Of a DNA stretch of 64,000 bases, positions 1 to 64,000 are shown in pieces. How positions within the stretch are numbered: position 1 is the first letter of the stretch; every line of letters starts with the position of its first letter. Origin of the DNA: Myxococcus sp. RHSTA-1-4. Its GTDB lineage: Bacteria; Myxococcota; Myxococcia; Myxococcales; Myxococcaceae. The stretch spans positions 62,001 through 126,000 of the forward strand of contig NZ_JAIQDG010000004.1 in assembly GCF_020037125.1 (NCBI RefSeq), given 5' to 3'. The notes under the pieces are model-generated. The model was not told the origin of the DNA. It worked only from the letters and a program-made list of their open reading frames with translations, and made no database searches. Made by a program: the position numbers and the translations under genes.

Positions 1-15
1 CAAGGCCGCCCGGTG

Positions 16-753
16 CTACTTCTTCTCGTAGTTCTTCAGGTACGGCGTCGACTGCAGCTCCGCGCCATTGAGCACGCACCCGAGGATGGGAGCGCCTCCC
101 AGGCTCTCCACCGCCTGGTGGACGGACTTGCCCGGCGTGACGTTGGCGCGGATGACCATCAGCACCCCGTCCACCTGGTGGCTGAGAATCGCCGCGTCCG
201 CGAAGGGCAGCGTCGGCGGCAGGTCCACGTACACCTCGTCGAAGCCCTCGCGCACGGCCTTGAGGAACTGCTTCATCCTCGCGCTGGCCAGCACCTGCGT
301 GGGCTCCTCCGGCGTGGCGCCCGCGGGGATGACGGCCAGGCGCGTGGAGTTGAAGCGCCGCACCACGTCCCGCACCTCGCAGTCACCCGCCAGCAGCTCC
401 GCCAGGCCCGTCTTGTTGCGCATGCCCAGCATGGCCGCCACCCCGCCCCGGCGCAGGTCCGCGTCCACCAGCAGGATGCGCCGCTCCGGGTTCGCCCGCG
501 CCGCGGCGAGCGCGAGATTCACGCTCGTCACCGTCTTGCCCTCCCCCGGCATCGCCGAGGTCAAGGCCACCACCTTCATCGGCCGCAGCTCCCGCATCCG
601 CTCCAGCCGGTAGTAGAGGCTCCGGTACTGCTCCGCCGCCACCGAGGCTGGCGCCGTCAGCGTCACCACGCGGCGGTCCACCACGTTGCCGCCCGACGCG
701 TTCTCGTCGACCCGGGGGAGGAAGTTGCCCGCCCGCTCCATCGTCTGATCCAT
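16..753 (-). CDS. exoD: ExoD/BtkA-type bacterial tyrosine kinase (BY-kinase), cytoplasmic ATPase half
   Basis: A 245-aa P-loop tyrosine kinase of the Wzc/CpsD C-terminal type. It would autophosphorylate and control polymerisation and export of a surface polysaccharide together with the membrane protein ExoC. Visible motifs are Walker A (AMPGEGKT, about residues 68-75), Walker A' (LLVDADLRR, about 94-102) and Walker B (VYVDLPP). The C-terminus carries two tyrosines (YLKNYEKK), a short version of the tyrosine cluster these kinases phosphorylate. The ATG at 753 has a GGGAGACGGGA stretch just upstream. It lies 28 bp after exoC on the same strand, so the kinase is split from its Wzz-like activator. 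The order exoA-exoB-exoC-exoD matches the M. xanthus spore-coat operon as I recall it. The rest of the operon should lie left of the window. Confidence 0.88.
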   Translation of the reverse strand: MDQTMERAGNFLPRVDENASGGNVVDRRVVTLTAPASVAAEQYRSLYYRLERMRELRPMKVVALTSAMPGEGKTVTSVNLALAAARANPERRILLVDADLRRGGVAAMLGMRNKTGLAELLAGDCEVRDVVRRFNSTRLAVIPAGATPEEPTQVLASARMKQFLKAVREGFDEVYVDLPPTLPFADAAILSHQVDGVLMVIRANVTPGKSVHQAVESLGGAPILGCVLNGAELQSTPYLKNYEKK

Positions 754-781
754 TCCCGTCTCCCGTCCTTTCTCCGGCGGC

Positions 782-2191
782 TCAGTTCAACGACGTGGGG
801 GAAGACACGCTGTTCCGAGCCCCCGAAGCCGGCATGAGAACCCGCCGCTCCGTCTTGCCATGCATATCCGGGACCACCGCCAGCACAGGCAGGGTCAACC
901 GCTCGCGCACCTCCATGCCGTCGCGCAGGCTGTCGTCACGCATCTCCAGCACCGCGCCGGTGAGGATGCCCAGGCCCAGGGCGACGAGCAGGGAGACGAG
1001 CAGGCCCGTCACCCGGTCCGGCCGGGCAGGCATCGCCGGCACGCCTGCCGGGGAGATGACGTTGAAGAGGCTCTTGGCGCTCTTGGCCTCCAGCTCCTGC
1101 GCGATTTCCGCCTCCACCTTGCGGCTCACCACGCTCTGGTACTTGGTGCGGGCGATTTCGTAGTCGCGGTTCATCACCGCCAGCTCGTGCGTCCAGCGCG
1201 GGGTGTTGTTCAGCCGCTGCTGGTAGACCTCGGCCTGCTGCTGCAGGTCGACAATCTCCTTCTGGATGGACTCGATGAGCTGCGCCACGCGGGTGCGCTC
1301 GGCGCGCTCGGCCCACAGCCGGCCCTCCGCCTCCTTGCGCTTGGCCGTCATGTTGTCCAGCTCGCTGCTCAGGCGCTTGATTTCAGGGTGGTCCTCCGTC
1401 CACTGGGTGCGCGCGTTCACCAGGGCGCGGGTGAGGCCGTTCTCCGCGGCCTCGAGCCGGCCGGCCTCGCTGTCCACGGCGTTGCGGGCGCGGGCCAGGT
1501 CGGAGCGGCGGGCCTCGGCCACGCGCAGCTCCTCGGACTTGGTCTGCATCAGATGGGACACGCGCTCCAGGCCGCGCATGTTCATCTCCATCTGCTCGGG
1601 CAACTCGCCCAGGTGGTCCACCTTGAACTGGGCAATCTTGCGCTCCCAGGCGGTGACGGCCGTGCCGAGCTGGGCCATCTCCTCGTTGAAGAGGTCGGTG
1701 GCGCGGGCGGCCTGGGCCTGGCGGATCTTCAGCGTCTCCGACGAGAAGATGTCCGGCAGCCGGTTGGCCACCTGCGCGGCCACCTGCGGGTCGCGGTTGG
1801 CGTAGGTGAGCTCGAAGGCCGTCTCCCCCTCCACGCGCACGGTGAGGTCCTTGCGCATCTGGGCGACGGCGGCCTCCATGCCCCTCTCGGACACGATGTC
1901 CGGATAGAGGTTCATCTCCTCGATGGCCTTCTGGAGCACGGGTCGGGCCAGCAGCTCCTGTCTCACCGTGAGCAGTCGCTGCTCGATGAGCTCGCTCACC
2001 GTGCGCTGCACCATCTCCTCGCCCGGCCGTTGCGGCTCCACGCGGACCACCACCGACGCCTCGTACATGCTCGGCCGGGTCATCACGATGGCCGCGCCCA
2101 CCGCGAAGACCGCTGCTGCGATGGCTCCCACCAGGGCCTTGCGGCGCCACAGGGCCGCCAGCAGCTGGTCCGCCGTCATCCCTCGCTCCAT
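782..2191 (-). CDS. exoC: ExoC, Wzz-like chain-length determinant / polysaccharide co-polymerase
   Basis: A 469-aa inner-membrane protein with the Wzz architecture. An N-terminal membrane helix (about residues 16-38) is followed by a Wzz domain with a PSMYEASVVVRV stretch, a long periplasmic coiled coil rich in E/R/A (about 160-370), then a second membrane helix (LVSLLVALGLGILTGAVLE). There is no nucleotide-binding domain; that job is done by the adjacent exoD kinase. I chose the ATG at 2191 because GGAGGAG sits 6 nt upstream; ATGs at 2209 and 2179 are possible alternatives. A much longer upstream-extended reading frame overlaps exoB and is an artefact of high GC. It lies 32 bp after exoB, consistent with one transcript. 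Confidence 0.87.
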   Translation of the reverse strand: MERGMTADQLLAALWRRKALVGAIAAAVFAVGAAIVMTRPSMYEASVVVRVEPQRPGEEMVQRTVSELIEQRLLTVRQELLARPVLQKAIEEMNLYPDIVSERGMEAAVAQMRKDLTVRVEGETAFELTYANRDPQVAAQVANRLPDIFSSETLKIRQAQAARATDLFNEEMAQLGTAVTAWERKIAQFKVDHLGELPEQMEMNMRGLERVSHLMQTKSEELRVAEARRSDLARARNAVDSEAGRLEAAENGLTRALVNARTQWTEDHPEIKRLSSELDNMTAKRKEAEGRLWAERAERTRVAQLIESIQKEIVDLQQQAEVYQQRLNNTPRWTHELAVMNRDYEIARTKYQSVVSRKVEAEIAQELEAKSAKSLFNVISPAGVPAMPARPDRVTGLLVSLLVALGLGILTGAVLEMRDDSLRDGMEVRERLTLPVLAVVPDMHGKTERRVLMPASGARNSVSSPTSLN

Positions 2192-2223
2192 GTTCCGCTC
2201 CTCCTCCATCCCTCTCGCTGTTG

Positions 2224-3372
2224 CTACCAAGGCGTCACCACCAGCCGGACGGCGAAGACGTTGCGCGTCAGGTCTCCCGCGCCCGCCGACTCCGCCACCC
2301 CGACCTGGGCAATCCTGTCCACCGCCCCCTGCGCCGACAGGCGCCGGCCGAGGCGGTACTCCACACCGCCACTCACCGCGTAACCCTGGGACACCGTGGG
2401 CGAGCCACCGAAGACGCCCCAGTCCCGGGACGGGGCCCGCCCGTTGCGGAAGAAGCTCGCCGCGCCGAACGCGGAGAAGCGCTGGGTGAAGCGCCGCGCC
2501 AGCACCACGCCCGCGTAGTCCGCCCACAGCGCGTTGGCGAAGCCGCTGGCGCCCACCAGGTCGTGGCCCAGCACCACGCCCACGTCGAACAGCGCCCCTT
2601 CCCGGTACAGCTCCAGATTGACTCGCGGCACCCAGCCGCCCTCCTGGCCGTCCGGCGCCGAGTAGCGCACCGGGCCCGCCCGGGCGATGAACGTCGTGGG
2701 CCGCGTCAGCCGGTAGCGCAGCCCCGCCGCCACGCCGTGTGCCTGGCCCACCGCGCTCTGGAAGACGAAGGCCTGGTACCGGTACTCCAGGCCCAGGCCG
2801 AGCCTCCGCGTGGAGCGGTACCACGCCTCCACCGACGGCGTGTGCGCGTAGCCCGCGTCCTGCCCCGACTCGAGGATGCGCACCGCCTCGAACCTGTAGC
2901 CGGTGCGCAGGTCCAGCCGCTCCGTGACGCGGCCGGTGAAGCCCAGGGCCGCCTGCGTGAAGAAGGTGGGCGACGTCGAGCGCGCCAGCCCGTCACGCGG
3001 CAGGGAGGACGGGTCCGTCACGCGGTACACACGGACGGCCGAGTCCACGCGCAGCCGGCGGGACAGCGCGTGCCGGAGCTCCACGGCCGCGCGGTGGTCC
3101 AGCGTCACCTTGCCGGAGCCGTGCCGCATCAGGAGGTCGGCCGCGTAGAAGCCGTCCAGCGTGAGCCGGCCGTCCTTCCCCTCCAGCCCCACCCGCGGCG
3201 ACAGCTTCGTCATGAGCTGGCCGCCGGCCTCACCGTCCCCCAGGCGCAGGTCGTCGTCGTAGCGCTCCTCGGCCGTGAACCGCAGCTTCGGCTCCCAGAC
3301 AGTTGCTCCCCGCGCGGCCGGCGCGGCGAGCATGAGGCCCGCGAGCAGCCACTTCTTCCAGTTGCCCTTCAC
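2224..3372 (-). CDS. exoB: ExoB, predicted outer-membrane beta-barrel protein of the exo spore-coat locus
   Basis: A 382-aa exported protein. The start is a GTG at 3372, preceded by GGAGGG at 6-8 nt, followed by a classical signal peptide (positive KGNWKKW, hydrophobic LLAGLMLAAPAA, cleavage near ARGA). The mature part has many alternating hydrophobic/charged strands ending in aromatic or R/Y residues (for example LELYREGALFDVGVVLGHDL, FTQRFSAFGAASFF) and ends VRLVVTPW, typical of a beta-barrel C-terminus. In M. xanthus the gene at this position is needed for spore-coat polysaccharide and is thought to be an outer-membrane component working with the Wza-like ExoA. The sequence supports a barrel; the exact role is inferred from position. 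Confidence 0.8.
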   Translation of the reverse strand: MKGNWKKWLLAGLMLAAPAARGATVWEPKLRFTAEERYDDDLRLGDGEAGGQLMTKLSPRVGLEGKDGRLTLDGFYAADLLMRHGSGKVTLDHRAAVELRHALSRRLRVDSAVRVYRVTDPSSLPRDGLARSTSPTFFTQAALGFTGRVTERLDLRTGYRFEAVRILESGQDAGYAHTPSVEAWYRSTRRLGLGLEYRYQAFVFQSAVGQAHGVAAGLRYRLTRPTTFIARAGPVRYSAPDGQEGGWVPRVNLELYREGALFDVGVVLGHDLVGASGFANALWADYAGVVLARRFTQRFSAFGAASFFRNGRAPSRDWGVFGGSPTVSQGYAVSGGVEYRLGRRLSAQGAVDRIAQVGVAESAGAGDLTRNVFAVRLVVTPW

Positions 3373-3437
3373 CGTCGCCCTCCGTCCCACCCGCCACCCA
3401 CCGTCCCGGACACCCACGCCCACACGTCAACACGCCT

Positions 3438-4010
3438 TCACGGCACGACGATGGTGTCCCCCGGCCGGAGGATGAGCTCCTGGCCACCGTCGGGAGAAAT
3501 CAGGTCGCTGTAGCGCACCGGAATCTGGCCGCCGTTGGCGTCGGTGCGGATGACGACGATGCCGTCCGAGTTGGCGAAGTCCGTGAAGCCACCCGCCAGG
3601 GCGATGGCCTGCAGCAGCGACACGCGGCCCCGCAGCGGGTAGGCGCCCGGGTTGGCCACCTCACCGGTGACGAACACGCGGCTGCTGTTGACCTCGCGGA
3701 CAATGACTGTCACGCGGGGCTCCTGCACGTACGGCTGGAGGCCCTGCTTCAGCGACTCGGCCAGCTCCGTGGGCGTCTTCCCCGCGGCCTGCACCTCGCC
3801 CACCATGGGCATGGAGATGAAACCATCCGGGCGGACCGGCAGCGTGCGCGACAGCTCCGGGTCGCGCCACACCGCGATGTCCAGCACGTCCTCACGGCCG
3901 ATGCGGTAGGGCTGCTCCGAGTTGTCCACCTTCAACTGAGGCTGGTGGGCGCACCCCGCAAGGAGCATCACGCCCAACACCGTCCAGAACCCCGCGCTCG
4001 TCTTGCCCAT
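3438..4010 (-). CDS. exoA: ExoA (FdgA), Wza-type polysaccharide export lipoprotein
   Basis: A 190-aa outer-membrane lipoprotein of the polysaccharide export (OPX) family and the first gene of the exo operon. The ATG at 4010 has GAGGGAGA at good spacing and begins a lipoprotein signal peptide with lipobox LLAGC (Cys20). Residues about 35-110 form the poly_export domain (YRIGREDVLDIAVWRDPELS) and about 112-160 an SLBB domain (VFVTGEVANPGAYPL). It is short and lacks the C-terminal amphipathic helix that forms the outer-membrane pore in E. coli Wza, so the barrel protein ExoB may complete the channel. A longer frame to 4307 crosses the promoter and is not credible. A sigma-54 promoter lies about 80 bp upstream of the start. 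Confidence 0.9.
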   Translation of the reverse strand: MGKTSAGFWTVLGVMLLAGCAHQPQLKVDNSEQPYRIGREDVLDIAVWRDPELSRTLPVRPDGFISMPMVGEVQAAGKTPTELAESLKQGLQPYVQEPRVTVIVREVNSSRVFVTGEVANPGAYPLRGRVSLLQAIALAGGFTDFANSDGIVVIRTDANGGQIPVRYSDLISPDGGQELILRPGDTIVVP

Positions 4011-4089
4011 CGTCTGCTCTCCCTCGCCGCGAATGTCTCGCACGTGCCCCTTCTCCCGCTGGGGCAAACGCTTCCGGCGGCCTTGCCTT

Positions 4090-4105
4090 AGCACCGGCTG
4101 TGCCA
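4090..4105 (-). promoter_or_regulatory. Sigma-54 (-24/-12) promoter of the exo operon
   Basis: On the minus strand the sequence reads TGGCACA, then four bases, then GTGCT. It matches the TGGCACG-N4-TTGCW consensus at nearly every informative base. The invariant GG and GC are separated by exactly 10 bp. The predicted transcription start is near 4080, giving a leader of about 70 nt to exoA. Sigma-54 control fits the developmental, enhancer-binding-protein-dependent expression known for exo in M. xanthus. Confidence 0.75.
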
Positions 4106-4177
4106 CGTCCCGCGGGGAGGGAAAGGCCATGGATCGCAGTGGGTTACGCAGTGCCCCACCTGGAGAGGTCCTCGGGT

Positions 4178-4194
4178 CCGGGAAAATTTTCCGG
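4178..4194. promoter_or_regulatory. AT-rich palindrome upstream of the exo promoter (candidate enhancer site)
   Basis: A perfect 12-bp palindrome, GGAAAATTTTCC (4181-4192), flanked by CC and GG. It is the only strongly AT-rich block in the 368-bp gap between exoA and the divergent small gene, and it lies about 105 bp upstream of the predicted exo start site. That is the usual distance for an enhancer-binding protein at a sigma-54 promoter. Nothing else in this gap is recognisable. Confidence 0.45.
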
Positions 4195-4378
4195 TATCGC
4201 CCTGGCGTCCAGTGCCGTGCTTTCCGCAGAGCAGGGGCGGCTTGGAGAAGAGGTTTGCCCACTCCGGGCGACACGGCTTCCCATTTCGCACGCGCCGTGC
4301 GTGGCATGCGGATTGATTGGAGAGGGTGGTGAAGGAACTCGGATTCACAGCAGGCCAGGCGGCCCGGGAGAGAGGCGG

Positions 4379-4573
4379 ATGAGGAAGGCGGCGGGGGCGG
4401 TGGCGGCGGCGTTCGCGATGGGCACGGGAGCCATGACGCTGATGGGCATGGCGCTCGCCATCCATGTGGAAGCGGCGGTGCTGGGAGTCGTGGGGCTGGC
4501 GCTGTATGCGAGCAGCTCGCTGCTCAACGGCAAGACGCCCGCGACGACCGGCGGCGTGGCGAAGCAGGCGTAG
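4379..4573 (+). CDS. Small two-helix membrane protein, unknown function
   Basis: A 64-aa protein divergent from exoA. The ATG at 4379 follows GGGAGAGAGG. Two hydrophobic helices are visible (about residues 5-27 and 31-50: VLGVVGLALYASSSLL), with a short polar C-terminal tail (GKTPATTGGVAKQA). It has no known motif. A longer frame starting at 4100 covers the exo promoter and has no coding signal, so I reject it. It converges on the cysteine-rich gene, 21 bp away. Confidence 0.55.
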   Translation: MRKAAGAVAAAFAMGTGAMTLMGMALAIHVEAAVLGVVGLALYASSSLLNGKTPATTGGVAKQA

Positions 4574-4594
4574 GAAGAGGAAGGAGCGGGCCCC

Positions 4595-5482
4595 TCACTT
4601 GCGCCGAATCCAATCCGGCTGACATACCGATGGCTGTCCTGCCCAGGGCCGTGCGCAGAAGAAGCCCTCGGGGCAGGAGTCCGGCACCGCGCGGTCGCAG
4701 CGGAGCGAGCATGTCCCGATGTGGCAGACGCTGCTCTCGGGACACGGCGGGTCCTCTCCCTCTCCACACCGCTGGACGCATTCCATCCATGCCTCGCTCG
4801 TATGTTGTGGAAAGACCGAGACCTTGCATTCGGGGCAGGAAGCATCGTCCTGGCAGGGGGGGCCATAGACGCGTGCACAGGTCGAGACTCCGTCCTTGTG
4901 CCGCACGCACTGCTCGCCCTCCGGGCAGGACCGTCCCTGGCAGGTGGGGAGGCAGACCGGCTCCGGCGTCACGTCCGCACAGAAGAAGCCCGCCGGGCAT
5001 GCGGTGGACTCCTGTCTCCGACAGGGCCTCGCGCACCAGCCTTCCCCTCCACACAACAGCCCCGCGCCGCACGCGGACTCCTCGTCGGGCGGCACCATCC
5101 AGCATCTCTGTCCCTCCTGCCGCGCGCCCACCAGGGTGCAGAGCCGCACCAGCGGCCCGCCACCCAGGGTCGGCACGCCGCGGCACACCTGTCCTTCCGG
5201 GCACTGCTCATCCGCCGCGCATTGACTGTCCGTGCAGTACACGGTCCTGGTGCGGATGTCCTCCAGACACCCCAGTGGAGACTCGCACTGCATACTGCTC
5301 TGACATTTACGCTGGTACGAATCCAGCCGCATCCTGTCCTGAGAGCCCAGGACAGGACTGACGCGCGTGTTCCGCGTGTCTGGCTCCCAGCGCTCCGGCA
5401 ACTTGAGGCCGAGCACCAGCAGCACCAGGGGCAGGGGCAACAACAAAGCCGCGATGATGCCTGCCACCTCACGCGTTCTCAT
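4595..5482 (-). CDS. Cysteine-rich membrane-anchored extracytoplasmic protein
   Basis: A 295-aa protein with one N-terminal hydrophobic segment (about residues 8-26, signal anchor or signal peptide). About 270 extracytoplasmic residues follow, with more than 30 cysteines in repeated short units of the form C-P-E-G-x-x-C (CPEGQVC, CPEGEQC, CPEGFFC, CPAGFFC). Such disulfide-rich ladders are common in myxobacterial surface proteins and resemble EGF-like or dickkopf-like folds; no enzyme motif is visible. Its ATG overlaps the stop of the upstream lipoprotein gene (ATGA), so the two are translationally coupled. Codon use is less GC-biased than in the neighbouring exo and tre genes. Confidence 0.72.
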   Translation of the reverse strand: MRTREVAGIIAALLLPLPLVLLVLGLKLPERWEPDTRNTRVSPVLGSQDRMRLDSYQRKCQSSMQCESPLGCLEDIRTRTVYCTDSQCAADEQCPEGQVCRGVPTLGGGPLVRLCTLVGARQEGQRCWMVPPDEESACGAGLLCGGEGWCARPCRRQESTACPAGFFCADVTPEPVCLPTCQGRSCPEGEQCVRHKDGVSTCARVYGPPCQDDASCPECKVSVFPQHTSEAWMECVQRCGEGEDPPCPESSVCHIGTCSLRCDRAVPDSCPEGFFCARPWAGQPSVCQPDWIRRK

Positions 5483-5721
5483 TCATCCTCTTCTTCGTGG
5501 GCCTTGATTGCCGCGGCACATCGCTCAATGCACTTCTGGGTCTCGTGGCGACCACCCACACAGAAATCGTCAAAGACCCATTTGGGGCATTCCTGAACGA
5601 CCCGGTCGCGCATGTCCGCGCGTATCGCCCGGTTGGTAAATCCCTCCTTGGAGAGGGTGTGCGGGCAGCCCGTCACCGCTCCAAGCAAGAGCACACAGCC
5701 ACTGACCGTCCGCCAGTGCAT
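5479..5721 (-). CDS. Small lipoprotein with conserved cysteines
   Basis: An 80-aa lipoprotein. I placed the start at the ATG at 5721, with GGAGGCAGGG directly upstream, rather than at 5745, because it gives a compact signal peptide (HWRTVSGCVLLLGAVTGC) with lipobox VTGC. The mature part is about 60 residues, charged, with four more cysteines (QEC, DDFC, QKC, ERC) and an acidic tail EEEDE. The function is unknown. It is the first gene of a two-gene unit with the cysteine-rich protein downstream, which suggests both act at the cell envelope. Confidence 0.65.
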   Translation of the reverse strand: MHWRTVSGCVLLLGAVTGCPHTLSKEGFTNRAIRADMRDRVVQECPKWVFDDFCVGGRHETQKCIERCAAAIKAHEEEDE

Positions 5722-5819
5722 CCCTGCCTCCAGAGAGCGCCGCATTCAGGTGCTGGCGGAGGCTACCACTCTCGCCAACGCCATCGCCATGCGCCCTCGC
5801 CCCACTGTAGAATGGGGCT

Positions 5820-5860
5820 CCAGTGACTCACTGGCGAAATCCATACCACTACGTTGGTAT
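5820..5860. promoter_or_regulatory. Two palindromes in the divergent promoter region (operator candidates)
   Basis: The 232-bp gap between the divergent lipoprotein genes contains a near-perfect 15-bp palindrome at 5820-5834, with arms CCAGTGA/TCACTGG around a single base. A second inverted repeat lies at 5843-5860, with arms ATACCA/TGGTAT and a 6-bp spacer. Both could bind a dimeric regulator controlling the two divergent units. I see no convincing -35/-10 pair. Confidence 0.4.
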
Positions 5861-5953
5861 CGAACAGACCGAGGACTCCTTGCTATCTGCTCTGTAGCCT
5901 CTCGCGAGCGACCGGGATCTTCCGGACGCGCGGGAGCACGGAGGGGAACCCGA

Positions 5954-7897
5954 ATGTCTTGGAAGGAATTGAGGCACGTCGCGGCCGCGCTCGCGGTCTG
6001 CGCACTGGCGGCGTGTGGTGATACGGAAGAAGAATCGCGGGGCAGCCATCAGCCACCTTCCACCGACGCGGGGACGATTCCGGGCACGGATGCGGGCACG
6101 AACCCTCCACCTCGCGAGCACCCGGCTTCGGGTGAGAGCTGGACGGTGCTCGTCTACATGGTGGCTGACAACGATCTCGAGCCCTTCGCGTTGCAGGACC
6201 TGGAGGAAATGATGCAGGTGGGCTCCGGCCGGAGCCTCACTATCGTGGCGCAGATCGACCGCGCGGTGGGATACAGCAGTAGCAGCATCGGCTCGCTGCC
6301 AGACTTCACGACCACCAAACGGCTGCGGGTGGTCCCCGGTGGAGTCGAGGCCCTGTCGGATCTGGGCGAGGTGAACATGGGCGTCCAGCAGACGCTCTCG
6401 GACTTCATCGCCTGGGGTGTGAGGAGCTATCCCGCCGACCGCTACGCGCTCGTCTTCTGGGACCATGGAGGGGCGTGGCCGGGGTTCGGCGGAGACAACT
6501 CCACTCCGGGCCACGACCTGCTCAGCATTGCCGAGCTGAAGGCAGGCATCGACTCGGGAATGAAGGCAGCGGGCCTTGGGCAGTTCGCGCTCATTGGATA
6601 CGACGCATGCCTCATGGCCACCTACGAGGTGGCACTGGCCATGCGGCCCTACGGCGAGTACCTGCTGGCCTCCGAGGAACTGGAGCCCGGTCATGGCTGG
6701 GATTGGCGCTCGCTCCAGGTGCTCAAGGATGACCCGCGCGCCTCACCCCATGTGCTTGGCCAGCGCATCATCCAGGGTTTCCTGGCACAGGCGGTGGAGC
6801 AGCGGACGTCCTCGAAGGTCACCCTGTCACTTACGGATTTGTATGCGCTGAATGACCTGGTGGGCGCGGTGGGGCGGCTCGCGGACGCATACACGCCGGG
6901 CAACCCGGCGCTGGCAACATCCTTCGGTCGCGCGCTGCATGCGACCCTGTCATTCGGAGCCTCTCCGGACCCTTCGCAGTCCACGCACATGGTGGATCTA
7001 GGCGACCTGGCGGATCAGCTCGCCGCGCAGGTTCCCACCCTGGCTCCGACGCGTGATACAATCAAAGCCGCCCTCCTCAAGGCGGTGGTAGCCCGAAGCA
7101 ATGGTGGCGCGACCCAGCGCGCGACAGGGCTATCCATCTACTTCCCTGCACTCCCGCACTATTACAACAGCAGCTATGCCGCGCTCTCCGAGGTGGCCGC
7201 ATGGCGCGGGTTCCTCGCGCGCTACTACGAGGGCGCTCAAGGCACGCATCCCACGTTCTTGTCCGAAACGGCGACCCTCCAGCAAGGCCAGGAGGGCATG
7301 GTGCTACGGGGCTACCTGACGAGCGGGTCGGCGGAGTTCATCACCCGCTCGGAGCTGTATTACGGCATCGCGCTGTCGGACGGCAGGCTCGTGGCGCTTG
7401 GAGATCGACCGGCACTGGTCAACAGTGGCACGGCCCCCTACGTGGAAGGCTCGTGGAACACCACCGCGCTGGTACTGACGCAGGGTGCGCAGCGAGGATA
7501 CGGCTATCTCAGCCTCGTCCCCACGGATGACGGCCATCTCTCCGTCATCATTCCCTTCGCATACCGGGAAGCGGCGGGTGCCTCCGCGCAATATGCGCTG
7601 CGCATGATCCTCATCAACGGCTCGGGCAGCGTGATGCAGGACATCTTCTATGTGGAGTCGGAGGGTGGGTTCGGTCAACTGTCTCCAGTGGATGGAGCTC
7701 GCCTCATCCCCCTGGTTCAAGTGTTCTCCACCGCCGGCAGTTCCTTCGCCAGCGGGGGCGCTGAGTTCGACGCGACGCTGGCGATCGGACTCACCTTCGA
7801 AAGGCTGCCAAGTGGGACCAGCCTCTTCGGCATCCTGAGCGTCGCCGACTACACCGGAGAGGGTGACACGGCGTACAACGTCGGGGTGCAGCCATGA
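5954..7897 (+). CDS. Clostripain-family (peptidase C11) surface lipoprotein
   Basis: A 647-aa exported cysteine protease. The ATG at 5954 follows GAGGGG and starts a lipoprotein signal peptide (lipobox LAAC). A low-complexity Pro/Thr/Asp linker (about residues 30-57) leads to the C11 domain, which opens with WTVLVYMVADNDLE. The catalytic His is in FWDHGGAW (His171) and the catalytic Cys in GYDACLM (Cys219), the normal C11 order and spacing. The remaining roughly 250 residues look beta-rich and may bind substrate or form a jelly roll. C11 enzymes cleave after Arg or Lys. A longer frame from 5612 runs through the divergent promoter and is rejected. It overlaps the next gene by 4 nt. Confidence 0.85.
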   Translation: MSWKELRHVAAALAVCALAACGDTEEESRGSHQPPSTDAGTIPGTDAGTNPPPREHPASGESWTVLVYMVADNDLEPFALQDLEEMMQVGSGRSLTIVAQIDRAVGYSSSSIGSLPDFTTTKRLRVVPGGVEALSDLGEVNMGVQQTLSDFIAWGVRSYPADRYALVFWDHGGAWPGFGGDNSTPGHDLLSIAELKAGIDSGMKAAGLGQFALIGYDACLMATYEVALAMRPYGEYLLASEELEPGHGWDWRSLQVLKDDPRASPHVLGQRIIQGFLAQAVEQRTSSKVTLSLTDLYALNDLVGAVGRLADAYTPGNPALATSFGRALHATLSFGASPDPSQSTHMVDLGDLADQLAAQVPTLAPTRDTIKAALLKAVVARSNGGATQRATGLSIYFPALPHYYNSSYAALSEVAAWRGFLARYYEGAQGTHPTFLSETATLQQGQEGMVLRGYLTSGSAEFITRSELYYGIALSDGRLVALGDRPALVNSGTAPYVEGSWNTTALVLTQGAQRGYGYLSLVPTDDGHLSVIIPFAYREAAGASAQYALRMILINGSGSVMQDIFYVESEGGFGQLSPVDGARLIPLVQVFSTAGSSFASGGAEFDATLAIGLTFERLPSGTSLFGILSVADYTGEGDTAYNVGVQP

Positions 7898-8505
7898 AGC
7901 CCCTCCGCATGCTCGTGCTCGTGTTGCTGGCCTTCGGCTGCGGCAACCGCCAAAAGCCCGAGGTGTCCGCCGAGCCCACCGCGCAATCAGCGCCCGTCTC
8001 GTCCCCCGCGACGGCGCTGGGAGCTGAGGTAGCGGGGCTGCCCAACCCTGAGCGTGTCTCGGAGGGAGGACCGTCAAGGCCCGCGTCGGCGCTCCAACGC
8101 ATCCTCGTGCCTCCCTCGGAGGCAGGGCGTGCGCGAGTGACGCTAGACGGGTGCTTGTCACTGACGGGCGCTCCCGAGGAGGTGGCCTCGCGATTTCCCG
8201 CAGCAGCCGAGGCCCCCCGCAACGGCTCCAGCCCGGCCGTGCGTGTGGAGCCGCTGGGAAACGGCGTACTCGTAGCCCATGAGCTTGATCACAACTGCTG
8301 CACCAAAGCGGACGTGGACTCAACCTTGGAGGGCGCCGTCGTGACTCTCACCGAGACACTCTCTGGCGAAGCCTGCCGCTGCCGCTGCCGCTCCACGGTG
8401 CGCGCGGCGGTGGGCCTGAAGCCCGGCGAATACACTCTCCGCGTCATCACTGTCGAGGGGAAGGAACGCCGCGTCGCCCACGAGGCACGGCTCGCGGTGC
8501 ACTGA
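7894..8505 (+). CDS. Lipoprotein of unknown function, coupled to the C11 peptidase
   Basis: A 203-aa protein with a lipoprotein signal peptide (KPLRMLVLVLLAFGC) and a Ser/Ala/Pro-rich linker. The folded part contains a Cys cluster (HNCCTK; GEACRCRCRS) and ends in a predicted beta sandwich (KPGEYTLRVITVEGKERRVA). The ATG lies inside the ATGA overlap with the peptidase gene, so co-translation is likely. It could be an inhibitor, chaperone or partner of the C11 protease, but only the gene coupling supports that. The family is not recognised. Confidence 0.6.
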   Translation: MKPLRMLVLVLLAFGCGNRQKPEVSAEPTAQSAPVSSPATALGAEVAGLPNPERVSEGGPSRPASALQRILVPPSEAGRARVTLDGCLSLTGAPEEVASRFPAAAEAPRNGSSPAVRVEPLGNGVLVAHELDHNCCTKADVDSTLEGAVVTLTETLSGEACRCRCRSTVRAAVGLKPGEYTLRVITVEGKERRVAHEARLAVH

Positions 8506-8511
8506 TGCCTG

Positions 8512-8551
8512 GCTTGGCGGTGCCGTCCTCACGTGTCGGCACCGCAGCAAG
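8512..8551 (+). terminator. Hairpin after the C11/lipoprotein operon
   Basis: A perfect 9-bp stem (GCGGTGCCG at 8517-8525 with CGGCACCGC at 8537-8545), extended outward by GCTTG/CAAGC across a 2-nt bulge, starts 6 bp after the stop codon. There is no T-run, as is common in high-GC genomes. The rest of the 207-bp gap to treZ holds one more inverted repeat, TGCCCCC/GGGGGCA at 8579-8598, which could be a treZ operator. Confidence 0.5.
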
Positions 8552-8712
8552 CCCGAGGTTTCCGTACTTCAGCGCCCCTGCCCCCAGGCTAGGGGGCATG
8601 CCCTTGAAAGATAACCCCTCTCCCGGCCCCCTGCCTGGTGCACGCATGAGCGGGGCAGGCCTGGACCGCTGGGCCTTTCCCCCCTCCGCGCAGATGCACA
8701 ACGTCGACACAC

Positions 8713-10590
8713 ATGCGGCCCACTCCCTTCCAGCTCACCCTCGGTGCGCAGCTACTTGGAGACGGGCGCACGCGCTTCCGGGTCTGGGCCCCGCGACGGC
8801 GCACCGTGGACGTATGCCTGTATGACGACGGCTTCGCGCGCCACCTGCCGCTCCGGCCCACGGAGCATGGCTATTTCGAAGGCACGCACCCCGTCCCCGT
8901 CGGCGCCCGCTACAAGTACCGGCTGGACGGAGGGGACTGCTTCCCGGACCCGTGCTCGCGCTTCCAGCCGGAAGGACCGCACGGCCCCTCACAGGTCGTG
9001 GACCCGCACCGCTACACCTGGAAGGACAACGGCTGGCGCGGCGTCACCGCGAAGGGACAGGTCCTCTACGAGCTGCACGTGGGCACCTTCTCGCCCGAGG
9101 GCACCTACGCCGGTGCCGCCGCGAAGCTGCCGCTCCTGAAGGAGCTGGGCGTCACCACCGTGGAGCTGATGCCCCTGAACACCTTCCCCGGCCGCTACAA
9201 CTGGGGCTACGACGGCGTGACGCTCTTCGCGCCCTGCGCCGTCTATGGAGACCCGGACGACCTGCGGCGCCTCGTGGACGAGGCCCACCGGCTGGGGCTC
9301 GGCATCATCCTGGACGTCGTCTACAACCACCTCGGTCCGGACGGGAACTACCTCGCGCGGTTCTCCCCCGGGTACTTCAACCCGAAGTACCCCAACGAGT
9401 GGGGCGACCCCACCAACTTCGACGACGGCGACGCCGCCGGCCCCTCGCGCGACTTCTTCGTCCAGAACGCCTGTTACTGGATTGCCGAGTATCACTTCGA
9501 CGGCCTGCGGCTGGACGCCACCCAGAGCCTCTACGACGCGTCTCCCCGCAACATCGTCGGAGAGCTGATCGAGCGCGCCCGCGCCGCCGCGGGAGGACGC
9601 GACGTCCTCCTCATCGCGGAGAACGAGCCGCAGGACGTGAAGCTCGTCACACCGCCCGGGGCCGGAGGCCATGGCGCGGACGGCGTCTGGGTGGATGACT
9701 TCCACCACACGGCGCGCGTGGCGATGGTGGGACGCCCCGAGGCGTACCTCATGGACTACCGCGGCACCGCGCAGGAGCTGCTGTCGTGCGCGCTGCGCAA
9801 CTCGCTCTACCAGGGCCAGTACTACGGCTGGCAGAAGAAGCGCCGCGGCTCGCCCCTCCTGCGCACCCCGGCCGAGCGCGTCATCTTCTACCTGCAGAAC
9901 CACGACCAGCTCGCCAACACGCTGCGCGGCGAGCGGCTGCACCTGCTGGCGGGCCAGCCGCGGATGCGCGCCCTCACCACCTTCTTCCTGCTGCTGCCGC
10001 AGACGCCCATGCTCTTCATGGGCCAGGAGTTCTTCGCGTCCTCGCCCTTCCTCTACTTCGTCGACCATAAGCCCGAGCTGCAAGTGCTGGTGAAGCAGGG
10101 CCGTGACGCGTTCCTGTCCCAGTTCGACGGCGCCTGGCACGCGGTGGAGGCCGAGGGCTTCCAGATGCCCATCGGCGACGAGGCCTTCCAGCGCTCCAAG
10201 CTGGACTGGAGCGAGCGAGTCCGGAACGCGGGGGCGGTGGCGCTGCACCAGGACCTGCTGCGGCTGCGGCGGGAGGACCCGGTGTTCGCCGCGCAGGACC
10301 GCTCGCGCCTCGACGGGGCGGTGCTGGGCCCGGCGGCGCTGCTGCTGCGGTACTTCGGGAGCGAGCAGGAGGGAGACCGGCTGCTCCTGCTCAACCTGGG
10401 CACGGCGCTGGACTTCGACCCGTGTCCGGAGCCGCTGGTGGCCCCTCCGGCGGGAAGAAACTGGCGCCTCCTTCTGTCCAGCGAGCATGCCCGCTACGGT
10501 GGCATGGGAACCCCGCCGCTACCCGAGGACGGGCGGCTGCACGTTCCCGGACAGACAGCGCTGGTGCTGACGAGCACCGAGGAGAAGTAG
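8713..10590 (+). CDS. treZ: Malto-oligosyltrehalose trehalohydrolase (GH13)
   Basis: A 625-aa enzyme that hydrolyses maltooligosyl-trehalose to release trehalose. It has an N-terminal CBM48-like domain (RFRVWAPRRRTVDVCLY), then a GH13 barrel with VYELHVGTFSPEGTY, the DVVYNHLGPDGNY region I, nucleophile Asp268 in GLRLDATQ, acid Glu303 in IAENEPQ and the third acid in QNHDQLAN (Asp398). The short loops and the FPGRYNWGYDG segment separate TreZ from branching enzyme. The partner TreY is not in the window. It is followed after 2 bp by a glycogen debranching enzyme, so the pair links glycogen turnover to trehalose, an osmolyte and spore protectant. The ATG at 8713 starts directly at the conserved N-terminus; its ribosome site is weak. 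Confidence 0.92.
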   Translation: MRPTPFQLTLGAQLLGDGRTRFRVWAPRRRTVDVCLYDDGFARHLPLRPTEHGYFEGTHPVPVGARYKYRLDGGDCFPDPCSRFQPEGPHGPSQVVDPHRYTWKDNGWRGVTAKGQVLYELHVGTFSPEGTYAGAAAKLPLLKELGVTTVELMPLNTFPGRYNWGYDGVTLFAPCAVYGDPDDLRRLVDEAHRLGLGIILDVVYNHLGPDGNYLARFSPGYFNPKYPNEWGDPTNFDDGDAAGPSRDFFVQNACYWIAEYHFDGLRLDATQSLYDASPRNIVGELIERARAAAGGRDVLLIAENEPQDVKLVTPPGAGGHGADGVWVDDFHHTARVAMVGRPEAYLMDYRGTAQELLSCALRNSLYQGQYYGWQKKRRGSPLLRTPAERVIFYLQNHDQLANTLRGERLHLLAGQPRMRALTTFFLLLPQTPMLFMGQEFFASSPFLYFVDHKPELQVLVKQGRDAFLSQFDGAWHAVEAEGFQMPIGDEAFQRSKLDWSERVRNAGAVALHQDLLRLRREDPVFAAQDRSRLDGAVLGPAALLLRYFGSEQEGDRLLLLNLGTALDFDPCPEPLVAPPAGRNWRLLLSSEHARYGGMGTPPLPEDGRLHVPGQTALVLTSTEEK

Positions 10591-10592
10591 GC

Positions 10593-12629
10593 GTGACCCC
10601 GGTTGATTCCTCCCCTGCCCTGCCCCGCATCGCCTTCGAGTGGCCCGATGGCGCCCACTTCGCCAAGGACGTCTCCCACGAGTGGCTCGTCACCAACGGC
10701 CGCGGCGGCTACGCGTCCGGCACGCTGGTGGGCTGCAACACGCGCCGCTACCACGGCCTCTTCATCCCCAGCATGGAGAAGCGCGGCCGCACCGTGCTGC
10801 TCGCGCGCCTGGTGGAGCACGCCCACGTGGACGGACAGTCGTACCGGCTCGGCTCCGAGGAGTGCTCGGACGGCGCCACGCACGAGGACGGGGCGCGCCA
10901 CCTGCGAAGCTTCCACCTGGACGGCCTCGTGCCCGTCTGGGAGTACCAGGCCGGCCCGGCGCGGCTGCGGCGCAAGCTGGTGATGGTGCACGGGGAGAAC
11001 ACCGTCTTCATCGCCTGGGAGCACGTATCCGGGCCGGAGGTCGCCCTGCGGCTGCGTCCCTTCCCCGTGGATCGGCCGCACGACCGGCCCATCCCCTCCC
11101 ACCAGAGCCAGCCCACCGTCGTCCTCAAGGGTTCCCAGCTGGAGATGCGAAGCGAGGACGAGGCTCCGCCCATGCGCATGCGGATGTACGCGGGCTGCCC
11201 CGCGCCGTTCGTGGGCCTGGCGCAGACCTCGCCGGTGCAGCTCTACCGCGTGGAGAAGTCCCGCGGGTACGAGCACACGGAGGTGCAGCACTCTCCCGGC
11301 TACTTCGAGTGCACCCTGCGGCCCGGCGAGCTGCTCGCGCTGGGCATCACCACGGAAGCCTGGACGAGCCTGGAGCGCGACCCGGCCGAGGTCTTCGCGC
11401 TGGAGCTGGCGCGCGAGCGGCGGCTCCTGTCCCGTGCGCCCGAGGAGGCGCGCACCGGTGTGCCCGCGCGGCTGGTGCTGGCGGCGGACCAGTTCATCAT
11501 CGACCCGCCGCGTCCCGCGGATGACGCCTGGGCGCGCTCCATGGGCCTGGACGCGCGCAGCGTCATCGCCGGCTACCACTGGTTCACCGACTGGGGCCGG
11601 GACACGATGATTTCGCTGGACGGCCTGACGCTGTGCACCGGGCGATACCGGGAGGCGGTCGCCATCCTCCGCACCTTCCAGCACTACGTGTGGGACGGCC
11701 TCATCCCCAACTACTTCCCGGACGGCGAGAACGAGGGCGTCTACCACACGGCCGACGCGACGATGTGGTTCTTCCACGCGGTGGACCGGTACCTGGATTG
11801 CACGAAGGACACCGAGCTGCTGCGGGACATCTTCCCCACGCTGCGCTCCATCATCGAGCACCACATGAAGGGCACGCGCTTCAACATCGGCGTGGACCCG
11901 GCGGACGGCCTGCTGCGGCAGGGCGCGGAGGGCTACCAGCTCACCTGGATGGACGCGAAGGTGGACGGCTGGGTGGTGACACCGCGGCGCGGCAAGGCGG
12001 TGGAAATCAACGCCCTGTGGTTCAACGCCCTGCGGCTGATGGCCACCTGGGCGGAGCAGCTCGGCCACGACGCGAAGCCGTACCTGGCGGCGGCGGAGAA
12101 GGCCTACGGCAGCTTCAACCGGCGCTTCTGGAACGAGAAGCTCCAGTGCCTCTTCGACGTGGTGGATGGGGAGAACGGGAAGGAGGACGCGGCCATCCGG
12201 CCCAATCAGGTGTTCGCGATATCGCTGAAGCACCCGGTGCTGCACCGCGACCGCTGGGAGCCCGTACTGGAACTGGTGCGGCGCGAGCTGGTGACGCCGG
12301 TGGGCCTGCGCAGCCTGGCGGCGGGGCACCCGGACTACAAGGCGAACTACGACGGCGACCTGCGCGCGCGAGACGCGGCGTATCACCAGGGCACGGTGTG
12401 GGGCTGGCTCATCGGCCACTACGTGGACGCGACGCTGAAGGTGAACCCGGACCTCAAGGCGGCGCGCGCGCTGCTGCACGGGCTGGAGGACCACCTGCTG
12501 CACTCGGGCGTCGGGCAGATCAGTGAGATTTTCGACGCCACCGAGCCGTACCGGCCCCGGGGCTGCATCGCCCAGGCGTGGAGCGTGGCCGAGGCGCTGC
12601 GCGTCTTCCTGAAGACCCACGTCACCTGA
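10593..12629 (+). CDS. Glycogen debranching enzyme (amylo-alpha-1,6-glucosidase, GH133 type)
   Basis: A 678-aa enzyme. The N-terminal domain carries EWLVTNGRGGYASGTLVG and NTRRYHGLF, hallmark motifs of the archaeal/bacterial-type debranching N-domain. The C-terminal (alpha/alpha)6 barrel has WFTDWGRDTMISLDGL, TWMDAK and VEINALWFNAL, which include the acidic catalytic residues of the alpha-1,6-glucosidase. The start is a GTG at 10593 with GGAGAAG upstream, inside the end of treZ; a longer frame overlapping treZ is rejected. It would trim limit dextrins so that treY/treZ can act. The 2-bp spacing to treZ indicates one operon. Confidence 0.9.
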   Translation: MTPVDSSPALPRIAFEWPDGAHFAKDVSHEWLVTNGRGGYASGTLVGCNTRRYHGLFIPSMEKRGRTVLLARLVEHAHVDGQSYRLGSEECSDGATHEDGARHLRSFHLDGLVPVWEYQAGPARLRRKLVMVHGENTVFIAWEHVSGPEVALRLRPFPVDRPHDRPIPSHQSQPTVVLKGSQLEMRSEDEAPPMRMRMYAGCPAPFVGLAQTSPVQLYRVEKSRGYEHTEVQHSPGYFECTLRPGELLALGITTEAWTSLERDPAEVFALELARERRLLSRAPEEARTGVPARLVLAADQFIIDPPRPADDAWARSMGLDARSVIAGYHWFTDWGRDTMISLDGLTLCTGRYREAVAILRTFQHYVWDGLIPNYFPDGENEGVYHTADATMWFFHAVDRYLDCTKDTELLRDIFPTLRSIIEHHMKGTRFNIGVDPADGLLRQGAEGYQLTWMDAKVDGWVVTPRRGKAVEINALWFNALRLMATWAEQLGHDAKPYLAAAEKAYGSFNRRFWNEKLQCLFDVVDGENGKEDAAIRPNQVFAISLKHPVLHRDRWEPVLELVRRELVTPVGLRSLAAGHPDYKANYDGDLRARDAAYHQGTVWGWLIGHYVDATLKVNPDLKAARALLHGLEDHLLHSGVGQISEIFDATEPYRPRGCIAQAWSVAEALRVFLKTHVT

Positions 12630-12714
12630 GGACACATGGACTCCCCGTGAATTTGGGGATGGCGGCGGGGCCGCCCTAGACTCCGCACCGTCGAGAGCCT
12701 CGGGGGGTTCCCAC

Positions 12715-13434
12715 ATGCCACTGCGCTGCGAAGCCTGCGCCGCGCCCTACCACGCGAATGACGTGAGCCTGGCGCTGAAGCTGGCGAAGTGCCATGCGTG
12801 TGATGCCGTCTTCGACCTGGAGGAGCGCGAGGGCGCCGTGCCAACCCGGGCCTCGCGCGAGCCCCCACCGGAGCTCCCCGTACCGGGAGGCTTCGACGTC
12901 GAGGAGACCGGGGAGCGCACGCGCATCTCCTGGAGCTGGTTCCGCATGGAGTACGTCTTCGTGGGCGCATGGGGCCTCGCGCTGGACGTCTTCAGCACCC
13001 TCCTCCTCGTCAAGGGGCTGTCCGCGAAGTACCCACCAGAGCCCGGCGCGCTGGCCTTCCTGTGCGTGCTCCTGGCCGGCGGCGTGGGGCTCACGTACTG
13101 CGCGCTCACGGGGTTCCTCAACACCACCACCGTCGACGTGCGCTCCGACCGGCTCGTCATCCGCCATGGGCCCCTGCCCTGGCCCGGCAACCAGGACCTG
13201 CCCAGGCACTCGCTGAAGCAGCTCCACGGCAGGGAGAACGCCCGGAGGCCGCTGTTCGCGTGGCACGGCCGGGGATGGGACCTGAATGCCCTGGACGCGT
13301 CGGGCCGCGAGCTGACGCTGCTCTCGCGGCTGGAGGAGCAGGCGCAGGTGCGCTTCCTGGAGCAGGTGCTGGAGACGCGGCTCGGCAGCGGGACCCGATA
13401 CCTTCCGGCCCCGCCCGTCTCCCGCGCTTCGTGA
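12715..13434 (+). CDS. Zinc-ribbon protein with two membrane helices, unknown function
   Basis: A 239-aa protein that starts with a CXXC...CXXC zinc ribbon (CEAC at residues 5-8, CHAC at 25-28), as in the MJ0042-type N-terminal motif frequent in delta-proteobacteria. After a Pro/Glu linker come two membrane helices (about 82-104 VFVGAWGLALDVFSTLLLV and 108-135 ALAFLCVLLAGGVGL) and a beta-rich cytoplasmic domain of about 100 residues resembling a PH-like membrane protein. No catalytic motif is seen. It lies 85 bp downstream of the debranching gene on the same strand and may be transcribed separately. Confidence 0.65.
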   Translation: MPLRCEACAAPYHANDVSLALKLAKCHACDAVFDLEEREGAVPTRASREPPPELPVPGGFDVEETGERTRISWSWFRMEYVFVGAWGLALDVFSTLLLVKGLSAKYPPEPGALAFLCVLLAGGVGLTYCALTGFLNTTTVDVRSDRLVIRHGPLPWPGNQDLPRHSLKQLHGRENARRPLFAWHGRGWDLNALDASGRELTLLSRLEEQAQVRFLEQVLETRLGSGTRYLPAPPVSRAS

Positions 13435-13490
13435 GCCCGGACAATCACCACTGGCCCACGGCGCCCGGCCCTGCTTTATGGTGCGCCGCC

Positions 13491-13919
13491 ATGGCGAAAC
13501 CCCAGTACTGGCTCATCAAGAGCGAGCCCTCGGTCTACGCGTACTCCCAGCTCGAGAAGGACGGGAAGACGGACTGGACCGGCGTGCGCAACTACGAGGC
13601 GCGCAACAACCTCCGGGCCATGAAGCCCGGCGACCTGTGCCTCTACTACCACTCCAACGAGGGCAAGGCCGTGGTGGCCGTGGCGAAGGTGCTCACCGCC
13701 GCGGGCCCGGACCCCACCGCGCCCGGCGAGGACTGGGCCTCCGTGGACGTGGGCCCCGTCGTCGCCCTGAAGCAGCCGGTGGAGCTGGCCACCATCAAGG
13801 CCACGCCCGAGCTGAAGGACTGCCAGATCCTCACCCGGAACCGCATCAGCGTGGTGCCCGTCACCACCGAGCACTTCAAGCTCATCCTGAAGATGGGGAA
13901 GACCGCGCTGCCGAAGTAG
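13491..13919 (+). CDS. EVE-domain protein (PUA-like fold)
   Basis: A 142-aa single-domain protein. It opens with YWLIKSEPSVYAYSQLEKDG and contains WTGVRNYEARNNLRAMK and GDLCLYYHSN, the diagnostic motifs of EVE domains. These domains bind modified bases in nucleic acids and are related to YTH and ASCH folds. The length is normal for a stand-alone EVE protein such as human THYN1 homologues. No restriction enzyme or helicase lies nearby, so a role in modified-DNA restriction is not supported here. It converges on the Spy-like gene. Confidence 0.88.
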   Translation: MAKPQYWLIKSEPSVYAYSQLEKDGKTDWTGVRNYEARNNLRAMKPGDLCLYYHSNEGKAVVAVAKVLTAAGPDPTAPGEDWASVDVGPVVALKQPVELATIKATPELKDCQILTRNRISVVPVTTEHFKLILKMGKTALPK

Positions 13920-13961
13920 CCGCGGCCTTCCGGGGCAACGGGCCCGTGTCCGTCCGAAGCG

Positions 13962-14564
13962 CTACGGCTTGCGCGGCGCCGGAGCCGGGGCGCCAGGGCG
14001 CGCCGGCTCACCCGGGGTTCCGGGCAGGCCCTTGTGAATCTGGATGCGCTTCTCGATGCGCACGGCCCCCATCTCCGCCTCCAGCTTCTGCCAGAGGTCC
14101 GGTCCCAGCAGCTTCTTGATCTGCACCATCAGCCCCACGCGGTTTCGGCGCACCGCCGTCTCCGCGCGGCCCACCTCTTCCACCTGCTGGAGGATGGCGC
14201 GCTCGTCCGGCGTGGGCGCGCTCAGGAGCCGCTCCAGCCGGAGCTGCGCCCGCTTGAGGTCCGCCTCGATGGGGATGAGGGCCTCATTGGACTCGAAGGT
14301 GAGGTCCTGCACCCGCTTCGCCACGTCGCGCGGAATGCCCAGCTTCTCCGCCACGTGCGGCGGGATTCCGTTGGAGGGCGCGGGCATCGCCCCCAGGCGC
14401 ATCACCATCGGTCCGCCCGGGAGCACCGGCCCGTGAAGGGCATCCCCGTGCACGTTCTCGATGATGACGTCATCATCGGCCGCCTGGGCCCGGGCCAGGG
14501 TGGGGGCCGCCAGCAGCAGCGCGGCCACGAGGGTGCTCGACAGCTTCCAAACGCGTGTCTTCAT
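13962..14564 (-). CDS. Periplasmic Spy/CpxP-like protein of an ECF sigma operon
   Basis: A 200-aa exported protein with a signal peptide (KLSSTLVAALLLAAPTLARA). The helical mature part has the layout of the Spy/CpxP or heavy-metal-sensor family: VAEKLGIPRDVAKRVQDLTFESNEAL, a leucine/arginine-rich helix (AQLRLERLLSAPTPDE), then VRRNRVGLMVQIKKLLGPDLWQKLE. It ends in a Pro/Gly/Ala-rich tail. It is the last gene of a sigma/anti-sigma/effector unit, 4 bp after the anti-sigma gene, so it is probably a target or feedback sensor of envelope stress. The family call is by pattern, not by alignment. Confidence 0.65.
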   Translation of the reverse strand: MKTRVWKLSSTLVAALLLAAPTLARAQAADDDVIIENVHGDALHGPVLPGGPMVMRLGAMPAPSNGIPPHVAEKLGIPRDVAKRVQDLTFESNEALIPIEADLKRAQLRLERLLSAPTPDERAILQQVEEVGRAETAVRRNRVGLMVQIKKLLGPDLWQKLEAEMGAVRIEKRIQIHKGLPGTPGEPARPGAPAPAPRKP

Positions 14565-14568
14565 CGGT

Positions 14569-15171
14569 TCACTCCTGAGGATAGAGAGCCATCACCGCCG
14601 TTCGGAACGGCGGCGTTTCCAGCGCGCGGGAATCGGGAGGGCGCACCCAGACGGCGAGCGTGCCGAAGGGCCGGTACGTCTCGTCGTGGACCACCAGGTC
14701 GCGGCGCGTGAGGCCGCGCACCTCGCCCATCAAATCCAACAGGGAGCCCCGCCCGGCGCGCGCGGCCAGGGCGGTGTCGTCCTCCGGGGACTCCGGAAGC
14801 GCGTCCCCGGAGGGCCCGGCCGACAGCCCCAGCTCGGGCCGGGGCGCTCCCTCCGTCTCGAAATCCTCGACCGGCGCCACCCGCCCCGGCGCCACGGGCC
14901 GGAGCCAGAGCACCAGCGCGGCCAGCCCCAGGGCCGCCACGGCGCCGGCGGAGGCACGGCGGCGGACGACGCGGCGGCGCACCTCGCCCAGTACGGCCTC
15001 GCGGGAGACGGGGGCCAGGGCGGGCGGTGACGGCAGGCGCAGCGCGGAGGCGGACGCGTGCAGGGTGGCCAGGGTCCGGCAGTCCTCGCAGCCCGCCAGA
15101 TGGGCCTCCACCTCCGGAGACCGGGGCTGGCTCGCGTCCACGAGGGCGGCGGCCGCGTCGTGACATCTCAT
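14569..15171 (-). CDS. Zinc-binding anti-sigma factor (ZAS type)
   Basis: A 200-aa single-pass membrane protein. The N-terminal cytoplasmic part holds the ZAS signature H-x3-C-x2-C (HLAGCEDC, about residues 24-31). A membrane helix follows at about 75-92 (AGAVAALGLAALVLWL), then a periplasmic domain. The start at 15171 lies in an ATGA overlap with the sigma gene, the usual arrangement for ECF sigma/anti-sigma pairs, so the assignment is firm although the periplasmic domain is not recognised. Longer frames over the sigma gene are shadows. Confidence 0.82.
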   Translation of the reverse strand: MRCHDAAAALVDASQPRSPEVEAHLAGCEDCRTLATLHASASALRLPSPPALAPVSREAVLGEVRRRVVRRRASAGAVAALGLAALVLWLRPVAPGRVAPVEDFETEGAPRPELGLSAGPSGDALPESPEDDTALAARAGRGSLLDLMGEVRGLTRRDLVVHDETYRPFGTLAVWVRPPDSRALETPPFRTAVMALYPQE

Positions 15172-15740
15172 GGTGTGTCTCCTTCCAGTGCGTCCGCGGC
15201 CTTCAGCTTCTTGAGTGCGCGATAGAGGTGGATGCGGACGGTGCCCCGGCCGATGCGCATGGCCTCGGCGATGGCATCCAGGTCCAGGCCCTCCAGGTAG
15301 CGGAGGGTGAAGGCGGTGGCCTGCTGCGCGGGGAGCGTCCGCAGCGCGCGGCCGAAGGCGTGCCACCGCTCGGCCCCGGCGAAGTGCTCCTCGGGTGAGC
15401 GCGACGGGGCGGGCCCCAGGTCCAGGGCCTCGCGCACCACGTTCCACACCCGGCGCCGGCGCAGGTGCCCCATGGCGCGGGACACCAGGATGCTCCGCAG
15501 CCATGAAGGCCCGGCTTTCAGGTCTCTCAGCGTGTGGCGCTTCTCGTAGGCGTCCGCGAGGGTGGCCTGCACCAGGTCTCTCGCCTCTTCCCCATCCCAG
15601 ACCAGCCTCCGGGCCAGCCGCAGCAGCCCGCCCTGCTCCGCCTCCAGGAGCGCGTCGAAGCCCGGCGCGGCCGGGGCTCGCGGCTGGCTCCGAGGCTCTT
15701 CCAGGATGGCGGTGCCCTTCACGGCGAAACGACCTCCCAT
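15168..15740 (-). CDS. ECF-family RNA polymerase sigma factor
   Basis: About 190 aa. Region 2 is visible as LARRLVWDGEEARDLVQATL and region 4 as LPAQQATAFTLRYLEGLDLD, followed by an HTH (AIAEAMRIGRGTVRIHLYRA). The gene is paired with its zinc anti-sigma factor by a 4-nt overlap. The ATG at 15740 has only a short GGAAG upstream. A GTG at 15722 with GGGAGG is a plausible alternative start that removes six residues. It is divergent from a GNAT gene; I could not identify an autoregulated ECF promoter in the 54-bp gap. Confidence 0.85.
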   Translation of the reverse strand: MGGRFAVKGTAILEEPRSQPRAPAAPGFDALLEAEQGGLLRLARRLVWDGEEARDLVQATLADAYEKRHTLRDLKAGPSWLRSILVSRAMGHLRRRRVWNVVREALDLGPAPSRSPEEHFAGAERWHAFGRALRTLPAQQATAFTLRYLEGLDLDAIAEAMRIGRGTVRIHLYRALKKLKAADALEGDTP

Positions 15741-15794
15741 CGACTTCCACGCGAATGAGGACGCACGGGCAGGGAAACCGGCATACTCGAATCC

Positions 15795-16253
15795 GTGAGT
15801 GCCCCTGAAATTCGCCGGATACGCGCCGTGGAGACCCGCCATCTCCGCCACGCAGTGCTCCGCCCCAACCAGCCCCCCGAGATGGCCGTCTACCCCGGGG
15901 ACGATGACTCGGACACCCTCCACCTGGGCCTGTACCGGGAGAGCCGCCTCATCGGGGTGGCCTCCCTCTACCGGGAGCCGCCCCCGGACTCGCTGAGGAC
16001 CACCACCGCCTGGCGCCTCAGGGGCATGGCCGTGGACAAGGCCCTCCAGGGCTACGGCTATGGCGCCACCCTCCTCCGGTCCTGCCTGGAATACGCGAAG
16101 CAGCAGGGCGGTACCCAGGTGTGGTGCAACGCCCGCTCCACCGCGTCGGGCTTCTACCGCTCGCTCGGCTTCTCCCAGAAGGGAGACCCCTTCGAGCTTC
16201 CCGGTATCGGCCTCCACTACTTCATGTGGAGCAGCCTCGAGTCTCCCCGATGA
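15795..16253 (+). CDS. GNAT-family N-acetyltransferase
   Basis: A 152-aa acetyltransferase. It has the GNAT core with motif A WRLRGMAVDKALQGYGYGAT (acetyl-CoA pyrophosphate loop Q/G-x-x-G-x-G/A near LQGYGYG) and the C-terminal motif B NARSTASGFYRSLGFSQ. The substrate is unknown. The start is a GTG at 15795 with a weak ribosome site. Its stop overlaps the pheA start (ATGA), so it is co-translated with an aromatic biosynthesis gene; whether it works in that pathway is unknown. Confidence 0.82.
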   Translation: MSAPEIRRIRAVETRHLRHAVLRPNQPPEMAVYPGDDDSDTLHLGLYRESRLIGVASLYREPPPDSLRTTTAWRLRGMAVDKALQGYGYGATLLRSCLEYAKQQGGTQVWCNARSTASGFYRSLGFSQKGDPFELPGIGLHYFMWSSLESPR

Positions 16254-17389
16254 CGACCCTCCCCGACCTGGAAGCGATTCGCGTCGCCATCGAGAAGATC
16301 GACGAGGAGATTCTCGACGCGCTCCGCCGCCGCATGGACCTGGCGGACGACGTGGCGCGCGCGAAGCTGGCCGCGGCGGCGCCCTTCCGCGACCAGCGCC
16401 GCGAGGACCTGCTGCTGCGCCGCATCCGCACCCGCGCCGCCGAGCACGGGATGGATCCGCACGAGGTGGAGCGCGTCTGGCGGCTGTTCATCGACATGTC
16501 CGTCGCGCGGCAGCAGGCGCTCGTCACGCGGCAGGACACCACGCCGCTGCGGGTGGGCTACCCCGGTGTCGAGGGCTCGTACAGCCACCTGGCCGCGCGC
16601 CAGCGCTACGCCAACCGGCCCGGCGGCGTGCTGCTCACCGGCTTCGACCTGGCGCGCGAGGCGGTGGAGGCCCTGCGCCGCGGCGAGCAGGACCTGGTGC
16701 TGCTGCCCATCGAGAACACCACCGCCGGCAGCATGAACGAGACCTATGACCTGCTCGCCGAGGGCGGCGTGGTCATCACCGCGGAGCTGGTGAGCCAGGT
16801 GGACCACCGGCTGCTGGGGCTGCCCGGCGCGAAGCTGGAGGGGCTGCGCGAGGTGATTTCCCACCCGCAGGCCCTGGCCCAGTGCGAGTCCTACCTGCGC
16901 GCGCACGTGCCCTGGGCGCGGCAGGTGCCGGACGTGGACACCGGCGGCGCGGCGCAGAAGGTGCGCGAGCGCAATGACCCGGCGGTGGCGGCCATCGCCA
17001 GCGAGACGGCGGCGCAGCGCTTCGGGCTGGAGGTGCTCGCCAGGGATTTGCAGCCCGCGTCGGACTACACGCGCTTCGTGGAGGTGGGCCGCGAGGCCAC
17101 GCCGCTGGCGCCGGGCGTGCCTTGCAAGACGTCGCTCCTGGTGGTGCTGGAGCACAAGCCAGGGACGCTGGGGGAGATGCTGCAGCGGCTCACCCTGCGC
17201 GGCGTCAACCTGAGCAAGCTGGAGTCGCGGCCCATCCCCGGCCAGCCGTGGCAGTACCGCTTCTACCTGGACGTGGAAGGCCATGCCGCCTCCGCGCCGC
17301 TGATGGCGGCCCTGGACGACATCCGGCCGCTGACCTCGTTCCTGCGAGTGCTGGGCACGTACGCGCGCGCGGAGGGCCCCCATGGCTGA
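16250..17389 (+). CDS. pheA: Bifunctional chorismate mutase / prephenate dehydratase (P-protein)
   Basis: A 379-aa enzyme that converts chorismate to prephenate and then phenylpyruvate in phenylalanine synthesis. Residues 1-90 form an AroQ chorismate mutase (IEKIDEEILDALRRRMDLAD with RAKL and RDQRRED, matching the catalytic Arg/Lys/Glu pattern). Residues about 98-275 form the dehydratase (VGYPGVEGSYSHLAA, LPIENTTAGSM, catalytic TRF in SDYTRFVEVG). Residues about 285-370 form an ACT domain with NLSKLESRP, the Phe-binding feedback motif. It overlaps the upstream GNAT by 4 nt and the next gene by 8 nt. Confidence 0.93.
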   Translation: MTTLPDLEAIRVAIEKIDEEILDALRRRMDLADDVARAKLAAAAPFRDQRREDLLLRRIRTRAAEHGMDPHEVERVWRLFIDMSVARQQALVTRQDTTPLRVGYPGVEGSYSHLAARQRYANRPGGVLLTGFDLAREAVEALRRGEQDLVLLPIENTTAGSMNETYDLLAEGGVVITAELVSQVDHRLLGLPGAKLEGLREVISHPQALAQCESYLRAHVPWARQVPDVDTGGAAQKVRERNDPAVAAIASETAAQRFGLEVLARDLQPASDYTRFVEVGREATPLAPGVPCKTSLLVVLEHKPGTLGEMLQRLTLRGVNLSKLESRPIPGQPWQYRFYLDVEGHAASAPLMAALDDIRPLTSFLRVLGTYARAEGPHG

Positions 17390-18203
17390 GACGCGGCGCC
17401 GCATCGCCTTCCAGGGAGAGCACGGCGCCTACGGCGAGGAGGCCGTGCGCACGCTGTTCGGCCCCCAGGTGGAGTCGCTGCCCCTGCTCACGTTCCGCGC
17501 CGTCTTCGAGTCCGTGGCGGAGGGCCGTGTGGATGGCGGCGTGGTGCCGGTGGAGAGCACGCTGGGCGGCCCCGTGGCGGAGAACGTGGACCTGCTGCTG
17601 GAGCACGACCTGCCCATCACCGGCGAGCTGTCCCTGCGCATCCGCCACTGCCTGCTGGCTCCGCCGGGCCGGACGCTGGACGGCATCGAGCGCGCCATGT
17701 CCCACCCCCAGGCGCTGGCGCAGTGCGCGGGCTACCTCCGGCGGCGCGGCATCACCCCGGTACCGGAGGCGAACACCGCCATCGCCGCGAGGCGGGTGGC
17801 CGAGGAGGCGCCGCCGCGCACCGCCGCCATCGCGAGCCGGATGGCCGCGGACCTGTACGGGCTGGCGGTGCTGGACGCCGGCGTGGAGGACTCACCGGAC
17901 AACCACACGCGCTTCGTCATCCTGGGAAGGGCACCGGAGCGCGCGTGGACCCGGCGGAAGACGGCGCTGGCCTTCACGGTGGAGAACGCACCCGGCGCGC
18001 TCTACCGGGTGCTGAGCGCCTTCTCCTCGCGCGGGCTCAACGTGACGCGGCTGGAGTCCCGGCCGCAGCGCCGCGCGTGGGAGTACGTGTGGTGCATGGA
18101 CGTGGACGGCGCGCTGGAGGACCCGCGGGTGCGCGAGGCGGTGGACGCCGCCCAGGGCGCCTGCATCACCCTGCGGGTGCTCGGCAGCTACGGCGTGGCG
18201 TGA
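17382..18203 (+). CDS. Second prephenate dehydratase with ACT domain
   Basis: A 273-aa monofunctional prephenate (or arogenate) dehydratase without a chorismate mutase domain. It has IAFQGEHGAYGEEA, VPVESTLGGPV, the catalytic TRF (DNHTRFVILG) and an ACT domain with PGALYRVL and NVTRLESRP. It starts 8 nt inside pheA and is therefore translationally coupled to it. The two share the domain layout but differ in many positions, so the duplication is old. The second copy may prefer arogenate or have a different feedback response; nothing visible decides this. Confidence 0.88.
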   Translation: MAETRRRIAFQGEHGAYGEEAVRTLFGPQVESLPLLTFRAVFESVAEGRVDGGVVPVESTLGGPVAENVDLLLEHDLPITGELSLRIRHCLLAPPGRTLDGIERAMSHPQALAQCAGYLRRRGITPVPEANTAIAARRVAEEAPPRTAAIASRMAADLYGLAVLDAGVEDSPDNHTRFVILGRAPERAWTRRKTALAFTVENAPGALYRVLSAFSSRGLNVTRLESRPQRRAWEYVWCMDVDGALEDPRVREAVDAAQGACITLRVLGSYGVA

Positions 18204-18212
18204 CGTCCCGGC

Positions 18213-19334
18213 TCAGGACGCGGACGGAGACTGGGTGCCGTCGCCGCTCTTCACGGCGGCGACGTACGCCTCCCGGACGATGCGCACGTAGTTCTGGAGC
18301 GCGGGGAGCTGCTCCATCCGCAGGGCCTGCGGGCCGTCGCACAGGGCGGCCTCGGGGTGCGGGTGGAAGTCCACCAGCACCATGGACGCGCCGGCGATGA
18401 GGCCCTGACCGATGGCGTGGAAGATGTCCGGCAGCCCGTCCGGCGGCGCCGCGGCCTGGCCGACGGCGTGCGACGGGTCCACGCACACCGGCATGCGCGT
18501 CAGCCGGCGCACCACCGGCACGTGGGCGAAGTCCACCATGTTGCGGTGCGGGTCGCCCAGGTGCGTCTTCACGCCGCGGAGGCAGAAGACAATCTTGGGG
18601 TTGCCCTCGCTCGCCACGTACTCACACGCGTTGAGGGACTCCTCCAGGGTGATGCCCATGCCCCGCTTGAAGAGGACGGGGAAGTTGCGCTGCTGGCCGA
18701 TGCTCTTGAGCAGCTCGAAGTTCTGCGCGTTGCGCGTGCCCACCTGCAGCATGACGCCCGTGGCGTTGCCCGAGCGCTCCAGCGCGTCGCGAATCTCGTC
18801 GATGTGACGCGGGTGCGTCACCTCCATCGCGATGACCTTGATGCCGTGCTTGCCCGCGGACTCGAACACCCAGGGGAGGCACGCGGAGCCCAGGCCCTGG
18901 AACTCGTACGGGTTGGTGCGCGGCTTGTACGCGCCCATGCGGGTCGTCTTGATGCCGCACTTCGCGAGCGCGGCCATCATCGTGTCCACGTTCTCCCGGT
19001 TGTCCACCGCGCACAGGCCCGCGAAGACCTGCACGGACTTCTCGTCGAAGGTGACGCCGTTGTAGTCGAAGCCGGAGGAAGCACGCTGGCCCTTGTGGCG
19101 GCCGATGACCCGGTACTTCTGCGACACGCGCACCACCTGGCGCACGCCGGGAATCTGCTCGAAGGGCTCGATGGGAATCTGCGCGGTGTTGCCGAGCAGG
19201 TAGACCTCGGTGACCGTGTACTCGGCACCCTCCATGACGTGCTTCCGGGGGGTCACTCCCTTGTACTGGGAGGCGACCTGGAGGACGGTGGACACCACGG
19301 ACTCAGGCGAGTCCGGCTCGAGCATGACGATCAT
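18213..19334 (-). CDS. 3-deoxy-7-phosphoheptulonate (DAHP) synthase
   Basis: A 373-aa class I DAHP synthase of the AroA-I-beta (AroF/KDO8P-like) type, the first step of the shikimate pathway. The N-terminal about 95 residues (MIVMLEPDSPESVVSTVLQV and onward) form a ferredoxin-like regulatory domain. The barrel shows GAYKPRTNPYEFQG, GTRNAQNFELL, a KRG loop (FKRGMGITLEE), CLRGVKTH and VCVDPSHAVGQ. Several positions deviate from the usual family motifs (for example RMGAY for RGGAF), so it is a divergent subgroup. The ATG at 19334 follows GGGAGA. It is convergent with the two phenylalanine genes, 9 bp away, which makes an aromatic amino-acid cluster. Confidence 0.85.
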   Translation of the reverse strand: MIVMLEPDSPESVVSTVLQVASQYKGVTPRKHVMEGAEYTVTEVYLLGNTAQIPIEPFEQIPGVRQVVRVSQKYRVIGRHKGQRASSGFDYNGVTFDEKSVQVFAGLCAVDNRENVDTMMAALAKCGIKTTRMGAYKPRTNPYEFQGLGSACLPWVFESAGKHGIKVIAMEVTHPRHIDEIRDALERSGNATGVMLQVGTRNAQNFELLKSIGQQRNFPVLFKRGMGITLEESLNACEYVASEGNPKIVFCLRGVKTHLGDPHRNMVDFAHVPVVRRLTRMPVCVDPSHAVGQAAAPPDGLPDIFHAIGQGLIAGASMVLVDFHPHPEAALCDGPQALRMEQLPALQNYVRIVREAYVAAVKSGDGTQSPSAS

Positions 19335-19526
19335 CTTCGGTTCTCCCTCGCGGCGTTGTCGTGCTGACCGTGAACCATAGCGGATGCGGTCGCGTAGGAT
19401 GCAACACCCTGGAGACACCCGGCGCGTCCAGTGTGAGCCCCGCGCCGTGAGGCTCGACTGTCGGGCCGCCCTCGAGGAGCGCCGACTCGGGCATCGGACC
19501 GCCCGGGCCCCTGCCCCGCCGCCTGC

Positions 19527-20093
19527 TCAGATTGCGGCGGGACGGAGCCGGCTGGCGAGCTGCACGTAGTGGTCGCGCTGGGCCGTGTCCCCCAGGCGCT
19601 CCCAGACGTCCGCCAGCGCCTTGGCGGCCTCCACGTATGCGGGCGACAGCTCCAGGGCCAGCTCGAAGGTGTACCGGGCCTGACGGTAGCGGGCCTTGTC
19701 CGGCCGGCGGGAGCCGCGCGTCAGCAGCGCGTTGCCCACGTTGTAGACCTCCACGGCGGCGGCCTCGCGATAGCCCGGGTCGGGGTTGAGCTGCACGGCA
19801 CGCTGCATGAGCTGCGCGGCGGCCTCGGGCTCTCCCTGCTCCAACTGGCAGAAGGCGGCGTCACGGTGCGGGTCGGCGGCGGTGGGGTCCACCTCGATGG
19901 CGCGCTCGAAGCAGCGGAGCGCCTCCTCCGTGCGGCCCAGCTCCGCCAGGGACGAGCCCTTGGCGGTGAGCGCCGGGACGTGCTTCGGGTCCACGGCGAG
20001 GACCTTGTCGAACGCGAGGATCGCGGCCTCGTGCATGCCGGACATGGAGAGCTTGACGCCCTCGTTGAATGCCGCGAACAGCAACTTTGACAT
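19527..20093 (-). CDS. Tetratricopeptide-repeat protein
   Basis: A 188-aa cytoplasmic protein made almost entirely of TPR helices. Consecutive units are visible: AAILAFDKVLAVDPKHVPAL, EALRCFERAIEVDPTAADPH, AAAQLMQRAVQLNPDPGYRE, and YTFELALELSPAYVEAAKAL. There is no signal peptide or enzymatic domain. It probably acts as a protein-protein adaptor. It sits between the DAHP synthase and the act-type operon, all on the minus strand, with gaps of 155 and 192 bp in which I see no gene. Confidence 0.78.
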   Translation of the reverse strand: MSKLLFAAFNEGVKLSMSGMHEAAILAFDKVLAVDPKHVPALTAKGSSLAELGRTEEALRCFERAIEVDPTAADPHRDAAFCQLEQGEPEAAAQLMQRAVQLNPDPGYREAAAVEVYNVGNALLTRGSRRPDKARYRQARYTFELALELSPAYVEAAKALADVWERLGDTAQRDHYVQLASRLRPAAI

Positions 20094-20248
20094 CGTGCCC
20101 TCGGGAACGGGTTGCTCGGGCCGCGCGCGACGGCCGGGAGCAAGCCTGTCACCGCCAGCGGGACGTGAAAAGCCGTCCCTCCGGGCGCGTTACGTCCCGC
20201 TGATGGGAACCATTCAAACCCCGCTCCCGGCGCTGGGGAGCCGGGCCG

Positions 20249-22465
20249 TCACATCCGGATGCCCGCCTGCACGCCCGGCCACATGATGAACTTCCGGGGC
20301 CCCTGGCGGGAAAGGCTGCTGAGCGCGGTGATGGGCTCGCCCTCCACCGAGTACAGGAGGTTGAACGAGGGCCCGCCGATGAAGGCGAAGCGCTTCGCGA
20401 GCTGAATCCCCCCCATCACCCGGAGCTGATTCAGGATGCGGTCGCTCGTGAAGCTCGCATCCCACGCATAGACGCCGCTCGTCACCGCGTCCACGTCGAG
20501 GAAGATGCGCTCGGACAAGGGGAGGTGCGCGCCGATGCCCAGGCCCAGCGTCCAGTGGCTCGGCCCTCGCGTGTCACCGTAGGCGCCCATGCCCGCCACG
20601 AACGTGGTGTAGAAGTGGCGGCTGCCCACCTTGATGGCGGCGTTGGCGAGGTTGGTGTCACTGCCGTACACCTCCACGTGGAACTGGCCGTTGCCCACGA
20701 TGCTCAGCAGGCCCACCGGGAGGCCGGACTCCATCTCCGTCGCGACGTTGACGAGGCCGAGCTGAAGGCCCTTCATCTTCCCCGCCACGTTGATGATCCC
20801 GAGCTGCATGCCCGACACGTCGCCGCCCACGTTGAGGAGCGAGAGCTGCGCGCCCCGGGCCGCGTCCGCCCAGTTCAGGCCCACCGACATCTGGACGCCG
20901 GACATGTGCCCCTGGACCATGTTGAGGCCCACCGCGCCCTGAACGCCTTCGAAGTCTCCCGCCGTCCAGTTGGAGCCCACCGCGAGCTGCGTGCCCTCCA
21001 TGGAGGTGGAGGACAGGTTGCCGCCCACGGAAAGCTGCCCCATCAGGCCGCCCTGGCGCGCCACGTTGACGCCCACCGAGGCCTGCACGCCCCCCACCCT
21101 GTCGCCGGCCCAGTTCCCTCCCACGGCGACCTGCACGCCCGTCACGTCCGCGCGCGCCACGTTGCCGCCGATGGCCATCTGGACACCCCTCACCGAGTCC
21201 GTGGCCCAGTTCGCGCCCAGCGCCACCGCCGCGCCGTTCAGCCGCGCCATGCGGCTGGCCCCCAGGGCGAAGGAGAAGGTGTTGTCCACCGGCCCGCCGA
21301 AGAGGTCGTTGGTCTGCACCGATGGGAGCAGGGCCACGTTGATGGGGCGGTACTTGTTCGGGGACACGTCCATGGAAGACGCCACCGTGCCCCCGCCGCG
21401 CATGGCCGTCAGCTCCAGGCTGACCGGGCGGAAGGCGGACTCGCTCAGCACCGCGCGCCCGCCCTGGTCCAGCACCAGCTCCGCCTGCGAGGCCTCGCCG
21501 TGCGCCTCGCGCATCACCGTGTAGCGTCCCGGCTGGAGGCCCAGCTCGGTGGCGCGCCCCGCGAACTTCTTCAGCTCCACCACCAGCCGCCCCGGCGCGT
21601 CGCGCACGTAGAGGCGCCCGTCGACCATCTCCCCCAGCACCAGCACCGCCGCGGTGGAGCGCAGGTCCGTCATCACCAGCTCGCCGGTGCCGGCCAGCTC
21701 GATGTCATAGGCGGGGTGCTGCGCGCCGGCCCGTGTCTGCTCCGTGCGCGCCAGCGTCTCGTGGAAGGCGAACTGGTACGCCTCGTGGAGCGTCACCCGG
21801 CCGTCGCCGGTGGCATCCGCCGCGCCGCGGAGGCCGGACACCAGGTTGTGGGTGAAGAACGAGCCACCGATGCGGTCGGACTCCTGGGACACCTCGTCCT
21901 CGGACGAGGAGGTGAGGATGGCGTGCCCGCGCACGGCGGTGGACGCGTCCACCAGGAAGGCCGGCCGCCGCACCCCGCCCTTCTGCCGCGCCAGCGTGCC
22001 GGACGCGCACGAGTCGAGGATGGCGATGCGAACGTCCGCCGGCAGCGACTCCAGCGCCTGCCGCAGCTCGCGGTAGCCGAACCTGTCCTTCTGCAGCAGC
22101 AGGCCCTCTTCATCCGAGTGGCCCGAGTAGTAGATGAGGGCCTCGGTGCGCCCGCCGGAGGCCTTCGCCGCGGAAATCATCCCCTTGAAGCGCGTCAGCG
22201 CGGCCTCGAACTCCGAGCGGCCGCCCTCCATCAGCATCAGCCGGTCCTGGGGCTGCACGCCGCCGAGCTCCTCCAGCACCTCCCCGAAGGAGCGCGCGTC
22301 GGTGACGGCGTAGCGCAGCTTCGCGCGGCCGGGGCCACCGTCGTTGACGCCCACCAGCAGCGCGAAGCGGCGCACCGGCCGGGTCGAAGCCGCCGGCGCG
22401 GCGGCGGGCGCGGACGACGCCAGCGCGGGAAGGAGTAGGAGCGAGAACAGGAGCGACCGCGTCAT
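20249..22465 (-). CDS. Exported caspase-family (C14) protein with a GVQ/GGN surface-repeat C-terminus
   Basis: A 738-aa protein. A signal peptide (RSLLFSLLLLPALASSAPA) is followed by a caspase-like domain (about residues 32-240) with catalytic His116 in YYSGHSDEEG and Cys153 in ILDSCASG. A calcium-loop-like segment DATGDGRVTLHE lies at about 217-228. After a beta linker, residues about 405-580 hold about ten units of 14-17 residues built on G-x-Q-x-x-x-G-x-N (GVQVAVGGNWAGDRV, GVQMSVGLNW), like the LA_2272-type surface repeats. The last 150 residues look like outer-membrane strands. Its ATG shares one base with the stop of the actD-like gene (TGATG). Position suggests it is the fifth act gene. 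Confidence 0.8.
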   Translation of the reverse strand: MTRSLLFSLLLLPALASSAPAAAPAASTRPVRRFALLVGVNDGGPGRAKLRYAVTDARSFGEVLEELGGVQPQDRLMLMEGGRSEFEAALTRFKGMISAAKASGGRTEALIYYSGHSDEEGLLLQKDRFGYRELRQALESLPADVRIAILDSCASGTLARQKGGVRRPAFLVDASTAVRGHAILTSSSEDEVSQESDRIGGSFFTHNLVSGLRGAADATGDGRVTLHEAYQFAFHETLARTEQTRAGAQHPAYDIELAGTGELVMTDLRSTAAVLVLGEMVDGRLYVRDAPGRLVVELKKFAGRATELGLQPGRYTVMREAHGEASQAELVLDQGGRAVLSESAFRPVSLELTAMRGGGTVASSMDVSPNKYRPINVALLPSVQTNDLFGGPVDNTFSFALGASRMARLNGAAVALGANWATDSVRGVQMAIGGNVARADVTGVQVAVGGNWAGDRVGGVQASVGVNVARQGGLMGQLSVGGNLSSTSMEGTQLAVGSNWTAGDFEGVQGAVGLNMVQGHMSGVQMSVGLNWADAARGAQLSLLNVGGDVSGMQLGIINVAGKMKGLQLGLVNVATEMESGLPVGLLSIVGNGQFHVEVYGSDTNLANAAIKVGSRHFYTTFVAGMGAYGDTRGPSHWTLGLGIGAHLPLSERIFLDVDAVTSGVYAWDASFTSDRILNQLRVMGGIQLAKRFAFIGGPSFNLLYSVEGEPITALSSLSRQGPRKFIMWPGVQAGIRM

Positions 22466-23274
22466 CACGGCACCTTCTCCAACGTGAAGGAAGTCTGGGC
22501 CAGGGTATCCGGCAGCGGGAGCGGCCGGAGGCGTGCCTCGGAGGGCTGGCGGGCGAGCACGCGCGCCGCCTCTATCACGAGCGCCACGTCCAGGGGCTGC
22601 CTGGAGGTGACGAAGACGAAGCGCTCGAAGCCGGGCGCGTCGTCCAGCTCGTAGGCGTGGGCGAGTGACACGGGCTCGCCGGAGGTCAGCGCCGTGGACC
22701 CGGTGACGGTCGCCGGGTGGTGCAGCGTCACGGCGCCGCGCCCGTCCACCGATACCACCACCCCATAGGGGCGTCCGCCGGACACGTAGCTGAGCTGCAG
22801 CACGTCCCCGCGCCGGGCCCGCGCACGGTCGGCGAGCAGCTCCGGCTCGCTCTCGCCCGTGCCCTGCCGGTGCACGCGCAGCATCGGGGTGCCCTTGATG
22901 CGCTCGGTGTCCGCCCACGCGAGCGGGGATGACGGCAAGGTGGGCGCGGCCAGGTAATGCCCGGCGGACAGGAAGAACAGCACGAGCGAGGCGGCCACCG
23001 GGACACCGAGCGACACGTCCCTCCGCCCATCGAGCGCGGGCCTCCGGGCCGCCTCCATGCGGGCGAGGCTGGCGCGGCGTCGCTCCACCTCGGCGGCGAC
23101 GGCGGCGGGCGGGTGGCGCTCCAGGGTGCGGCGAGAGTCCTCCTCCAGCCGGGCCAGGCGGGCGGCCCCATCCGGCTCGCGCTCCAGCCGCGCGCGAGCG
23201 TCGGCCAGCACGTCCGAGGGCAGCTCGCCCAGGGCGACTCGCTCCAGCAACCAGTCAGGGGTGCTCAGGGCCAT
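22465..23274 (-). CDS. actD: ActD-like protein, single-pass membrane protein
   Basis: A 269-aa protein. The cytoplasmic N-terminus (WLLERVALGELPSDVLADAR) is helical and anti-sigma-like, with an E/R-rich helix, then one membrane helix (VPVAASLVLFFLSAGHYLAA, about residues 95-114). The outer domain resembles DUF4384/FecR-like beta structure (RGDVLQLSYVSGGRPYGVVV, VTLHHPATV). The start ATG at 23274 follows GGAGG at 10 nt. It is translationally coupled to the caspase gene. The name rests on its place after actA-actB-actC-like genes and on my memory of the annotation used for this family; the molecular role is unknown. Confidence 0.6.
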   Translation of the reverse strand: MALSTPDWLLERVALGELPSDVLADARARLEREPDGAARLARLEEDSRRTLERHPPAAVAAEVERRRASLARMEAARRPALDGRRDVSLGVPVAASLVLFFLSAGHYLAAPTLPSSPLAWADTERIKGTPMLRVHRQGTGESEPELLADRARARRGDVLQLSYVSGGRPYGVVVSVDGRGAVTLHHPATVTGSTALTSGEPVSLAHAYELDDAPGFERFVFVTSRQPLDVALVIEAARVLARQPSEARLRPLPLPDTLAQTSFTLEKVP

Positions 23275-23438
23275 GCTCAAGGAGCCTCCAGCGCGGCGCG
23301 GCGCGCCACCCATCGAACACCGGCGCCCGTGGAAACTGTCACCCGGGGACGCCACGCGCTCGTGACGATTGCGCCGGGGCCTCCCTTCCGGGGGAAGGGG
23401 CCGGGGTGAGACACTGTGCGTCTGGACCGGGACGTGGA

Positions 23439-24752
23439 TCACAGGGGCAGGCACATCAGCTCTTCGTCGATGTAGGCCCCGCCAATCTTCAGCGCGGCCG
23501 GCTCCACGCCGTACGTCCGGAACCCCAGCCCGCGGTAGAGGGCCTGGGCCGACGCGTTGCCCGCCACCACCACCAGCAGGAGCCGCTCGACGCCCTCCAT
23601 CTTCCGGCCCTCCTCGATGAGGGCGGTCAGCAGCCGCCGGCCGATGCCGCGCGAGCGGAACTCCGGCATCACGTACATCCCCCACACCAGGGCCTTGTGC
23701 GCCAGCTTCCGCCGCTCCTCCCGCCGCAGGCCCGCGACGCCCACCAGACGCTCCCCAGCGAAGGCCCCGAGGACGACCTGGGAGCCGCCCCCGAGCCGCG
23801 CGCGCACGGTCTCCATCGGAAGGGCCTGGTCCTCCTCGAACGAAGCGCCGAAGGACTCCGGTTGCTCCCGGAGCCCGCGCAGCCGGAGCGCCCAGAACGT
23901 CTCCGCATCGTCCGGCCGGAGCCTCCGGAGGGTGAGGGGCGCGGGTCCTCCGCCCCGTCCCTCGGCCTCCAGCAGCGCGGTGAATCCGGAGACGTAGTCC
24001 GGATGGCGAGGCCGCCACCCCAGGGCCTTCAGGCGCGCGTTGGACACCGCGCGATCTCCCCGCAGGGACTCGTGGAGGCTCTCCAGGGGCACCTTGGGCG
24101 GCAGCGGCAGGCCGAGGCGCTGGCACAGCCAGGAGACGGTCTCCCCCTGGGACGCGGGCCGGTCATCGGCCACGCAGTAGATGGCCCCGGGCTCGCCCCG
24201 CTGGAGCACCACGCGGATGGCCTCCACCAGATCGTCCACGTGGATGCGGGAGATGCGCCCTCCCCCGCCCTCCGGGAGCCGGACGGCCCCCGCCTGCAGG
24301 CGTGAGAGCGTGCTCCGCTCCGGGCCGTAGATGCCGGCGATGCGCAGCACCACCGCGCCCAGCGGCAGGTAGCGCGACTCCGCCTCGATGCGGCCGAGCG
24401 CCGTGGGAGAGGACGGCTCCACCGGCGTGTCCTCGTCCACGTGCCCGCGCGCCGCGCCGTACACGCCGGTGGAGGACAGGTAGACGAGGCGCGACGGAGG
24501 CTGCCGCGCGAGCGCCTGGGCGATGCTCGCGTCCAGCCCCGCGTCCGGTGGCACGGAGACGACACAGTGAGCCCCGGCCGTCCGGGTCAGCGCGTCCTCC
24601 AGCGAGGTGACGCGGGCCCCCGCGCGCTCCAGCTCCCGCCGGCGCGCGGAATCTCTCGTGGCCGCCAGCACGTCGCGGCCCGCCCGGGCCTCCGCCACGG
24701 CGAGCCGCGTGAGCGTGTACCCGGAGCCCAGGAGGACGAGAGGAGGTGTCAT
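23439..24752 (-). CDS. actC: ActC-like fusion of an NAD(P)-dependent epimerase/SDR and a GNAT acetyltransferase
   Basis: A 437-aa two-domain protein. Residues 1-280 are an extended-SDR/YeeZ-like epimerase fold (VLLGSGYTLTRLAVAE nucleotide loop, VYLSSTGVYG, RIAGIYGPERS, HVDDLVEAI). Residues about 290-437 are a GNAT domain (LTLRRLRPDDAETFWALRLR, MYVMPEFRSRGIGRRLL acetyl-CoA loop, NASAQALYRGLGFRTYG). The M. xanthus actC product is described as an acetyltransferase-like protein, which fits the C-terminal half. The active-site Tyr-x-x-x-Lys of classical SDRs is not obvious (RIEAESRYLPLG), so the first half may not be an active oxidoreductase. It lies 55 bp after actB. Confidence 0.68.
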   Translation of the reverse strand: MTPPLVLLGSGYTLTRLAVAEARAGRDVLAATRDSARRRELERAGARVTSLEDALTRTAGAHCVVSVPPDAGLDASIAQALARQPPSRLVYLSSTGVYGAARGHVDEDTPVEPSSPTALGRIEAESRYLPLGAVVLRIAGIYGPERSTLSRLQAGAVRLPEGGGGRISRIHVDDLVEAIRVVLQRGEPGAIYCVADDRPASQGETVSWLCQRLGLPLPPKVPLESLHESLRGDRAVSNARLKALGWRPRHPDYVSGFTALLEAEGRGGGPAPLTLRRLRPDDAETFWALRLRGLREQPESFGASFEEDQALPMETVRARLGGGSQVVLGAFAGERLVGVAGLRREERRKLAHKALVWGMYVMPEFRSRGIGRRLLTALIEEGRKMEGVERLLLVVVAGNASAQALYRGLGFRTYGVEPAALKIGGAYIDEELMCLPL

Positions 24753-24807
24753 GCCCCCCGCGATAGCGGGACCGCGGGGGGGAAAGCAAGGTGCGGGAGC
24801 AGGCGGA

Positions 24808-26448
<1,641 letters not shown>

Positions 26449-26492
26449 CCCCTCGCCTCCGCTCGCCCTCTGCATCGAACCTCCCGCCATCC

Positions 26493-27446
26493 TCACACCG
26501 ACAGCCGGGTAATCCCCCCGACCGTGCGACGAAACTCGCGTGTCCGCCTCAGCTCCTGGAGCGCCGCCCCCAGCAGTTGCGTGGGCGTGCCCACCACGTC
26601 CGGGAAGCTCACCGCCCCCAGCTCCAGCGGCGTGCGCACCACCCTGCCCTCCACCTGGAAGCGCGCCGACTCGAAGCGCGCGCTCACCCGTGCCAGCACC
26701 TCCGGCACCCCTTCCGCGGGAGTGCCCTGCAGCAGCAGCGCGAACTGGCTGTCACCCACCCGGGCCACCGCGTCCGCCTCGCGCACCGTCTGCCCCAGCA
26801 CCACCGCGCTGTACACCAGCAGGCGCTCCGCCATGCCGCGCCCATGTTCATTGCGGAAGGCCCCCCAGCCCCCCACCTCCGCCGCGACGAGGGAGAACGT
26901 CCCGCCGTAGCGCTCCGCCCGGCGCACCTCCTGGCCGATGAGCGCCAGCAGGAAGGGCCGGTTGTAGAGCCCCGTCACCGCGTCATGCAGCGCCAGCGCC
27001 GTGCCGGACTCCTCGCCCGCCGCCGCGCGCAGCACCGCCGCCTTCAGCTTCAACTGGGCGTGCAGCTTCACCGCCAGCTCCGCCGCGCTGGCCGAGCGCG
27101 GCACCAGGTCCACGCCCTGCCCCTTCTCCAGGCAGTACCGGTAGGACTCCAGGTCCTGAGGGTCCACCACGTACAGCAGCGGGACGGTGCCATGGCTCAC
27201 CTGCCGCAACCGCCGCGCCACCTGCACCGCGAAATAATCAGGCCCCTGCGCCGCGAGCAGCACCGCGTCCGGACGGATGACCTCGAACAGTGGCATCGCC
27301 GCGTCGAAGCGCGTCAGCGGTACCACCCGGAAGCCGGCCTCCCCCAGGAGCGTCCGGGTCCGCTCCAGGTCCTCCGCCCGTGGCTCGACCACGAGCACGG
27401 TGGGCGGCTGACCGGCCTTGCCCACCCGCTTCCGTCTCACGCCCAC
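26493..27446 (-). CDS. actA: ActA-like protein: pseudo-receiver plus degenerate GGDEF domain
   Basis: A 317-aa protein. Residues about 15-130 fold like a receiver (PTVLVVEPRAEDLERTRTLL), but the phosphoacceptor position reads VLLAAQGP instead of VLLDxxMP, so it probably cannot be phosphorylated. Residues about 150-315 follow the GGDEF pattern (ALHDAVTGLYNRPFLLALIG, EADAVARVGDSQFALLL), with GDSQF where an active cyclase has GGDEF/GGEEF. The protein is thus likely a c-di-GMP-inactive signalling or docking module. The GTG at 27446 follows GGGAGG at 8-9 nt. It is the first gene of the act-type operon. Confidence 0.75.
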   Translation of the reverse strand: MGVRRKRVGKAGQPPTVLVVEPRAEDLERTRTLLGEAGFRVVPLTRFDAAMPLFEVIRPDAVLLAAQGPDYFAVQVARRLRQVSHGTVPLLYVVDPQDLESYRYCLEKGQGVDLVPRSASAAELAVKLHAQLKLKAAVLRAAAGEESGTALALHDAVTGLYNRPFLLALIGQEVRRAERYGGTFSLVAAEVGGWGAFRNEHGRGMAERLLVYSAVVLGQTVREADAVARVGDSQFALLLQGTPAEGVPEVLARVSARFESARFQVEGRVVRTPLELGAVSFPDVVGTPTQLLGAALQELRRTREFRRTVGGITRLSV

Positions 27447-27498
27447 CGCTCCACCCTCCCCGCCAGAATTTTCTTCTCCACCGCGCCTCCGGCCCGCC

Positions 27499-27555
27499 CC
27501 CCGGATTTACAGTCCCTCGCCCTCCCCTGGCCTCTTCATCTCCCCGGATTTACAG
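27499..27555. promoter_or_regulatory. Pair of 14-bp direct repeats upstream of actA
   Basis: The 14-mer CCCCGGATTTACAG occurs at 27499-27512 and again at 27542-27555, 43 bp apart (about four helical turns), in the 124-bp gap between the glutaredoxin gene and actA. Read in the direction of actA it is CTGTAAATCCGGGG, centred about 60 and 103 bp upstream of the GTG. Same-face spacing suggests a tandem regulator-binding site. I see no good -35 or -24/-12 element linked to it. Confidence 0.45.
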
Positions 27556-27570
27556 GGGAAGGGCACTGGA

Positions 27571-27849
27571 CTACCCATCCTGGGCAGCGGTTTTAGCAAT
27601 GGGTGTGCCACCCTGGGCCTCAAGCAGGCGCGCCTCCAGCGCAGCGGCATCCACATGGTGCTTGAAGGTGGGCACGCCGTTGATGACGACGACGGGGATG
27701 TCGTAGCGCCACTGGGAGAACAGCGCCGGGTCCTCCAGGATGGAGATGATCCGCAGCTCGAAGGGGATGCGAGCGCGCACGGACTCCACGACGTCGGCTG
27801 CCTTGTCGCAGAGCGAGCACTTGGGTTTCGAGTAGATATCGACTCTCAT
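27571..27849 (-). CDS. Glutaredoxin-like thiol protein
   Basis: A 92-aa thioredoxin-fold protein (MRVDIYSKPKCSLCDKAADV) with redox motif CSLC at residues 11-14 and the cis-proline loop IPVVVINGVPTF. It belongs to the YbbN/glutaredoxin-2-like family of small proteins that reduce disulfides in the cytoplasm. The ATG at 27849 is the natural start; a much longer frame reads through the divergent DUF4388 gene and is a shadow. The start codons of the two divergent genes are only 21 bp apart, so their promoters must overlap the genes. Confidence 0.85.
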   Translation of the reverse strand: MRVDIYSKPKCSLCDKAADVVESVRARIPFELRIISILEDPALFSQWRYDIPVVVINGVPTFKHHVDAAALEARLLEAQGGTPIAKTAAQDG

Positions 27850-27870
27850 GCGGTGCAGGATGGGCGGCCG

Positions 27871-29025
27871 ATGCGTGGCTTGTCTGGTGACTTCTCGACG
27901 ATGCCCCTCAAGGACCTCGTCGTCTACCTCGGGAACCGGCGGGCCACCGGTGCGCTGAAGGTGGAGCGTGGGGACGTGCGCAAGCAACTGGAGCTGCGCG
28001 ACGGCCATGTGGTGAGCGCCAGCTCCAACCAGCCCCGCGAGTTCTTCGGTCAGTTCCTCATCAACATGGGGCACCTGACGGAGGATCAGCTCGAGAAGGC
28101 CTTCGGCACCCAGGCGAAGACGCGCGTGTTCCTGGGGAAGATTCTCGTCACGACGGGCCTGGTGCCCGAGGCCACCGTGCGCAGCACCCTGAGCCACAAG
28201 TTCCGGGAGATGCTCCTGGACGCCTTCCACTGGAGCGAGGGCCAGTTCGTCTTCGAGGCGTCGGACTCGGCCCCCGAGGTGGCGGGGCTGGACGTCAGCG
28301 TGGACCTGCTGGACATCCACCGCGAGGGCGAGTTCCGGGAGACGGCGTGGCAGGCCATCCGGGCGGTATTCCCCTCCGGAGGGGTGCGGCTGTCGGTGGA
28401 CGAGCGCAAGCTGCCCGAGCGCAAGCCCGGCAGCATGGACGAGCGCATCGTCCAGCTCATCAAGGACGGGCTCAGCATCGACGGCATCGCCCTGGCGCTG
28501 CACGCCACGGACTTCTTCCTCTACCAGCGGCTGTACGCGCTCTACCGGCTGGACGCGGTGAAGGTGTCCGAGGCGGCGCCGGAACCCGAGACGGCCGTGG
28601 TGGTGGAGGAGGAAAAGGACACGGGTGTCATCGGCTCCGAGTCCTCGTCGGACGAGGTGCTCCAGGCGGCCCGGCTCTTCCTGGACGCGGGCAACGCGCG
28701 GGACGCCGAGGCCCTGGCGCGGCGCGCGCACGAGATGTCCGCCTCCCCCCAGACGACGGAGCTGCTGAAGGAGGCCCAGTCCCGGCTCCTGGTGGAGCTG
28801 CGCCGCGAGCTGACGGAGCCGCCCCGCGTGCCCACGCTGCTGGTGGCACCCGCGCACCTGAAGACGCTGCAGCTCTCCGCGCCCGAGCGCTACCTGCTGT
28901 CACGCATCGACGGCCGGCGCGACGTGGCCGCCATCGTCCAGGTGTCCCCGCTCCAGGAGCTGGACGCGCTGAAGTTCTTCCAGGGCTTCTTGGACCGGGA
29001 CCTGGTGAAGCTCGCGATGCGCTGA
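27871..29025 (+). CDS. DUF4388 (PATAN-like) domain protein
   Basis: A 384-aa cytoplasmic protein. It begins with MRGLSGDFSTMPLKDLVVYL and TGALKVERGDVRKQLELRDG, the DUF4388/PATAN signature found beside receiver domains in myxobacterial and cyanobacterial signalling proteins. Two further segments repeat the same theme (FFGQFLINMGHLTEDQLEKA; FLGKILVTTGLVPEATVRST). The C-terminal 130 residues are helical and acidic, ending with a winged-helix-like stretch (LLSRIDGRRDVAAIVQVSPL). No enzyme motif is seen. It is likely a polarity or signalling adaptor. The start at 27871 agrees with the conserved N-terminus. Confidence 0.78.
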   Translation: MRGLSGDFSTMPLKDLVVYLGNRRATGALKVERGDVRKQLELRDGHVVSASSNQPREFFGQFLINMGHLTEDQLEKAFGTQAKTRVFLGKILVTTGLVPEATVRSTLSHKFREMLLDAFHWSEGQFVFEASDSAPEVAGLDVSVDLLDIHREGEFRETAWQAIRAVFPSGGVRLSVDERKLPERKPGSMDERIVQLIKDGLSIDGIALALHATDFFLYQRLYALYRLDAVKVSEAAPEPETAVVVEEEKDTGVIGSESSSDEVLQAARLFLDAGNARDAEALARRAHEMSASPQTTELLKEAQSRLLVELRRELTEPPRVPTLLVAPAHLKTLQLSAPERYLLSRIDGRRDVAAIVQVSPLQELDALKFFQGFLDRDLVKLAMR

Positions 29026-29101
29026 GCGGAGGCGCCCCGCTCCGAGGCCGCTGCCCTGGCGGCCCCCGGTGGAGGCCCGCTCGAAGCAGCCGGAGCCGTG
29101 C

Positions 29102-30739
29102 TCAGTGCTTGCCCGCCGCCGACGCGGGGGCGGTCAGCTCCACCGGCGCGGGCACCCGCTCCAGGCCCAGGCGCAGCGCCTCGCGCCCCAGCCAGGTGCC
29201 GCGGATGCGCCACTTCGGGTCATTGACGATGACGGCGGCCACGGCCACGCGCGGGTTGTCCTTGGGCGCGAAGCCCACGAACCAGGAGTAGTCCCGGAAG
29301 GGCTCGCGGTCCGCCAGCGTGCCCGTCTTGCCCACCGCGTCCTCCACGCGGAAGCCCCGCTCGCGGAAGACGCCGCGCGCGGTGCCCCGGGTGACGGTCT
29401 CCTCCAGCATGGCGGTGAGGTCCCTCGCCGCCTCCGGTGTGAGGACGGGCTCGCCCTCGGGAGGAAGCATGGGGCCTCCCTCCGGCTCCACCAGGATGGG
29501 GTCCACCCAGCGGCCGTCATTGGCGGCCACCGAGGCCACCAGGGCGCCGTGCAGCGGGGACAGGTACACGTCGCCGAAGCCCGCGCCGGTGTTGGCCAGG
29601 CCGAAGGACTCCTCCGGAATGGCGGCGAGCGACACGTCCGTGGGGACGGAGAAGGGAATCTCGCGGTTGAAGCGGAAGCGGGCCGCCATGCGCCGCAGCG
29701 CATCCGCGGTGAGGTGCTTGTTCGTGAGCTTGGCGAAGATGACGTTGGCGCTCTTGCCCATGGCCAGCGCCAGCGAGTAGCAGGCCCCGTCGCGCTCGCT
29801 GTCCTCCAGGTGCTTCGCGGACAGCCGCCGCTTGCCGCCGTGGAAGCACTCCTCCATGGACGGCGTCACGCCCGCCTCCAGCAGCGCGCTGCCGGTGACG
29901 ATCTTGAAGATGCTGGCCGCGGGGAACACCGCGCGCACGGGCAGGCCGCGCATCTCCGGCCGCGCCGCCGAGTGCTCCGCCAGCGCCAGCACGCGCCCCG
30001 TGGACGGCTCCAGCACCACGGCCGCGCCGTACGGCACTTCGTAGGAGCGCATGATGTTGGTGAGCGAGGCCTGGAGCACCGGGTCGACGGTGAGCACCTG
30101 CTTGCGGCCGTCCTTCTCCTTCACCACCAGCCGCTCGCCCTCCAGCTTCGCGCGGGCCAGCAGGTCCGCGGCGCGAGGCAGCGGCTGGAGCTTCGCGATG
30201 GGCGGCGACTTCTCGCGCGAGGGCACCGGCGCGGGCGGCACCAGGCCCGGCTCCGCGGCCAGCGCGGCGAGACCCCCGTCAGGTGAAGCGCCACCCAGCA
30301 CCGCGGCGGCGGCGGCATGGGACTCGGGAGTCCCGGCGTCGGCGGAGGACTGCTGAGAGGTGGCGCCCCCCATGCCAGAGGTCTGCTGGCCATCGGGTGA
30401 GGCAACCCCTGACGGGGTCCGTGCGGCCTCGACGTTCGCGCCCGTCGTTCCGCCCTTGCCGGAAGCCGGGTGGCCATCGTGCGGAGTACCCGCCGGTGCG
30501 GTGGCGGCGGCTCCGGCGGTGGCGCTCCCCACGCCGCCCGCGCCGGACGCAGGAGTGCCCTCAGGCGTGGCGACCTGCAGCGAGACGGCGGAAGCCGCGG
30601 CGGTGGTATCCCCCGCCCCACTCGTGCCGGCGTCGGCGGGCCCGGCCGTCGTGGCCAGGGGCTGAGGCGCATCGGCCCCGAGCAGGAGGGCGAGGGGAAA
30701 CAGCGCGGCGGCGGACAGGAGACGGCGGCGGATCGTCAT
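29102..30739 (-). CDS. Penicillin-binding transpeptidase with long low-complexity N-terminus
   Basis: A 545-aa D,D-transpeptidase. A signal peptide (RRRLLSAAALFPLALLLGA) is followed by about 130 residues of Ala/Gly/Thr/Ser-rich sequence containing three imperfect repeats of 27-29 residues (TPASGAGG, HPASGKGG, QQTSGMGG). The transpeptidase domain (about residues 205-535) has the SxxK serine in AASIFK, the SxN motif in GKSAN and the KTG triad in VGKTGTL. It lacks a PBP dimerisation domain and glycosyltransferase, so it is a small class B-like PBP or a beta-lactam sensor-type enzyme. It converges on the DUF4388 gene. Confidence 0.85.
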   Translation of the reverse strand: MTIRRRLLSAAALFPLALLLGADAPQPLATTAGPADAGTSGAGDTTAAASAVSLQVATPEGTPASGAGGVGSATAGAAATAPAGTPHDGHPASGKGGTTGANVEAARTPSGVASPDGQQTSGMGGATSQQSSADAGTPESHAAAAAVLGGASPDGGLAALAAEPGLVPPAPVPSREKSPPIAKLQPLPRAADLLARAKLEGERLVVKEKDGRKQVLTVDPVLQASLTNIMRSYEVPYGAAVVLEPSTGRVLALAEHSAARPEMRGLPVRAVFPAASIFKIVTGSALLEAGVTPSMEECFHGGKRRLSAKHLEDSERDGACYSLALAMGKSANVIFAKLTNKHLTADALRRMAARFRFNREIPFSVPTDVSLAAIPEESFGLANTGAGFGDVYLSPLHGALVASVAANDGRWVDPILVEPEGGPMLPPEGEPVLTPEAARDLTAMLEETVTRGTARGVFRERGFRVEDAVGKTGTLADREPFRDYSWFVGFAPKDNPRVAVAAVIVNDPKWRIRGTWLGREALRLGLERVPAPVELTAPASAAGKH

Positions 30740-30889
30740 TGCTGCGCGGGGGCTCCGGGGGGCTCCGACGGCTCCGGGCGAGCCTGGGAGTGAGCTGAGC
30801 GCGAATCCTACCGGCTGGCGGCGCGCTGTCCATTGACGCTTCCTCGGCCGCCTTTCTCCGGGCGCTGACGTCAGAAACTTGGCTCAAGG

Positions 30890-31807
30890 GTGCGCGACTC
30901 CGCTAGGTTCGCCCACATCTTGGACGGATTGAAAGAGACACTGGTCATCTGGAGCGCCGAGCTGCGCCGGGCCGTGCGGAGCGGCCGCGCGGTGGTGCTG
31001 CTCGGCCTCTACAGCATGTTCTCCGCGCTGGTGCTGCTGGTCGTGGGCTGGCTCGCCTCGGAGATTCGCTCCGCGGTGAGCAAGCAGCTCGAGACGGCGG
31101 GGGCGGACGCAAACGCGACGGCGCAGGTCGGCGAGGAGATGCGCAAGGGCGTGCTGGGCTTCCTCACCAGCAACGACACCGCGATGATGGAGGCGCTGGC
31201 GCAGGTGCCGCTGGAGGTGCTGGTCGTCTTCAAGATCACCCTCTTCTTCCTGCCGGCCTACGTGGCGCTGATGGGCTTCGACCAGCTCAGCGGCGAGGTG
31301 GGCCCGCGCTCCATGCGCTACCTCACCGTGCGCGCGCGGCGCTCGTCGGTGCTGCTGGGCAAGTTCCTGTCGCAGGCGTCGCTGCTCGTCGGGCTGGTGC
31401 TGCTCATCGACCTGGCCATCTTCATCTACGCGCGCATCGCCAACCCGGACTTCGGCTTCGCCGACGTGGTGCTCAACCTCCTCAAGTTCTGGCTGGCCGC
31501 CATCGTCTTCTCGCTGGCGTACGTGTCCCTCACCACGCTGTGCTCCAGCCTCTTCCGCAGCCCCGCGGTGAGCCTCGTCTTCAACTTCATCCTGCTGTTC
31601 GTCTTCTGGCTGATGGACACCATCGGCCGTGCCTCGGGGGATGACGGCAAGCTGCGCTTCCTGCGCTACCTGTCGCCCTCGTACTACGCGGGGGACCTCC
31701 TGCATCCGAAGCTGGCCGAGTTCGGCGCGAGCGGGGCCGCGTACGCGGGCTTCGCGACCGTCTTCCTGCTGGGCGCCTACGCCGTCCTGCGCGCGAGGGA
31801 CCTGTGA
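30890..31807 (+). CDS. ABC-2 type transporter permease
   Basis: About 305 aa with six predicted membrane helices (for example VVLLGLYSMFSALVLLVVGWL, VLVVFKITLFFLPAYVALMG, VSLVFNFILLFVFWLMDTIG). It has a large loop after helix 1 and the ABC-2 core YLTVRARRSSVLLGKFLSQ. The listed start is a GTG at 30890 without a clear ribosome site; a TTG at 30920 beginning LDGLKETLVIW is equally possible. It overlaps the ATPase gene by 4 nt (GTGA). The substrate is unknown; gene pairs of this type export lipids, peptides or drugs. Confidence 0.82.
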   Translation: MRDSARFAHILDGLKETLVIWSAELRRAVRSGRAVVLLGLYSMFSALVLLVVGWLASEIRSAVSKQLETAGADANATAQVGEEMRKGVLGFLTSNDTAMMEALAQVPLEVLVVFKITLFFLPAYVALMGFDQLSGEVGPRSMRYLTVRARRSSVLLGKFLSQASLLVGLVLLIDLAIFIYARIANPDFGFADVVLNLLKFWLAAIVFSLAYVSLTTLCSSLFRSPAVSLVFNFILLFVFWLMDTIGRASGDDGKLRFLRYLSPSYYAGDLLHPKLAEFGASGAAYAGFATVFLLGAYAVLRARDL

Positions 31808-32715
31808 GCGACCTGGCCATCGAGTTGTTCGGCGTCTCCAAGCGCTTCGGCCCCAAGGTGGCCGTCAACAACGTCAGCTTCTCCGTGCCGAGGGGCGCGG
31901 TGTTCGGCCTCATCGGCCCCAACGGCGCCGGGAAGACGACCACCTTCTCCATGATGTGCGGCTACCTCTACCCGTCCGAGGGCTCGCTGAAGGTCATGGA
32001 CGTGGACCCCGCCACGCCCGGCGCCCTCAAGGGCCGGCTGGGCGCGCTGCCCCAGGACGCGGTGCTCCCGCCCGGCTGGGAGACGGGCGCGCTGCTCACC
32101 TACTGGGCACGCCTGTCCGGCCTGGCCGAGCCGGAGCGCGAGGCCCGCGAGGCCCTGGAGCAGGTGGGGCTGATGGAGGCGTGGAAGGTCCAGACGCAGG
32201 CGCTCAGCCACGGCATGGCCAAGCGCGCCGCCATGGCCCAGGCCCTCATGGGCCGCCCGCCGCTGGTGCTGCTGGACGAGCCCACCGCCGGCCTGGACCC
32301 ACGCATCGCCGCGCAGGTGCGCCAGGTCATCCGCGACATGAAGGAGAAGCGGCAGACGGTGGTGGTCTCCAGCCACAACCTCCAGGAGCTGGAGGAGCTG
32401 TGCGACGCGGCCGCCATCCTCGACAAGGGCTCGCTGGCCCAGGCCGGCACCATGTCCGAGCTGACCGGCCAGGGCTCCGAGTTCCGCGTGCAGATTGCCC
32501 GCGGTGACGTGCTCATCCCGGAGATTGCCGCCCTCGCCGACGTCACCGACGCGCGCATGGAGGGAGAGTCGGTGCTCCGCGTGCGCATCCGCGGCGGCGT
32601 CCGCCCCGAGGAGGTCATCAGCCGCGTGGTGGGGCACCTGCTCCAGCACGGCGTGCTCATCCTCGGCGTCAGCCGCGGCCAGCGCCTGGAGGACCGCGTC
32701 CTCCAGCTCCTCTGA
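31804..32715 (+). CDS. ABC transporter ATP-binding protein
   Basis: A 303-aa ATPase. It has Walker A GPNGAGKTTT (about residues 38-47), Q-loop GRLGALPQDAVLPPGW, signature LSHGMAKRAAMAQAL, Walker B VLLDEPTAGLDP and the switch His in VVVSSHNLQE. The C-terminal about 80 residues form the extra domain typical of ABC-2 ATPases. The start GTG lies inside the permease stop, so the two are coupled. LSHGM in place of LSGGQ is common in this subfamily and is not a defect. Confidence 0.9.
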   Translation: MSDLAIELFGVSKRFGPKVAVNNVSFSVPRGAVFGLIGPNGAGKTTTFSMMCGYLYPSEGSLKVMDVDPATPGALKGRLGALPQDAVLPPGWETGALLTYWARLSGLAEPEREAREALEQVGLMEAWKVQTQALSHGMAKRAAMAQALMGRPPLVLLDEPTAGLDPRIAAQVRQVIRDMKEKRQTVVVSSHNLQELEELCDAAAILDKGSLAQAGTMSELTGQGSEFRVQIARGDVLIPEIAALADVTDARMEGESVLRVRIRGGVRPEEVISRVVGHLLQHGVLILGVSRGQRLEDRVLQLL

Positions 32716-32754
32716 CGGGGCCGGCAACCGGGCGGCCGCCTTCAGGGGCGCCGC

Positions 32755-32985
32755 TCAGCCCGCCTTGCGCACCCAGCCCACGTAGCTCGTCCCCCGGCGC
32801 TCCATGCGGACGAGCACATGGCCCGTGGCCTCACACCACGCCGGGAGGTCTGCTTCCAGGCCCCGATCCGTGGAGATGAGCTCCACCACCGTGCCTGGAG
32901 AGAGTCGACGTATGGCTTTGGCGATCTCCAGGATGGGCATGGGGCAGAGCGCCCCCGAGGTGTCCAGGCGGACGTCGGCTTCCAT
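32755..32985 (-). CDS. TusA-like sulfurtransferase (SirA/YedF family)
   Basis: A 76-aa protein with VRLDTSGALCPMPILEIAKA, the TusA signature in which Cys14 in CPxP carries a persulfide. The rest (SPGTVVELISTDRGLEADLP, followed by AWCEATGHVLVRMER) matches the small two-layer fold. It can deliver sulfur for tRNA thiolation or molybdenum/thiamine cofactors. I used the ATG at 32985 (GAGG just upstream); a GTG at 32994 is the longer choice. It converges on the ABC ATPase gene. Its leader contains the palindromes GGAATTTTTCC (33001-33011) and CCCC-TAA-GGGG (33033-33043). Confidence 0.82.
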   Translation of the reverse strand: MEADVRLDTSGALCPMPILEIAKAIRRLSPGTVVELISTDRGLEADLPAWCEATGHVLVRMERRGTSYVGWVRKAG

Positions 32986-33161
32986 GATCCTCACTCTGAC
33001 GGAATTTTTCCAAAAACTCCCCTGTTTCCGGGCCCCTAAGGGGGCGTGGTCCCCTCGGATAAGCAGGCCAGTTGGCTTGCGTGTCTTGAAATCCGTCTGT
33101 TAAGAACCCCGCCCTCTGCCCTTGTTAAACCCCCACGCTCTCGGGACCGGAGTCGGACCCC

Positions 33162-35156
33162 ATGGCGAAGGAGCATGACCAACCCATGAAGCCCAATGTC
33201 ATCGTGGCCCTCATCGTGGGCCTGGTGCTCGGTTTCCTCGGCGGCCGCGTCGTCAGCGGCCCCGGGAAGACCGATGGCGCCACGCCCTCCGCGAACGCCC
33301 CCACCGCCGCGAAGGCGGCCCCCAGCCGCCGCCCGGTGGACCCCACCGTCTTCAAGGTCCCCATCGACGGCGCCCCCGTGAAGGGCAGCCCGGAGGCCCT
33401 CATCACGCTGGTGGAGTTCTCGGACTACGAGTGCCCCTTCTGCAGCCGCGCGCACATCACCGTGCAGAAGCTGCAGGAGCAGTACGGCAGCAAGCTCCGC
33501 GTGGTGATGAAGCAGAACCCGCTCTCCTTCCACCCGCGCGCGAAGCCCGCGGCCATCGCCGCCATGGCGGCCGGTGAGCAGGGCAAGTACTGGGAGTACC
33601 ACGACAAGCTCTTCGCCAACCAGAAGCAGCTCGATGACGCGTCCCTGGAGAAGTACGCGCAGGAGCTGGGCCTGGACATGAACAAGTGGAAGGCCGACCT
33701 GGCCAACCCGAAGTTCCAGGACACCATCCAGAAGGACCAGGCCCTGGCCAGCCAGCTCGGCGCCAGCGGCACCCCGGCCTTCTTCATCAACGGCCGCTTC
33801 CTCTCCGGCGCGCAGCCCATCGACAACTTCCGCGCCCTCATCGACGAGGAGATGAGCAAGGCCGAGGCCCTGGTGAAGGAGGGCATCGCCGCCTCGCAGG
33901 TGTACGCGAAGATCATCTCCAAGGGCACCGAGAAGGCCGCCCCGAAGCAGAACCCCGCGCAGCAGGCCGCCGCCGCCGTCCGCAAGGTGGACGTCCCCGC
34001 CGACTCCCCCGTCTTCGGCCCGGCCAACGCCAAGGTCACCATCGTCGAGTTCTCCGACTTCGAGTGCCCCTTCTGCAGCCGCGTCACCCCCACGCTGACG
34101 AAGATCAAGGAGAACTACGGCAAGGACGTGCGCGTGGTGTTCCGCCACCAGCCCCTGCCCTTCCACGCCAACGCGAAGCTCGCCGCCGAGGCCTCCATGG
34201 CCGCGCACGAGCAGGGCAAGTTCTGGGAGATGCACGACAAGCTGTTCTCCAACCAGAAGGCCCTGGACCGCGCCTCCCTGGAGAAGTACGCGCAGGAGCT
34301 GGGCCTGAACGTCGGCAAGTTCAAGGCCGCCCTCGACAGCGGCAAGTTCAAGGCGAAGGTCGAGGCCGACATGGCCGCTGGCAGCGCCGTGGGCGCCAAC
34401 GGCACCCCCACTTTCTTCATCAACGGCCGTGAGTTCGTCGGCGCCCAGCCGTTCGAGAGCTTCAAGAAGCTCATCGACGAGGAGATTGGCAAGGCGGACG
34501 AGCTGCTGAAGAGCGGCACGACGCCCGAGGAGCTCTACGGCAAGCTGCTCGCCAAGAACATCGCCGCCGCCCCCGCCGCTCCCGCCCCGGGCGCTCCGGC
34601 CGAGCCGCCGGTGCAGAAGGTGGACGTGGGCAACGCTCCGGTGAAGGGCGCGAAGAACGCCCCCGTCACCATCGTCGCCTTCTCCGACTTCGAGTGCCCG
34701 TTCTGCAGCCGCGTGCTGCCCACGCTGAAGCAGATCGAGGAGCAGTACGGCAACAAGGTGAAGGTGGCCTTCAAGAACCAGCCGCTGCCCTTCCACCAGA
34801 ACGCCAAGCCCGCCGCCGCCGCCGCCCTGGCCGCGCACGAGCAGGGCAAGTTCTGGGAGATGCACGACAAGCTCTTCGCCAACCAGCGCGCCCTGGACCG
34901 CGCCTCGCTGGAGAAGTACGCGCAGGAGCTGGGCCTGAACATGAACAAGTTCAAGGCCGACCTCGACAGCGGCAAGTTCAACGCGCAGATCGACGCGGAC
35001 GCCGCCGAGGGCCAGCGCCTGGGCGCCAGCGGCACCCCGACGTTCTTCATCAACGGCCGCACGCTCGTCGGCGCCCAGCCGCTCGAGGCCTTCAAGCGCG
35101 TCATCGACGAGGAGCTGAAGAAGGCCGGCGGCGTGGTGGCGGCCGAGGCCAAGTAG
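33162..35156 (+). CDS. Membrane-anchored protein with three tandem DsbA-like thioredoxin domains
   Basis: A 664-aa protein. An N-terminal signal anchor (VIVALIVGLVLGFLGGRVV, about residues 13-31) leads to three DsbA/thioredoxin_4 domains in the periplasm. Each has a CPFC redox pair (Cys91/94, Cys302/305, Cys512/515) and a cis-Pro loop (GTPAFFINGR, GTPTFFINGR twice). The domains are spaced 210-211 residues apart and joined by Ala/Pro-rich linkers. Domains 2 and 3 are closer to each other than to domain 1, also at DNA level. They probably act as disulfide oxidants or isomerases. ATG 33162 is used; ATG 33186 is the alternative. A bidirectional terminator follows. Confidence 0.88.
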   Translation: MAKEHDQPMKPNVIVALIVGLVLGFLGGRVVSGPGKTDGATPSANAPTAAKAAPSRRPVDPTVFKVPIDGAPVKGSPEALITLVEFSDYECPFCSRAHITVQKLQEQYGSKLRVVMKQNPLSFHPRAKPAAIAAMAAGEQGKYWEYHDKLFANQKQLDDASLEKYAQELGLDMNKWKADLANPKFQDTIQKDQALASQLGASGTPAFFINGRFLSGAQPIDNFRALIDEEMSKAEALVKEGIAASQVYAKIISKGTEKAAPKQNPAQQAAAAVRKVDVPADSPVFGPANAKVTIVEFSDFECPFCSRVTPTLTKIKENYGKDVRVVFRHQPLPFHANAKLAAEASMAAHEQGKFWEMHDKLFSNQKALDRASLEKYAQELGLNVGKFKAALDSGKFKAKVEADMAAGSAVGANGTPTFFINGREFVGAQPFESFKKLIDEEIGKADELLKSGTTPEELYGKLLAKNIAAAPAAPAPGAPAEPPVQKVDVGNAPVKGAKNAPVTIVAFSDFECPFCSRVLPTLKQIEEQYGNKVKVAFKNQPLPFHQNAKPAAAAALAAHEQGKFWEMHDKLFANQRALDRASLEKYAQELGLNMNKFKADLDSGKFNAQIDADAAEGQRLGASGTPTFFINGRTLVGAQPLEAFKRVIDEELKKAGGVVAAEAK

Positions 35157-35185
35157 TCCCGCTGACGGCCCTCCGGGCCTGAAGC

Positions 35186-35233
35186 ACCAGAGGCCGTCGG
35201 ACCTTCGCGGGTCCGGCGGCCTCCGTGCTTTTC
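35186..35233. terminator. Bidirectional rho-independent terminator between convergent genes
   Basis: A 14-bp stem with one mismatch (GAGGCCGTCGGACC from 35190 pairing with the segment ending in GGCCTC at 35223), extended outward by GCAC/GTGC. It is followed by CTTTT on the plus strand. It sits exactly between the stop codons of the triple-DsbA gene and ridA, so it can stop both transcripts. Confidence 0.78.
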
Positions 35234-35252
35234 AGGGGTGTGACTCGGGCCT

Positions 35253-35639
35253 TCAGGAGACGGCGATGGCGTCGATCTCCACCTTGGAGCCGCGGGGGAG
35301 CGCGGACACCTGCACGGTGGCGCGGGCCGGGGGCGCGCCGGTGAAGTAGCGGCCGTAGACCTCGTTCACCCGGGCGAAGTCACCCAGGTCGGTGAGGAAG
35401 ATGGTGCAGCGCACCACGTGGGAGAAGTCCAGGCCGCCCGCGGCGAGCACGGCCTTCAGGTTCTCCATCACCCGCTCGGCCTGCGCGACGACGTCACCCT
35501 GCACCATCTCCATGGTGGAGGGGTCCAGGGGAATCTGGCCGGAGAGGAACGTCATCTTCCCAGCGTCCACCTGCACCGCCTGGGAGTACGGGCCAATGGC
35601 CTTGGGGGCCTGATCGGAATGGATTGCCTTGCGAGCCAT
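35253..35639 (-). CDS. ridA: RidA family enamine/imine deaminase
   Basis: A 128-aa protein with the RidA/YjgF pattern: AIGPYSQAVQVD, FLSGQIPLDP, the catalytic-site Arg in VVRCTIFLTDLGDFARVNEV, and ARATVQVSALPRGSKVEIDA. RidA removes reactive enamines produced by PLP enzymes such as threonine dehydratase. The ATG at 35639 follows GAGG at 7 nt. It lies downstream of relA on the same strand with an 85-bp gap. Confidence 0.92.
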   Translation of the reverse strand: MARKAIHSDQAPKAIGPYSQAVQVDAGKMTFLSGQIPLDPSTMEMVQGDVVAQAERVMENLKAVLAAGGLDFSHVVRCTIFLTDLGDFARVNEVYGRYFTGAPPARATVQVSALPRGSKVEIDAIAVS

Positions 35640-35724
35640 GCGGGCACCTCGGAAGTAGAGGGGCGGCCCCGGTTCGGGTGGCCGCCCACTGTTTCCGGGG
35701 CGCTCTACCACAAGCCGGGCGCGG

Positions 35725-37941
35725 TCAGATGCGCTCGACGGAGTAGACGCCGTTCAGACGCTCGATGGTGCGCATCAGGTCGGTGAGCTGCTTGAGGTCG
35801 GAGATGGTGACCTCGAAGGTGTTCACCGCCCGGTCATCCCCCGTGGCGCGGCAGTTGGCCTGGGAGATGTTGACGCCCTTCTTGGAGAAGGTGTTGGAGA
35901 TGTCCGCCAGCAGGCCCGGCCGGTCCGCCGTCAGCACGCGCAGGGTGACGGGGCGCTTGAAGTCTCCGCGCACGTCCCATGTCACGTCCACGCGCCGCTC
36001 GGGGTCCGTGGCCAGCGCCTTCTCACAGCCGACCGTGTGTACCGTCACTCCCCGTCCCCGGGTGATGAAGCCGGCGATGGGGTCGCCGGGGACGGGGTTG
36101 CAACACCGTCCGAAGCGCACCAGCACGTCGTCCACGCCGCCAATCTGCACGCCGCTGCGGTTGCTGCGGCCCACCAGCTTCTTCGCCAGGTCCGTGACGC
36201 GCGACAGGCCGGGCAGCATGGAGCCGCCGCTCAGCGTGTTGGCGCCCGCGGCGCCCGAGGCGTCCCCCTTGGCGCTCTCCACCGCGGACAGCTTCTCCTG
36301 CGGTACCAGGCGCTGCACCAGCTGCTGCGGCGTCACCTTGCCGTAGCCGATGGCCACCAGCAGGTCGTCCTCCACGCGGAAGCCCAGCTCCTCGGCGACC
36401 TTCTTCATCTCCCCGGACTTGAGGAGCTTGTTGAAGTTGAGCTGGAAGCGCTTCAGCTCGCGGTCCGTCAGCTCGCGGCCGAGCTGCAGGCTCTTCTCGC
36501 GCTGCTGCTGCTTGATGAAGCCGCGGATGCGCTGCTGGGCGCGGCTCGTCTTGACGAAGGTGAGCCAGTCCTTGGACGGGTGCTGCTGCGGGTTGGTGAG
36601 CACCTCCACCGTGTCCCCGTTCTTCAGCTTGTAGCGCAGCGGGACGATCTTCCCGTTCACCTTGGCGCCCACGCACCGGTTGCCCACGTCCGAGTGGATG
36701 GCGTAGGCGAAGTCCACCGGCGTCGCGCCGCGCGGCAGCGAGCGCACGTCGCCCTTGGGCGTGAAGACGAAGACCTCGTCGGTGAAGAGGTCCACCTTCA
36801 CCGTCTCGAGGAACTCCTTCGGGTCCTTCAGGTCCTGCTGCCACTCCATGAGCTGCCGCAGCCAGGCGAACTTCTCGTCATCCTTGGAGATGACGGCCTT
36901 GCCCTCCTTGTACTTCCAGTGGGCGGCGATGCCCTCCTCGGCGATCTTGTGCATCTCCGAGGTGCGGATCTGCACCTCCACGCGCTCGCTCAGGGGCCCA
37001 ATCACCGTGGTGTGCAGCGACTGGTACATGTTGGGCTTCGGAATCGCGATGAAGTCCTTGAAGCGCCCCGGCACCGGCTTCCACATCTCGTGCACCAGCC
37101 CGAGCGCCTCGTAGCAGGAGGGCACCGTGGGGGCGATGATGCGGAAGGCGATGATGTCGTGGATCTGGTCGAAGTCGATGCCCTGCGCCTTGATCTTCTT
37201 GTAGATGCTGTAGACGTGCTTGAAGCGGCCGCTCACCTCGCCCTTCAGCCCCCGCTCCGCCAGCTTCGAGCGGATGAGGTCGCACGTGTCCTCGATGTAC
37301 TTCTCGCGCTCCTTCTTGCGCTTGTTCAGCTTCTCCTGGAGGGCGAAGAACTCCTGCGGCTTCACGTAGCGGAAGCTCAGGTCCTCCAGCTCTGTTTTGA
37401 TCCAGGAGATGCCGAGCCGGTTCGCCAGCGGCGCGTAGATGTCCAGGGTCTCCTGGGCGATGCGCGCCTGCTTCTCCTCGGACATGTGGTCCAGCGTCCG
37501 CATGTTGTGCGTGCGGTCGGCCAGCTTCACGAGGATGACGCGGATGTCCTGCGCCATCGCGATGATCATCTTCCGGAAGTTCTCCGCCTGCTTCTCCTCC
37601 TGGGAGAGGGTGGCGGACGCGGAGAACTTGGACAGCTTGGTGACGCCGTCGACGAGCTGGGCGACCTCGGCGCCGAACAGCTCGGTCAGCTCCTCGGCCG
37701 TGGCCAGGGTGTCTTCAATGGTGTCGTGAAGGAGGCCGGTGACGATGGACGCCTCGTCGAGCTTCAGCTCTCCCAGGATGCCCGCCACCTCGAGCGGGTG
37801 GACAAGGTAGGGCTCGCCAGACTTCCTCAGCTGGCCCTGGTGGACCTTGGCCGAGTAGACGTAAGCCTTCTTGATGATGTCCAGGTCAGGGTCCGGGTGA
37901 TACGAGGAGACCCGTTGGAGGATGTCGTTCAGGCGGATCAT
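35725..37941 (-). CDS. relA: Bifunctional (p)ppGpp synthetase/hydrolase (RelA/SpoT)
   Basis: A 738-aa long RSH enzyme that makes and degrades (p)ppGpp, the starvation signal that starts myxobacterial development. The hydrolase HD domain has HDTIED at residues 72-77. The synthetase has the RFKD motif (293-296), the version found in bifunctional enzymes, with VEVQIRTSEMH nearby. TGS (VFTPKGDVRSLP), a zinc-finger region (GRCCNPVPGDPI) and a C-terminal ACT domain follow. The ATG at 37941 begins the conserved MIRLNDIL; there is no good ribosome site because the leader is C-rich. In M. xanthus relA is needed for A-signal and fruiting. Confidence 0.95.
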   Translation of the reverse strand: MIRLNDILQRVSSYHPDPDLDIIKKAYVYSAKVHQGQLRKSGEPYLVHPLEVAGILGELKLDEASIVTGLLHDTIEDTLATAEELTELFGAEVAQLVDGVTKLSKFSASATLSQEEKQAENFRKMIIAMAQDIRVILVKLADRTHNMRTLDHMSEEKQARIAQETLDIYAPLANRLGISWIKTELEDLSFRYVKPQEFFALQEKLNKRKKEREKYIEDTCDLIRSKLAERGLKGEVSGRFKHVYSIYKKIKAQGIDFDQIHDIIAFRIIAPTVPSCYEALGLVHEMWKPVPGRFKDFIAIPKPNMYQSLHTTVIGPLSERVEVQIRTSEMHKIAEEGIAAHWKYKEGKAVISKDDEKFAWLRQLMEWQQDLKDPKEFLETVKVDLFTDEVFVFTPKGDVRSLPRGATPVDFAYAIHSDVGNRCVGAKVNGKIVPLRYKLKNGDTVEVLTNPQQHPSKDWLTFVKTSRAQQRIRGFIKQQQREKSLQLGRELTDRELKRFQLNFNKLLKSGEMKKVAEELGFRVEDDLLVAIGYGKVTPQQLVQRLVPQEKLSAVESAKGDASGAAGANTLSGGSMLPGLSRVTDLAKKLVGRSNRSGVQIGGVDDVLVRFGRCCNPVPGDPIAGFITRGRGVTVHTVGCEKALATDPERRVDVTWDVRGDFKRPVTLRVLTADRPGLLADISNTFSKKGVNISQANCRATGDDRAVNTFEVTISDLKQLTDLMRTIERLNGVYSVERI

Positions 37942-37963
37942 CGAGGGAGGGTCAATCGTAACT

Positions 37964-38001
37964 TTGCCCCCATGGGGGGGCAACGTCGCCCCACACTGGG
38001 G
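37964..38001. promoter_or_regulatory. Two adjacent inverted repeats in the relA leader
   Basis: A 20-bp inverted repeat at 37964-37983 (arms TTGCCCCC and GGGGGCAA with 4 bp between) is followed at 37989-38001 by CCCCA/TGGGG around 3 bp. They lie 22-60 bp upstream of the relA start codon, where no Shine-Dalgarno is visible. They may be an operator or may fold in the mRNA leader and affect translation. Confidence 0.35.
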
Positions 38002-38058
38002 TGTTCCAATTCACGTCCGGGATTGTCGGGCCTATCCCACTCCACGCGTTCGCTTTCG

Positions 38059-38088
38059 TTGACCCGACGTTTTTCGGGCCCCTAAATT
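38059..38088 (+). promoter_or_regulatory. Housekeeping-type promoter reading into the zinc-ribbon/FHA gene
   Basis: TTGACC at 38059-38064 and TAAATT at 38083-38088, separated by 18 bp, match the -35/-10 consensus at 5/6 and 4/6. The predicted start (about 38095) is only about five bases before the ATG at 38100, which has no ribosome-binding site. The transcript would be leaderless or nearly so. Confidence 0.5.
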
Positions 38089-38099
38089 CGCGCTCTCCC

Positions 38100-39278
38100 A
38101 TGTCACAGCTCCTGCTGTCCGCTCTCGCCGTGGTCTGCCCGAACTGTGACGGGTATAACTCGCCTCGCTCGGCCTCCTGCGCGCTATGTGGCCAGGCGCT
38201 GGGGGAAGCCTCCCCCGCCCGCCCGCCCGCTTCCAAGCCCGCCGTGCCGGCGGCCCGTCCCACCGCGCCACCGGCCGCCGGTCGCCCGGTGGCGGTGTCC
38301 ACCTTCCCGGGCCCCAGGGCCGGTGAGCCGGGTGCCCACGTCACCCCGCCCCCTCCGAGCGCCATCCCCCCCGGGCTGCGCCCCTCCGCGCGCACCCCTC
38401 CGCCCACGGCGGCGGGACTGCAGGTGGAGCGTCCCGCCCGCGCCCCGGCCCATCCGGGAGCCCCCGCCGTGGCGCCCGTCGCCGCGCGGGGACCGGGCGG
38501 TCCGGCGTCGGTGCCTCCGGGGCCCGCGGTCACCCGTCCCCCACCCCCGGTACCCGACAGCGCCATGCCCGCCAGGGGGGGGCCGCCTCCCGCCGGTGCC
38601 GCGCCCGCCGCGCGCCCGGCGCCTCCGGCGGCTTCCCGGTTCGGGCTGGCGGTCATCTCCGGCTCCTCGCGGGGCCAGCGCTACAAGCTGCCCGTCACCG
38701 GCTGCGTCGTGGGCCGGCAGCGGGGCGCCATCCTGTTCCCGGACGACGTCTTCGTCTCGCCCCTGCATGCCACCTTCCTGGTGAAGGACGGGGCGCTGTT
38801 CGTGCGCGACGAGTCGAGCGCCTCGGGCGTATTCGTCGCGGTCGCCGGCACCGAGGCGCTGGCGCCGCGCGCCCTCTTCAGCGCGGGCCAGCGGCTGTTC
38901 CGCTTCACGGGCCGGCTGGAGCTGCCTCCGCCCGCGGCGGGCCGCCCCGCCATCTACGGCGCGCCCGTGCCGCTCGGGCAGGCCGTGTACGGCGTGGAGG
39001 AAATCCTGGTGGGCGGGCGCGCGGGCCGTGCGGTGGTGACGGCGGCGCCGCTGCTCACCCTCGGTCAGGCACACTGCGACCTGAGCTTCCCGGGAGACGA
39101 GGGCCTGGCTGGCCGCCACTGCGAGCTGTCCCCCACCCCCACCGGGGCCCTGCTGAGAGACCTGTCCGGCGGACTGGGCACGTACGTGCGGCTGGCGGCG
39201 GGAGTCGAACGCCCCCTGCGCCCCGGAGACCGCGTCCGGCTGGGACAGCACGTGCTCCAGGTGGAGAACCTGGGCTGA
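38100..39278 (+). CDS. Zinc-ribbon, proline-rich, double-FHA domain protein
   Basis: A 392-aa protein. An N-terminal zinc ribbon (CPNC...CALC, about residues 13-31) is followed by about 140 residues rich in Pro and Ala. Two FHA domains follow: one at about 185-270 (CVVGRQRGAILFPDDVFVSP, HATFLVKDGALFVRDESSAS) and one at about 300-390 (FPGDEGLAGRHCEL, LRDLSGGLGTYVRL). FHA domains bind phosphothreonine, so it is probably a substrate or adaptor of the Ser/Thr kinase gene directly downstream, which is convergent. The second FHA retains GRHCEL, but the Ser-x-x-His core is imperfect in the first (SPLHATF). Confidence 0.8.
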   Translation: MSQLLLSALAVVCPNCDGYNSPRSASCALCGQALGEASPARPPASKPAVPAARPTAPPAAGRPVAVSTFPGPRAGEPGAHVTPPPPSAIPPGLRPSARTPPPTAAGLQVERPARAPAHPGAPAVAPVAARGPGGPASVPPGPAVTRPPPPVPDSAMPARGGPPPAGAAPAARPAPPAASRFGLAVISGSSRGQRYKLPVTGCVVGRQRGAILFPDDVFVSPLHATFLVKDGALFVRDESSASGVFVAVAGTEALAPRALFSAGQRLFRFTGRLELPPPAAGRPAIYGAPVPLGQAVYGVEEILVGGRAGRAVVTAAPLLTLGQAHCDLSFPGDEGLAGRHCELSPTPTGALLRDLSGGLGTYVRLAAGVERPLRPGDRVRLGQHVLQVENLG

Positions 39279-39283
39279 GCCGG

Positions 39284-39315
39284 CTCCGCCCGGGGCGCAC
39301 GAGCCTCCGGCGGAG
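39284..39315. terminator. Hairpin between the convergent FHA and kinase genes
   Basis: CTCCGCC (39284-39290) pairs with GGCGGAG (39309-39315), starting 5 bp after the FHA stop and followed by ACGTTT. It is a short stem with only a weak T-run, so termination is plausible but not certain. Confidence 0.4.
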
Positions 39316-39378
39316 ACGTTTGGACCGAGCCCCCTCCCGCTTCGGTGCGAGACAGCCTCCGCGCGGGGCCGCGCGCCG

Positions 39379-41088
39379 TCAGGGCGCGGCGGGCCGGGCG
39401 ATGGGCCCGCCCAGGTGCTCCTCGATGACGGGGCGAGCCTTGGAGTTGGGCACCTCGCGCAGGTGGCGGTTCCACCAGCTCCGGGCCTCCTGCACGTCCG
39501 GGTTGGGGCGATGCCAGTACGCGTTGCCCAGCTTCAGCGCGAGCTCCGGGTCTCCGCTCAGGCTGAAGGCCTCGAGGTACAGGGTCGTCGCGAGCCCCAC
39601 GTCCTGGCGCTGGAAGGCCCGGTCGCCATCGAGCGTGAGCTGCCCGGCGCGCTCCACGTTGCGCTCCCCGGCCGAAATCTGCCGGTCATAGAGCGGAACC
39701 TCGGCGCTGCTGCTGGACGTGGCTCCCGGCACCGGCGCGTTCTTCGGCAGTGCGTACGGCAGGTCCTGCGTCCCGCTGCCGGCGCCGTATGTGAAGTAGT
39801 AGGCGAAGAAGCCCACCGCCGCGACCACCAGGAGGATGGTCAGCGACTTGAAGAAGAAGGCCACCCCACTGCCGCCCGACCCGGAGTGGGTGGGGACGAT
39901 GGAGTCGGTCTGCTCCGCGGTGGCGGGAATGTCATTGGTGTCCGCGGGCAGCGGCGCGAGCACGCCCGGCAGCGCGCGCACCGTGGCCTCCACCGTCACC
40001 TCGTTGTTGTCCCACCCCGGCACGGTGGTGTCCCGGCCGTCGCCCATCGGGCCGCCCGTGGACTTGCGCGGCAGCGGGGCCAGCACCGCGGACGGCTGCG
40101 CGCGGCGTGGCGCGGCGTCCGCACGGCGGCGCTCCTTGTCCACGGCCAGCAGCTCGGCCTTGAAGGCCTCGGCGTTGGCCGGCCGGTCATCCGGGCTCTT
40201 GGAGAGGGCGCGCAGAATCAGCCGCTCCATTCCCGGGGAGATGCGCGCGTCCGGCCGGCGCCGCGTGGGAGGTGGCGGCTCCTCGGTGAGGTGCTTGGTG
40301 GCGAAGCCCACCGCCGAGTCCGACTCGAAGGGCAGCAGCCCCGTCATCAACTGGTAGAGGATGACGCCCACCGCGTACAGGTCCGAGCGGTGGTCCAGCG
40401 CCGAGCCCCGCGCCTGCTCCGGGGACATGTACTCGGGAGTGCCGCACACGAAGCCCGCGCGGGTGAGCGCCGGCCCGTCGTCGGTGGAGTCGGTAATCTT
40501 CGCGATGCCGAAGTCCAGCACCTTGACGAAGTCGCCCTCCTTGCGGCGCTCCACCATGATGTTCTCGGGCTTCAAGTCGCGGTGGATGACGCCGGCGCCG
40601 TGCGCGTCCGACAGCGCGCTCAGCACCTGGGTGACGAGGCGCACCACGCGCGCCTCGCCCAGCGGCCACTCGCGGCTGAGGATTTGATGCAGGTCCTGCC
40701 CCGCCACGTACTCCATCGCGATGAAGAGCGCGCCGTCCTCGGCCTGGCCGAAGTCCAGCACGCTGATGGAGTTGGGGTGGTTGAGGCGGCTGGCGGCCTT
40801 GGCCTCGCGCTGGAAGCGCTGCACGGTGCGCTCGTCCGACAGCAGCGTCTGGCGGAGCACCTTCAGCACCACCACCTTGTCCAGCGCGAGCTGGCGGGCC
40901 CGGTACACCTTGCCCATGCCTCCCTCGCCGATGAGGGCCTCCACCCGGTACTTCAGGGCAATCGTCTTGCCGACGTACTCGTCCGCGTCGGCCGCGCGCA
41001 CGAGGGTGGCGCCGCAGGCGGGACAGAAACGGGAGGATTCTCGGGCATCAGCGCCGCAGGAGGGGCAGTACAAGTCGACGTTCCCCAA
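39379..41088 (-). CDS. Zinc-ribbon Ser/Thr protein kinase, membrane-anchored
   Basis: A 569-aa Hanks-type kinase. A double-CXXC zinc ribbon (CPSC, CPAC, about residues 8-26) precedes the kinase domain (about 47-310). The catalytic features are complete: glycine loop GEGGMGKVY, VVVLKV (Lys76), HRDLKPEN (Asp171), DFGIAK (Asp192) and GTPEYMSPEQ. A linker of about 90 residues leads to one membrane helix (about 408-433) and an extracytoplasmic domain with a TPR-like helix pair. The start is uncertain: TTG 41088 as listed, or TTG 41073, which has GGGGAA upstream. It is flanked on both sides by zinc-ribbon FHA genes, which points to one phospho-signalling module. Confidence 0.87.
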   Translation of the reverse strand: MGNVDLYCPSCGADARESSRFCPACGATLVRAADADEYVGKTIALKYRVEALIGEGGMGKVYRARQLALDKVVVLKVLRQTLLSDERTVQRFQREAKAASRLNHPNSISVLDFGQAEDGALFIAMEYVAGQDLHQILSREWPLGEARVVRLVTQVLSALSDAHGAGVIHRDLKPENIMVERRKEGDFVKVLDFGIAKITDSTDDGPALTRAGFVCGTPEYMSPEQARGSALDHRSDLYAVGVILYQLMTGLLPFESDSAVGFATKHLTEEPPPPTRRRPDARISPGMERLILRALSKSPDDRPANAEAFKAELLAVDKERRRADAAPRRAQPSAVLAPLPRKSTGGPMGDGRDTTVPGWDNNEVTVEATVRALPGVLAPLPADTNDIPATAEQTDSIVPTHSGSGGSGVAFFFKSLTILLVVAAVGFFAYYFTYGAGSGTQDLPYALPKNAPVPGATSSSSAEVPLYDRQISAGERNVERAGQLTLDGDRAFQRQDVGLATTLYLEAFSLSGDPELALKLGNAYWHRPNPDVQEARSWWNRHLREVPNSKARPVIEEHLGGPIARPAAP

Positions 41089-41189
41089 GGGGGTGGGGCC
41101 CGGACTTCACCACGTCGCTCGGGTGACGGGCAAGCCGCGCACAAGGCGAGCAACCCGGCCCGGCCCCTGGTAGAACCCCCCAGAACGCC

Positions 41190-41957
41190 ATGGACGCCGT
41201 GGAATACTGCCCCCGCTGTGACACCGAGAATGCCCGGGACGCCACCGTCTGCCGGGCGTGTGGCTCCCCCATCCGCTCCGGGACGATGGTGATGGCCGTG
41301 GCCAGCGTCTCCGCGCGCCCGCAGGTCTCCATCCGCGTGGTGCGCGCCGACGGAGGCCCCGAGTCCGTCGTCCGGATGCAGCGCGACACCCTCACCTGCG
41401 GCCAGCAGGGAGAAATCGCCCTGCCGGACGACCCCTTCATCATGCCCGTCCAGCTCCGCTTCTTCTTCTCGGGAGCCCGGCTGGCCGTGGAGGACGTGGG
41501 CGGCGCCAACGGCGTCTTCATCCGCCTGCGCCAGGAGCGCGAGCTGTCCCCCGGCGGCGAGCTGCGCCTGGGCCGCCAGCGCCTCGTCCTGGAGCCCATT
41601 CCCGCCGCGGCCATGGGCCCGGGCGGCACCCAGGTGTGGGGCTCACCGGATCCCGGCTACCGCCTGCGGCTGGTGCAGCTGCTGGAGGGTGGACTGCGCG
41701 GCGCGGCCTTCCCCCTCCGCGAGGGAGACAACCTGCTGGGCCGCGAGCAGGGCGACCTCACCTTCCCCACGGACGGCTTCGTGTCCGGGCGGCACGCGGT
41801 GCTGCAGGTGCGGCAGGACCGGCTCCAGGTGCGGGACGTGGGCTCGTCCAACGGCACCTTCATCCGTCTGGCGGGCCCCACCTTCGTGGACAACGGGGAC
41901 CACTTCCTCATCGGCCGCCAGTTGCTGCGTGTGGAAATCCAGGCGCCCATGGCCTGA
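41190..41957 (+). CDS. Zinc-ribbon double-FHA domain protein
   Basis: A 255-aa protein. An N-terminal zinc ribbon (CPRC...CRAC, residues 7-24) is followed by a first FHA-like domain (about 45-130; LTCGQQGEIALPDDPFIMP, DVGGANGVFIRL) and a canonical second FHA (about 155-250; NLLGREQGDLTFPTDGFVSG, RHAVLQV, DVGSSNGTFIRL). The second domain keeps the Gly-Arg, Ser-Gly-Arg-His and Ser-Ser-Asn-Gly residues that bind phosphothreonine; the first lacks the Arg. It is divergent from the kinase gene, 101 bp away. With the gene at 38100 it forms a pair flanking the kinase. Confidence 0.85.
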   Translation: MDAVEYCPRCDTENARDATVCRACGSPIRSGTMVMAVASVSARPQVSIRVVRADGGPESVVRMQRDTLTCGQQGEIALPDDPFIMPVQLRFFFSGARLAVEDVGGANGVFIRLRQERELSPGGELRLGRQRLVLEPIPAAAMGPGGTQVWGSPDPGYRLRLVQLLEGGLRGAAFPLREGDNLLGREQGDLTFPTDGFVSGRHAVLQVRQDRLQVRDVGSSNGTFIRLAGPTFVDNGDHFLIGRQLLRVEIQAPMA

Positions 41958-42014
41958 GGCGCCTGGCGGCATCCGGACGTCGCTACCGCTACGGTGAGAC
42001 GCCGGCTGGGAGCC

Positions 42015-42045
42015 GGGCCGCACGGGGGAGCCCCCCGCGCGGCCC
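42015..42045. terminator. Strong hairpin between convergent FHA and dksA genes
   Basis: An almost perfect 14-bp GC stem (arms begin GGGCCGC at 42015 and end GCGGCCC at 42045, one mismatch, 2-nt loop AG). It lies midway between the two stop codons. It has no T-run. It probably acts as a bidirectional terminator. Confidence 0.5.
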
Positions 42046-42060
42046 TGGGCGCCCCGGCGC

Positions 42061-42423
42061 TCAGCCGTAGGACTTCTCCTTCTTCTCCTGCTCCTCCTTG
42101 CAGCGGATGCAGAGCGTCGTCACCGGACGCGCCTCGAGCCGCTTGGGGGAGATGTCCTCCTCGCAGCGCTCGCAGATACCGAAGGTGCCGTCCTCGATAC
42201 GAGCCAGCGCCTTCTCGATCTTCTGCAGGAGGAACTTCTCACGGTCGCGCAGGCGAAACACCATCGACTGCGCATATTCGGAAGAGGCCAGGTCGATCTC
42301 GTCCGGGAGGTCGTCCGTGTCGAAACTGGACTCCTCCACCAGGGTTTTCTTGGCGCTCTCGAGCAGGCTCGTCTTGCTGTCCTCGAGCATCTTCTTGTAA
42401 CGCTTGAGATCTTTCTGGTTCAC
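42061..42423 (-). CDS. dksA: DksA/TraR-family zinc-finger RNA polymerase regulator
   Basis: A 120-aa protein. An N-terminal coiled coil (LKRYKKMLEDSKTSLLESAK) carries the acidic tip FDTDDLPDEIDLAS, which contains the D-x-x-D/A-type pair that enters the polymerase secondary channel. The C-terminal four-cysteine finger is CERC...CIRC. DksA acts with ppGpp, made by the nearby relA, to redirect transcription. The start is a GTG at 42423 with GGAG 8 nt upstream. It is divergent from the diadenylate cyclase gene. Confidence 0.9.
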   Translation of the reverse strand: MNQKDLKRYKKMLEDSKTSLLESAKKTLVEESSFDTDDLPDEIDLASSEYAQSMVFRLRDREKFLLQKIEKALARIEDGTFGICERCEEDISPKRLEARPVTTLCIRCKEEQEKKEKSYG

Positions 42424-42483
42424 AGCCTTCGCTCCAGTCCAGCGAGGGTTTGGGGCCCTGTCCCCTAAAAAAAGGGCCCGAAA

Positions 42484-42511
42484 GCTTTATTCATGTACCC
42501 TTCGGTGTCAA
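42484..42511 (-). promoter_or_regulatory. Housekeeping promoter of dksA
   Basis: On the minus strand a perfect TTGACA (42511-42506) stands 16 bp before TAAAGC (42489-42484). The start site would be near 42477, giving a leader of about 54 nt. That leader contains GGGCCCT/AGGGCCC arms (near 42448-42477) able to form a 7-bp hairpin around a T-rich loop. Confidence 0.5.
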
Positions 42512-42550
42512 GCTGACCTGGGTGCAGACTGTGGGTGAAGGGAGGGGTTC

Positions 42551-43432
42551 TTGACCGAGAACACGAAGTTCGATCGGGAGTTCCTGCGCTCGGCCCTCTC
42601 GCTAGCGGGCAAGAGCGAAGTGGATCACTTCCTCTACATCTGCGACACGCCCATTCCTCCCGAGGAGCTCCGGGGCAGGCCCGCTCGGAAGAAGCTCGTG
42701 TATGCGGTGACGCTGGACAAGCTGGCGCAGGAGCACCTGGCGAAGAAGACGCGGGCCCTGGTGATTCCCGCCTACGACTACTCCCGCACCGAGCGCGTGA
42801 AGGTGGCGCTCGTGTCCGCCCTCTCCCAGGGAGCATTCAAGGAGGGCGACCTGGTGCTCTGCATGACGGGCAAGGTGAGCCGCCCGCCGGACACGCTGAT
42901 GCAGATGCGCATCGGAGGCTCGCTCGACGACCGGCTGGCCATCGAAGGCGTCAAGCTGGGCGAGGAGTTCAACTCGCAGGTGGTGGACGCGCTCATCCAG
43001 CTCGCCCTGCAGATTGGCCAGGAGGGCTTCGAGGGCCATCCCATCGGCACCATCATCACCATCGGTGACCACACCACGGTGCTGGAGAAGAGCCGGCAGA
43101 TGACCATCAACCCGTTCCAGGGCCTCTCCGAGGCGGAACGGAACGTGCTGGACCCGAAGATTCGCGAGGCCATCAAGAACTTCTCCGTGCTGGACGGTGC
43201 CTTCGTCATCCGCGAGGACGGCGTGGTGCTGGCGGCGGGCCGCTACCTGTCCGCCACGGATGACGCGGTGAAGATTCCGCTCGGCCTGGGCGCCCGGCAC
43301 GCGGCCGCCGCGGGGATTACGTCCACCACGCACTGCATCGCGCTGGTGGTGAGCCAGACGTCCGGCGCGGTGCGCCTCTTCAAGGGCGGCAACATCGTCC
43401 TGGAGCTGCACCAGACGGCGCGCCGCACCTGA
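42551..43432 (+). CDS. Diadenylate cyclase (c-di-AMP synthase), DacZ-like
   Basis: A 293-aa protein. The C-terminal DAC domain (about residues 163-290) contains DGAFVIREDGVVLAAGRYL (DGA at 215-217) and GLGARHAAAAGITSTTHC (RHA in place of the usual RHR, 249-251), followed by ALVVSQTSGAVRLFKGG. The N-terminal half resembles the pyruvate-kinase C-terminal fold (YDYSRTERVKVALVSALSQG, FKEGDLVLCMTGK), the layout of archaeal DacZ enzymes and unlike DisA or CdaA. The TTG start at 42551 has GGAGG 5 nt upstream. It lies next to dksA and 5 kb from relA. c-di-AMP in proteobacteria is known mainly in this lineage. Confidence 0.85.
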   Translation: MTENTKFDREFLRSALSLAGKSEVDHFLYICDTPIPPEELRGRPARKKLVYAVTLDKLAQEHLAKKTRALVIPAYDYSRTERVKVALVSALSQGAFKEGDLVLCMTGKVSRPPDTLMQMRIGGSLDDRLAIEGVKLGEEFNSQVVDALIQLALQIGQEGFEGHPIGTIITIGDHTTVLEKSRQMTINPFQGLSEAERNVLDPKIREAIKNFSVLDGAFVIREDGVVLAAGRYLSATDDAVKIPLGLGARHAAAAGITSTTHCIALVVSQTSGAVRLFKGGNIVLELHQTARRT

Positions 43433-43442
43433 CGCGCGCGGG

Positions 43443-44003
43443 TCAGCCCTCCTTCTCCCGCAGTTCCTCGCGGTAGATGTCCGCCAGGGCATGGGCGCGC
43501 TCCACCTCGTCGCGGGCCGCGTCCACCACCAGGGCCTGCTCGAAGCGGGCCACGCGCTCGCGCAGGGCCTCGGTGACGATGCCGCCCACCGTGAGTCTCG
43601 CGGCGGCGCTCTCCCGCTCCCGGCGCAACTCCGCCACGCGGTCTCCCAGTTCGGCGGCGGCCTCCAGCAGCAACCGCGCGTCCGAGTCCGCCCGCTCCAG
43701 CGAGTCACGCGTGGAGCCCAGCAGTGCTTCCGCCTGCTCCCGGTCCCGCTTCAGCACCGCCACGGCCCTGGCATCCCCCTTGCCTTCCGCGATGGCGCGG
43801 CGCGAGGCGATGTCCTCCAGGCGGCGCGTGTAGCGCTCCACCGCGCGAGACAGGTCTCCCTTGAGGGCCAGCAGCGTGGCCGCGGACTTGCGGACCTCGG
43901 CCGCCTGGCGCTCCAGGTTTTCGAGGAGTTGGTCCAGGGCGACCAGCGGGTCCGCCGGCCGGGAGGACTCCTTCTTCTGCTTCTTGAAGAGGCCGAAGAA
44001 CAT
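43443..44003 (-). CDS. PspA/IM30-like coiled-coil protein, third gene of the MoxR-VWA operon
   Basis: A 186-aa protein made of two long helices with heptad character (LDQLLENLERQAAEVRKSAA, VLKRDREQAEALLGSTRDSL, FEQALVVDAARDEVERAHAL) and a short hydrophobic N-terminus MFFGLFKKQKK that could bind membranes. This fits the PspA/Snf7-like shape, but the family assignment is by pattern only. The ATG at 44003 lies 14 bp after the VWA stop, so it is co-transcribed with the AAA+/VWA pair and may be their client or membrane adaptor. Confidence 0.6.
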   Translation of the reverse strand: MFFGLFKKQKKESSRPADPLVALDQLLENLERQAAEVRKSAATLLALKGDLSRAVERYTRRLEDIASRRAIAEGKGDARAVAVLKRDREQAEALLGSTRDSLERADSDARLLLEAAAELGDRVAELRRERESAAARLTVGGIVTEALRERVARFEQALVVDAARDEVERAHALADIYREELREKEG

Positions 44004-44017
44004 GGGCGTCCGCAAGC

Positions 44018-46294
44018 CTAGCTGAAGGGCCGGCACAACAGCCGCACCCGTTCGAGGGCCTCTCGCACCGGAGGCCCACCGGCGGACAGGGCGGACAGGT
44101 AGCGGGCCGGGGTGAGTCCGTACACGGACAGGAGGTGCTGCAGCAGCACCACGCTCTCCGACGCGCGCCGGTCGGCGGGGGCCAGCGAGGCCGCCTCCAC
44201 CAGCGCACCGAGGATGTCCACCACGCGATTCACGCCGTCCGGGCCGGGCACCTCCATGCCGGGAGGGGCGGAGGGAGTCTCCGGGAAGAGCGCATCGAAG
44301 GAGGCCTCCACCGCCACCTGCGCGGGCGAGCCCCGTCCGGCCGCCACGGCCTCCAGGGCCTCCAGGTGGGGCGAGAGCAGCTCCAGGGCCTCCACCGTGG
44401 CGGGCACGTCCCCCGGCAGCAGCGTGCGCCAGGGGGTGTCGAACTCGGTGCGCGCCCACTGAATCTCCTCGTCGGAGAGGTGGTGGTAGAAGGCGCGGCC
44501 TCCGGCGGCGCGCTGCTCCTTCACCAGCATGCGCAGGTCCGGGTTCTCCTCGCCCAGGGAGATGAAGCTCAGGGCGATGTCCAGCGCGCCCATGGGGGCG
44601 CGGGTGCGGCGGATGAGCTCCAGGTCCACGCGGTCCTCGCCGTCGGTGATGAGCACCACGGTGGCCCGGGCGAGATACGGGTCCCTCCCCTGCGCGGCGC
44701 GGATGGAGTCGAAGGCGGACATCAGCGCGAGCGTGATGTCCGTCTGTCCCTCGGCGGGAGACTCCCGGAAGAGCTTCTCGATCTGCCGGGTGGCCTCGAC
44801 GGCGGTGTCCACGCGGGCCAGCTCGGTGGGCACGTCGTTGAAGAAGCTGAAATAGAGAGGGTCGAACTGCTCGCCCCGGCGCGCCTTGACGCGCAGGTTG
44901 TTCAGCTCGGCGATGACGATGGCGTCGCGGAAGCGCGCGCGGCTGCCGTGCATGGAGCCGGAGGCGTCGCAGACGTAGACGCGCACCGCGGTGCGCTTCA
45001 CCTTCCGGGGGCGGGGCGGAGGCTCGTCCTCCAGGTACGCTCGCACCAGCTGGCGGTTGGCGGCCAGGTCCTGCAGCAGCATCCGAGGGTCGGAGATGAC
45101 GAAGTTGTGCACCTCGTGCAGGCTGCCCGTCGTCTCGAAGGTCATCGTCTGGGTGGGGTACGGCACGCGCCGGGGCACGGGCCGCGCCGCCTTCGTGTCC
45201 GCCAGGACGATTTCTTCCGAAAGGGCGTCCTCCACGTCGAAGTAGCGGGCACAGCCGGCGGCCAGCTCGAAGGTGGAGAGCTGCTCGGGGTTCAGCGAGA
45301 AGGCCAGGTCCGCCAGCAGCTCGTCCGGGCGCGGGGGCGCGGCCTCTCCCCCGCCCTCCTCGGGCGTCTCCCCGAACCAGTGCGCCAGCGAGTCCCGCTC
45401 CGCGCGCTCCACCAGCGACGACAGCTGCTGGCGCTGGGGCAGCAGGGGCTCCAGGGCGGTGCGGGCGGCGCTCGCCAGCTCCGCGTCCCCGGCCTCCAGC
45501 GCCCGCTCGTACAGCCCTCGTAGCGAGCGGTACGCCACCTGCGGCTCGCGCCGGGCCGTGTGCCGCACGTGCCGCAGCAGCTCGTCCAGGGAGCGCACCG
45601 CCGGCACCGAGCGGGCGCGCTCGCGGGCCTCCACCACCTGGCGGCGCAGGGCCAGCCCGCGCTCCCGGTCATGGTCCGCGCCCAGGCGCAGCAGCAGCTC
45701 GTGCGCCAGGTCCAGGTCCCTGCGCTTCTGCACCACGTCCCCCGTGTTCTCCCGGGCGCGCTCGGCGAAGTACTCGGCCGCCGCCAGGCGGGCGCTGGTG
45801 GGCGGGCGGTCCTTCCGCGTCACCTCCGGGCGCACGTAGATTTCGAACGCCTCGTCCGTGTCCTGGGAGGGCGGCCGGGAGAACAGCTCCGCCACCTTCA
45901 CCGCCCGGGCGAGCTTGACGAAGGCCTTCTCCAGCAGGGTGAGCGCGCCCGGCGGCGGCTCCCCCGCGCGCCACGCCCGCTCCACGCGCAGCACGCACTC
46001 CTCCAGCTCCTCCAGCGCCTGCCGCGCCCGCTCCTGGAGCCCCTGGGCCAGCGCCCCCGCCCGGCCCTTGCGCACGCCCAGCTCCCGCAGGAGCTGCGCG
46101 TCCGCGGCGGTGTGGACCCCCACCCTGTCCAGCTCGCGGTCCAACGCCGTGAGCACCGGCAGGGCCAGGTCCTCCGGGCTCCGCGCGCGGCGGCCCAGCG
46201 TCCACCCCCGCCAGCCGCCCGGCGCCGGCGCGGGCTGGCGCAGGGCGTCCAGGCGCCGCCGCAGCTCGGTGAGTCGCCGCGCCAGCACGCTCAA
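44018..46294 (-). CDS. VWA-domain protein, partner of the MoxR ATPase (ViaA-like)
   Basis: A 758-aa protein. The first about 420 residues are helical and Arg/Glu/Leu-rich. The C-terminal VWA domain starts near residue 438 with a complete metal site: DASGS (in VCDASGSMHG), the Thr in GQTDITLAL and the Asp in VVLITDGEDRVD. The size and layout resemble bacterial ViaA/CoxE-type VWA proteins that work with MoxR AAA+ ATPases to remodel or insert metal into protein complexes. It lies 43 bp after the ATPase gene. It has no signal peptide, so it is cytoplasmic. Confidence 0.82.
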   Translation of the reverse strand: MSVLARRLTELRRRLDALRQPAPAPGGWRGWTLGRRARSPEDLALPVLTALDRELDRVGVHTAADAQLLRELGVRKGRAGALAQGLQERARQALEELEECVLRVERAWRAGEPPPGALTLLEKAFVKLARAVKVAELFSRPPSQDTDEAFEIYVRPEVTRKDRPPTSARLAAAEYFAERARENTGDVVQKRRDLDLAHELLLRLGADHDRERGLALRRQVVEARERARSVPAVRSLDELLRHVRHTARREPQVAYRSLRGLYERALEAGDAELASAARTALEPLLPQRQQLSSLVERAERDSLAHWFGETPEEGGGEAAPPRPDELLADLAFSLNPEQLSTFELAAGCARYFDVEDALSEEIVLADTKAARPVPRRVPYPTQTMTFETTGSLHEVHNFVISDPRMLLQDLAANRQLVRAYLEDEPPPRPRKVKRTAVRVYVCDASGSMHGSRARFRDAIVIAELNNLRVKARRGEQFDPLYFSFFNDVPTELARVDTAVEATRQIEKLFRESPAEGQTDITLALMSAFDSIRAAQGRDPYLARATVVLITDGEDRVDLELIRRTRAPMGALDIALSFISLGEENPDLRMLVKEQRAAGGRAFYHHLSDEEIQWARTEFDTPWRTLLPGDVPATVEALELLSPHLEALEAVAAGRGSPAQVAVEASFDALFPETPSAPPGMEVPGPDGVNRVVDILGALVEAASLAPADRRASESVVLLQHLLSVYGLTPARYLSALSAGGPPVREALERVRLLCRPFS

Positions 46295-46337
46295 CGCCCC
46301 CTCTCCGCCTCACCCGGCCCGTACAGCGGTGGCCACC

Positions 46338-48869
46338 TCATGACGCCGTCCGCCGCTCCAGCACCTGCCGGCTGAAGCGCCCGAAGTCCTCGTCGATGCC
46401 CCGGAGCTGTCCCTCCAGCCGGCGCGCGTTCTCGCCCAGGTCGCCGGGCATGGAGCCCAGCAGCGACAGCACGCCCCGCAACCGCACCAGCTCGCCCTCC
46501 TTCAGCGCCAGCAGGGGGAAGCGGCTGCGCACCAGCCGGTCCACCGTGCGCTCCGCCTCGGCGCGCTCCTTCAGCGAGTCCGGAGCCGGCAGCGACGTGA
46601 GGAGCTGCGTCAGCCAGCTCCGCAGGTACTTGATGCGCGAGTGGACGAAGGCCAGCTCCGCCTGCGCCACCGCCGCGCGGACGTTCTCCGACAGGAAGCC
46701 CGGCGCGGGCCCGTTCCGGGAGAGCGCGAGCTGCCCGTCCAGTCCCAGCAGCGCGGCCAGCTCCCCGTCCGGCGCCCGGGCGGAGAACTCGCCCCGGTAG
46801 AAGACGTACGCGTCGCCGTTGAGCACCGCCGTCGTCTGGGGAGGCGGGCTGGCCACCTCGCGCGAGAGCCCCTTCGCGTGCTCTCTCAGGCGGGACTCGA
46901 TGATGTCGCGGCACTCCGCCATCACCGTCTCCACGGACAGGCCCTCGCGCCGCAGGTTCTCCGCCACGGACTGCACCGCGCGGCCGTACTGCTCGATGCG
47001 CTCGAAGGGCGTGGAGGACAGCACCTCGCGCGCGTAGGTGATGCCCAGGGGCAGCAACAGCTCCTGCTTGAGCCCCTGCTGGGACGGGTCCAGCACGGCC
47101 AGGGAGTGCTCCAGCTGCGTGAGGCGCCGCGAGTCGGCGGACAGCGCATCCAGCGGCTCCTTCCGGGCCCGCCCCGGGGAGCCCTGGAAGGCCAGGGCCG
47201 CGCGGCGCCGCAGGGCGGACACCACCCTCCTGCGCACCGCGACCTCCGCCACGCGCAGGTGCTCCAGGGCCGCCGGGGCCCCTTCCGCGAGCTGGCCGGC
47301 CAGGTCCGTCGTCTGGGACAGCTCCTCCTCCAGGTTGTCCGCCAGCCCCACCAGCCCTTCCAGCTTGAGCCCGTCCTCGAAGTCCACGCTCTCCGCGGAG
47401 AGGGCAATCATCTCCAGCGCCCCCTCCAGGAAGCGCGCGGTGGCCTCGCACACGGGGGCATGGTGGGCACGAAGCTCGGGGACGGCGCGGCACAGCTCCA
47501 GCACGTCGCGGAAGGACGACAGGAGCGCCAGCCCGCCCCGGCCCTCGCCCTGCCCCGCCATGCCGCGGGCGAGCCTCTGCTCCATGGCCGCCACCAGGGC
47601 CCGCGCCGCGCCCACCAGCGGCGCCCGGTTCTGCGCGTGGCGCGGCCCCGGCACCAGCTTCGTCATCAGGCTCCGAACGGTCGTGGAGACCACGGTGGGT
47701 TGCCAGTTGCGCGCCAGCGCCTCGGCCGCCGTCACCTCCTCGTTGGCATTCAGGGACTGGGCCTCGCGCTCCACGCCGCCGCCCAGTTCCTGCCGCACCC
47801 TGGCCAGGGCCTCGTCGAAGGCCCGCTGCTCCAGGCGGACAATCTCGAGCTGCGCGCGCTCCCGCGGGTCCACCACCGACTTGAGCAGTGCCTCCGTCTC
47901 CGCCGCGGGCGGGCCGCCCAGCAGGAAGAACCAGCGCAGCGAGTCCAGGTCCTCCACCGTCGCTTCCAGCGGCCGGTCCGCCCGCCGGTAGACCTGGTCC
48001 CTGACCACCGCCGCCTTCAGTGCCCACAGCGCCTTCACCGCCGAGCGCTGGGAGAAGTACTTCGTGGGCACGTAGTCGGGCAGCTTGGACACCTGCGCCG
48101 CCAGCGCGCGCTCCAGCGCGTCCGCCAGCAACTCCACGCCCTCCAGCACGTGGCTGGGCACCGTCACCCGCGTCACCGCCTCCTGCAACAGGTCCACCTG
48201 CTGCAAGGAGAGCTGGGCCCGCAGGTCCGGCCGCGCCCCGTGCGCGAAGCGCTGCAGCATGGCCGCCCGGCTCTCCTTCCGGGCGAAGGACTTGGGCACG
48301 AAGCAGATGAAGCTCAGCCGGTCCGCGAAGGCCAGCAGCAGCTCCGGCGAGCGCGCCAGCACCTCGGAGAGGTACCGGTTGCTCGTCATGATGACGCACT
48401 CGGTGCGCCCCGCCGTCACCCGCCGCCCGTGCTTCAGCTCGCGCTCGTACAGCACGTTGAGGATGGAGCGCAGCAGCATGTCCCGGCCGTCGAACACCTC
48501 GTCCAGGAAGGCGTGCTCGGAGCCCAGCATGCCCTCGTCGGTGAGGTACTCCGTGCGGCCCGTCTCGGTGAGCACCTTGAAGTCCACCGGGCCGATGAGG
48601 TCCGTCTGCACGGTGGACTCCGCGAGCTGCTTGGAGAACAGCGACGGCAGCCCCGTGCGCTCGTCGGTGATTCGGCCCAGTACCGCGCTGGCGATGGCGC
48701 TCTTGGCCGTCCCCGGAGGGCCCACCACCAGCACGTGCTCCCGGCTCAGCAGCGCCAGCTCGAGCTGCGTGAAAAGCGTCTCACGCTCCAGGTACGCATC
48801 CCGGAGCTCTCCGAAGAAGTGACGAAAGGCCCGAGCGGCCTGGAGGTACGGAGGCGGATGAGGTTGCAC
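46338..48869 (-). CDS. MoxR/RavA-type AAA+ ATPase with a long C-terminal extension
   Basis: An 843-aa ATPase. The MoxR-type module lies at about residues 20-300. It has Walker A VVGPPGTAKS (48-57), Walker B HAFLDEVFDG, sensor 1 VIMTSNRY (with LSEVLAR) and arginine contacts in FADRLSFICF. The remaining about 540 residues are mostly helical and lack known domains; typical MoxR proteins are 320-350 aa and RavA about 500, so this is unusually long. The start is a GTG at 48869 with AGGTCG upstream. It is followed by a VWA gene and a coiled-coil gene, a RavA-ViaA-like chaperone operon. Conventional MoxR substrates are not encoded nearby. Confidence 0.84.
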   Translation of the reverse strand: MQPHPPPYLQAARAFRHFFGELRDAYLERETLFTQLELALLSREHVLVVGPPGTAKSAIASAVLGRITDERTGLPSLFSKQLAESTVQTDLIGPVDFKVLTETGRTEYLTDEGMLGSEHAFLDEVFDGRDMLLRSILNVLYERELKHGRRVTAGRTECVIMTSNRYLSEVLARSPELLLAFADRLSFICFVPKSFARKESRAAMLQRFAHGARPDLRAQLSLQQVDLLQEAVTRVTVPSHVLEGVELLADALERALAAQVSKLPDYVPTKYFSQRSAVKALWALKAAVVRDQVYRRADRPLEATVEDLDSLRWFFLLGGPPAAETEALLKSVVDPRERAQLEIVRLEQRAFDEALARVRQELGGGVEREAQSLNANEEVTAAEALARNWQPTVVSTTVRSLMTKLVPGPRHAQNRAPLVGAARALVAAMEQRLARGMAGQGEGRGGLALLSSFRDVLELCRAVPELRAHHAPVCEATARFLEGALEMIALSAESVDFEDGLKLEGLVGLADNLEEELSQTTDLAGQLAEGAPAALEHLRVAEVAVRRRVVSALRRRAALAFQGSPGRARKEPLDALSADSRRLTQLEHSLAVLDPSQQGLKQELLLPLGITYAREVLSSTPFERIEQYGRAVQSVAENLRREGLSVETVMAECRDIIESRLREHAKGLSREVASPPPQTTAVLNGDAYVFYRGEFSARAPDGELAALLGLDGQLALSRNGPAPGFLSENVRAAVAQAELAFVHSRIKYLRSWLTQLLTSLPAPDSLKERAEAERTVDRLVRSRFPLLALKEGELVRLRGVLSLLGSMPGDLGENARRLEGQLRGIDEDFGRFSRQVLERRTAS

Positions 48870-48957
48870 GGGCGACCTGGAGGTAGCGGGGATGCGCCCA
48901 TGCTATCCGCCGCCGTCGCCCCATTTGAAGCGCACCGGCGCCCACCCCGGGTGAAGG

Positions 48958-49830
48958 TCAGCGCTCCCGCAGGCTGTCGTGCAGGTGCCCATGCACGCTC
49001 CGCCAGATGTCGTGCTGCCGCTCGATGGGGTCCATCAGCGCCATCCCCACCGACGTGGCGGGAGAGCTGCCCTGGAAGGCGGAGTACTGGCGCAGCCGCG
49101 TGCCGCCCTGGCCGTCATCCTGGAAGACGAAGCGGTTCGTCCCACGCAGCGGGTGCCCGTCCAGGGTGGTGATGTGCACCGTGTTCGCCTCCGGCTCCAG
49201 GCGGACGGTGATGGGCGCCCAGACCGGAGGGATGCCCTTCTCCTCCAGGAACAGCCGGGCCCCGTCCTTCAGCGCCGCCGTGGCCGGCCGGATGACGATG
49301 TCCGCCGCCCCGAACACCGCCGCCGGGTTGCGCACGAAGTACTCATAGGCCACCTCCGGCCGCACGCCGGGAATGGAGCTGGTGTAGTCCGTGAGCGACG
49401 TGGGCGCCCCCTGGATGGGCGGGCTCTCCTTCAATCCATGGAGGTGCTTGCGCGCGTACGCATCCACGATGGCACCGTCCCCCATCACCCGGCTGGCCGC
49501 CGCGGCCTGCGACTGCGAGGCCGTCAACCCCATCTGCTTCGTCTGCTCGGCCAGGTTGCCCATGGGCTGCGGGGGAAAGGAGCCACCAATCGCGAAGTCG
49601 AACCCGTTGTCCGCTCCCGTCCGGAGGCCGGAGCGGGGCCCCGTCACCACGAGGCTCTCCCGCGCCACGCTCTCGGGGCCTCGGAATACCTCCACGGTGA
49701 TGCCCGGAGCGGAGGCCGCCGGACGGGACGGGGCGGGCCGCGGGACAGGCGCGGACTGGAGGGAGGAAGCCCCCTCGGTGTCGATGGTGGCAGGCTGAAG
49801 AGAGGACGGAGAAGACTCGATACGGGACAT
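48958..49830 (-). CDS. Hypothetical protein, possibly lipid- or ligand-binding beta fold
   Basis: A 290-aa protein with a Ser/Pro-rich N-terminal 45 residues and no signal peptide. A helical middle part (GNLAEQTKQMGLTASQSQAA) leads to a C-terminal half that alternates strands (PVWAPITVRLEPEANTVHIT, TNRFVFQDDGQGGTRLRQYS) and could be an SRPBCC-like pocket. I do not recognise a family. The ATG at 49830 follows AAAGGG. A longer frame to 50037 enters the dnaK terminator and is rejected. It lies downstream of dnaK on the same strand, but a strong hairpin separates them. Confidence 0.6.
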   Translation of the reverse strand: MSRIESSPSSLQPATIDTEGASSLQSAPVPRPAPSRPAASAPGITVEVFRGPESVARESLVVTGPRSGLRTGADNGFDFAIGGSFPPQPMGNLAEQTKQMGLTASQSQAAAASRVMGDGAIVDAYARKHLHGLKESPPIQGAPTSLTDYTSSIPGVRPEVAYEYFVRNPAAVFGAADIVIRPATAALKDGARLFLEEKGIPPVWAPITVRLEPEANTVHITTLDGHPLRGTNRFVFQDDGQGGTRLRQYSAFQGSSPATSVGMALMDPIERQHDIWRSVHGHLHDSLRER

Positions 49831-49993
49831 GGGGGGCGCCCTTTCGCAGGCACGAGGAGCCCCGGCCCGTTGCAGCCCCTCCGCCAGCGCCCATCCCAGT
49901 CCCATCAAGCACTTGCCGCCCCCCGCACGTCCCGCGCCTCGTACGGCCGTCCACGTTTCCGGAGGGAGCCCCACCGCGCGTGCCCGCAAGGCA

Positions 49994-50035
49994 GAGGGCC
50001 GGCCCCCCGCCTTCCTCGCGGGAGCACCGGCCCTC
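49994..50035 (-). terminator. Hairpin downstream of dnaK
   Basis: A perfect 9-bp stem (GAGGGCCGG at 49994-50002 with CCGGCCCTC at 50027-50035), extended by GCA/TGC across a bulge. It starts about 35 bp after the dnaK stop codon. It probably ends the dnaK transcript; there is no long T-run. Confidence 0.55.
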
Positions 50036-50068
50036 ATGCTTCAACGGAGGGGCGTTACGGCCCCGGCA

Positions 50069-51979
<1,911 letters not shown>

Positions 51980-52034
51980 GGTTCGTATCCTCCGGAAAAG
52001 ACTGCGTTTTTCTGCGAACTCCTGATGTACGCCC

Positions 52035-52062
52035 AACGTAACCACCCACCCCTGGCTGTCAA
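52035..52062 (-). promoter_or_regulatory. Candidate dnaK promoter
   Basis: On the minus strand TTGACA (52062-52057) is 16 bp from TACGTT (52040-52035), with a predicted start near 52028 and a leader of about 49 nt. The -35 is perfect and the -10 is weak. The remaining gap to 52301 (about 240 bp) shows no gene. Confidence 0.42.
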
Positions 52063-52301
52063 ACCGGGAGGAGGACTTCGGGCGCGTCCTGGAGAAGGTG
52101 GTACTCCCGGGTGCGTAGCGCAGTGCGCAGGCAGACATGCGCCGCGTCACGCCCGCGCCACCAACGCGGCACGGGTGCGTAACGTGCTCTACACCCCTGT
52201 CACCCCGCGGTAGCAACCGGGCGGCCTGGAGATCAGCAGGCAACGCTGCAACCCCTCGGAATGACATGCCTGCCCGCCTGCTGACGCCCTGCGTCAGCGC
52301 T

Positions 52302-52317
52302 TGGCAATGAAAGTGCA
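52302..52317 (+). promoter_or_regulatory. Candidate sigma-54 promoter of the lipid kinase gene
   Basis: TGGCAAT, four bases, then GTGCA. The GG and GC elements are separated by exactly 10 bp, and most consensus positions match. The predicted start is near 52328, 49 nt before the ATG at 52377. Confidence 0.45.
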
Positions 52318-52376
52318 CAGAAGGGCTCGCGTCGCCACCGGGTTCCCCCACCCGCGCCTACACAGGAGCCAGCCGC

Positions 52377-53471
52377 ATGCTCGTCCAGCCCCTCCGCTCT
52401 CCGGATTTCCGCCGTGCCCCCGCGTCGGACGTCGCCGCCGAGCCGAAGGTCGCGGTCCTGCTGAACGCCAACGCCCGCAAGGTGGACGCGCGGGTGGTGA
52501 AGTCGCTGTCACACGTGGTGCCGGAGCAGGACCTGTTCCTCTCGCGCTCGCAGCTGGACGCGCGGCGCATCGTCCAGACGGTGCTGGAGCGGGGCTACCC
52601 CATGGTCTTCACCGGGGGCGGCGACGGCACCTTCATGGGCTTCGTGAACGAGGTGCTGCACCAGGTGGGGCCGCGCGGCCGCTTCGCGGGCCAGCAGGCG
52701 CCCCGCTTCGGCATCCTCAAGCTGGGCACGGGCAACGGCATCGCCAATCACGTCAACGCCTCCGGCACGCGCGGGGACGGCATCCTCAATGACGTGCTGC
52801 GCGCCCGCACGGGCGAGATTCCGGGCTACCGCCCCATGGACCTGCTGATGGTGGACGGCCAGCGCGCGCCGTTCGCCGGGCTGGGCGTGGATGGCAAGGT
52901 GCTCAACGACTACATCTGGGTGAAGGAGAACCTGGGCAAGGGCCTCTTGAAGAGCGTCCTCACGGGCAGCGGCGGCTACTTCTCCGCGGTGGCCTGCAAG
53001 ACGGTGCCGCACTACCTCACCCACTCCACCTGGGTGGAGTGCGAGGTCATCAACGGCCAGGCCGGCGAGGCGTACCGGCTGGGCGCGGACGGCCGCGCGG
53101 TGGGTGACGCGCTGGCCCCCGGCGCCACGCTGTTCCGCGGCCGGCTGATGATGGCGGCGGCGGGCACCATGCCCTTCTACGGCTACGGCTTCCGCATGTT
53201 CCCCTTCGCCGGCGACCGGCGCGGCTTCATGCACCTGCGGATGGGCCAGCTGAAGCCCACGCAGGTGCTCGCCCACCTGCCGCAGCTCTGGAATGGCCGC
53301 TGGTTCCCCGAGGGCATCCAGGACTTCCACGCCCGCGAGGTCACCATCCGCTTCGCCCGTCCCATGCCCTTCCAGGTGGGCGGCGACGCGGCCGGCTACC
53401 GCGACCAGGTGACGCTGTCCGTGGCCCCCGAATCCATCGAGCTGGTGGACTTCAGCGGCTCCATGAACTGA
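52377..53471 (+). CDS. Diacylglycerol kinase-family lipid kinase
   Basis: A 364-aa protein of the DAGK catalytic superfamily. It has the nucleotide motif TGGGDGTFMGFVNE (about residues 80-93) preceded by VAVLLNANARKVD, and the GILKLGTGNGIANHV loop (about 117-131). The C-terminal beta-sandwich domain (about 180-350) is present. The family includes YegS and DgkB, which phosphorylate diacylglycerol, phosphatidylglycerol or sphingosine-type lipids. The ATG at 52377 follows AGGAG. It is divergent from dnaK with a 397-bp gap. Sphingolipid or ceramide kinase activity is possible but not shown. Confidence 0.85.
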   Translation: MLVQPLRSPDFRRAPASDVAAEPKVAVLLNANARKVDARVVKSLSHVVPEQDLFLSRSQLDARRIVQTVLERGYPMVFTGGGDGTFMGFVNEVLHQVGPRGRFAGQQAPRFGILKLGTGNGIANHVNASGTRGDGILNDVLRARTGEIPGYRPMDLLMVDGQRAPFAGLGVDGKVLNDYIWVKENLGKGLLKSVLTGSGGYFSAVACKTVPHYLTHSTWVECEVINGQAGEAYRLGADGRAVGDALAPGATLFRGRLMMAAAGTMPFYGYGFRMFPFAGDRRGFMHLRMGQLKPTQVLAHLPQLWNGRWFPEGIQDFHAREVTIRFARPMPFQVGGDAAGYRDQVTLSVAPESIELVDFSGSMN

Positions 53472-53482
53472 GTCTGGAGGCC

Positions 53483-53498
53483 GGGGGCACCCGCCCCC
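53483..53498. terminator. Short GC hairpin between convergent genes
   Basis: GGGGGC (53483-53488), loop ACCC, GCCCCC (53493-53498), 12 bp after the lipid kinase stop and followed by a C/T-rich stretch. It is weak on its own. Confidence 0.35.
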
Positions 53499-53538
53499 TG
53501 CCCTTCCCTCACGCGAAGCGCGGGTTGCTCCGCCCCGG

Positions 53539-54309
53539 CTACCCGCGATCTCTCGACGCCGGAGGCTTCTCGCCCGGCTCCTTGCGGCGGCCCACGACGA
53601 AGGCATAGCTGACGCTGGCCTTGCCGTTGCTCTCGCGGTGCAGGGCCAACTCCTCGCGCAGCCCCGCCGCCCGCGGCTCGGCGGACTCGGGCTCGGACGC
53701 CAGGTGCGCCTCCACGTCCCGGTAGAGCGCGTCCAGCTCCGCGTCGTGGAGCGTCTCCGCGGACTCGGGCTCGTAGCCGGCGGCCTCCAAGACTTGCAAC
53801 AGCTCGCGCGGCAGCAACAGCGGCCCGCCAATGCGCCGCTCCCAGAAGTCGAGCGCGGCCTTGGGCGCGAAGCGCCCCACCCTCGCGGGGAACGTCAGCC
53901 CCAGGCGGCCGCGCTTCGCCAGCAGGGAGCGCATTCCGGCCAGCGTGGGCCGCAGCGGGTACAGCACGTGGCCCTGGATGAGGATGGCGTTGAAGCCGCC
54001 CTCCGGCAGGCCGAGCGAATCCAGCGCCACGCGCCGCACCTCGAGCCGGTCCGCCAGGCCCTGGGCCTTCACGCGCTCGCGCAGCGGGGCCAGCACCGCC
54101 TCGTCCGTGTCCGCGGCCACCACCGAGCAGCCCATCTCCTTCGCCAGCAGCAGCGCGGCGCCGCCGTCCGGGCCGCAGCCGAGCACCAGCACCCGCGAGC
54201 CCGGCTCGAGCTGGGCCACCTTGGCGAACCGCCGTGTCGAGTCGTCCGAGCCAAAGGCACGCCGGACCTGGGCGGGGTGGTACAGCGGAAAGGGCTCTGC
54301 CGGGCTCAT
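53539..54309 (-). CDS. SAM-dependent class I methyltransferase
   Basis: A 256-aa methyltransferase. Motif I is VLVLGCGPDGGAALLLAKEM (about residues 40-59), then the acidic residue in VVAADTDEAV, then post-motif segments LPEGGFNAILIQGHVLYPL and LLAKRGRLGLTFPARVG. It is like UbiE/Methyltransf_11 proteins; the substrate is unknown. The ATG at 54309 follows GAGGAA. It is the last of three same-strand genes after phoH and the DUF493 gene. Confidence 0.82.
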   Translation of the reverse strand: MSPAEPFPLYHPAQVRRAFGSDDSTRRFAKVAQLEPGSRVLVLGCGPDGGAALLLAKEMGCSVVAADTDEAVLAPLRERVKAQGLADRLEVRRVALDSLGLPEGGFNAILIQGHVLYPLRPTLAGMRSLLAKRGRLGLTFPARVGRFAPKAALDFWERRIGGPLLLPRELLQVLEAAGYEPESAETLHDAELDALYRDVEAHLASEPESAEPRAAGLREELALHRESNGKASVSYAFVVGRRKEPGEKPPASRDRG

Positions 54310-54390
54310 GGATTCCTCATATACCCGCGCCCCGCTCGGACTTCCAGCCACGCCCCCCGGCGGCCGTCGCCGGGCGGGCGGCCCCGTGCC

Positions 54391-54699
54391 TCACAGGTAG
54401 TAGATGACGCGCTCGTCCCTGTGGAGCTCGGCGTAGATGGTGCGCCGGTGCTCCTCGGACAGCAGGTACACGGACACGCTCAGCGACACGTACTTGCCCT
54501 TGCTACTGGGCTGCTCGCGGATGGAGTCGGGGGAAATCTCCGCGCCCATCAGCTTCCGGAAGAGGGCTCGCACGTGGTCGAGGAAGCCGTGCTCCTGCCG
54601 GCCCATCACCTTGAAGGTGTAGACGGAGGGGTACTCGATGAGGGGCTTCTTCTCCTCCTCTCCGGCGGGGGGCGTGTTCTTGGGGCCGTCCTTCGTCAT
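54391..54699 (-). CDS. DUF493 (YbeD-like) small regulatory protein
   Basis: A 102-aa protein with IEYPSVYTFKVMGRQEHGFL, LDHVRALFRKLMG, and SSKGKYVSLSVSVYLLSEEH, the ferredoxin-like fold of E. coli YbeD, related to ACT regulatory domains. YbeD binds lipoate-pathway or serine-metabolism partners, but the role here is open. The N-terminal 20 residues are charged and disordered. It lies 26 bp after phoH and 81 bp before the methyltransferase, probably one transcript. Confidence 0.8.
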   Translation of the reverse strand: MTKDGPKNTPPAGEEEKKPLIEYPSVYTFKVMGRQEHGFLDHVRALFRKLMGAEISPDSIREQPSSKGKYVSLSVSVYLLSEEHRRTIYAELHRDERVIYYL

Positions 54700-54725
54700 G
54701 GCACGTCTCGTCAGTTCGCGCAGGG

Positions 54726-56045
54726 CTACAGCAGGTTGGCGGCGAGCTCGGCCAGGGCGCTGCGCTCTCCCTTGGCCATGGTGATGTGGGCCGCGATCTT
54801 CTCGCTCTTGAAGCGATTGACCACGTGGACCAGGCCGTTGTTGGTCGAGTCCACGTACGGGTTGTCGATCTGGAACGGGTCCCCCGTGAGGATGATCTTC
54901 GTGTTGTCGCCCACGCGGGTGATGATGGTCTTCACCTCGTGGGGCGTGAGGTTCTGCGCCTCGTCCACGATGATGAACTGGTTGGGCAGGCTGCGGCCGC
55001 GGATGTACGTGAGCGGCTCGATTTCCATCAGCCCCAGGTCCAACAGCTCGTGGTAGCCGCGGCCGGCCTTCTTGTCCGCGCGGCTGAGGTTCATCAGGAA
55101 CTCCACGTTGTCGAAGATGGGCTGCATCCAGGGGTTGAGCTTCTCCTCGACGCTGCCCGGCAGGTAGCCGATGTCGCGCCCCAGCGGGAAGATGGGCCGG
55201 CTCACCAGCAGCTTCTGGTAGAGGCCCTCCTCCGTCACCTTCTGCAGGCCCGCGGCGATGGCCAGCAGCGTCTTGCCCGTGCCCGCCTTGCCGACGATGG
55301 TCACCAGCTTGATGTCGTCGTTGAGCAGCAGGTCCAGGCAGAAGGTCTGCTCCATGTTGCGCGGGCGCACGCCCCACGTGCCGTCCTTGATGGAGCGCAG
55401 CAGCGGCACCAGCCGGCTCTTCGTGCCATGGAAGCGGCCCATGGCGGTGTGGGACGGGTTGGTCTCGTCCTTGAGCAGCACGAGCTGGTTGGGGGCGAGC
55501 GAGTCCGCGCCGGGCAGCTCCACCTCGGCGCCCTGCTTGTACATCTGGTCCACCAGGTCGCGCGGGACGAGCCGCTCGGTGAAGCCGGTGTACAGCTCGG
55601 TGATTTCCACCCGCTCGGCGTCGTAGTCCTCGGCGATGAGGCCGAGCGCGTCCGCGCGGATGCGGAGGTTGGTGTCCTTGGTGATGAAGACGGCCTGCGT
55701 ATCAGGCTCCTTCTCCATCAGGTCGATGGCCACCGCGAGGATGCGGTTGTCCATCAGGTTGCTGTCCGCCATGGACAGCGGCAGCTCGCGGTCGGTGAAG
55801 TTGACGCGCAGCATGCCCCCGTGCGGCAGGGGCACGCCCTCCTTCAGCGAGCCCTCCGCGCGGAACGAATCGAGGTAGCGGGCCACCAGCCGCGCATTGC
55901 GCCCCAGCTCGGAGAGGTCGCGCTTGAACTGATCGATCTCCTCGATGACGTAGATGGGGATGATGACGTTGTTGTCCTTGAACCCGTAGATGCTGCGCGG
56001 ATCGTGAAGCAGGACGTTGGTGTCGAGGATGAAGTTCTTTCGCAT
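54726..56045 (-). CDS. phoH: PhoH2-type protein: PIN nuclease domain fused to PhoH ATPase
   Basis: A 439-aa protein. The N-terminal PIN domain (MRKNFILDTNVLLHDPRSIY, with acids at FILDTN, VIEEIDQF and FITKDTNLRI) is joined to a PhoH P-loop ATPase (about residues 235-435). The ATPase has IVGKAGTGKTLLAIAAGLQK, VSRPIFPLGRDIGYLPGSVE, IIVDEAQNLTPHEVKTIITR and LTGDPFQIDNPYVDS. PhoH2 proteins unwind and cleave RNA. The ATG at 56045 is set by the conserved N-terminus; the Shine-Dalgarno is poor. The 260-bp gap to the next gene shows no ORF. Confidence 0.92.
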   Translation of the reverse strand: MRKNFILDTNVLLHDPRSIYGFKDNNVIIPIYVIEEIDQFKRDLSELGRNARLVARYLDSFRAEGSLKEGVPLPHGGMLRVNFTDRELPLSMADSNLMDNRILAVAIDLMEKEPDTQAVFITKDTNLRIRADALGLIAEDYDAERVEITELYTGFTERLVPRDLVDQMYKQGAEVELPGADSLAPNQLVLLKDETNPSHTAMGRFHGTKSRLVPLLRSIKDGTWGVRPRNMEQTFCLDLLLNDDIKLVTIVGKAGTGKTLLAIAAGLQKVTEEGLYQKLLVSRPIFPLGRDIGYLPGSVEEKLNPWMQPIFDNVEFLMNLSRADKKAGRGYHELLDLGLMEIEPLTYIRGRSLPNQFIIVDEAQNLTPHEVKTIITRVGDNTKIILTGDPFQIDNPYVDSTNNGLVHVVNRFKSEKIAAHITMAKGERSALAELAANLL

Positions 56046-56305
56046 CGTGGGTTGCGCGACCTGATGAAGGTTCGGGTGCGACCGCTGGGAGCGTGCGACG
56101 GGGGGCGTCTCCGGCCCTGGGTGGGCTCCTCCCACCCAATATAGACACCGCCCCTGGGGGAAACAGCCAGCATATCGCCCGGAAGGCTGGCTGTCCGATA
56201 CCCCACGCCGGCGCGCCCGAGCCTGCGCGGTCTCGGGCCCTGGCATTGGAACGCCTGGAGCCCATGCCTCCAGTCCCGGTGCGACAGCCCTGTAGCGGTG
56301 CGTCG

Positions 56306-57253
56306 CTAGTGCGCCATGACGGGGGCGAGCGGGTCGTACCCGAGCAGCTCCGCCACCCGCTCGGGGGGCGGCCCGGGCGGCATGCGCTCCCAGGGAAAGC
56401 GCTGCTGGAGCACGTCCTCGTCGAGGGTGAGCGGCTGCCGGGCGGCCACCTGGAGTGCGTCATCCCAGGCCCGCGCGTCGAAGTGCTGGATCAGCCGGCT
56501 GCTCAGCGGGGACAGCATGGGGTTGGGCATGAAGGGAACGGGCCGGCCCTGGGCGTCTCGCATGCAGCCCAGCTCCACGGCCCAGGCGAGCAGCCAGCGC
56601 GGGCGCCCCTGCCCCGCCCCCTTCAGCGCGAGGAAGCGTCCCTGGGCGTCGCCGTCCACGAAGAGGAAGCGGCGCTCGTAGACGCAGGCGGCGGCGAAGG
56701 TGGAGGGCACGAGCGCCAGGGCCTCGGCGCCGATGCGGCGGGCCATGAGGAGCAGCAGGTCCAGGAGCTGCCCTGCCAGGGAGAGCCCGGGGTGGTTCTG
56801 CCCGGGGAGCGGGGGCCGGTTCCAGTCGAAGGAGCGGGCCGGGTTCTGGAGCAGCAGCGAGTCCACGTAGAGGAGCGGCGCCTGGGCGAGCGCGTCGCCC
56901 AGTCCCACCTCGGCGCCCACCGTCTTGCGCAGGCACAGGTCGGCGACGGGGGCGTAGAAGCGGCGGCTCCAGACGACGATGCGGGGGCGGTACGGGTCCT
57001 GGAACTGGACGCGCAGCTCCACCGGGCCCACGCGCTCCTCCACGCGCTCGAGCAGTCCGTAGGCACGCAGGGCCCGCTCCATGCCCTGGGGGCTGTAGAT
57101 GCCGAAGAGGAGGTCCACGCGGGCGTTCTTCGCGTCCCCCAGGCCCAGCTCCTCGAGGGAGAGCGCCTGGTCCTCGGAGGCACCCAGGTCCGCCCCGCTC
57201 AGGTGCTGGTAGATGCGGCGGTAGCGGGTGTTGACGGGCTGGGTCCGAGGCAT
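56306..57253 (-). CDS. Hypothetical protein co-transcribed with greB
   Basis: A 315-aa cytoplasmic protein. One segment (LDLLLLMARRIGAEALALVP, then TFAAACVYERRFLFVD) faintly recalls the GNAT acetyl-CoA and substrate motifs, but no pyrophosphate loop is present, so I do not assign that function. The C-terminus is Pro-rich (MPPGPPPERVAELLGYDPLA). It starts 9 bp after greB on the same strand; GGGAGCC precedes the ATG at 57253. Its link to transcription elongation is only by position. Confidence 0.6.
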   Translation of the reverse strand: MPRTQPVNTRYRRIYQHLSGADLGASEDQALSLEELGLGDAKNARVDLLFGIYSPQGMERALRAYGLLERVEERVGPVELRVQFQDPYRPRIVVWSRRFYAPVADLCLRKTVGAEVGLGDALAQAPLLYVDSLLLQNPARSFDWNRPPLPGQNHPGLSLAGQLLDLLLLMARRIGAEALALVPSTFAAACVYERRFLFVDGDAQGRFLALKGAGQGRPRWLLAWAVELGCMRDAQGRPVPFMPNPMLSPLSSRLIQHFDARAWDDALQVAARQPLTLDEDVLQQRFPWERMPPGPPPERVAELLGYDPLAPVMAH

Positions 57254-57262
57254 GACGGCTCC

Positions 57263-57793
57263 CTATTCGTAACGGATGTCCACGACGGTGAGCTCGATGT
57301 CGCCCCGGGGGCGGTGCACCTCGACGGAGTCACCCACGGCCTTGCGCAGCAGCGCCCGGCCGATGGGGGACTCCACGCTGATGCGGCCTCCGGCGGCATC
57401 GATCTCATCGGAGCCGACTATCTGGTACGTGGTCCTGCCTCCGTCCTCGTCCTCCAGGGTGACGGTGGCACCAAAGTAGATTCGCTCACGGTCGGTCTGT
57501 TCAGCGGGCGTGACGATGGTGGCGGTGTCCAGACGCTTCTGTAGGAAACGGAGGCGGCGGTCGATTTCCCGCAGGCGTTTCTTTCCGTAGATGTACTCGG
57601 CGTTCTCCGAGCGGTCGCCCTGGGCGGCGGCGGCGGAGACCTCGGCGGTGACCTTGGGGCGCTCCTCGTTGAGCAGGTGGACCAGCTCGCGGTGCATGCG
57701 CTCGGCACCCGCCCGGGTGAGGTAGCGGCGGAAGGGGGCCCGCTCCTCGTCGTCCTCGATGTCGTCCTTATCGGGGTGTACGTCCTGGGACAT
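57263..57793 (-). CDS. greB: Transcription elongation factor GreB
   Basis: A 176-aa Gre factor with a 25-residue acidic N-terminal extension (HPDKDDIEDDEERAPF). The coiled coil carries the catalytic acidic tip, followed by AAAQGDRSENAEYIYGKKRL and REIDRRLRFLQKRLD, the GreB form (Tyr-Ile-Tyr-Gly-Lys-Lys). The C-terminal FKBP-like domain is YQIVGSDEIDAAGGRISVES, with PIGRALLRKAVGDSV. It stimulates RNA cleavage in backtracked polymerase. The ATG is at 57793. Confidence 0.9.
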   Translation of the reverse strand: MSQDVHPDKDDIEDDEERAPFRRYLTRAGAERMHRELVHLLNEERPKVTAEVSAAAAQGDRSENAEYIYGKKRLREIDRRLRFLQKRLDTATIVTPAEQTDRERIYFGATVTLEDEDGGRTTYQIVGSDEIDAAGGRISVESPIGRALLRKAVGDSVEVHRPRGDIELTVVDIRYE

Positions 57794-57985
57794 GCCCCAT
57801 GTATACAGCCGGACGGTGACGGTGGAGTGGAGGCGGCGGGCCGGGCGTTCACCGGAAGTCGGCGGGATGATGTCAGGAAGACGGGGGTGTGCTCGCCAGT
57901 GGAAAGCGCTGGGGAGTGCTGGTAGGAAGCGCCTGCCCCCAGGGCCCCTCCGGGTGTTCGAGGGGTGGCTGAAAAAAAGAAGTGC

Positions 57986-58058
<73 letters not shown>

Positions 58059-58078
58059 TGTAGTAGAGAAGAAGAGCC

Positions 58079-58151
58079 GTCCCCGTCGTCTAGAGGCCCA
58101 GGACGCTGGCCTTTCAAGCCGGTAACACGGGTTCGAATCCCGTCGGGGACA
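58079..58151 (+). tRNA. tRNA-Glu (anticodon TTC)
   Basis: Acceptor GTCCCCG (58079-58085) pairs with CGGGGAC (58144-58150), discriminator A at 58151. The anticodon loop is CTTTCAA and the T arm has TTCGAAT. CCA is not encoded. It lies 20 bp after tRNA-Lys, so the two form one transcript. Confidence 0.95.
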
Positions 58152-58161
58152 CTTCAATCGG

Positions 58162-58208
58162 GGCCGGAAGCCGCTGGAATCCCAGCGGTTTCCGGCCTCG
58201 GTGCTTTT
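58162..58208 (+). terminator. Rho-independent terminator after the tRNA pair
   Basis: A 16-bp stem with one G-T pair (GGCCGGAAGCCGCTGG from 58162, loop AATC, CCAGCGGTTTCCGGCC to 58197), followed within a few bases by GCTTTTTGG. It is the clearest terminator in the window. Confidence 0.88.
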
Positions 58209-58245
58209 TGGCTCCAGTGCCGGTGTGGAGGCCGCGCGGCCCGCG

Positions 58246-58443
58246 TCAGAGGGCCGGCTGCTCCCGCTGCATCAGGGCTTCCACCTGGCGATGGAGGGCC
58301 TGCAACCGGTGGAGCTTCTCCCTCAGCTCCTCGCGCATCTCGCGCTCGTCGGTGTGGAGGACCTCGTCGTGCAGTTCCTCGATGCTTTCAGCCAGGCTGG
58401 CATGAAGGAGGTGGATCTGCTGCTGGGAGAGCTCCAGGACCAT
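58246..58443 (-). CDS. Small coiled-coil protein, unknown function
   Basis: A 65-aa acidic, fully helical protein (LSQQQIHLLHASLAESIEEL, HDEVLHTDEREMREELREKL) with leucines in heptad spacing. The ATG at 58443 follows AGGTGTCCC. It is the kind of short helical protein often missed in annotation. No partner is visible; it converges on the tRNA terminator, and the next same-strand gene upstream is hppA, 405 bp away. Confidence 0.6.
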   Translation of the reverse strand: MVLELSQQQIHLLHASLAESIEELHDEVLHTDEREMREELREKLHRLQALHRQVEALMQREQPAL

Positions 58444-58662
58444 GGGACACCTCTCGGTCAGCGGAACAGCGGTGGCACTCCTCCCTCACACCCGAGGGAG
58501 CGGGTGCGAGCGCGCGCGCGTCAGGCCCGCGGGGGCCGATGCTGCTCTTGATGCTTGGCGCGCAGGCGGTCGCGGAACACAAAGAAGCGTAGCACGCGCT
58601 CGCCCCCACCCCCGGGGCCCTGTCCGGCATCTCCTGGCGGGGTGTTCGCTGCACTACATCAC

Positions 58663-58836
58663 CGGCTCGAGCCGCTGCCGGGGTCGCGCGCCCGTCCGGC
58701 GCGCACCTCCATCGGCCAGGTGCGTCCCAACCCGCACCTGCCTCCAGCCGGAACTCCGAGGCACCACGCGGCCCCTGGGGCAGCGTGGTGCGAACTGCCG
58801 CTTACGGTGCGGCGCCTCGACCTCAGGGCGCCGCAC
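58663..58836. other. Array of five perfect palindromes between hppA and the small coiled-coil gene
   Basis: In 174 bp there are five perfect inverted repeats: CGGCTCGAGCCG (58663-58674); arms GCGCGCC/GGCGCGC (58686-58704); CAGGTGCG/CGCACCTG (58717-58740); GCACCACGC/GCGTGGTGC (58761-58791); and a 10-bp stem GTGCGGCGCC/GGCGCCGCAC (58807-58836), which starts 12 bp after the hppA stop. The last two can serve as tandem terminators for hppA. The whole run could be a structured RNA. The rest of this 405-bp gap contains no credible gene. Confidence 0.5.
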
Positions 58837-58848
58837 CACGAGCACTGA

Positions 58849-60927
<2,079 letters not shown>

Positions 60928-60982
60928 CCATTCCTCCAGAGCAGTCCCGGGGCCTGACCTCCCCCTCTGGATCGCTCGCGTG

Positions 60983-60999
60983 CCGCACAATTGGTGCGG
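60983..60999. promoter_or_regulatory. Inverted repeat in the hppA upstream region
   Basis: CCGCAC and GTGCGG arms around AATTG, 56-72 bp upstream of the hppA start codon. It is a candidate operator or leader hairpin. The surrounding 390-bp gap between the divergent hppA and the large unknown gene shows no other clear element. Confidence 0.35.
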
Positions 61000-61317
61000 A
61001 GGGCCTATACGGGATTTCGGCGCAAGCTGGGAGTCTCCTCGGCGCATTACGAGGATGGGGGGCCTGCTGAGGGAGCGGCCCCGGGGCGCGGCAGCCGGTG
61101 CCCGCCCGGATAAGCTGGGAAATCTGGATTTAAGACCCCGGTGCCACCCGGGCTGCATGCCGTGCCGGCGTGGAGGCCGCGCAGCCCCTTTGGGCACAAA
61201 CAGAACTTCAGCTTCCAGCCCGCGTAACGTAACAAGAAGCGTGCGTGACGTCTGTCTCCCAGCCCCCGGAGAGGGAGGTGGCCCAGCGGGCCGCACTCCG
61301 GGGCGATTGGAGCCGTC

Positions 61318-64000
61318 ATGCCTCAAGCCCAGCTCTCCTCGAAGAGAATCACGAGCAAAGGTCTTCAGACCCGGTACGGTCTGACGCGCCAGCAGGCCTC
61401 CCACTTCCTGGCCCTGCGCAAGAACAGGGGCAATGCCCTTTCATTCGAGGAGCTCCAGGCCATTCCCGGCCTCTCCCCCACCGCGCTCGCCAGGCTCGCG
61501 GAGCTGCTGGGCCAGAGCACCGCCCTGGTTCCCTCTCGTGTGACTCCCGACAGCGCGCTCGCGCTCCCTGAAAGGGAGCTCGCCGAGGCGCCAGCTCCTT
61601 CCCCGCAGCGGCTCGAGTTCACGGTGAAGGCCATCAACGACACCGGCGCGACGCACTGGACCGGCTTCAGCGTCCTCGTGGAATTCGCCGTGCTCCAGGG
61701 CACCACCTCGCTGACCCTCCGCCACGCCTTCCCCATCGACACGGAAGGGCTCGCGGCGGCGTCCATCCCCTACTCCGGCTCCCCCGCAAGCCGCGTGGGC
61801 CTCGCCATCAAGGGGCCCGACGGCGCCATCCTGCACAAGGAAGCCGCCGACATTTCGGAGCTCCAGGGGCAGACCCGTGAGGTCCACGTGGAGTTCACCC
61901 CCGCGTCCCTGCCGCCGCCGCTGCCGGTGCCGCCCCCCCGGCCGTCCACCCTGGTGGGCCGTATCCTGGATGCCTTCGGGGCACTCCTCCTGGAGGAGAC
62001 CCAGTTCATCATCTACACCGCCACCCGGCCGAACCCCACGGCCGCGGACTTCCAGCCGCTCTACTCCGGAGAGACCGAGTCGAAGGGCTACTTCTACATG
62101 CCCTGCCCGTCCGGCCGGTTCACCGCGGCCTATGCGCGCATCGGCATCGCGCAGGCCAACAACCAGGTGCCCATCTCCCTCATCGACATGGATGAGGCCG
62201 GCACGGGGGAATTCCCCTCCCCCCTCCTCCTGGTCATCGAGGGGGCCGCCCAGCCCGCCGACAAGAAGGCCGGCTGCTCGTGCGACGACCTCGGCTTCCA
62301 CGACTCAAAGCGCATCCTGGACGAGTTCTCCTACCACGCGGTGGTCCGCACCACCGAGCCCGCGGAAATCAAGAGCATGGCGTTCGACACGGATGACCAC
62401 CTGATGGTGCGCTCAAGGACCGCGGGCCCATCCGACGCCCCGAGGCTCCTCTCCCCGGGGTCGAGGCTGCCAGGCCGCAATCCCCTGACCGCCTCGAACC
62501 CCATCGACTGGGATGACGATCCCACCATCTACCAGGCCGCGAGCATCGCCCACGGCCACATCCTCCAGTACCGGCAGCAGTGGATGGCCGATGGCTACTC
62601 CCTCGGAGATCTCCTCTACAGCCTGCCCCTGGCCCCGGGGCAGAAGAAGCAGGTGGTCATCTTCGACTGGGAGCGGAGGGAGTCCGCCACCCAGCGGCAG
62701 GCGCTGAGCTATGAGGACGCCCTCTCCGCCACCCTGTCACACGACCGCGACATCAACGAGATGGCCAGGGGCTCCCTCCAGGAGAGCATGTACGGAGAAT
62801 CCGACGCGACCAGCGTCGGGTTCGGCACGGGGGGAGGAGCGGCCGGCAGTGGCTCCATGGGAATCCTGAGCCTGGGAGCCGCCGTCGGGCTCGGCTTCGG
62901 CGTCGGCCACTCCGGCTCCGAGGCCACCCAGCGGAACAGCCGCAAGATCTCCGCCAGCAACATGCAGACGGTGAGGGATCGCCTCGCCCAGTCCGCCAAC
63001 AACGTCCGCAGCCAGCGCTCCACCGTCATCCAGACGGTGGCCCAGGGAGAGCGCTTCTCCGCCCAGTCCGAGACCGTGGCCAACTACAACCACTGCCACG
63101 CGCTCACCATCGAGTACTTCGAGGTGCTTCGCCACTTCAAGGTCCAGCAGCAGCTCGTGGACGTGCAGGAATGCCTCTTCGTGCCCCTCATGATGTCGGT
63201 CTTCGACGAGGAAAAGGCGCTGCGCTGGAGGGGGGTCCTGAAGAAGCGCCTCCTGGATGGCTCCCTGGCGAGCGCCTTCGACTCGATGGAGCGGGTCGTC
63301 TCCAACTGGGAGCACTCCGATATCCCAAATACCCAGTACGCCGACGAGAACATCGTGAGCCTCTCGGGCGAGCTGCGGATCGAGTTCCGCCTCAGGCGGC
63401 CCCAGGACAAGTACGACGCCGAGGCCAAGGCGACCCTCTTCGACCCCCAGGCCTGGCTGCCCCTCACCACCGTGTTCGGCATCAGCATCGACCAGGACAA
63501 GTACAACGAGTACTTCAAGACGCAGAAGGACAAGGACGAGGTCTTCCACCGGCTCTATGGCCAGCAGATCGTGGACCGCTTCCTGAGCCTGGTGACCTTC
63601 CACGCGGTGGACGCCCTGGGGACCCGGGTCCCCCTGAATATCGACTCCACCCTGCTCTCCCGCTACCAGAAGAACACGCCCCTGTCGGTCTCCCTGCGCA
63701 TGAGCGGGACGACGTTCCCCAGGCGCAAGCAGATCGAATACTTCGTCATCTCCAAGCGCCCCGATATCGCCGACCACTTCCCCTTCGCCACCGAGTTCTT
63801 CTCGAACCTCCTGCCCGCCGGCTCCCAGGTCATCGTGCGGAGCGGCTCGTTGAGCTACCGGACCCGGCACTACGCGGGGCAGATCTTCAATCAGGCGACC
63901 ATCAACAACGACCTGCTCTTCGGCGACGATGTGCTCATCTACGCGGCCCCCAGCCAGGCCGAGCTGCGCAATCCCCAGGAGGATGACCGGGAGCGGGCGA
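61318..64000 (+). CDS. Large protein of unknown function, C-terminus outside the window
   Basis: The frame from the ATG at 61318 (GGAG 5 nt upstream) is open for 894 codons to the window edge, so the gene is partial. The first about 70 residues are basic and helical and include [20 protein letters not shown], similar to a ComEA/GspK helix-hairpin-helix. Residues about 105-210 are beta-rich ([20 protein letters not shown]), followed by a Pro-rich linker and a carboxypeptidase-regulatory-like segment ([20 protein letters not shown]). A CSCDD motif comes next, then a glycine-rich stretch near residues 500-540 ([31 protein letters not shown]), then alpha/beta sequence. There is no signal peptide. 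I do not recognise a family. Confidence 0.7.

Follow-up and report, generated by a model that had tools for sequence, protein, structure and literature searches.

A predicted exported caspase with a beta-solenoid and an outer-membrane-type barrel in Myxococcus, and an anti-sigma-like partner that has a [KR]-G motif in common with it

In Myxococcus xanthus, four of the five metacaspases are encoded in one operon with a sigma-70 factor, and sigma-metacaspase operons are also described in Anaeromyxobacter, Haliangium, Sorangium, Ralstonia and Fibrobacter (PMC3501461, 2012); the words "anti-sigma", "periplasm" and "barrel" are absent from the main text of that paper. Compared with the operons as presented there, the copy analyzed here has no adjacent sigma gene. 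Another association of this kind is that of the ECF54 sigma factors, the neighbors of which include proteases with CHAT (caspase-related) domains, and for which the relevant sections of PMC8999054 propose proteolytic control without an anti-sigma factor. To judge from those sections, the family examined here resembles the ECF54 systems in pairing a caspase-related protease with an ECF sigma context, but it differs in the predicted export of the caspase and in the suggested substrate, an anti-sigma-like protein. In FecA-FecR-FecI (TonB-dependent) signaling, as outlined in PMC11637429, an outer-membrane barrel with an N-terminal periplasmic part is combined with an inner-membrane anti-sigma factor, an ECF sigma factor and proteolysis of the anti-sigma. 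In contrast to FecA as outlined in that source, the present protein has an eight-stranded barrel and a caspase domain, PF00656 being the sole Pfam domain found in it at E values up to 1; within that limit, Pfam reports neither an STN signaling domain nor a TonB-dependent receptor.

The window, meaning the whole 64,000-nucleotide stretch of DNA that was analyzed, comes from an 11.2-Mb assembly of Myxococcus sp. RHSTA-1-4. The gene under study lies on its minus strand, as do its parts and its partner, and encodes a protein of 738 residues (20249..22465, ATG at 22465, stop ending at 20249), the start of which overlaps the stop codon of the upstream anti-sigma-like gene (TGATG). A putative signal peptide, read by eye at residues 1 to about 20 (22406..22465), has a hydrophobic core and no lipobox cysteine, and the N-terminus is hydrophobic in the homologues too. 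It is followed by the caspase domain (residues 31-258, 21692..22375), an all-beta domain delimited by DSSP of the model (residues 264-348, 21422..21676), a predicted beta-solenoid of 14-17-residue repeats (residues 371-590, 20696..21355) and a predicted 8-stranded outer-membrane-type beta-barrel (residues 592-738, 20252..20692). The AlphaFold model of the whole protein, obtained with an alignment of 31 homologues, has a mean pLDDT of 79.1 and a pTM of 0.45; the architecture is conserved and the parts are modeled with confidence. Sequence or model supports the order of the domains, an intact dyad, the folds of solenoid and barrel, the coupling to an anti-sigma-like gene and the [KR]-G motif common to both proteins, and the chief interest of the locus is the partner gene together with this common cut-site signature.

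The match to PF00656 covers residues 32-222 (E 1e-10, 42.2 bits against a cut-off of 21.4) and, with the His-Cys dyad present, places the protein in peptidase family C14; the NCBIfam model NF047832 (caspase, EACC1-associated type) gives 61 bits, below its cut-off of 140. Foldseek returned nothing at an E value of 0.001 or better for either of the two models searched, the whole protein and the repeat region alone. A second structural aligner matched the caspase model with MALT1 (Z 15.6, rmsd 2.9, 169 residues), with Arabidopsis metacaspase-4 (Z 15.2, rmsd 3.2, 194 residues) and with animal caspases (Z 14-15). The catalytic residues, His116 (22118..22120) and Cys153 (22007..22009), are found in all 31 aligned homologues. 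Cys153 is the sole cysteine of the protein, and past residue 35 a single cysteine is present in 30 of the 31 homologues, L057 having two; a lone cysteine would suit a cysteine protease of the envelope. Two residues before it stands D151, which we take to be the counterpart of the residue in the basic-P1 pocket of paracaspases and metacaspases, an aspartate at this position being a mark of basic P1 specificity. Prokaryotic caspases are said, in the pertinent part of PMC6426788, to cleave after positively charged residues. With the prokaryotic metacaspases and orthocaspases (C14) the window protein has in common the caspase fold, the HC dyad and the aspartate two residues before the cysteine, whereas its predicted export and its joining to a solenoid and an outer-membrane-type barrel set it apart. 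The loop after Cys153 (residues 155-193) has a pLDDT below 50 in the model and contains the proposed self-processing site R160-x-K162-G163-G164 (21974..21988), the four named residues of which are invariant among the 31 homologues.

The gene upstream (22465..23274) encodes the proposed substrate, a protein of 269 residues that we call membrane anti-sigma-like from its topology and its alignment with paralogues. It has no Pfam or NCBIfam match, and the closest clade relatives of its type, at L089 and L050, have no Pfam match, but it aligns with proteins encoded upstream of other caspases in the same genome. Three of these paralogues were scanned with Pfam: zf-HC2 is over the cut-off in L082 and L087 and just below it in L083, and a sub-threshold DUF4384 is present in two of the three (L082 and L083). 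The zinc motif HxxxCxxC is not found in the window copy of this protein, which has no cysteine at that place and no zf-HC2. A short N-terminal domain is followed by a single transmembrane helix, recognized by hydropathy (residues 87-105, 22960..23016), a stalk and a C-terminal domain, an order that would be that of a membrane anti-sigma factor, though the zinc ligands have been lost in this copy. A homologue of this protein is encoded upstream in 24 of the 31 caspase homologues, the window included, and the seven without it form the C40-type class (L052-L056, L058, L073). An adjacent sigma gene is absent in the window and present in outgroups and paralogues: a sigma-70/ECF gene precedes the anti-sigma-like gene in nine of the 31 (L050, L057, L059, L061-L065 and L068, that of L062 checked by Pfam), among them metagenome-assembled genomes (MAGs) labeled Latescibacterota and Gemmatimonadota, the contigs of L066 and L067 starting too close to be judged. 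A scan with sigma models found no such gene adjoining the window pair or its counterparts in L039-L049. The nearest sigma gene in the window lies 4.5 kb downstream (about 15168-15740), and six relatives have one in a comparable position; in the window it is followed by a zinc-type anti-sigma gene of its own, the product of which has no [KR]G after the helix, and for this reason it is probably not the missing partner. Since the adjacent sigma gene is missing throughout the window clade, the target sigma factor would lie elsewhere, or else the pair has lost it.

The stalk of the anti-sigma-like protein contains R125-I-K127-G128 (22891..22902), proposed as the cleavage motif on grounds of conservation and motif enrichment. 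Among 20 non-redundant members of the family, G128 is present in all 20 and K127 in 19, the exception having R, and both belong to the five positions of highest conservation. Of 37 full-length members (seven from the window's own genome and 30 loci from 12 others, the 30 being drawn from a far larger number of matches), 36 have KG after the helix, including all 33 for which the sequence covered contains a caspase; the remaining four have no caspase, and three of them, beside the barrel-only gene described below (L137, L162, L165), keep KG, while L183 is without it. The protein of L144, not captured in this count, has the stalk T-A-R-G, as read from L090. On the caspase side, [KR]G occurs between Cys+5 and Cys+14 in 162 of 164 loops, and in 44 of 45 non-redundant ones against 5.9 in shuffles. 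For the partner tally, 60 stretches with divergent caspases were added, as were 30 loci for the divergent caspase L092 of the own genome and proteins related to it; 168 of 279 loci were taken and 165 gave a caspase, 29 of which were dropped because no helix-bearing gene was found directly upstream (15 K-type and 14 R-type, a few stretches ending too near), leaving 136 stalk windows, or 83 after removal of near-copies. In these 83 non-redundant caspase-linked windows, [KR]G is present in 77 against 34.9 in 1000 shuffles (sd 4.3, maximum 48), counts that are not independent events, as caspase-linked anti-sigmas are related to one another. Neither [DE]G nor [KR]A, [KR]S, [KR]P or [KR]L is enriched over shuffles in the same windows. 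Six of the 83 windows have no [KR]G: R-S stands in L224 and L237, and at least two more, L071 and L073, proved on visual inspection not to be anti-sigmas. In the control, [KR]G was found in six of 24 anti-sigmas without a caspase match, which is chance level (shuffles, 5.3); the control set started from 28 loci, of which one gave no match and three were excluded because the window was short or the helix unclear; a sigma gene accompanies 23 of the remaining 24. L280, one of the controls with the motif, aligns with almost the full length of the anti-sigma model and could be a member of the caspase-linked group.

Two deep groups can be recognized, one mostly of RxKG loops with KG stalks and the other of xSRG-type loops with RG stalks. 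A raw tally of the first [KR]G on each side gives 62 K-K, 49 R-R, 9 K-R and 6 R-K pairs, with 10 having no site on one side, and several of the mismatches arise because the stretch searched holds a second [KR]G. When 111 pairs with several or no candidates are kept out, 25 unambiguous pairs are left, 20 of which agree (11 K-K, 9 R-R) and five differ (4 R-K, 1 K-R). A strict matching of K with K and R with R was consequently rejected as a rule, and the 20 of 25 express only a tendency of clades.

An exported caspase of basic P1 specificity, with a membrane anti-sigma partner that has a conserved basic-Gly bond in its stalk, would most simply be a site-1 protease that uses the same type of bond for its own processing. 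The reading that we favor, to which we give a chance not far short of even, is that the caspase, anchored in the outer membrane, performs site-1 cleavage of its anti-sigma factor, in an arrangement like that of FecA-FecR-FecI. The exported enzyme would be held at the outer membrane in the order signal peptide, caspase, all-beta domain, beta-solenoid spacer and 8-stranded barrel; when the barrel or the solenoid perceives an envelope signal, the caspase would become active by way of a self-cut at K162-G163, and the active enzyme would cut the anti-sigma-like protein at K127-G128, in the stalk just outside the inner membrane. This stalk cut would be the site-1 cleavage upon which the sigma factor is freed. 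The geometry would thus be that of an outer-membrane barrel with an N-terminal periplasmic effector, an inner-membrane anti-sigma and a cytoplasmic sigma factor, with a protease taking the place of the signaling domain in a FecA-FecR-FecI-like layout. Points that speak against this reading are the 29 caspases and the seven C40-type homologues for which no such upstream partner was found, the absence of an adjacent sigma gene in the window clade, KG in loci that have no caspase, and the imperfect agreement of K and R between partners; the first of these and the ECF54 precedent make us slightly more cautious.

Alternatively, the sigma/anti-sigma pair may only control expression and the caspase may have other periplasmic substrates, serving envelope remodeling, autolysis, predation or fratricide, with [KR]G structural or accidental. 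We regard this as possible but rather doubtful. Operon proximity alone names no substrate, and KG is kept in three proteins from whose loci the caspase is gone, and the motif could be structural in both caspase and anti-sigma; its enrichment is, however, specific to one of six dipeptide classes and to the caspase-linked anti-sigmas, and it sits in a stalk of variable length between the helix and the DUF4384-type domain. The discussion of Myxococcus metacaspases in PMC3501461 suggests roles in cell death, and fratricide is mentioned there for the exported ones.

To return to the anchored site-1 protease, its anchor had been perceived in the sequence-only reading as a single repeat barrel fused to the caspase. 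The joining of a caspase to a repeat module stands, but in the models the "barrel" comprises two modules, a solenoid followed by a separate 8-stranded barrel. The repeats themselves, given there as about ten of the type G-x-Q-x-x-x-G-x-N in residues 405-580, are real. All nine occurrences of G-x-Q-x(3-5)-N in the protein lie within residues 427-573, whereas 5000 shuffled versions of the repeat region contain it 0.43 times on average and never more than 4 times; a relaxed motif (Q or M or L) occurs 10 times in the region and 11 in the whole protein, against a mean of 1.35 and a maximum of 6 in 5000 region shuffles. Autocorrelation peaks at lags of 16 (0.30) and 32 (0.29), other lags between 8 and 35 giving 0.03-0.16, and the units, 14-17 residues long, are of two types, a 14-type GxQxGxxN and a 16-type GxQxxxGxN. 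Modeled alone, the region reaches a pLDDT of 93.4 and a pTM of 0.80. As Foldseek gave no significant match, the solenoid fold depends on the second aligner, the top match of which is 3p4g, a beta-helical antifreeze domain (Z 19.7, rmsd 2.5 over 218 residues), and the next well-superposed one HMW1 (Z 15.1, rmsd 2.7 over 200); two YdcK entries fall between them by Z (17.3-17.4) but with an rmsd of 9.5-9.6. Among the families listed by this aligner, left-handed helices such as YdcK, GlmU, LpxD and LpxA have high Z scores yet an rmsd of 9-11 on the solenoid model, whereas 3p4g, HMW1, tapirin and HxuA superpose at 2.5-4.0. The NCBIfam model NF047436 (LA_2272 surface repeat) gives 32.3 bits, over its cut-off of 25, with two matching stretches; the best, residues 552-577, takes in 14-residue units only, and this 30-position model has no caspase or barrel, unlike the window protein. 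By a crude regular-expression count, the number of repeats per homologue ranges from about 8 to 16 and varies by single units. A further reading, with the repeats as additional strands of one large barrel, was dropped because the repeats fold alone, the repeat number varies in this manner and the C-terminal 147 residues match closed barrels of eight strands.

Outer-membrane-like strands after the repeats had also been anticipated, and the model places eight of them at residues 594-737, superposing on 6x9z, a designed 8-stranded transmembrane barrel (Z 14.8, rmsd 1.5, 109 residues), and on OprF, 4rlc (Z 14.0, rmsd 3.0, 122 residues). Structure prediction, suggested earlier as a check for a disordered tail, thus returned a folded one, and the eight C-terminal strands are predicted to close as an 8-stranded outer-membrane barrel. 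At the C-terminus, the place of an aromatic beta-signal, the protein has GIRM, with hydrophobic but not aromatic residues at positions -1 and -3 and no glycine at -6; the last residues of several paralogues are FRF, WNF or YRF. NCBIfam NF047437 (VC2662 family) gives 26 bits against a cut-off of 140. When the barrel was compared by hhalign with the C-terminal parts of solenoid-less paralogues (nine singly, five as one alignment), the best probability was 25% (L083) and the rest were below 4%, so that "barrel" is applied to those parts by look only.

Type V autotransporters combine an enzyme, a beta-solenoid and a C-terminal barrel in one chain, with a translocator barrel of 12 strands. The same order of parts, and the likeness of the solenoid model to the secreted beta-helix of HMW1, had made a self-presenting surface protease conceivable, with solenoid and caspase carried outside as in an autotransporter; we consider this unlikely. 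The window barrel models with eight strands after the solenoid, not 12, which implies no passenger export and would leave no way through for a caspase at the N-terminus, and the partner gene encodes a protein resembling an inner-membrane anti-sigma factor. A caspase located in the periplasm is the likelier inference. The sequence-only reading had further supposed that a calcium-loop-like segment gates the protease, an idea now weakened. The DATGDGRVTLHE loop (residues 217-228, 21782..21817) has the EF-hand-like pattern D217-x-T-x-D221-G-x-x-T225-x-x-E228 and is putatively a calcium loop; D217, D221, T225 and E228 are invariant in the alignment of 31 homologues. It is not special to this protein, because a loop of the DxxxDGxVxxxE type recurs in 11 of the 14 other distinct caspases of the same genome, whether or not a solenoid is present, and is absent from L002, L003 and L004. 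The 17 locus names surveyed in the own genome stand for 16 different proteins, L001 and L094 being the same gene; L088 and L089, which have no caspase, lie outside the count of 14. Moreover, calcium-independent activation is proposed for orthocaspases as a class in the pertinent part of one review (PMC5756287).

Among named records, those from Pyxidicoccus (78% identity in the best segment) and Myxococcus (69-73%) are the closest, and a strong match (67-80% identity) is present in all 27 genus genomes searched, own included, consisting in four of them of two pieces of one frame. Relatives of some part of the protein were found in 57 of 61 genomes, full-length relatives with 38% identity over the best segment in MAGs labeled Latescibacterota and Gemmatimonadota, and matches to a solenoid-barrel model in 103 of 195 phylum genomes (38 of 90 genera). 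The own genome encodes a second caspase-solenoid-barrel protein (C40, 48% identical), a solenoid-barrel without caspase (C53, L088) and a signal peptide with a barrel only (C45, L089), the last with a strong match in 26 of the 27 genus genomes, all but G012. These differing sets of parts, together with the retention of the barrel-only gene, indicate that the parts are modular. That the caspase fold is non-catalytic and serves an outer-membrane sensor only for binding or as a scaffold, as could be suggested by the barrel-only gene that neighbors sigma and anti-sigma genes in the own genome, is very improbable given that His116 and Cys153 are invariant in 31 of 31 homologues.

No report was found of an outer-membrane caspase or of a caspase cutting an anti-sigma factor in a literature search that had most subscription papers outside its reach. 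Sigma-linked bacterial metacaspases are known; what would be new, and was not found in the literature searched, is the predicted solenoid-barrel architecture and the reading of the anti-sigma as substrate. More broadly, and with somewhat greater reserve than for the window pair, we suggest that in myxobacteria and some distant phyla exported caspases may be dedicated site-1 proteases for the membrane anti-sigmas that are their operon partners, with one common [KR]-G signature in activation loop and stalk, so that self-activation and relay would proceed by a like cut; the window copy would add an outer-membrane solenoid-barrel anchor, making it a trans-envelope relay for gene control and not for cell death. 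The functions and substrates of bacterial caspases are largely open, and the proposal can be tested directly, since the partner is conserved, its cut site is predicted and the genus is genetically tractable. If true, caspases would act in signaling, through regulated intramembrane proteolysis, and not in cell death, and a reason would be offered for the presence of myxobacterial metacaspase genes in sigma-factor operons.

In the genome of this Myxococcus, an operon on contig C45 (196438-197819, together with the adjoining sigma gene) encodes a sigma factor, an anti-sigma-like protein carrying an RIKG motif and a third protein that consists of a signal peptide and a barrel, with nothing else. 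This operon is of the caspase operon type, lacking the caspase and the solenoid, and its barrel gene finds a strong match in 26 of the 27 genomes of the genus. A solenoid-barrel protein encoded on contig C53 displays an N-terminal linker rich in Ala, Pro and Glu at the place where the caspase would stand.

Two further caspases of the same genome, L091 on contig C73 and L093 on contig C64, possess a lipobox-like N-terminus and display A-T-C in the active site instead of D-x-C. In their loop the basic-Gly motif KG is replaced by IKS or TKS, and despite this substitution both are still partnered by anti-sigma proteins with KG in the stalk. Just downstream of the second caspase-solenoid-barrel gene, the paralogue of the C40 type, the loci L081 and L052 harbor a lipoprotein-like gene encoding a stretch of the type HSHPWSPS.MS..D, which resembles a JAMM/MPN metalloprotease motif. 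Two loci of Myxococcus-like appearance, L042 and L053, are found on contigs titled Comamonas sp. KCTC 72670, with identities to the window protein of 68-69% and 44-45%, and this record may be mislabelled.

Downstream of the caspase gene, at a distance of 4.5 kb, the minus strand of the window (14569-15740) carries a second sigma gene that is directly followed by a zinc-type anti-sigma gene. No caspase was seen at this second locus, and sigma hits were obtained at a similar position in six relatives. Concerning the anti-sigma-like protein encoded upstream of the caspase gene (22465-23274, minus strand) and its relatives, the zinc ligands are absent both in clades with and in clades without an adjacent sigma gene, and consequently the loss of zinc is not coupled to the loss of sigma.
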